Assembly: GCF_003614435.1 (NCBI RefSeq) | Contig: NZ_CP025550.1 | Coordinates: 1 to 17,187 of the forward strand | Reading direction: 5' to 3' | Length of the DNA: 17,187 bases | DNA from: Mycobacterium paragordonae | Lineage (GTDB): Bacteria > Actinomycetota > Actinomycetes > Mycobacteriales > Mycobacteriaceae | Made by a program: the position numbers and the translations under genes | Shown: piece by piece, positions 1-17,187 of the stretch | Numbering within the stretch: position 1 is the stretch's first letter | Layout: each line of letters opens with the position of its first letter | Notes under the pieces: model-generated | The model's database searches: none | The model's input: the letters and a program-made list of their open reading frames with translations, nothing else | Told to the model about the DNA's origin: nothing

Positions 1-29
1 CGTATCTAACGTTACGTTACGTATTACGT
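1..29. repeat. ACGT-rich repeat block upstream of the coiled-coil gene
   Basis: The block holds four ACGT tetramers (9-12, 14-17, 19-22, 26-29) and the 13-mer GTTACGTTACGTA at 11-23. If the window is circular, a second copy with one mismatch (GTTACGTTTCGTA) runs from 17179 across the junction to position 4, giving a 19-bp period. Its place just before the coiled-coil gene and just after rep fits either an operator for a KfrA-like autoregulator or iterons of the origin. The sequence does not decide between them. Confidence 0.55.
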
Positions 30-68
30 CTCTTGAATTGTGGTGACGAAAGTGGTATCGTGGGGGGT

Positions 69-1274
69 ATGAGCGAAAACGCCGCCGCTGGCGAGCCGAC
101 CGGGGATGACCGTTGCCGCTACCCGGGGTGCGCCCGGTCCAGTCGCCCGGACCCGGCTACCGGTCGGCCGTCGCTGTATTGCGAGCAGTCCGATCCCGCG
201 GGCGGGCCGGTGCATAACCGCGCCAGTGCCTGGCGGGCACGGCGTGCGCAGCGCGCCGGTGCGGTGGCCGTGCAGGACACCGGCGCGGCCGCGGCGGCCG
301 CGCCGGTGTCGCTGGCGCGGGCCACTTTGGAGCAGCGGCTGGCGGACTTTCCGGTCAAGGTCGGCGAGCTGCGCGAGTTCTTGGGTGCTGTGCTCGACGG
401 TGTGCGTGCTGCCGGTGATGTCGAGGCTGCTGGCGCGGAGGTCGAAGACGCCCACCGGGATGCGTTGAGCAAGATCGCCGAGGCTGATCGGCGGGTGGCC
501 GGCGCCGAGCGCGCGGCTCGGCTGGCCGAGGAGCGCGCCGCCGGCGCCGAGCGTGATCGTGACGAGGCTGACGCGGTCGCCGAGGAAGCCGTGGCCGAGG
601 CGGCGCGGGGGGCAGAAGAAGCGGACGCCGAGATCGCGCGAGTGCGCGCCGAGGCCGCCGAGGTGGTGGCGCGGGCACGCGAGGAACTGGCCCGCGCCCG
701 CGCCGACCATCGCCGCCAGCTCGACGAGCGTGACGCCGAGCTACAGCAGGCCCAGGAGGAGGCCAACACCGCTCAGCTCGATGCCGCGGCCGCGCGTGCT
801 GCCCAGCAGGGCGCCCAGGAGCAGGCCGCGCGGGAACGTCTTACCGCTGAGCAGTTGCGCGGTGAGCTTGACCAGACACGTCAGCAGCTGCACGCCGAGC
901 TGGACGCCGCCCGGGAATCGGTGCGCCAGGCCGCTGCTGACGCCGCGGCTCTGCGGCTGCAACTGGCCACCTTGACCGCTGAGGCTGAGGCCGCCGGGCG
1001 CGCCGCACAAGCCGACCGGGAGGCGGTGGGCGCGCTGCGCGGCGAGCTCGAACAGCTCCGCGGTGAGGCCCGCGCCGAACGTGAGGCCCTGCGCGCAGCT
1101 CACGCCGAACAACTCGCCCAGGTGCAACGCACGGCCGATGACCGCGCGGCCGCGCTCAACCAAGCCCTGACCCTGGCCCGCGAAACCGCCGAAACCTACC
1201 GCGCCCAACTCGCCGAAACCCGCCCACGCACCGGACAACCCTCTACAACACGCAAGCGCCCACCGACGCAGTAA
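69..1274 (+). CDS. KfrA-like coiled-coil plasmid protein with N-terminal Cys/His cluster
   Basis: The protein has 401 residues from the ATG at 69. The frame is open back to a TTG at 33, and a GTG at 60 is another possible start. The G-run at 62-67 lies too close to the ATG to be a normal ribosome site, so the start is uncertain and the mRNA may be leaderless. Residues 16-49 carry C16, C21, C38 and H49 in a CRYPGC...YC...HN pattern, likely a small zinc-binding module. From about residue 95 to 390 the chain is almost continuous Ala/Glu/Arg/Gln heptads, a long coiled coil. A basic tail (TRKRPPTQ) ends it. KfrA-type plasmid proteins combine an N-terminal DNA-binding part with a long coiled coil, bind repeats at their own promoter and assist partition. 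The repeats just upstream fit that model. The usual KfrA helix-turn-helix is not obvious, so the function is inferred. Confidence 0.7.
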   Translation: MSENAAAGEPTGDDRCRYPGCARSSRPDPATGRPSLYCEQSDPAGGPVHNRASAWRARRAQRAGAVAVQDTGAAAAAAPVSLARATLEQRLADFPVKVGELREFLGAVLDGVRAAGDVEAAGAEVEDAHRDALSKIAEADRRVAGAERAARLAEERAAGAERDRDEADAVAEEAVAEAARGAEEADAEIARVRAEAAEVVARAREELARARADHRRQLDERDAELQQAQEEANTAQLDAAAARAAQQGAQEQAARERLTAEQLRGELDQTRQQLHAELDAARESVRQAAADAAALRLQLATLTAEAEAAGRAAQADREAVGALRGELEQLRGEARAEREALRAAHAEQLAQVQRTADDRAAALNQALTLARETAETYRAQLAETRPRTGQPSTTRKRPPTQ

Positions 1275-1309
1275 GTCGCGCTCTCCGTCCAAGGGCCGCC
1301 CCCGAACTA

Positions 1310-1324
1310 GCCCCCCTGGGGGGC
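1310..1324. terminator. GC hairpin between convergent genes
   Basis: GCCCCCCTGGGGGGC is a perfect inverted repeat around one T. It lies between the convergent stops of the coiled-coil gene (1274) and the small minus-strand gene (1376). No T-run follows on either strand, so it is only a plausible bidirectional terminator chosen by position. Confidence 0.4.
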
Positions 1325-1375
1325 GTGTTGGGTGGGGGGTTGTTTACGGAACCGACTTCGGAACGGCCCGAGCAA

Positions 1376-1687
1376 CTACCCGTGTTGGAGTTTTTGGGAC
1401 TGCTGAGCGGGGGTGGTCGGCGTTGGTTTCCCGGTGGTTTTTGGTCGGCGGCGCGCGTCGATGGGGGGTAGGCCGAGGGTGCGTAGTTGGGGTCCGGTGA
1501 GCAGGCCGGTACCGGTGGCGCGCCGGTAGGCCGCACGGTAGGTCTGTTCGGCGGTTTTCAGTTCGGCCCGCAGTTCGGTGATGCGGGTGTAAAGGTCGGC
1601 GAGTTCGGTGACGTGGTGCTGGCGTTGTTGGGCTTGCTGTTCGGCGAGCGCGGCCAGGATGCGGGCGCGTTCGGTGGGATCGGTCAT
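1376..1687 (-). CDS. Small coiled-coil protein, unknown function
   Basis: The protein has 103 residues, starting MTDPTERARILAALAEQQ. The frame stays open upstream to 2002, but that stretch lies in the inverted-repeat region and reads as Pro/Arg/Gly-rich noise. The ATG at 1687 has a GAAGG ribosome site about 6 nt upstream and begins the first normal-looking sequence. Residues 5-60 are Gln/Glu/Ala/Leu-rich heptads with the look of a helical coiled coil. Residues 62-77 (TGLLTGPQLRTLGLPP) could form a small DNA-contacting or turn segment, and the tail is basic and Pro/Thr-rich. It converges on the coiled-coil gene and diverges from the mobilisation operon across the hairpin region, so an accessory role at oriT or in plasmid control is possible. 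I do not recognise a family. Confidence 0.55.
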   Translation of the reverse strand: MTDPTERARILAALAEQQAQQRQHHVTELADLYTRITELRAELKTAEQTYRAAYRRATGTGLLTGPQLRTLGLPPIDARRRPKTTGKPTPTTPAQQSQKLQHG

Positions 1688-1811
1688 CGCCGCCTTCGGA
1701 AGTTTCTCTGTCGGGCCGCCGCGTCGATCGCCGCGCGGATGTGGGTTCGGTGTTGCCGCCCCGACTGTAGCGGGGACCGGCGACAACCCGCCGGGTGCTG
1801 CCGTTGGCTTC

Positions 1812-1860
1812 CGGGTTGGGGTTTTTCCGGCCCTGTTCGGCCCGGAAAAACCCCAACCCG
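1812..1860. repeat. Perfect 19-bp inverted repeat
   Basis: CGGGTTGGGGTTTTTCCGG (1812-1830) is exactly complementary to 1842-1860, with an 11-nt loop. The T5/A5 tracts inside a GC-rich stem make a very stable cruciform or hairpin. On either strand it could end transcription, but its place between divergent genes argues for a replication or transfer signal. Confidence 0.9.
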
Positions 1861-1862
1861 AG

Positions 1863-1902
1863 ACACCCCTTGCGGGGTGTGGTCGCGCCCGAGGGCGCGA
1901 CC
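1863..1902. repeat. Two adjacent short hairpins
   Basis: ACACCCC (1863-1869) pairs with GGGGTGT (1874-1880) around the loop TTGC. Directly after it, GGTCGCGCCC (1881-1890) pairs with GGGCGCGACC (1893-1902) around a GA loop. Both stems are perfect. Confidence 0.85.
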
Positions 1903-1992
1903 CGTGGCGGGGCGCTTCTCCGCCGGGGATGCCGCCGTGCCCTGGCGGGCACGTCGCGGCGATCCCCGGCGGAGCCTCTGCGCCCCGCCACG
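1903..1992. repeat. Nested long palindrome of about 90 nt
   Basis: The outer stem CGTGGCGGGGCG (1903-1914) pairs with 1981-1992. A middle stem CTCCGCCGGGGAT (1918-1930) pairs with 1962-1974. A partial stem GCCGC (1931-1935) pairs with 1956-1960. The inner stem GTGCCC (1937-1942) pairs with GGGCAC (1947-1952) around TGGC. Small asymmetric bulges separate the stems. Complementary paired arms on this scale imply selection for a folded single strand. Confidence 0.85.
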
Positions 1993-2095
1993 GCACCGAC
2001 ACCGCCGCGGGCGGAGGAGGTGGGCGGTGCGCGCCTTGCGGCGCGACACCAGCCCGGCATCACGGGCGGTGAGAGGCCCGGTGGTGTCGGTGTAG

Positions 2096-2128
2096 CAAGT
2101 TATGCTGCTGTGATACAGCAGCGACTTG
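2096..2128. other. Candidate oriT hairpin next to the mobilisation operon
   Basis: GCTGCTGT (2104-2111) pairs with ACAGCAGC (2115-2122) around the loop GAT. CAAGT (2096-2100) pairs with ACTTG (2124-2128), interrupted by an unequal internal loop. The structure lies 75 nt before the MobC-like/relaxase operon, and origins of transfer of MOBP-type relaxases usually have an imperfect inverted repeat beside the nick site close to these genes. No nick site can be assigned from sequence alone. Confidence 0.45.
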
Positions 2129-2158
2129 TCCTCCTCCCTGCGGTCGTCGGAGATTTGC

Positions 2159-2179
2159 TCCCTCACTACGTTCGGGAGT
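2159..2179. promoter_or_regulatory. Small dyad upstream of the mobilisation operon
   Basis: CTCCC (2159-2163) pairs with GGGAG (2175-2179) across 11 nt, ending 11 nt before the GGAG ribosome site of the next gene. It could be an operator for the RHH protein encoded there, or part of oriT. A dyad this short may also be chance. Confidence 0.3.
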
Positions 2180-2202
2180 AACCACAGAACGGAGCCACTT
2201 AC

Positions 2203-2958
2203 GTGTTGGCCGTTTCGGCTCGGGTGAGTGTGTCGGTGTGGCTGCCTGCGGCAGCGCACACGGCGTTGTGCGCATCGGCAGCAGGGGAAGGGGTGTCGTT
2301 GCCGGTGTTGGCGCGCCGCGCCGCGGCGGTCGCGGTGGACGGTGAGGGGGCGCGGGTTTTGATGCCGGCGCCACCCGCGCAGGCAGTCGAGGACGTGCGC
2401 ACGGCGGGCTACGGGTTGAACCGGTTGTTGCCCGCGGCGGGCGGGGCGCTGAGCGGTGCGCAGTGCGGCGCGTTGGCGGGCCGGTTAGCGGTGGTGTTGG
2501 ACCGCATCACGGCGGCATCGGCGGGGGTGCGCATCATGGCGTCGCCGCCCATCGGCTGTCACGGTGCGGGCGGTGCAGCGGGCCGGAGCGCGGCCGATGA
2601 GGAGGGGTGGCGGTTGGTGCGGGTGACCACCGACCCCGACACCGCGCGACTGTGGGCGGTGGCCGCGCAGGCGGCGGGGTTCGCGTCGGTGGCCAATTGG
2701 GTGCGCGACGGGCTGGCCGGTTTGTACGGTCTCGCGGTGGCACGCCCACCGACCGCGGTCACGATCGACGCCCGCCAGGTATGCGGTCGGGTGCTGGGCT
2801 TGATCTCCCAAACCGAGGCCCTCACCGCCGACTGGCCCCCCAACAGTGACGGCGGCGGTGAGGGTTTGGGGCGGCGGATCGAGGCCGCCGGCGCAGCGGT
2901 GTGGGCGGCGTTGGACTCACTGATCACTCACGGCGGTAACCCCAAGGCTCGCCGATGA
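2203..2958 (+). CDS. Relaxosome accessory protein, tandem RHH/MobC-like
   Basis: The protein has 251 residues from a GTG at 2203 with an AACGGAG ribosome site about 8 nt upstream. It reads as two related halves. Residues 7-47 (VSVSVWLPAAAHTAL then a helical stretch) look like a ribbon-helix-helix domain, followed by YGLNRLLPAAGG and a helix, similar to the C-terminal motif of bacterial MobC proteins. Residues 138-175 (LVRVTTDPDTARLWAVAAQA then FASVANWVRDGL) repeat the strand-helix-helix pattern, followed by a second MobC-like helix (ARQVCGRVLGLISQ). MobC-type proteins bind oriT and help the relaxase open the nick region. The stop codon overlaps the relaxase start (ATGA), so the two proteins are probably translationally coupled. 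The family assignment rests on pattern and context. Confidence 0.65.
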   Translation: MLAVSARVSVSVWLPAAAHTALCASAAGEGVSLPVLARRAAAVAVDGEGARVLMPAPPAQAVEDVRTAGYGLNRLLPAAGGALSGAQCGALAGRLAVVLDRITAASAGVRIMASPPIGCHGAGGAAGRSAADEEGWRLVRVTTDPDTARLWAVAAQAAGFASVANWVRDGLAGLYGLAVARPPTAVTIDARQVCGRVLGLISQTEALTADWPPNSDGGGEGLGRRIEAAGAAVWAALDSLITHGGNPKARR

Positions 2959-4103
2959 TCGCTAAGATCACCCACGGTCGCTCGGCGGCGCGGGCGTTGG
3001 CCTACGATCACGGCCCGGGCCGCGCCGATGAACATGTCAATCCCCGCAAGGTCGCCGGCAACATCCCCGACCGGGACTGGCGAATCCGGGCGCACCGCAT
3101 GCAACGGTTCGTCGACGCCCACCAGCACGATAAGACCGATCGCGGGGTGTATCGGGTCGCGTTGGCCAACCCCGAGTCTGATCGGGTGCTCTCGGATCGG
3201 GAATGGCGACAAGTCGCGGAGAAATTCGTGGACCGCTTCGGCGCCAGTAAAGGCATGTGGGAAGCCACCCGCCACGACCGCCACCACATTCACCTGACCA
3301 TCAGCAAAGACGGGTTCGAGGGCACCCGGATGTCCACCAGTCACGACTACCGCCGTGTCGCGGCGATCTGCCGTGAACTCGAAACCGAACACGGCTTGAC
3401 CAACGCCGCCGGGCGCGCCGGGCGTGGATCGGGGCGCACCCGCGGCGATCGTGAACAAACCCAGCGCGGCGCACCACAGCCCGACCGGGACTGGCTGCGC
3501 ACCACCATCAGCGGCGTCCTGGATGAGGGCGGCGGCATCGAGGAACTACGCGCGGCCGGTGTGGCGGTCAAGCTCAACCAAGCCAGCACCGGACGCGTCT
3601 CGGGCATCTCCTACAGCCGCACCCCCGAACCCGGGCAAGACCGAGGTAACGACCGCGGCGCTGCCGAACCGATCTGGTTCAAAGGCAGCCAACTGGGCAA
3701 GGCCTATGGCTGGAACCAGGTCAGCGACCAACTACGCGACGCCGGACATGAACACGGCGAGCCCGCCGCCGATCACGCCAGCGCCCAACGCGGGCAACGC
3801 GACGAGGCCGAGCAGCGCGCTGGTTCACGTGACGGCCGAGACGATCACGGCGGTGACGCCGACGCCGCTCACCGTGGCGCGGATGAGGGCGCGACCCCAC
3901 CCCAACCTGGAACGGGTGCCGGCGGGTCGCACGGCGGCTCTGGTGGGACGCTGCCCGAGCCGCCGGTATTGGAACTATCCCTTGAACCCAAGCCGCCCAG
4001 CCTGGAGCAGCGCCGCGCCCAAGCGCTGGCCGCCGCGCATGAGCGCGCCGCCGAACGTGCCCGGGCGCAGGCGCGCGACCGCGACCAGGACCGGGGCCGC
4101 TGA
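2955..4103 (+). CDS. Relaxase (MOBP/MobA-VirD2-like mobilisation nuclease)
   Basis: The protein has 382 residues. It would nick one strand at oriT, stay attached to the 5' end and lead the strand to the recipient. The N-terminus MIAKITHGRSAARALAYDHG followed by GPGRADEH is the actinobacterial relaxase signature. Y17 is the likely nucleophile. RHDRHHIHL at 106-114 is the histidine motif that binds the metal (H107, H110, H111, H113). The nuclease domain covers about residues 1-160. Residues 170-240 are a linked domain, and the rest is hydrophilic with a basic, helical, Arg/Ala-rich end (LEQRRAQALAAAHERAAERA). The start overlaps the upstream stop by 4 nt. There is no helicase or primase domain, so strand separation would rely on host functions. 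Confidence 0.88.
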   Translation: MIAKITHGRSAARALAYDHGPGRADEHVNPRKVAGNIPDRDWRIRAHRMQRFVDAHQHDKTDRGVYRVALANPESDRVLSDREWRQVAEKFVDRFGASKGMWEATRHDRHHIHLTISKDGFEGTRMSTSHDYRRVAAICRELETEHGLTNAAGRAGRGSGRTRGDREQTQRGAPQPDRDWLRTTISGVLDEGGGIEELRAAGVAVKLNQASTGRVSGISYSRTPEPGQDRGNDRGAAEPIWFKGSQLGKAYGWNQVSDQLRDAGHEHGEPAADHASAQRGQRDEAEQRAGSRDGRDDHGGDADAAHRGADEGATPPQPGTGAGGSHGGSGGTLPEPPVLELSLEPKPPSLEQRRAQALAAAHERAAERARAQARDRDQDRGR

Positions 4104-4437
4104 GCCGACGCATCCGGGTTGTCGGTGCCCGGTTGCACAATCAACCGGCGCGCCACTGCCCTCGTGGTGACCGGATGATCCGTTCTGCCAGGCATATACC
4201 TCGGTGTGGTGGGGGCGCAGAGGCAAAGAAAGGGTTGTCGCCATCGGACCAGCAACAGGAACTGTTATCGAACCGTGACCTACCTAGTTGTCGTGAATAC
4301 CGGGCCGAATGGGTCATTAGGTGGTGCCCGGATGATCCGGTGCGCGACGCACATTGCGATCGAGCGCCGGTACCTCAAAGGGGCAGAGACCGAGACCGCC
4401 TCGGCTCACGTGAACGAAGAAAAGGGGCAAGCCGCAG
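4104..4437 (+). promoter_or_regulatory. Gene-free leader of the coupling-protein operon with a repeated palindrome
   Basis: I see no convincing gene in these 334 bases. The 12-mer CCGGATGATCCG occurs at 4171-4182 and again at 4328-4339, where one further G makes a 13-bp palindrome (4328-4340). Two copies of a dyad in the leader of the membrane protein/coupling protein operon suggest an operator pair. The stretch is richer in A and T than its surroundings around 4210-4310, which would suit a promoter, but I cannot name the -10 and -35 boxes. Confidence 0.45.
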
Positions 4438-5313
4438 ATGAGCGCTAATCGCAATGCCGCCAGCAAGGATGATGCTGGGGAGGAGAACCCGTGGCCGTGG
4501 ATCGCGATTTTGGTGGTGGTGATCGGGTGGGGAGCATGGGTCAACCGCAACAGTTTGTACGCCAAGCTGGCCCCGTACGGGCTGACCACCGAGGACACCC
4601 GTACCGGCTACGGCGGTGGGCATGGCGGCGGCGCCTATGGCGGTGATCCGTTCGGGCAGGGGTCGTCGGCCGCCGGCGTCGGCTATGGGACAGGGCATTT
4701 CCACATCAATTTGATGGGGTGGTTTGCGATCGTGGTCCTGGCCGCGGGGGTGGTGGCCGGGTTGTGGTGCGTGCTGGCCGCGGTGAACGTGTCGCGCTGG
4801 CACGCCGAGCGCGGCACGCGGGCGATCCCCAAGATTCCGGTCTCCGCGGCGGCGATAGTGGTGGCGGCGGCGGTGTTCGTTGCGGTGCTGATGCTGATCG
4901 GGCGCCAATCGAACCCGGGCGCGCGCGGGCTGGTCTTCGTCGGGGGCGCGGGCCTGGCTGTCGGGGCGTGGTTCGTGGTGATGATCTACGCGTCGATGCC
5001 CGCGCATTACTGGCGGCTCACCCAGGCGTTCGCCGGCCGGGCCGAGCAGGTGTTGGGGCATGGGCATCCGGGCGCGGGACGGGTCAAAGCGGCGCAGTGG
5101 AAGGTCGAGATCGTGGGGGATGGGTCGCGGCGCTGGCCGGCCACATTGGTCGCCGCGGCGGGTCCGGGCTGGCAGCACAAGCCCTCCGAGCTGGACGAGC
5201 TGAACCGCTACGCTCGCGAGTTCGGGTGGCCGCCGTATGAGTGGCGCTATGACCCGATGTGCAAAAGTGTTACCGGGACAGCCCGCCCCGACGTCGAAAC
5301 CCTTTTCGGGTAA
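4438..5313 (+). CDS. Four-TM membrane protein of the transfer region
   Basis: The protein has 291 residues and starts at the ATG at 4438; AAGGGG lies about 11 nt upstream, a little far. Four hydrophobic segments are seen at about residues 19-36, 92-117, 144-164 and 172-195. A Gly/Tyr-rich loop (GYGGGHGGGAYGGDPFGQG) lies between the first two. The C-terminal 90 residues are soluble and probably cytoplasmic (AQWKVEIVGDG then WPPYEWRYDP). It ends 5 nt before the coupling protein start, so the two are co-transcribed. I infer a membrane partner that anchors or regulates the coupling ATPase, or a pore component. No family is recognised with certainty. Confidence 0.75.
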   Translation: MSANRNAASKDDAGEENPWPWIAILVVVIGWGAWVNRNSLYAKLAPYGLTTEDTRTGYGGGHGGGAYGGDPFGQGSSAAGVGYGTGHFHINLMGWFAIVVLAAGVVAGLWCVLAAVNVSRWHAERGTRAIPKIPVSAAAIVVAAAVFVAVLMLIGRQSNPGARGLVFVGGAGLAVGAWFVVMIYASMPAHYWRLTQAFAGRAEQVLGHGHPGAGRVKAAQWKVEIVGDGSRRWPATLVAAAGPGWQHKPSELDELNRYAREFGWPPYEWRYDPMCKSVTGTARPDVETLFG

Positions 5314-5318
5314 GCGCG

Positions 5319-7148
5319 ATGGCGAATCAGCCACCGGTGTGGGGGCCACACCATCAGCAAGGTTTACCCGGCGGCATCCCACTCAATTCCGGTGGAGGGT
5401 ATTGGTGGGGCATCACCACCGGCACCTGGCTGGGGGCCTTCGCGTTGATCGGCACCCGCCAGCACGGCGCGGCGGCCATGCTGATTGTGGTGATGACCGC
5501 GGCCGCCGCGGCGGTCGGCTGGGGCGAGGCCCAGCACGGTAAACGCTTCGCTTCTGGGCATTGGGTGTTGTTCGCCTCAGCCACCGTGGCGTCCTCGGGT
5601 GCCTATTTCTTGCCCGCCCTGGCCTATGTGGGTGGCTTTTACGGTCAAAAACAGCACGCCAGCCAACGCAACCGTCCGAACACGACCGCTGTCGTACCGC
5701 CAGCTCACCGGCCGGCGGCGCGCATGCGTACCGCCCCAACGACTTCGGCACCGCCGCCGCCACCACCGCGGCCTCAGACACCTGACGCGGCGGCGGTGGT
5801 GCCGGCGGTGGCGGGTGGTTATTTCGGCGTCAACGCTCGGGGCGCGGTGGTGGCGGCCTCTGCGCGGGGTGCGGCATTGGTGATCGGCCCGCCCGGTTCG
5901 GGCAAAACCCAGTCGGTGATCATGCCGAGTGTGGCGTTCGCGCCGGGTGCGGTGGTGTCCACGTCGATGAAGGCCGAGGTTTTGGCCGCTACGCATGTGG
6001 CGCGCAGTGTGCGCGGGAAATGCTGGTTGTTCGATCCGGGCGGCACGACGGTGCCGGCCGGGGTGATCGGTTTGCGGTGGAACCCGTTGTGCGATGTCAG
6101 CGACTGGGACAGCGCCCGCTCGGTGGCGGCCCGGTTGACCGGCCCGGCCCGCGCCGGTGCCGGTGCTGGCCACCAGGGTGATCACTGGACCGATCGGGCC
6201 GAAACCTGGCTGTCGGTGCTGCTTTACGCCGCCCGGTTGTCCACTCGTGAAGGCGATTTGGCGGCCCTGGCGCGGTGGTCGATGAACCCGACCGCGGCCG
6301 GCCCGGAATGCGAAGCCATCTTCATCGTGGCCGGCCAGGACGGCGACGACGGCGCGACGATCGCGGCCACCCTGCTGGATTCGCTGTTGTCGGTGCCGGA
6401 TCGAGAACGTGAGTCCATCGCCTCGACGCTGGGCCGGATCATGAACATCTACACTTCCAGTGCCGCGCTGCGTTCAGGGATCAGCCCGAATTTCGATGTG
6501 CACTCGTTCGTCAGATCGACTGACACGGTGTACATCACCGCACCGGTGGACCGACAACGCGACTACGCTCCGCTGATCGCGGGATTCCTCGAATCGGTGC
6601 GGCTGGCGCAATACCACCGCCGTCAAGCCGTCGACCTCGGCACCGAAACCCAAACCGCGCCGGTGACATTCGTGTTGGATGAGGCCGCCAACACCGCCCC
6701 AATTCCGCTGCCCAACGTTGTTTCTGAGGCCGGCGGCCAGGGTTTGCATCTGGTGGTGGCCTTCCAAGACCTTTCCCAGGCCCGCGCCCGTTGGGGACAC
6801 GCCGCCGAAGGCTTCCTGACCTTGTTCCCCGAGAAACTGATCCTGGCCGGCATGAACGACCGCTCCACCGCCGACATGCTGTCGAAAATGAGCGGCGACT
6901 ACGACCGCATGACCGTCTCGGTGAACGAACCCGGGAAAAGCTTGAGCACCAGCATGTCGGGGCGTCCGCACTTTTCCACCACCAGAGGTCAGCCCGGCTA
7001 CACCTACCACACCACCCGCACCCCGGTGCTGTCGGTCGCCGACATCACCGGCGTACCGGCCGGGCAAGGCCTCTACTACGGCCCGGGCGGCTGGGACCTC
7101 ATCACCCTGAACCCGTGGTGGAGCCAACGCCAACCCCTTGGTCTCTAG
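5319..7148 (+). CDS. VirD4/TraG-type conjugative coupling protein (T4CP)
   Basis: The protein has 609 residues from the ATG at 5319 (MANQPPVWG). The frame is open to an ATG at 5259 inside the preceding gene, but that adds only a basic unrelated leader. Two hydrophobic stretches at about 35-68 and 81-108 form the membrane anchor, followed by a Pro-rich linker. GPPGSGKT at 190-197 is the Walker A motif and TFVLDEAAN at about 450-458 is Walker B (D454, E455). GLHLVVAFQDLSQARARWG is the conserved sensor region of TraG/VirD4 ATPases. Such proteins dock the relaxase-DNA complex to a type IV secretion channel and pump DNA. No channel genes are present, so it must use a helper channel. The C-terminus (GWDLITLNPWWSQ) recurs in the next small gene. 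Confidence 0.93.
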   Translation: MANQPPVWGPHHQQGLPGGIPLNSGGGYWWGITTGTWLGAFALIGTRQHGAAAMLIVVMTAAAAAVGWGEAQHGKRFASGHWVLFASATVASSGAYFLPALAYVGGFYGQKQHASQRNRPNTTAVVPPAHRPAARMRTAPTTSAPPPPPPRPQTPDAAAVVPAVAGGYFGVNARGAVVAASARGAALVIGPPGSGKTQSVIMPSVAFAPGAVVSTSMKAEVLAATHVARSVRGKCWLFDPGGTTVPAGVIGLRWNPLCDVSDWDSARSVAARLTGPARAGAGAGHQGDHWTDRAETWLSVLLYAARLSTREGDLAALARWSMNPTAAGPECEAIFIVAGQDGDDGATIAATLLDSLLSVPDRERESIASTLGRIMNIYTSSAALRSGISPNFDVHSFVRSTDTVYITAPVDRQRDYAPLIAGFLESVRLAQYHRRQAVDLGTETQTAPVTFVLDEAANTAPIPLPNVVSEAGGQGLHLVVAFQDLSQARARWGHAAEGFLTLFPEKLILAGMNDRSTADMLSKMSGDYDRMTVSVNEPGKSLSTSMSGRPHFSTTRGQPGYTYHTTRTPVLSVADITGVPAGQGLYYGPGGWDLITLNPWWSQRQPLGL

Positions 7149-7171
7149 TCGCAACATGTAAGGAGAACGTT

Positions 7172-7327
7172 GTGATGACAACGTGGCGGGACGCGATCAA
7201 GGGATGGCTTCATGAAAAGACCCGGACGAGCGGCGATGTGCTGGCACCGTCTGCTGCTGCATTAACCCTCTACTGGTCGCCAAAGGGCTGGCAACTCCTC
7301 ACCGTTAGCCCGTGGTGGCAGCAGTGA
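7172..7327 (+). CDS. 51-residue protein with a coupling-protein-like tail
   Basis: The start is the GTG at 7172, or the ATG at 7175, with a strong AAGGAG ribosome site at 7160-7165. It begins 23 nt after the coupling protein stop, so it is probably in the same operon. The last 18 residues (YWSPKGWQLLTVSPWWQQ) match the coupling protein end (YYGPGGWDLITLNPWWSQ) at 10 of 18 positions, including GW, PWW and the final Q. The first 30 residues (TTWRDAIKGWLHEKTRTSG) are unrelated and hydrophilic. It could be a remnant of a duplicated 3' end or a small partner that competes with the ATPase tail. The strong ribosome site and intact frame favour a real gene. Confidence 0.65.
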   Translation: MMTTWRDAIKGWLHEKTRTSGDVLAPSAAALTLYWSPKGWQLLTVSPWWQQ

Positions 7328-7369
7328 AAGACATACGGGCTCTAGCCCTAAAGAAAGGAAAGTCGCACG

Positions 7370-7816
7370 ATGGCAGGCCAGCGACAATGGGTGGTGCATC
7401 CGAACCGTTCGGAACCCGGACCGGACGAGCCCGGCCGCAACGGGCACTTCCGCGCCGAGGCGCGGACACGGAAACCTGTCCCGTCATCGACGTGTCGGGC
7501 TCGGGTTGAGTTGCCGCAGGAGTTGTTACACCTAGCCGACCCGGATGGAGCCGTGACTTTCGGCGGCTACGACTGGTCGTTTGTCGTCGGTGCAGCCCAC
7601 ACCTTTGCTCGCCTGCGCACCGAGGTGGAGGTTCCGCCGCCGTTCGGGTTCAAGTTCAAACGAAACGGGCCGTGGCACTGGTGGGACGGGACGACCACCG
7701 CGGCGTCGATCCTCGAAGGTGCCGACGCCGCCGAGCGGGTGCGCCCGTTCCTGGAGCAGTTGTTCCCAGGGGCGCAAATCAAGCTGACCGATCTGCGATA
7801 TGGCCGTTCGGAGTGA
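7370..7816 (+). CDS. Hypothetical protein, 148 residues
   Basis: The ATG at 7370 has an AAAGGAAAG ribosome site about 8 nt upstream, and the gene starts 42 nt after the preceding small gene, so it may close the transfer operon. The first 45 residues are charged and Pro/Arg-rich. Residues 50-148 look like a folded domain with aromatic clusters (GGYDWSFVVGAA and GPWHWWDGTTTAASILEG) and an amphipathic helix (AAERVRPFLEQLFPGAQ). There is no signal peptide or membrane segment. I do not recognise a family. Its stop is 58 nt before the first 116-bp repeat, so it marks the left border of the cassette region. Confidence 0.7.
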   Translation: MAGQRQWVVHPNRSEPGPDEPGRNGHFRAEARTRKPVPSSTCRARVELPQELLHLADPDGAVTFGGYDWSFVVGAAHTFARLRTEVEVPPPFGFKFKRNGPWHWWDGTTTAASILEGADAAERVRPFLEQLFPGAQIKLTDLRYGRSE

Positions 7817-7874
7817 CCCGTTTCGGGAGCAACGATGTTCCCACGCCCAAATGTGCCCACAACCATGCGTCTTC

Positions 7875-7990
7875 AACCGCCCAGTCGGTCCGAGGGGATT
7901 TGGCACACGTGGGGGCTCCCGCCCGACCCGTGCCGGGTCGGTTGGGTCTGAACCTGTCGTACCCGGCTAGCAGAATCAGGGCATGGACGC
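7875..7990 (+). repeat. 116-bp repeat, copy A (left arm of inverted pair)
   Basis: All 116 bases are the exact reverse complement of 11173-11288. The repeat contains the palindrome CCGACCCGTGCCGGGTCGG (7923-7941), probably the binding site of a protein such as the resolvase, and ends with ATGGACGC, the start of the following small gene. Sequence outside the repeat (about 7834-7874) is still recognisably related to the flank of copy B but has diverged. It probably holds the promoter and recombination site of the cassette. Confidence 0.95.
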
Positions 7991-8354
7991 CAAGAACGAG
8001 TTGTGCGACATTTTGCGCGCCCGCGGAACCGCCTTTGTATTTCGTCCGCTAGTGACGCACCACGAAGGTGTCTGGCGCGCAAGGTATCCCGGCGCTGAGT
8101 GGTCAGTTTCGGGGAACACTCGTGACGAGGCGGCTTCGCGGCTCCGTGACCGCGCGCTAAGCGGCCTTACCGCCGGGGAGAATCGGCGCTGGGAGGATGC
8201 CGCGATCCAGGCGGCCATTGAGCACGGCCCGCTGCCCGGGGTGTACGAGATTCCCATGAGCGAGCATGAGGCCATCATGGCTAGCGCCGACCCGCAGGCG
8301 GCGCTAGACGCCGCGCTGGCTGTGATCGACGCTCAGCGCGAGCGCCGCCAATGA
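7983..8354 (+). CDS. Small HicB-like protein upstream of a resolvase remnant
   Basis: The protein has 123 residues. The ATG and first codons lie inside repeat copy A, and there is no ribosome site directly before it, so a leaderless mRNA is possible. Residues 28-60 (GVWRARYPGAEWSVSGNTRD then EAASRLRDRAL) follow the strand-strand-helix pattern of HicB-type antitoxins, in which a short W/P-containing strand is followed by G-x-T-x-x-EA and a helix. The C-terminal part is helical (PQAALDAALAVIDAQRERRQ). The stop overlaps the ATG of the resolvase remnant (ATGA), as the 53-residue gene does with the intact resolvase on the other side. No HicA-type toxin is adjacent. The HicB likeness is a weak pattern call. 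Confidence 0.6.
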   Translation: MDAKNELCDILRARGTAFVFRPLVTHHEGVWRARYPGAEWSVSGNTRDEAASRLRDRALSGLTAGENRRWEDAAIQAAIEHGPLPGVYEIPMSEHEAIMASADPQAALDAALAVIDAQRERRQ

Positions 8355-8530
8355 GTGTGCTCGGCTATGCGCGGGTGTCGACCGCGCATCAAAGTGTCGA
8401 TATGCACGTGCACCGCCTCGAACAAGCGCGGCGCTACATACGCGCGAGTATCATTCGCTCCCTTGGTATTTCACGATCCTTTGGTATTTCACGGTCCAGC
8501 GTGTACCGATCCTTGTCTTCCGCACGCGCC
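8351..8530 (+). pseudogene. Serine resolvase with internal deletion
   Basis: The reading frame begins MSVLGYARVSTAHQ, matching the N-terminus and catalytic serine loop of the intact resolvase at 10474-11022. After about 25 residues it jumps straight to the C-terminal helix-turn-helix (IRASIIRSLGISRS, then SSVYRSL). About 130 residues, including the conserved arginines and the dimer helix, are missing, so it cannot recombine DNA alone. An 18-bp tandem duplication (8462-8479 and 8480-8497, 16 of 18 equal) repeats LGISRS as FGISRS inside the recognition helix region. The normal stop is lost and the frame runs on to 8773. Confidence 0.85.
8462..8497 (+). repeat. 18-bp tandem duplication in the resolvase remnant
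   Basis: CTTGGTATTTCACGATCC is followed directly by TTTGGTATTTCACGGTCC. The unit is exactly six codons, so the frame is kept. Slippage in a decaying gene is the simplest origin. Confidence 0.85.
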
Positions 8531-8587
8531 CCAGAGCGCGTGTCTATACGATCCGGCGGAGCAAAAGTATCTCCAAGGAAGGGCATC

Positions 8588-8773
8588 ATGACGTGGTTGT
8601 ATGACCGGCAATTCGAGTTGATGGCCGAACGGTGGCGTAACGACAATCCTGGGCAGGAGCTTGACGACAAGATCATCGACACTCTGCGCATCCAGGCACG
8701 CATGATTGTCGATGACATCAAGCGTTCGCAGTACCTAGAAGAAGTGCAGTTTCTGTATCCCAGCGGCGACTAA
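8588..8773 (+). CDS. Small hypothetical protein, 61 residues
   Basis: The ATG at 8588 has an AAGGAAGGG ribosome site just upstream, so it is a better start than the read-through from the resolvase remnant that shares its frame. The protein (MTWLYDRQFELMAERWRNDN, continuing to IIDTLRIQARMIVDDIKRSQ) is charged and mostly helical, with no membrane segment. It takes the place held by an antitoxin gene behind the other resolvase sequences here, so it may be the cargo of this cassette. I do not recognise a family. Confidence 0.55.
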   Translation: MTWLYDRQFELMAERWRNDNPGQELDDKIIDTLRIQARMIVDDIKRSQYLEEVQFLYPSGD

Positions 8774-8785
8774 CTGCGCCCGAGA

Positions 8786-8824
8786 TTCGGACCCAACCGA
8801 CCCGGCAGGGGTCGGGCGGAAGCC
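8786..8824 (-). repeat. Degenerate partial copy C of the 116-bp repeat
   Basis: This 39-bp stretch equals 11211-11249 of copy B at 36 positions and has the same orientation. It keeps the two halves of the palindromic core (CCGACCC and GGGTCGG). It sits just after the stop of the 61-residue gene, in a 189-bp gap with no gene. Confidence 0.8.
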
Positions 8825-8962
8825 ATCGTATTGCCAAAGCGCGCCGCGCATCGGGCGGGGTCGATTTTAGGGGTTGGCTTTGGTCTGGGTGTTTTGGTGG
8901 GCCTCTTCGCGAGGTTACGTAGGAGGGCACGGAGCCCGTGGCGGCAGGTCGCAGCGGCTGAG

Positions 8963-9397
8963 TCAGGTGTCGAGGTTGTCCAGTGATTCTTCCTGTTCAG
9001 CGCTGGTTTGTGTGAGCTTCCAGGTGTCCCACGCGTCCAGAGTTGTGATCTGGTCGGGGTCAGCGGCACTGATGACGGCGTATTCGTTGGTCTGCGTAGC
9101 ATTTTGAGGGAAGATGACCTGTTCGCCCTCGACTGTCGCACCTTCGGTGCATAGCGAGCGCGGGAGGCATGCGGCGATGTCGAATACCGGTCCGGTGCCG
9201 ATGATTTGGCGGAACCACAGCAACGGTTCTGCCGGTTCAAGGCGCACTGTGCGGGCGATAGGCTGGCGATACACCATGGTGTTGGTGGCGCGGTCGAAGA
9301 CTTGCACCTGGGCGCCGCCGGTCGCTGGCCCATCAGGGTCGAACCCCTGGGCGCATAACCGTTCAACGGTGTTAAGCCAAGCGTTGCCGCCGTTCAC
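8963..9397 (-). CDS. Hypothetical protein, 144 residues
   Basis: The GTG at 9397 has a purine-rich stretch (GGAGAAAGTGGGG) ending about 8 nt upstream. The protein is acidic towards its end (SAEQEESLDNLDT) and has a mixed, probably globular core with PLLWFRQIIGTGPVFDIAA and a pair of cysteines (residues about 77 and 83). There is no signal peptide, membrane segment or motif I can name. It is the last gene of the minus-strand run below the HicB-like gene. A short fragment of the repeat (9458-9471) lies about 60 nt upstream of its start. It may be cassette cargo. Confidence 0.6.
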   Translation of the reverse strand: MNGGNAWLNTVERLCAQGFDPDGPATGGAQVQVFDRATNTMVYRQPIARTVRLEPAEPLLWFRQIIGTGPVFDIAACLPRSLCTEGATVEGEQVIFPQNATQTNEYAVISAADPDQITTLDAWDTWKLTQTSAEQEESLDNLDT

Positions 9398-9457
9398 TTA
9401 GACACCCCACTTTCTCCACCCGCTGGTGGGACTTCTTCATCGCCGGAATTGTCCCAG

Positions 9458-9471
9458 CCCGGTACGACAGG
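9458..9471 (-). repeat. Short fragment D of the 116-bp repeat
   Basis: GTACGACAGG (9462-9471) is identical to 11201-11210, and an ATG lies at nearly the same distance below it (9440 here, 11180 in copy B). That ATG opens only a 22-codon frame. The match is short and is called mainly on its position and spacing. Confidence 0.45.
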
Positions 9472-9510
9472 CCGGACGAACACAAACGCCGTGCGACTTT
9501 TGTTCGGCTT

Positions 9511-9732
9511 TCAACTTCGGCCCGGTAATTCGACTTGAACGTCGAAGGAGTCCTGAGAAACTTCGAGACACAGCGCGATCAGCTCCCGTGCCATCGGTTC
9601 GATGTCGCTGAGTTTGCGGGCTTGTGTGTAGATGCCATCTTCGGGATTGTGGCCGAGGCCGGGGACGCGGATGAGCCACCAGCGTCCGTCGCGACTGGCG
9701 AGCGCGGTGTACGTGGGCCGACCGACGACCAT
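9511..9732 (-). CDS. HicB-like orphan antitoxin
   Basis: The protein has 73 residues. YTALASRDGRWWLIRVPGLG followed by YTQARKLSDIEPMARELIAL is the compact actinobacterial HicB-like pattern: a strand, DGRWW, a second strand with VPG, then T-x-A-R-x-L and a helix. Such proteins neutralise a HicA-type mRNA interferase or act as small regulators. No HicA-like gene lies next to it. The ATG at 9732 overlaps the TGA of the resolvase fragment by one base, and a TTG at 9735 is an alternative start. The coupling to a resolvase end is the same arrangement as for the AbiEi gene nearby. Confidence 0.72.
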   Translation of the reverse strand: MVVGRPTYTALASRDGRWWLIRVPGLGHNPEDGIYTQARKLSDIEPMARELIALCLEVSQDSFDVQVELPGRS

Positions 9733-9815
9733 CAACCCACCAACGCCTGGTACACACTGGGTCGCGAAATATCAAGGGAACGAGCGATACTCGCGCGTGT
9801 AGCGCCGCTCTGGTG
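9732..9815 (-). pseudogene. C-terminal fragment of a serine resolvase
   Basis: On the minus strand the sequence encodes SGATRASIARSLDISRPSVY and ALVG before a stop, matching the last residues of the intact resolvase (GGATRSSIARSLGISRSSVY then RVLVP). Only the helix-turn-helix is left. The fragment starts right below the AbiEi gene stop (9818) and runs into the HicB-like start. It has no start of its own and is a relic of a third resolvase. Confidence 0.85.
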
Positions 9816-9817
9816 GA

Positions 9818-10477
9818 TCATTTGGACCGACAGGCGGCGGCGGTGAATAGTTGGGCGAGTTCAACACCGCCGGAAGTCCCCCACCGGTGCGCGTAGGGAT
9901 CGAGGCGGCGGCCGACTTCTTCCATCGTGAGCAATCCGTCTTCAATGATGTCGGCGATCACCGTTCCTTGATGGGACCCGTCAATCTCAGCGTCGGCCAG
10001 ATCAGCGACGATACGCCCCGGCATCGCGACCGGAAGTCCTTCGAAGACATCCCATTCCACGCCGCAGGCACCGATGTCACGCAAATAGGTGTGCACCTGT
10101 GGGGTCTTGTTGATGGGGCGGGGGCCGGTGAGGTAGAGACCGTCAGCAACGACCGTCCCCAAGTCGCGGATCACTGCCGCGCTTTCGTGGCTGAGGATGC
10201 AATCTGGGGCGGCGCGGCGGGCGTCGATGTCTGCGGCGGGTTTGAGCGCTAGCCATCGGGCTGCCCAGTCCTCGAACCTGAACATGTCGGCGTCGTTCTC
10301 GGTGAACCCGAATACGCCGCGATACGCCTCATACAGTTCGCCCCAGGCGAGACGTTGCGCTAGCTCCAACTTAGAAAGCCCGCCCCGCCGGGCCTGGGCT
10401 GCGGTGAACAGACCGAACTGACGTGCCGCCAGATGGTGCATTCCATCCCAACCCCAGGTCTCGCCGGCTATGATCAC
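9818..10477 (-). CDS. AbiEi-family antitoxin/regulator
   Basis: The protein has 219 residues from the GTG at 10477, which overlaps the resolvase stop (GTGA). Residues 21-57 (QFGLFTAAQARRGGLSKLEL, then LAWGELYEAYRGVFGF) are the N-terminal winged helix of type IV AbiEi antitoxins. The following domain has the family signature ILSHESAAVIRDLGTVVADG, then YLTGPRP and GLPVAMPGRIVADLADAEI. AbiEi proteins repress their own operon and counter an AbiEii nucleotidyltransferase toxin. No AbiEii homologue is present, so this is an orphan acting as regulator or as an antidote to a toxin elsewhere. The frame is open far upstream within the resolvase gene, but that part is only the resolvase read in another frame. 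Confidence 0.82.
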   Translation of the reverse strand: MIIAGETWGWDGMHHLAARQFGLFTAAQARRGGLSKLELAQRLAWGELYEAYRGVFGFTENDADMFRFEDWAARWLALKPAADIDARRAAPDCILSHESAAVIRDLGTVVADGLYLTGPRPINKTPQVHTYLRDIGACGVEWDVFEGLPVAMPGRIVADLADAEIDGSHQGTVIADIIEDGLLTMEEVGRRLDPYAHRWGTSGGVELAQLFTAAACRSK

Positions 10478-11022
10478 GGCACCAATACCCGGTACACGCT
10501 GGACCGTGAGATACCCAGGGAGCGGGCGATACTCGAGCGTGTAGCGCCGCCCTTGTCGAGGCGGTGCACGGCATCGACTGTCGCGGCGGGCAGCTTGGGC
10601 CGTCCAGGCAGCCGCCCGGCCGCACGCGCGGCCGCCACCCCGGCCGCCGACCGCTCCGACGCCAGCGCCCGCTCGAACTGGGCCACCGCGGCGAAAACAT
10701 GAAAGACCAGGCGGCCACCCGCGGTCGCGGTGTCGAGGGTTTCGGTCAGCGAGCGCAGCTCGATTCCTCGTTCCTCGAGGTCGGCAACCACGCTCAGCAG
10801 GTGCGGCAGCGACCGGCCGAGCCGGTCCAGTCGCCACACCGCCAACACGTCCCCAGCGCGGGCGTAGTCCAGGAGCGCGGCCAGCTCCGGCCGATCATCT
10901 CGGCCACCCGACATCTGCTCAGTCCAAATACGTTCAGCACCCGCCATTTTCAGCGCATTAATCTGCATGTCGAGGTTCTGGTGTGCCGTCGAGACGCGGG
11001 CATACCCAAGAACAGCGCTCAC
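10474..11022 (-). CDS. Serine resolvase/invertase (intact)
   Basis: The protein has 182 residues, the usual size of a small serine recombinase. It starts at GTG 11022, overlapping the preceding stop by 4 nt. GYARVSTAHQNLDMQ holds the catalytic S11 and R9. WRLDRLGRS at 63-71 provides R64, R67 and R70. FAAVAQFERALASER is the start of the long dimerisation helix. GGATRSSIARSLGISRSSVY at 158-177 is the C-terminal helix-turn-helix. Enzymes of this type resolve plasmid multimers or invert segments at paired sites. The nearest likely sites are the 116-bp repeats: copy B lies just upstream of the operon, and copy A lies inverted 3.3 kb away. Two broken relatives are in the same region. Confidence 0.93.
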   Translation of the reverse strand: MSAVLGYARVSTAHQNLDMQINALKMAGAERIWTEQMSGGRDDRPELAALLDYARAGDVLAVWRLDRLGRSLPHLLSVVADLEERGIELRSLTETLDTATAGGRLVFHVFAAVAQFERALASERSAAGVAAARAAGRLPGRPKLPAATVDAVHRLDKGGATRSSIARSLGISRSSVYRVLVP

Positions 11023-11180
11023 CAGAGGTCGTCGTCCCGCTCACGCAGAGGTCCGCCGCCTCTGTGAGCGGCCGCCAGATTCGCCGTGAAATCGCGATAC
11101 GCCGCGCGGCGTTCCTCATCGCTCGCGTAATCAGCGCCGTAGTGCTCTAGCCAAGCGTGCCAAAGGCCCCCAGCGTCCAT
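11019..11180 (-). CDS. 53-residue protein starting inside repeat copy B
   Basis: The ATG lies within the 116-bp repeat at the same position as in copy A. After three shared residues (MDA) the two proteins are unrelated. The sequence is MDAGGLWHAWLEHYGADYAS then DEERRAAYRDFTANLAAAHR with an acidic end (RERDDDLW), mostly helical. Its TGA overlaps the resolvase GTG start, so it probably feeds ribosomes into the resolvase gene. It may be a leader protein or a cut-down cassette protein. I know no family for it. Confidence 0.6.
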   Translation of the reverse strand: MDAGGLWHAWLEHYGADYASDEERRAAYRDFTANLAAAHRGGGPLRERDDDLW

Positions 11181-11288
11181 GCCCTGATTCTGCTAGCCGG
11201 GTACGACAGGTTCAGACCCAACCGACCCGGCACGGGTCGGGCGGGAGCCCCCACGTGTGCCAAATCCCCTCGGACCGACTGGGCGGTT
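11173..11288 (-). repeat. 116-bp repeat, copy B (right arm of inverted pair)
   Basis: This is the exact reverse complement of 7875-7990. It is the promoter-side sequence of the 53-residue/resolvase/AbiEi operon and carries the palindromic core at 11222-11240. Beyond 11288 the flank (to about 11327) resembles the flank of copy A, with shared CGATGTTCC, ATGT and ACAAC blocks, but with many changes. Confidence 0.95.
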
Positions 11289-11436
11289 CTGGAACACAGT
11301 TGTGGAACATGCGGCGGGGAACATCGCTGCACGTCACCGCTAATGGGCGAAAGTGTCGCAATAACAACCGATTAAGACACAGCCGTGATTTTATCTGTGG
11401 GGGCTTGTTCGCTGGCGTTGTGCGCGTCGAGCCGGG

Positions 11437-12396
11437 TCATACGGCGAGGTCCAGTGGAAGGTCTGCGATGTCTTTGAGGCGTTTGCCCTGGATCATCATG
11501 TCAAGCAGTTCCTTGGTGTCCTCGCCGCCTTCGGCGCGTACGGCGGAGACCAACTCCGGTAGGGCGAAGTGGTAGACGCAGTCGATGTCTCCGGTGCCCA
11601 GTGCCAGCGACGAGATGCGCACCGGAGTTGGTTCGCCGGTCACGACGACCACGTGGGGTAGACGACCTTTGCGGTTACGGATGAGGTTGAGAGCTTCGCT
11701 GCGGGCGTTCTGTGCTCGGTCGCTTCGTAGGGTCCACTTACACGACACCACAGCGTGTAGGAGGGGATTGGGTTGCACTGATGTTCGGAGCGAGGCGTGG
11801 GTCGCGACAGTCTCGTCGACGAGGAACCGGTGGGCGTTGATTTCGTCGTCGCTGACCGTCGCCCTGGAGACGACGACGTCCGGGGCGATTGCGTAGGCGT
11901 TGCCCAGGATGGCCGCCAGTGACGGGTTGTTCTCGACGGCGTCGGCGAGGTCGACCAGGTGTGAGTACTGCTCGTAGCGTGCTACGCCGGAGGCTGCGCC
12001 GCGGCTCGGGACCTTGTGGATGGACCACTCTCCTGGCCGCAGGTGCCCGAGTTGGTTGAACGCCGCCGCCAGGAAGGTTGCGCATGCTTCTTCAAACTTG
12101 CCGCCGGAAGTCTGCCCGGCGGCGCGCTCGCGTTCGGTCTCGACTTTCAATGCCGCTGCGATGTGGGCGGCAATGCTGCGGCTCAGGGGGCTGCTGCGGT
12201 CGGCGTTGCTGGCTATCCCATCGGCGCCGACCGACAGTGTCCCGCCGAGTAGTAGTCCGGCGTGGAACTGGGACCGCTGTTCTGCGAAGTACGCTTCGGC
12301 CGGGCTACCCGCTTCCATCACCGCGGCACCGAGTGTGGGGCTGCCTCCCGCCACCGGGTAGTCCTGCGACAGGACCGGTTCGAGGTCACGCGACAT
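11437..12396 (-). CDS. Type II restriction endonuclease, NgoMIV family
   Basis: The protein has 319 residues from the ATG at 12396. A TTG at 12447 and an ATG at 12318 are alternatives; 12318 gives a length closest to NgoMIV as I remember it (286 residues). GQTSGGKFEEA, IAPDVVVSR (D173), VSCKWTLRSDRAQNARSEAL (S218, K220), NLIRNRKGRLPHVVVVTGEP and ALGTGDIDCVYHFAL match NgoMIV closely along the chain. The D to K spacing of 47 agrees with the active site I recall for NgoMIV (D140, S185, K187). NgoMIV cuts GCCGGC as a tetramer, and I infer the same target here. The gene start overlaps the methyltransferase end, so the two are co-transcribed with the methyltransferase first. Confidence 0.92.
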   Translation of the reverse strand: MSRDLEPVLSQDYPVAGGSPTLGAAVMEAGSPAEAYFAEQRSQFHAGLLLGGTLSVGADGIASNADRSSPLSRSIAAHIAAALKVETERERAAGQTSGGKFEEACATFLAAAFNQLGHLRPGEWSIHKVPSRGAASGVARYEQYSHLVDLADAVENNPSLAAILGNAYAIAPDVVVSRATVSDDEINAHRFLVDETVATHASLRTSVQPNPLLHAVVSCKWTLRSDRAQNARSEALNLIRNRKGRLPHVVVVTGEPTPVRISSLALGTGDIDCVYHFALPELVSAVRAEGGEDTKELLDMMIQGKRLKDIADLPLDLAV

Positions 12397-13528
12397 CCGG
12401 CACGGCCGCCAGATGCCGTGCACGTCGGGGCCGTCGTCGGGCACCAAGATATGGTTTCAGGTGCTCTGCGATGGCGTGGGCGAGGCCGACGGGGACGGCG
12501 TTGCCGATCTGCTTGGCGATCCCGATCTTGGAGCCGCACCAGCGGAAGCTGTCGGGGAAGCCTTGTAGTCGGGCGGCCTCAAGGTGGGTGATCGGCCGGT
12601 TGACCCGGCGGGTGCGGTCGTCAGCATCCCACTGCGGGTGGAGGTACTGGCCTTTCTCGGGCTTGAAGAACTCGGTGCGAATCGTCAGAGATGGTGCGTC
12701 CCAGTGCATGCGCCCCATGACGTCGGTGGTGCCGGTGGGCTTATTGAGCCAGCAATCGGGAAGCAGCTCGTCGGGCAGATCGAAGCGGCCGCCGCCCGGG
12801 GGAATGCAGTCGTAGCGCAGCAGCGACTTCGCAGTAGGGCGCCGGCCGAGGTGGAGGTCGTCGCCGGTGAACAGGCCGGGTACATCGTTGCCGTCGAAGC
12901 GCCACACACGATCCGGAAGTACATGATCGCGGGTCGCCTCCGGAATGCCGGCGAGGGCGTCGCGCACGGTGCGCCAGGGTATGAGCCCGCCAGCGCCGCC
13001 GCGGGCGTGTGTCGGTTCGGGTAGATGAACCAGGCCGACGCGCGAGCCGATGACGATGGTGCGGTTACGCCGCTGGGAAACACCGAAGTCGGCGGCGTTG
13101 AGCACACCGTAGGAAAGGCTGTAGTCCTGCAAGGCGGCGCCGTCGCCAACGGTCCCTTGCAGGGCCTCGAACTCGGCACTGGTCAAGAAGCGGTCGACGT
13201 TCTCGATGACGAAAATCTTCGGTTTGGCGCGCACCACTACCCGTAGGTACTCCTGCCACAACTTGTTCCGAGGATCGGAGTCATTTCTGCTACCGAGGTT
13301 AGAGAATCCCTGACACGGGGGTCCACCGATGACCACGTCGGCACGAGGAACGTCGCGGTCGTGCAGCGTGCCGATGTCGCCACAGTAGGTGTGATCGGCC
13401 CCGAAGTTGGCGGCGTAGGTCGCCGCTGCCTGCAAATCCCACTCGACCGACAAGATGGGGTCATAACCTGCGGAAACGAAGCCAGCAGTCATCCCGCCGC
13501 AACCGGAAAACAGGTCAATGATCTTCAT
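12386..13528 (-). CDS. DNA (cytosine-5) methyltransferase of the restriction-modification system
   Basis: The protein has 380 residues. The ATG at 13528 has a strong GGAGGAG ribosome site 7 nt upstream. Motif I is DLFSGCGG (5-12), motif IV is GGPPCQGFS (68-76, catalytic C72), motif VI is ENV (109-111), motif VIII is QRRNR (152-156), and motif X is KQIGNAVPV (about 339-347). The variable region between VIII and IX, which reads the target, spans about 165-310. It would protect GCCGGC from the partner endonuclease. Gene order and overlap ensure that methylation is made first. The upstream gap of 134 bp to the divergent vsr gene contains a TTGACC on the minus strand (13584-13589), a possible -35 box, but no well-spaced -10 box. 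Confidence 0.95.
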   Translation of the reverse strand: MKIIDLFSGCGGMTAGFVSAGYDPILSVEWDLQAAATYAANFGADHTYCGDIGTLHDRDVPRADVVIGGPPCQGFSNLGSRNDSDPRNKLWQEYLRVVVRAKPKIFVIENVDRFLTSAEFEALQGTVGDGAALQDYSLSYGVLNAADFGVSQRRNRTIVIGSRVGLVHLPEPTHARGGAGGLIPWRTVRDALAGIPEATRDHVLPDRVWRFDGNDVPGLFTGDDLHLGRRPTAKSLLRYDCIPPGGGRFDLPDELLPDCWLNKPTGTTDVMGRMHWDAPSLTIRTEFFKPEKGQYLHPQWDADDRTRRVNRPITHLEAARLQGFPDSFRWCGSKIGIAKQIGNAVPVGLAHAIAEHLKPYLGARRRPRRARHLAAVPDVA

Positions 13529-13662
13529 TCACAACTCCTCCCGCTCCCGCGCTCGCCGCTGCGACTCTACAGTCGAACTGGACGGTCAATGCGCTGGCTC
13601 ACCCGGTTATCGAGAGACGAATTTCGTCGTGCGGAGCCGAAAACGAAGGAGCTGAATGCAAC

Positions 13663-14181
13663 GTGCCTCTTATCCCGTCGTCAGATGTCGCCGCCGCGTT
13701 TGTTGCGCTGCAGCCCGCGCCGGGGGCCGTCTCCGAAAACACCGCTTCTCCCGCGCTTAGCCAACTTCCTCTGCCCCCTACGCCGAGCACCCAGCGGCGG
13801 CTCAGTGCGCAACGGCGCCGCGATACTGCCCCGGAAATCGCGGTGCGGCGGGAGCTGCACCGCCGGGGCCACCGCTTCTACGTCGACCGCGCACCCCTGG
13901 CAGGTCTACGGCGACGTGCCGATCTGTTGTTCCCGCGGCGCAAGGTCGCGGTCTACGTCGACGGCTGTTTCTGGCACTGCTGTCCATGGCACGCCACCCA
14001 CCCGAAACGTAACGCCGACTGGTGGGCCGCAAAGCTGGCCACCAATGTCGCCCGAGATCGGGACACCGACGCCCGCCTCGCCGCCGCTGGATGGATAACT
14101 GTGCGGGTGTGGGAGCACCAGCATTTCGTGGAGGCCGCCGACCTCGTCGAACAAGCCCTGAGAACCTCGCGGAGTTCATGA
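13663..14181 (+). CDS. vsr: Very short patch repair (Vsr) endonuclease
   Basis: The protein has 172 residues from a GTG at 13663, with AAGGAG 11 nt upstream. After a 48-residue Pro/Ser/Ala-rich extension the Vsr family core begins: RRRDTAPEIAVRRELHRRGH, PLAGLRRRADLLF, VAVYVDGCFWHCCPW (catalytic D100), HPKRNADWWAAKL, NVARDRDTD and GWITVRVWEHQHF. Vsr enzymes nick beside T:G mismatches made when 5-methylcytosine deaminates, and so protect methylated sites from mutating. Its place next to a C5 methyltransferase fits this role, here probably for methylated GCCGGC. It is divergent from the methyltransferase. The long N-terminal extension is unusual; a later start is possible but no better ribosome site is seen. 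Confidence 0.92.
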   Translation: MPLIPSSDVAAAFVALQPAPGAVSENTASPALSQLPLPPTPSTQRRLSAQRRRDTAPEIAVRRELHRRGHRFYVDRAPLAGLRRRADLLFPRRKVAVYVDGCFWHCCPWHATHPKRNADWWAAKLATNVARDRDTDARLAAAGWITVRVWEHQHFVEAADLVEQALRTSRSS

Positions 14182-14221
14182 CGGTTCGTCTTAGGGGTAC
14201 CTAGCCCGACGCCGAACGTTC

Positions 14222-14248
14222 CCGCGCGGCCATTCGAGGTCCGCGCGG
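14222..14248. terminator. Possible bidirectional terminator between vsr and the partition operon
   Basis: The self-complementary octamer CCGCGCGG occurs at 14222-14229 and 14241-14248, giving an 8-bp stem with an 11-nt loop. It lies between the convergent stops of vsr and the RHH partition gene. There is no T-run, so the call rests on position and stem. Confidence 0.35.
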
Positions 14249-14262
14249 CGGTTACCGACACA

Positions 14263-14325
14263 TAGATGCACATCTAGATGCGCGCGCATCTATATAGATG
14301 ATGCATCACGATAGATGGGCGCATC
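14263..14325. repeat. Candidate centromere (parS): GATG/CATC inverted-repeat array
   Basis: Four inverted pairs of the half-site GATG and its complement CATC stand in a row: 14265-14274 (GATGCACATC), 14277-14290 (GATGCGCGCGCATC), 14297-14307 (GATGATGCATC) and 14314-14325 (GATGGGCGCATC). TA or ATA precedes each GATG. The array begins right at the stop of the RHH partition gene. RHH centromere-binding proteins bind short repeated half-sites of this size. The same site occurs at the parA promoter. Confidence 0.75.
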
Positions 14326-14740
14326 AGATCAGCTCAGGGTGCGCGTGGGCGATGGCGGCGATAACGAGGGCCTGCACGGTGACCCCGTTTTCAGCCGCGA
14401 GGACCTTTAGCCGTCGGTGTTGCTCGGCTGGGAGGTCCAGGGTGGTGCGTGTCCCCGTGACTCGTTGATTCGCGGCGGCCTTGGCGGCGAGGCGATCGGG
14501 GGTTGTGAGGGCGGCGGCGATGGCGGCGCGGACCAGTTCGCCTAGCGTGCCTCTGTTGTTGAGTGCGGCGGTTTTGAGGCCCAACAGCAATGGGGCCGGA
14601 TAGGTCACCGTTGTTCGATGTGTCGCACCCGCCGGTGGCTGAGCGGCGGCTGGGATTTGGAAGGTGTCGGCGGCGCGGGCGGCAGGGCGGGCGGTGGTGG
14701 GCCGCCGGATCAATGACTCGCCCAGGTCGCGGCGGCTCAC
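14324..14740 (-). CDS. Centromere-binding partition protein with two RHH domains
   Basis: The protein has 138 residues from the GTG at 14740, which overlaps the parA stop (GTGA). A longer frame exists but would run well into parA. Residues 1-38 form a basic, flexible tail ([20 protein letters not shown]) of the kind that stimulates the ParA ATPase. Residues 41-78 ([19 protein letters not shown], then [13 protein letters not shown]) and 97-131 ([20 protein letters not shown], then [14 protein letters not shown]) each have the strand-helix-helix form of a ribbon-helix-helix domain. One chain could therefore make a pseudo-dimer. It should bind the GATG/CATC array and the parA operator, linking plasmid DNA to ParA and repressing the operon. 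Confidence 0.78.
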
Positions 14741-15333
14741 GCGCGGGGCTCCTGGGTGGCGGCGATTAGTTCGGCGTAGACATCGGTGTAGTCCCACAAG
14801 CGGGTTGGGAGTGTGCCGAACGCTTCGGTGATGGCTTGTCGCCGCCGGATGACGGTGCGAAGGACTGGCGCGCCTTCGGCGGCCAGGTGCTCGGGTACGC
14901 CGGTGGCGAGCGCTGTTCGGAGGTCGATGCCAGTGAGCAGAATGGCGGTCGCGCGGTGAGTTGTCATGTCGAGTGTCGGCCAGACCCGATCAATGTCGGC
15001 GGGTGCTGCCCCGCTGGGGATGATCACGAGGTCGGCGGCGTCGATGGCGGCGTCGATCACGGCGGCGGTGCCTGGTGGGGTATCGACCACCACCAGGCCC
15101 CCCGATCCGGTCGCGGCGGCCGCGGCGAGGTCGGCCGCCGCGACCGGGACCACGGGAAACGGCAGCGGTGTTCCTCGGTGTTCGGCGCGGTCAGCCCATG
15201 AGGACGCGGAGCCTTGCGGGTCGGCGTCCAACAGCAGCACTTCGTGGCCTTGCGCTGCGGCCGCGCAGGCGAGAAAAACACTGGTGGTGGTTTTTCCAAC
15301 GCCACCTTTGGTGTGGACCAGGGAAAGGATCAT
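14737..15333 (-). CDS. parA: ParA-family partition ATPase
   Basis: The protein has 198 residues from the ATG at 15333 ([11 protein letters not shown]). An ATG at 15345 would add four residues. KGGVGKTT at 9-16 is the deviant Walker A motif with the signature lysine, [12 protein letters not shown] is the Walker A' region, and VVVDTPPG is Walker B. It has no N-terminal helix-turn-helix, so it is the short ParA type usually paired with an RHH partner, which represses the operon in its place. It forms ATP-dependent patterns on the nucleoid that move plasmid copies apart. It overlaps the RHH gene by 4 nt. No good ribosome site is seen, which fits a leaderless or short-leader mRNA. Confidence 0.93.
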
Positions 15334-15348
15334 GCCCGCGAGCATAAA

Positions 15349-15375
15349 GATAGATGCGCATCAATCCACGCATCT
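15349..15375 (-). promoter_or_regulatory. parA operator/promoter with GATGCGCATC site
   Basis: The palindrome GATGCGCATC (15353-15362), preceded by ATA, and an extra CATC (15371-15374) lie just upstream of parA. They use the same half-sites as the array behind the RHH gene. On the minus strand TATCTT, next to the palindrome, could be the -10 box, with transcription starting close to the ATG. A bound RHH protein would block RNA polymerase. A hairpin GCCGGG-CGAA-CCCGGC (15381-15396) lies just above it. Confidence 0.65.
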
Positions 15376-15402
15376 GCCGGGCCGGGCGAACCCGGCAAAG
15401 GG

Positions 15403-15415
15403 CCGTGGCCAGATG
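15403..15415 (+). repeat. 13-bp direct repeat, first copy
   Basis: CCGTGGCCAGATG here is identical to 15713-15725. The two copies flank the small RHH gene, 63 nt before its start and 29 nt after its stop. The first copy is in position to act as an operator for that gene. Confidence 0.6.
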
Positions 15416-15477
15416 AAATGGCGGGAGCATCGGCGTGTCGCGCGGCACGAAACTGTTTCTGCGGCAGAGTTTGTTGC

Positions 15478-15684
15478 ATGGCTCAGCATCACAAAGGGGC
15501 GCGGGTCTATATGGCGGCCAGGCTCCCCGAGGACGTATACGCCGCGGTTAAGACGAAGGCCGCCGACACAGGGCTGTCTATGTCCCAGCTAGTCGCCGAC
15601 CTTCTGAGCGAGGCGATTGGACGCCCGGATCTTGTCCGGAATCTCGGGAAGCACGACGAGGGAGTGTTGCCGCTGGCGATGTGA
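15478..15684 (+). CDS. Small RHH (CopG-like) protein, possible copy-number regulator
   Basis: The protein has 68 residues, starting MAQHHKGARVYMAARLPEDV. Residues 8-50 (ARVYMAARLPEDVYAAVKTK, then LSMSQLVADLLSEAI) form one ribbon-helix-helix domain: a strand, a helix, the turn residues GLSMSQ and a second helix. The ribosome site is weak (GCAGAG about 9 nt upstream). The frame is open further upstream, but that part overlaps the parA operator region and parA. It is divergent from parA, is followed by a terminator, and lies directly before rep, the usual place of a CopG-type repressor of replication. It may instead be a second partition or antitoxin-type RHH protein. Confidence 0.72.
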   Translation: MAQHHKGARVYMAARLPEDVYAAVKTKAADTGLSMSQLVADLLSEAIGRPDLVRNLGKHDEGVLPLAM

Positions 15685-15712
15685 GTCGCACCCAGGCCCG
15701 ACGTTGTTCGAC

Positions 15713-15725
15713 CCGTGGCCAGATG
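15713..15725 (+). repeat. 13-bp direct repeat, second copy
   Basis: This is an exact second copy of CCGTGGCCAGATG, centred on TGGCCA, in the gap between the RHH gene and the terminator before rep. It could be a regulatory site for rep. Confidence 0.6.
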
Positions 15726-15765
15726 TGGACAAATCCATAGTGGTGCGATCTGAGCCTGAATGACG

Positions 15766-15788
15766 AAGGCCCCGCTTAGCGGGGCCTT
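15766..15788 (+). terminator. Intrinsic terminator between the RHH gene and rep
   Basis: AAGGCCCCGC (15766-15775) pairs perfectly with GCGGGGCCTT (15779-15788) around the loop TTA. The ten-bp stem is followed by GTCGG and GGTTT. It separates rep from the RHH gene, so rep must have its own promoter downstream of it, or be controlled by conditional termination. Confidence 0.8.
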
Positions 15789-15858
15789 GTCGGAGGGTTT
15801 GAGCCGAGCGGCTAACTCGGTTCCGGGTCCGCACCCGTTGCCCCGAAAGGGACGTGTC

Positions 15859-17166
15859 TTGAGCGACTCGTCTCACGGTAGCGCACACCCATTTGTGGTT
15901 CTAGAGGACGCGCGCCGTGCGTTTTCAGAAAGTTATTTTTCGATGCCGGCCTGGCCGGTTACCGCGGTGGTTCTTCCGAGGTATCGGGGGTGTACCGCGG
16001 TCGCGCCGCGTCGGGGCGTGGCGCGTACGGGTCCGCGTGCTCAGGCGTTGTTGGAGGCCAGTTGCCGCTCGATCGCTGCGGCTATCGTGCTCGAGCTGGG
16101 CGAGGCGCCGTATGCGGGTGTGCCGTGCTGGAGTGGGCGTGCGCAGCGCTGGGCGGCGGTCACCGTTCCGGTGGCCTATCACGCCCGCTACGACACCGAT
16201 GTACGTCCGGCGATGCCGGGTAACCCGGTCAGCCTCAACGCGGTTCGTGCTGTCGCTGCGGCCCGCGCGGTCTACGCCGATTACGCCACCGGGCGCAACT
16301 GCCGGCCCACCAACGAGCGCCTGGCCGCCGACACCGGTTACTCGGTACGCACCGTACAACGCGCCGACACCGCGCTACGGCTGCTGGGGGTGGCCACCGA
16401 GGTGCTGCGCGGCCGCCAACGCACCCGCGCCGAACGGTTTGCCTCCTGGCGGGTCGGCGACCGGCGCCGCGGCTGGGCCAGTGTGTGGGCGCTGCACGAC
16501 AACCCGTTGCTGCCCAAGGGCATTGGTGCGCTGTCACCCCACCCACGTAGTGGTCCTTTTAAGGAGAAAACCCCCAGTTCTTCAGTTGTCACTACCGGCA
16601 CCGGCCGCCCTGCGGGCGTCCGGCAAGACGGCGCTGCGCGCCGCCAGGCTCCGGACCAGGGCGCGCTGGCGCTGGCTCGGGCCTGGCGTGCTGATGCCCA
16701 CGCCCCACCGTGGGCGCACCGGCACAGCGCACAGGCCTGGGCACCGGTGTTGGCCGCACCGGCCGCACACGGCTGGACCCCGCGCGATCTCAACCAGCTC
16801 ATCACCGACTGGATCGGGGTAGGGCATTGGATCGCTGCGCGCCCGCACAAGCCGATCGGCCTGCTGGGGGCGGTGTTGGCCTGGCACGGCACCGACAACC
16901 TTGATGAGCGGCCCGCGGCCGCCGACATGGCCCGCGAAGCCCAGCAGCTGGCCGCCGACCGCGCCCGCATCATCGCCCAACACACCGCCCGCGCCGAACA
17001 CGCCACCGCGCGGGCGGCCGCCCGCGCCGCACTGGGCGGGCCCGGCCATACCGCTGCACGTGCCGCCGCGGCCGCGGCCGCCCGCGGCGCGGCCCAGCGC
17101 CGCGGGCACACCGCTGCCGCCGACGCCGCCGACCTGGCGGCGCGGGTCGCTGCGGCGCGCGCTTGA
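15859..17166 (+). CDS. Plasmid replication initiator (helix-turn-helix Rep)
   Basis: The protein has 435 residues from the TTG at 15859, with a GAAAGGGA ribosome site 6 to 8 nt upstream. The frame is open to an ATG at 15760, but a strong terminator lies inside that extension, so the TTG is preferred. Residues 1-150 form an N-terminal domain with conserved-looking blocks (AQRWAAVTVPVAYHARYDTD). Residues 150-178 (TNERLAADTGYSVRTVQRAD, then TALRLLGV) are a clear helix-turn-helix. A polar linker (about 235-265) leads to a second domain with WTPRDLNQLITDWIGVGHWI and an Ala/Arg-rich helical tail. The form fits initiators of small mycobacterial plasmids. It would bind the origin, perhaps the ACGT-rich repeats beyond its stop, and open DNA for the host polymerase. 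Confidence 0.82.
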   Translation: MSDSSHGSAHPFVVLEDARRAFSESYFSMPAWPVTAVVLPRYRGCTAVAPRRGVARTGPRAQALLEASCRSIAAAIVLELGEAPYAGVPCWSGRAQRWAAVTVPVAYHARYDTDVRPAMPGNPVSLNAVRAVAAARAVYADYATGRNCRPTNERLAADTGYSVRTVQRADTALRLLGVATEVLRGRQRTRAERFASWRVGDRRRGWASVWALHDNPLLPKGIGALSPHPRSGPFKEKTPSSSVVTTGTGRPAGVRQDGAARRQAPDQGALALARAWRADAHAPPWAHRHSAQAWAPVLAAPAAHGWTPRDLNQLITDWIGVGHWIAARPHKPIGLLGAVLAWHGTDNLDERPAAADMAREAQQLAADRARIIAQHTARAEHATARAAARAALGGPGHTAARAAAAAAARGAAQRRGHTAAADAADLAARVAAARA

Positions 17167-17187
17167 AACCCGCGGACAGTTACGTTT

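Follow-up and report, generated by a model that had tools for sequence, protein, structure and literature searches.

In res sites of the Tn3/gamma-delta type the crossover site is the element farthest from the recombinase gene. The hix sites at which DNA invertases act are 26 bp long according to one study (PMC3798978). A different kind of inversion has been described for Wolbachia, where IS elements were reported to have been inverted by recombination of their terminal inverted repeats at 9% of the loci studied (PMC3004938). All three systems bear on the locus analysed here. The window, that is, the whole stretch of DNA under analysis, is a contig of 17,187 bp and apparently a mycobacterial plasmid.

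The window contains an exact inverted repeat of 116 bp. Positions 7875-7990 and 11173-11288 are fully complementary and the next base is mismatched at both ends. In ten mononucleotide shuffles the longest exact inverted match was 16-18 nt, and thus a chance origin of the repeat is excluded. The two arms enclose 3,182 nt which encode a serine recombinase (10474-11022, minus strand; Pfam Resolvase 7.8e-42). Beyond the arms some 46 bases are still related, though diverged (7829-7874 versus 11289-11330); 33 of 36 aligned bases match, with several short gaps. On these points our analysis agrees with the earlier note on this DNA, which had further proposed a possible DNA inversion switch. The features of the island are as follows.

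7268-7345, plus strand: second virD4 3'-end fragment, past the stop of the intact virD4; 82% to a Mycolicibacterium iranicum contig (L009)
7829-7913, plus: outer region of the left copy, matching that of the right copy, without crossover site
7875-7990, plus: left arm of the 116-bp inverted repeat, with probable accessory-site sequence, hairpin, promoter-like motif and ATG of the 123-aa gene
7914-7951, plus: core hairpin, left copy
7955-7976, plus: promoter-like motif TGTCGTAC-N8-CAGAAT, 6 nt before the ATG; leaderless start predicted
7983-8354, plus: 123-aa protein, function unassigned, starting in the left arm; relative in L011 (46%)
8351-8516, plus: resolvase relic with internal deletion: one N-terminal piece, then C-terminal helix-turn-helix pieces
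8588-8773, plus: small ORF (MTWLYDRQ...), ending at the third core
8783-8824, minus: third core copy, diverged (90%), 9 nt past the stop of the small ORF
9722-9817, minus: remainder of the 3' end of another resolvase gene, 76% to 10464-10559
9818-10447, minus: AbiEi-type antitoxin-like gene (PDLC02231 2.7e-54; PF13338 below its cut-off)
10474-11022, minus: intact serine recombinase, 182 aa, with putative catalytic Ser11 (Pfam Resolvase, HTH_7)
11019-11180, minus: 53-aa protein, starting in the right arm and overlapping the recombinase start
11173-11288, minus: right arm, content as left arm; the gene pair downstream of it has the intact recombinase as its second member
11187-11208, minus: promoter-like motif, right copy
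11212-11249, minus: core hairpin, right copy
11250-11335, minus: probable accessory sites for the resolvase, lying between crossover site and core; relatives of 11289-11335 exist in other plasmids
11354-11379, no strand assigned: candidate crossover site, a 26-bp imperfect palindrome 65 nt beyond the right arm, the sole strong match in the window to a model from relatives

The third hairpin copy and the resolvase remnants at 8351-8516 and 9722-9817 are absent from the earlier note.

Each arm includes the ATG from which a gene reads inward. Behind the right arm this leads to the intact recombinase, whose Ser11 we take to be the catalytic serine, and behind the left arm to the deleted relic. The inner edge of the repeat lies 8 nt inside these two unrelated genes, which have only the start ATGGACGC in common. 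The decayed resolvase is bracketed by the left arm and the third core copy, the antitoxin-like gene is flanked by two resolvase 3' ends, and the island also contains pieces of resolvase and virD4 genes from other lineages. Relatives of the 53-aa protein adjoin core copies in L009, L012, L023 and L065. The locus is a resolvase island of mosaic make-up that carries a hairpin-promoter unit; that it works as an inversion switch is unlikely.

We consider it likely that the arms are two facing copies of the control unit of a resolvase operon, that the recombinase acts in multimer resolution at a single site and that it did not itself make the 116-bp identity. From outside to inside such a unit would consist of probable accessory sites, the conserved hairpin, a leaderless promoter-like motif and the start codon. 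The right unit would be complete, with the crossover site at 11354-11379, accessory sites, hairpin, promoter, 53-aa gene and recombinase, and would most likely resolve plasmid multimers, for which one site per plasmid is needed. The left unit would have arrived with a second resolvase operon, whose crossover site is absent and whose recombinase is deleted. The identity of the arms could then stem from gene conversion or homologous recombination, or from a recent copy of one unit.

The evidence for a single site comes from a half-site model allowing lengths of 24-28 bp. It was built from four relatives with the window excluded, so that four hits are by construction. It superseded a strict search for TGTC-N20-GACA palindromes, for which no match had turned up in the window and, near a core, none but the L011 site. 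In the window the model scores 33.2 at 11354-11379, the best of 30 mononucleotide shuffles reaching 15.2. The surroundings of the left arm (7729-8090) hold no crossover-like palindrome by this model, which a very diverged site could escape; the best score there is 5.7. A single strong site is found in the window and in 7/8 two-core plasmids or contigs, four of these seven having served in model building and L009 and L010 having been scanned over part of their contigs. L008 and L064, neither used for the model, have one strong site each. The candidate site is 26 bp long in most sources, 28 in L011 and 24 in L023. The threshold is not clean, as weak matches lie just over the shuffle maximum in L010 (17.7, position 812), L065 (15.9), L066 (15.6) and L027 (15.5). 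The recombinase gene is intact and one candidate crossover site per plasmid lies near the recombinase operon, L010 being without a clear one.

Since just one arm adjoins a probable cutting sequence, an inversion switch run by the recombinase between the arms is, as judged from sequence, unlikely. The sole strong crossover-like palindrome lies outside the arms, and the inversion switch put forward as possible in the earlier note is not supported. A site-specific switch, with the two 116-bp arms as substrates of the recombinase and the 3.2-kb segment inverted as a result, would fit the perfect inversion of the arms and a recombinase that among solved structures is nearest to DNA invertases. We nevertheless give it very little credence, because the left arm is without a crossover-like palindrome (5.7 versus 33.2) and because there would be little to be switched: the inward promoter-like motif is identical in both arms and the flanking genes are oriented toward the arms, so a flip would presumably change little. 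A perfect inverted repeat beside a recombinase is a tempting sign of a recombination site, which it probably is not in this case.

Several observations count against our main reading. By sequence the Gin DNA invertase is the nearer relative of the recombinase (9.5e-46, against 2.4e-31 for gamma-delta resolvase), and the length of the invertase sites also speaks for the other side. Furthermore, the accessory sites and the recombinase of L009, L010 and L011 lie at different cores, as would be expected after an inversion.

An inward-facing core pair around a recombinase is present in 8/9 virD4-bearing loci examined; the ninth, L065, has one core. Counts over eight plasmids leave out L065, the single-core loci and those without core. 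Duplicates were recognized (contigs L061, L062 and L063 equal L011, L009 and L012, respectively, and L029 is L008 rotated). In 9/11 single-core loci a relative of the recombinase begins at most 35 nt downstream of the core. No core was found in 8/30 sources, including seven (L013, L014, L068-L071, L074) with a recombinase 69-80% identical, and the core is thus not obligatory.

The recombinase points toward virD4 in 3/8 two-core plasmids and away from it in 5/8, and the recombinase of the window and its L011 sister (95/89) point opposite ways. The differing directions count in favour of a switch and of homologous inversion alike. Yet gene content between the cores differs as well and the closest pairs agree in direction, namely the window with L008 (by VirD4) and L009 with L010. 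In addition, two M. kansasii records have the same sequence up to rotation. This agreement speaks against a switch. The two directions were counted among diverged relatives. We also compared the segments between the cores to see whether shared cargo had been cleanly inverted. Reversal was seen for the recombinase and certain other stretches, but not, in any simple form, for a whole segment. Given the two directions of the recombinase, the island may on rare occasions have been inverted in the course of evolution. General recombination between the identical arms could occasionally flip the island, its orientation drifting in an unregulated manner. The 116 bp of identity, the differing directions and the Wolbachia precedent agree with this, and the layout of L009-L011 is the expected product of inversion between the cores. 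We regard such homologous inversion as possible, though doubtful, since the close pairs never differ and direction could as well reflect replacement of the resolvase operon, given the different gene content.

The two hairpins of a plasmid tend to be alike. The own partner ranks first in 4/8 plasmids, second in L064 and fourth to sixth in L009, L010 and L011. Only 18/40,320 permutations of the pairing give a within-plasmid similarity as high; with pairs dropped the figures are 18/5,040 (without the window), 18/720 (also without L023) and 16/120 (also without L012). Hairpins of the same plasmid are more alike than re-pairing predicts, which supports arm-to-arm exchange and points to concerted evolution of the inverted copies in a plasmid. 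The recent exchange postulated earlier is in this way retained, with weaker backing once pairs are dropped; site-specific recombination by the resolvase as its cause is not, as no crossover site was found at the left arm. The exchange between the arms probably took place by homologous recombination.

Other origins of the repeat fare worse. If the arms were the terminal inverted repeats of a transposon, their position on either side of a recombinase with cargo, and the recurrence of this layout in several plasmids, would be explained. We rejected this highly improbable origin because the five inter-arm ORFs scanned with Pfam (the small ORF 8588-8773 and antisense ORFs lying outside the scan) encode no transposase and because one core copy is fixed beside virD4 (L008, L009 and L010 have it right at the stop codon, L011 and L064 no more than about 10 bases away), so that targets are not varied; elsewhere a single copy precedes the recombinase. 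Long exact repeats are also prone to misassembly. An assembly artefact is hardly credible here, as the arms differ in outer flanks and inner genes and the paired arrangement, less identical, is found in seven other plasmids or contigs, including the M. kansasii plasmid recorded twice identically.

What the hairpin does can only be suggested. In the alignment 98.1% of cells pair, 8/11 pairs are invariant and 2/11 show double changes; two controls do not support covariation (double-change pairs 137/500 shuffles, pair types 446/500). The cores of L027, L067, L072 and L073 did not fit the pattern for hairpin extraction, and the energy values cover the other cores. The core hairpin is perhaps a transcription terminator and boundary; the terminator function is a guess, as the hairpins are without a T-run. 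It has no match in Rfam, the window's single weak match (15113-15141) being unrelated. A scan of IMG/VR with the strict core pattern gave 0 matches, and phage records gave nothing matching 7820-8000. The promoter-like motif occurs eight times across 11 plasmid or contig sequences, each time directly 3' of a core (8/8), and is found on just 8/28 cores. The TGTCGTAC-N8-CAGAAT motif presumably resembles RecA-NDp. RecA-NDp is a DNA-damage promoter activated by PafBC (PMC6789036, PMC8223512; PMC2897130, PMC3968373).

A more far-reaching reading would make the hairpin-promoter unit a dedicated boundary element. The inward-facing pair would allow the island to be inverted and defence cargo to be exchanged between plasmids while the transfer genes stay insulated; repeated recombination would keep the paired units alike, and a promoter that may answer DNA damage would couple resolvase and cargo to stress. 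Taken together we regard this as improbable. If inversion or insulation were true, such plasmids could swap defence genes without disturbing their transfer genes. Under our preferred reading of two resolvase control units, accessory sites, hairpin and leaderless promoter-like motif form a compact, testable unit that recurs in small mycobacterial plasmids. A literature search by titles and abstract openings, mostly outside subscription journals, found nothing on the paired hairpin-promoter arrangement among the papers listed.

Compared with known systems, the right unit resembles a res site with its serine resolvase (PMC9943657). Its candidate crossover palindrome is farthest from the gene, further TGTC-containing sequence lies between and the recombinase follows downstream. 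Unlike in Tn3/gamma-delta res, the candidate site is 26 bp long in most relatives, the recombinase is nearer to Gin, a hairpin, a promoter-like motif and a small gene stand between site and recombinase, and no transposase was seen in the scanned ORFs. With Hin/Gin segments the island shares a small serine recombinase, nearest to Gin among solved sequences, and the 26-bp site length (PMC3798978). In contrast to these segments it has only one strong crossover-like site instead of two inverted ones at the segment ends, and its arms are 116 bp long and hold control sequence, with no promoter flip apparent. As in the Wolbachia IS elements (PMC3004938), inverted copies would exchange sequence or invert by homologous recombination; here, however, the copies are operon control regions rather than transposon ends, and inversion is only a possibility. 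Finally, in mycobacterial plasmids of the pMM23/pMAB23 type a core is followed directly by a relative of the recombinase (74%); they differ in having one core copy, no inverted pair and a MobF relaxase backbone.

Our window is the entire contig C5 (17,187 bp), one of the five contigs that make up a 7.2-Mb genome. Its genes for a relaxase, a VirD4-type protein, ParA and a recombinase identify it as a plasmid, and most of its closest relatives are mycobacterial. The 116-bp inverted repeat described in the earlier note is real: the two arms match exactly, far above chance expectation, and within the genome the arm sequence is found as these two arms and a partial third copy, and nowhere else (E up to 0.001).

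A relative of VirD4 is encoded in nine examined loci, namely the window, L064, L065 and the following:

L008, Mycobacterium kansasii plasmid
L009, Mycolicibacterium iranicum
L010, Mycolicibacterium tusciae
L011, MAG
L012, Mycobacterium sp.
L023, Mycolicibacillus parakoreensis

Eight of the nine carry at least two cores, the core being a conserved hairpin within the arm, and the outermost pair faces inward around the recombinase gene; L065 has one core. A relaxase relative was found in seven of these eight; none was seen in L009, whose contig ends nearby. A single core is present in eleven of 30 sources, nine of them with a recombinase relative starting at most 35 nt downstream. Cores are absent from eight of the 30; since seven of these carry a recombinase 69-80% identical, the core is not obligatory. 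With its own genome counted each time, few genomes show the strict core pattern: 2 of 401 in the family draw and 9 of 329 in the genus draw. Under restricted scoring a covariance model of the core matched in 13 of 401 genomes, the weak matches probably being due to chance.

We aligned 15 cores from the window and seven related loci. They form a hairpin with short, nearly invariant flanks. In the 11-pair stem 98.1% of the cells pair, eight pairs are invariant and two contain double changes. In none of 500 shuffles was either the covariation score or the percentage paired attained, a control which is inflated by kinship among the sequences. Against covariation stand the invariant pairs and two further counts: 137 of 500 shuffles had at least as many doubly changed pairs, and 446 at least as many pair types. 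Directly inward of the hairpin, 8 of 28 cores carry TGTCNTAC-N8-NAGRAT. All eight occurrences of this motif in 11 plasmid or contig sequences immediately follow a core, and in seven the distance to the next ATG is 6-8 nt (in L012a the first ATG follows after 1 nt). The motif looks like a leaderless promoter. Outward of the core lie TGTC-containing motifs, which we infer to be resolvase accessory sites.

For the crossover site we built a half-site model from L009, L011, L012 and L023, the window being excluded. It finds one strong 26-bp candidate in the window, at 11354-11379 (score 33.2; best scores of 30 mononucleotide shuffles: mean 9.1, maximum 15.2). Around the left arm (7729-8090) there is no strong site, the best score being 5.7. 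One strong site each was also found in the four source loci and in L008 (31.7) and L064 (23.7), neither of which was used for the model. L010 has no clear site in the 12.7 of 23.4 kb scanned (best 17.7, far from the cores). Because L027, L066 and the third hit in L065 score slightly above the shuffle maximum, we set the cut-off at >20. L065, a 2.1-Mb contig with a broken virD4, one core and a recombinase, has two crossover-like sites in direct order (L065:363 and L065:9923, 9.56 kb apart) and is possibly an integrated plasmid. The plasmids L024, L025 and L027, and also contig C4 of this genome (L078), each have two distinct serine recombinase genes that face opposite ways, with metal-resistance genes between them in L024 and L027. 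L024 (at 9843) and L090 (at 13270) share a perfect 26-bp palindrome some 115 nt upstream of a second type of recombinase, which has about 42% identity with that of the window; the palindrome is perhaps the crossover site of this second type.

The candidate in the window lies 65 nt outside the right arm, so neither arm is likely to be a crossover site. Since this sole strong site falls beyond the arms, each of which has the same inward promoter-like motif, the inversion switch run by the resolvase, which the earlier note had raised as a possibility, is unsupported. Rare homologous inversion of the island between the arms is possible; the recombinase is directed toward virD4 in the window, L008 and L064, and away from it in L009, L010, L011, L012 and L023. 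The best interpretation is a multimer-resolution operon with its control region in two copies.

The island and its left flank contain:

8351-8516, deleted resolvase relic, between the arms
9722-9817, further resolvase 3'-end relic, between the arms
AbiEi-type gene, between two resolvase 3' ends, between the arms
Third core, between the arms
Second virD4 3' end, left of the arms, matching that of L009 at 82%

The recombinase groups with L011 (95/89) and VirD4 with L008 (100/100). Together with the relics and the second virD4 end, these discordant groupings suggest that the plasmid was probably assembled from several relatives. The second copy of the control region would belong to a captured, decayed relative. 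On both sides of the AbiEi-type gene stands the resolvase 3' end, as a 96-bp direct repeat (9722-9817 and 10464-10559, 76%); the layout looks as though cargo had inserted at this end of the resolvase gene. Beside the island, 11437-14181 encodes an NgoMIV-type restriction enzyme (Pfam 1.7e-116), a cytosine methyltransferase and a Vsr-type endonuclease; the L008 plasmid instead has an annotated XamI-type enzyme.

Recent exchange between the copies, also suggested earlier, is supported. When core-pair similarity was scored against all re-pairings among eight plasmids, 18 of 40,320 were as high as the observed 277 (mean 225.9); with the order of the two L023 copies swapped the mean was 227.8 and the count again 18. 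The signal leans on few pairs: as high were 18 of 5,040 re-pairings without the window, 18 of 720 without L023 as well, and 16 of 120 when L012 was also removed. In four of eight a core's best match is its own partner (window, L008, L012 with a tie, L023); the partner comes second in L064, and its rank is fourth to sixth in L009, L010 and L011. Such similarity would follow from any of gene conversion, homologous recombination and recent re-duplication.

No counterpart of the paired hairpin-promoter unit was found in Rfam or among the papers listed by the literature searches; the unit deserves testing.
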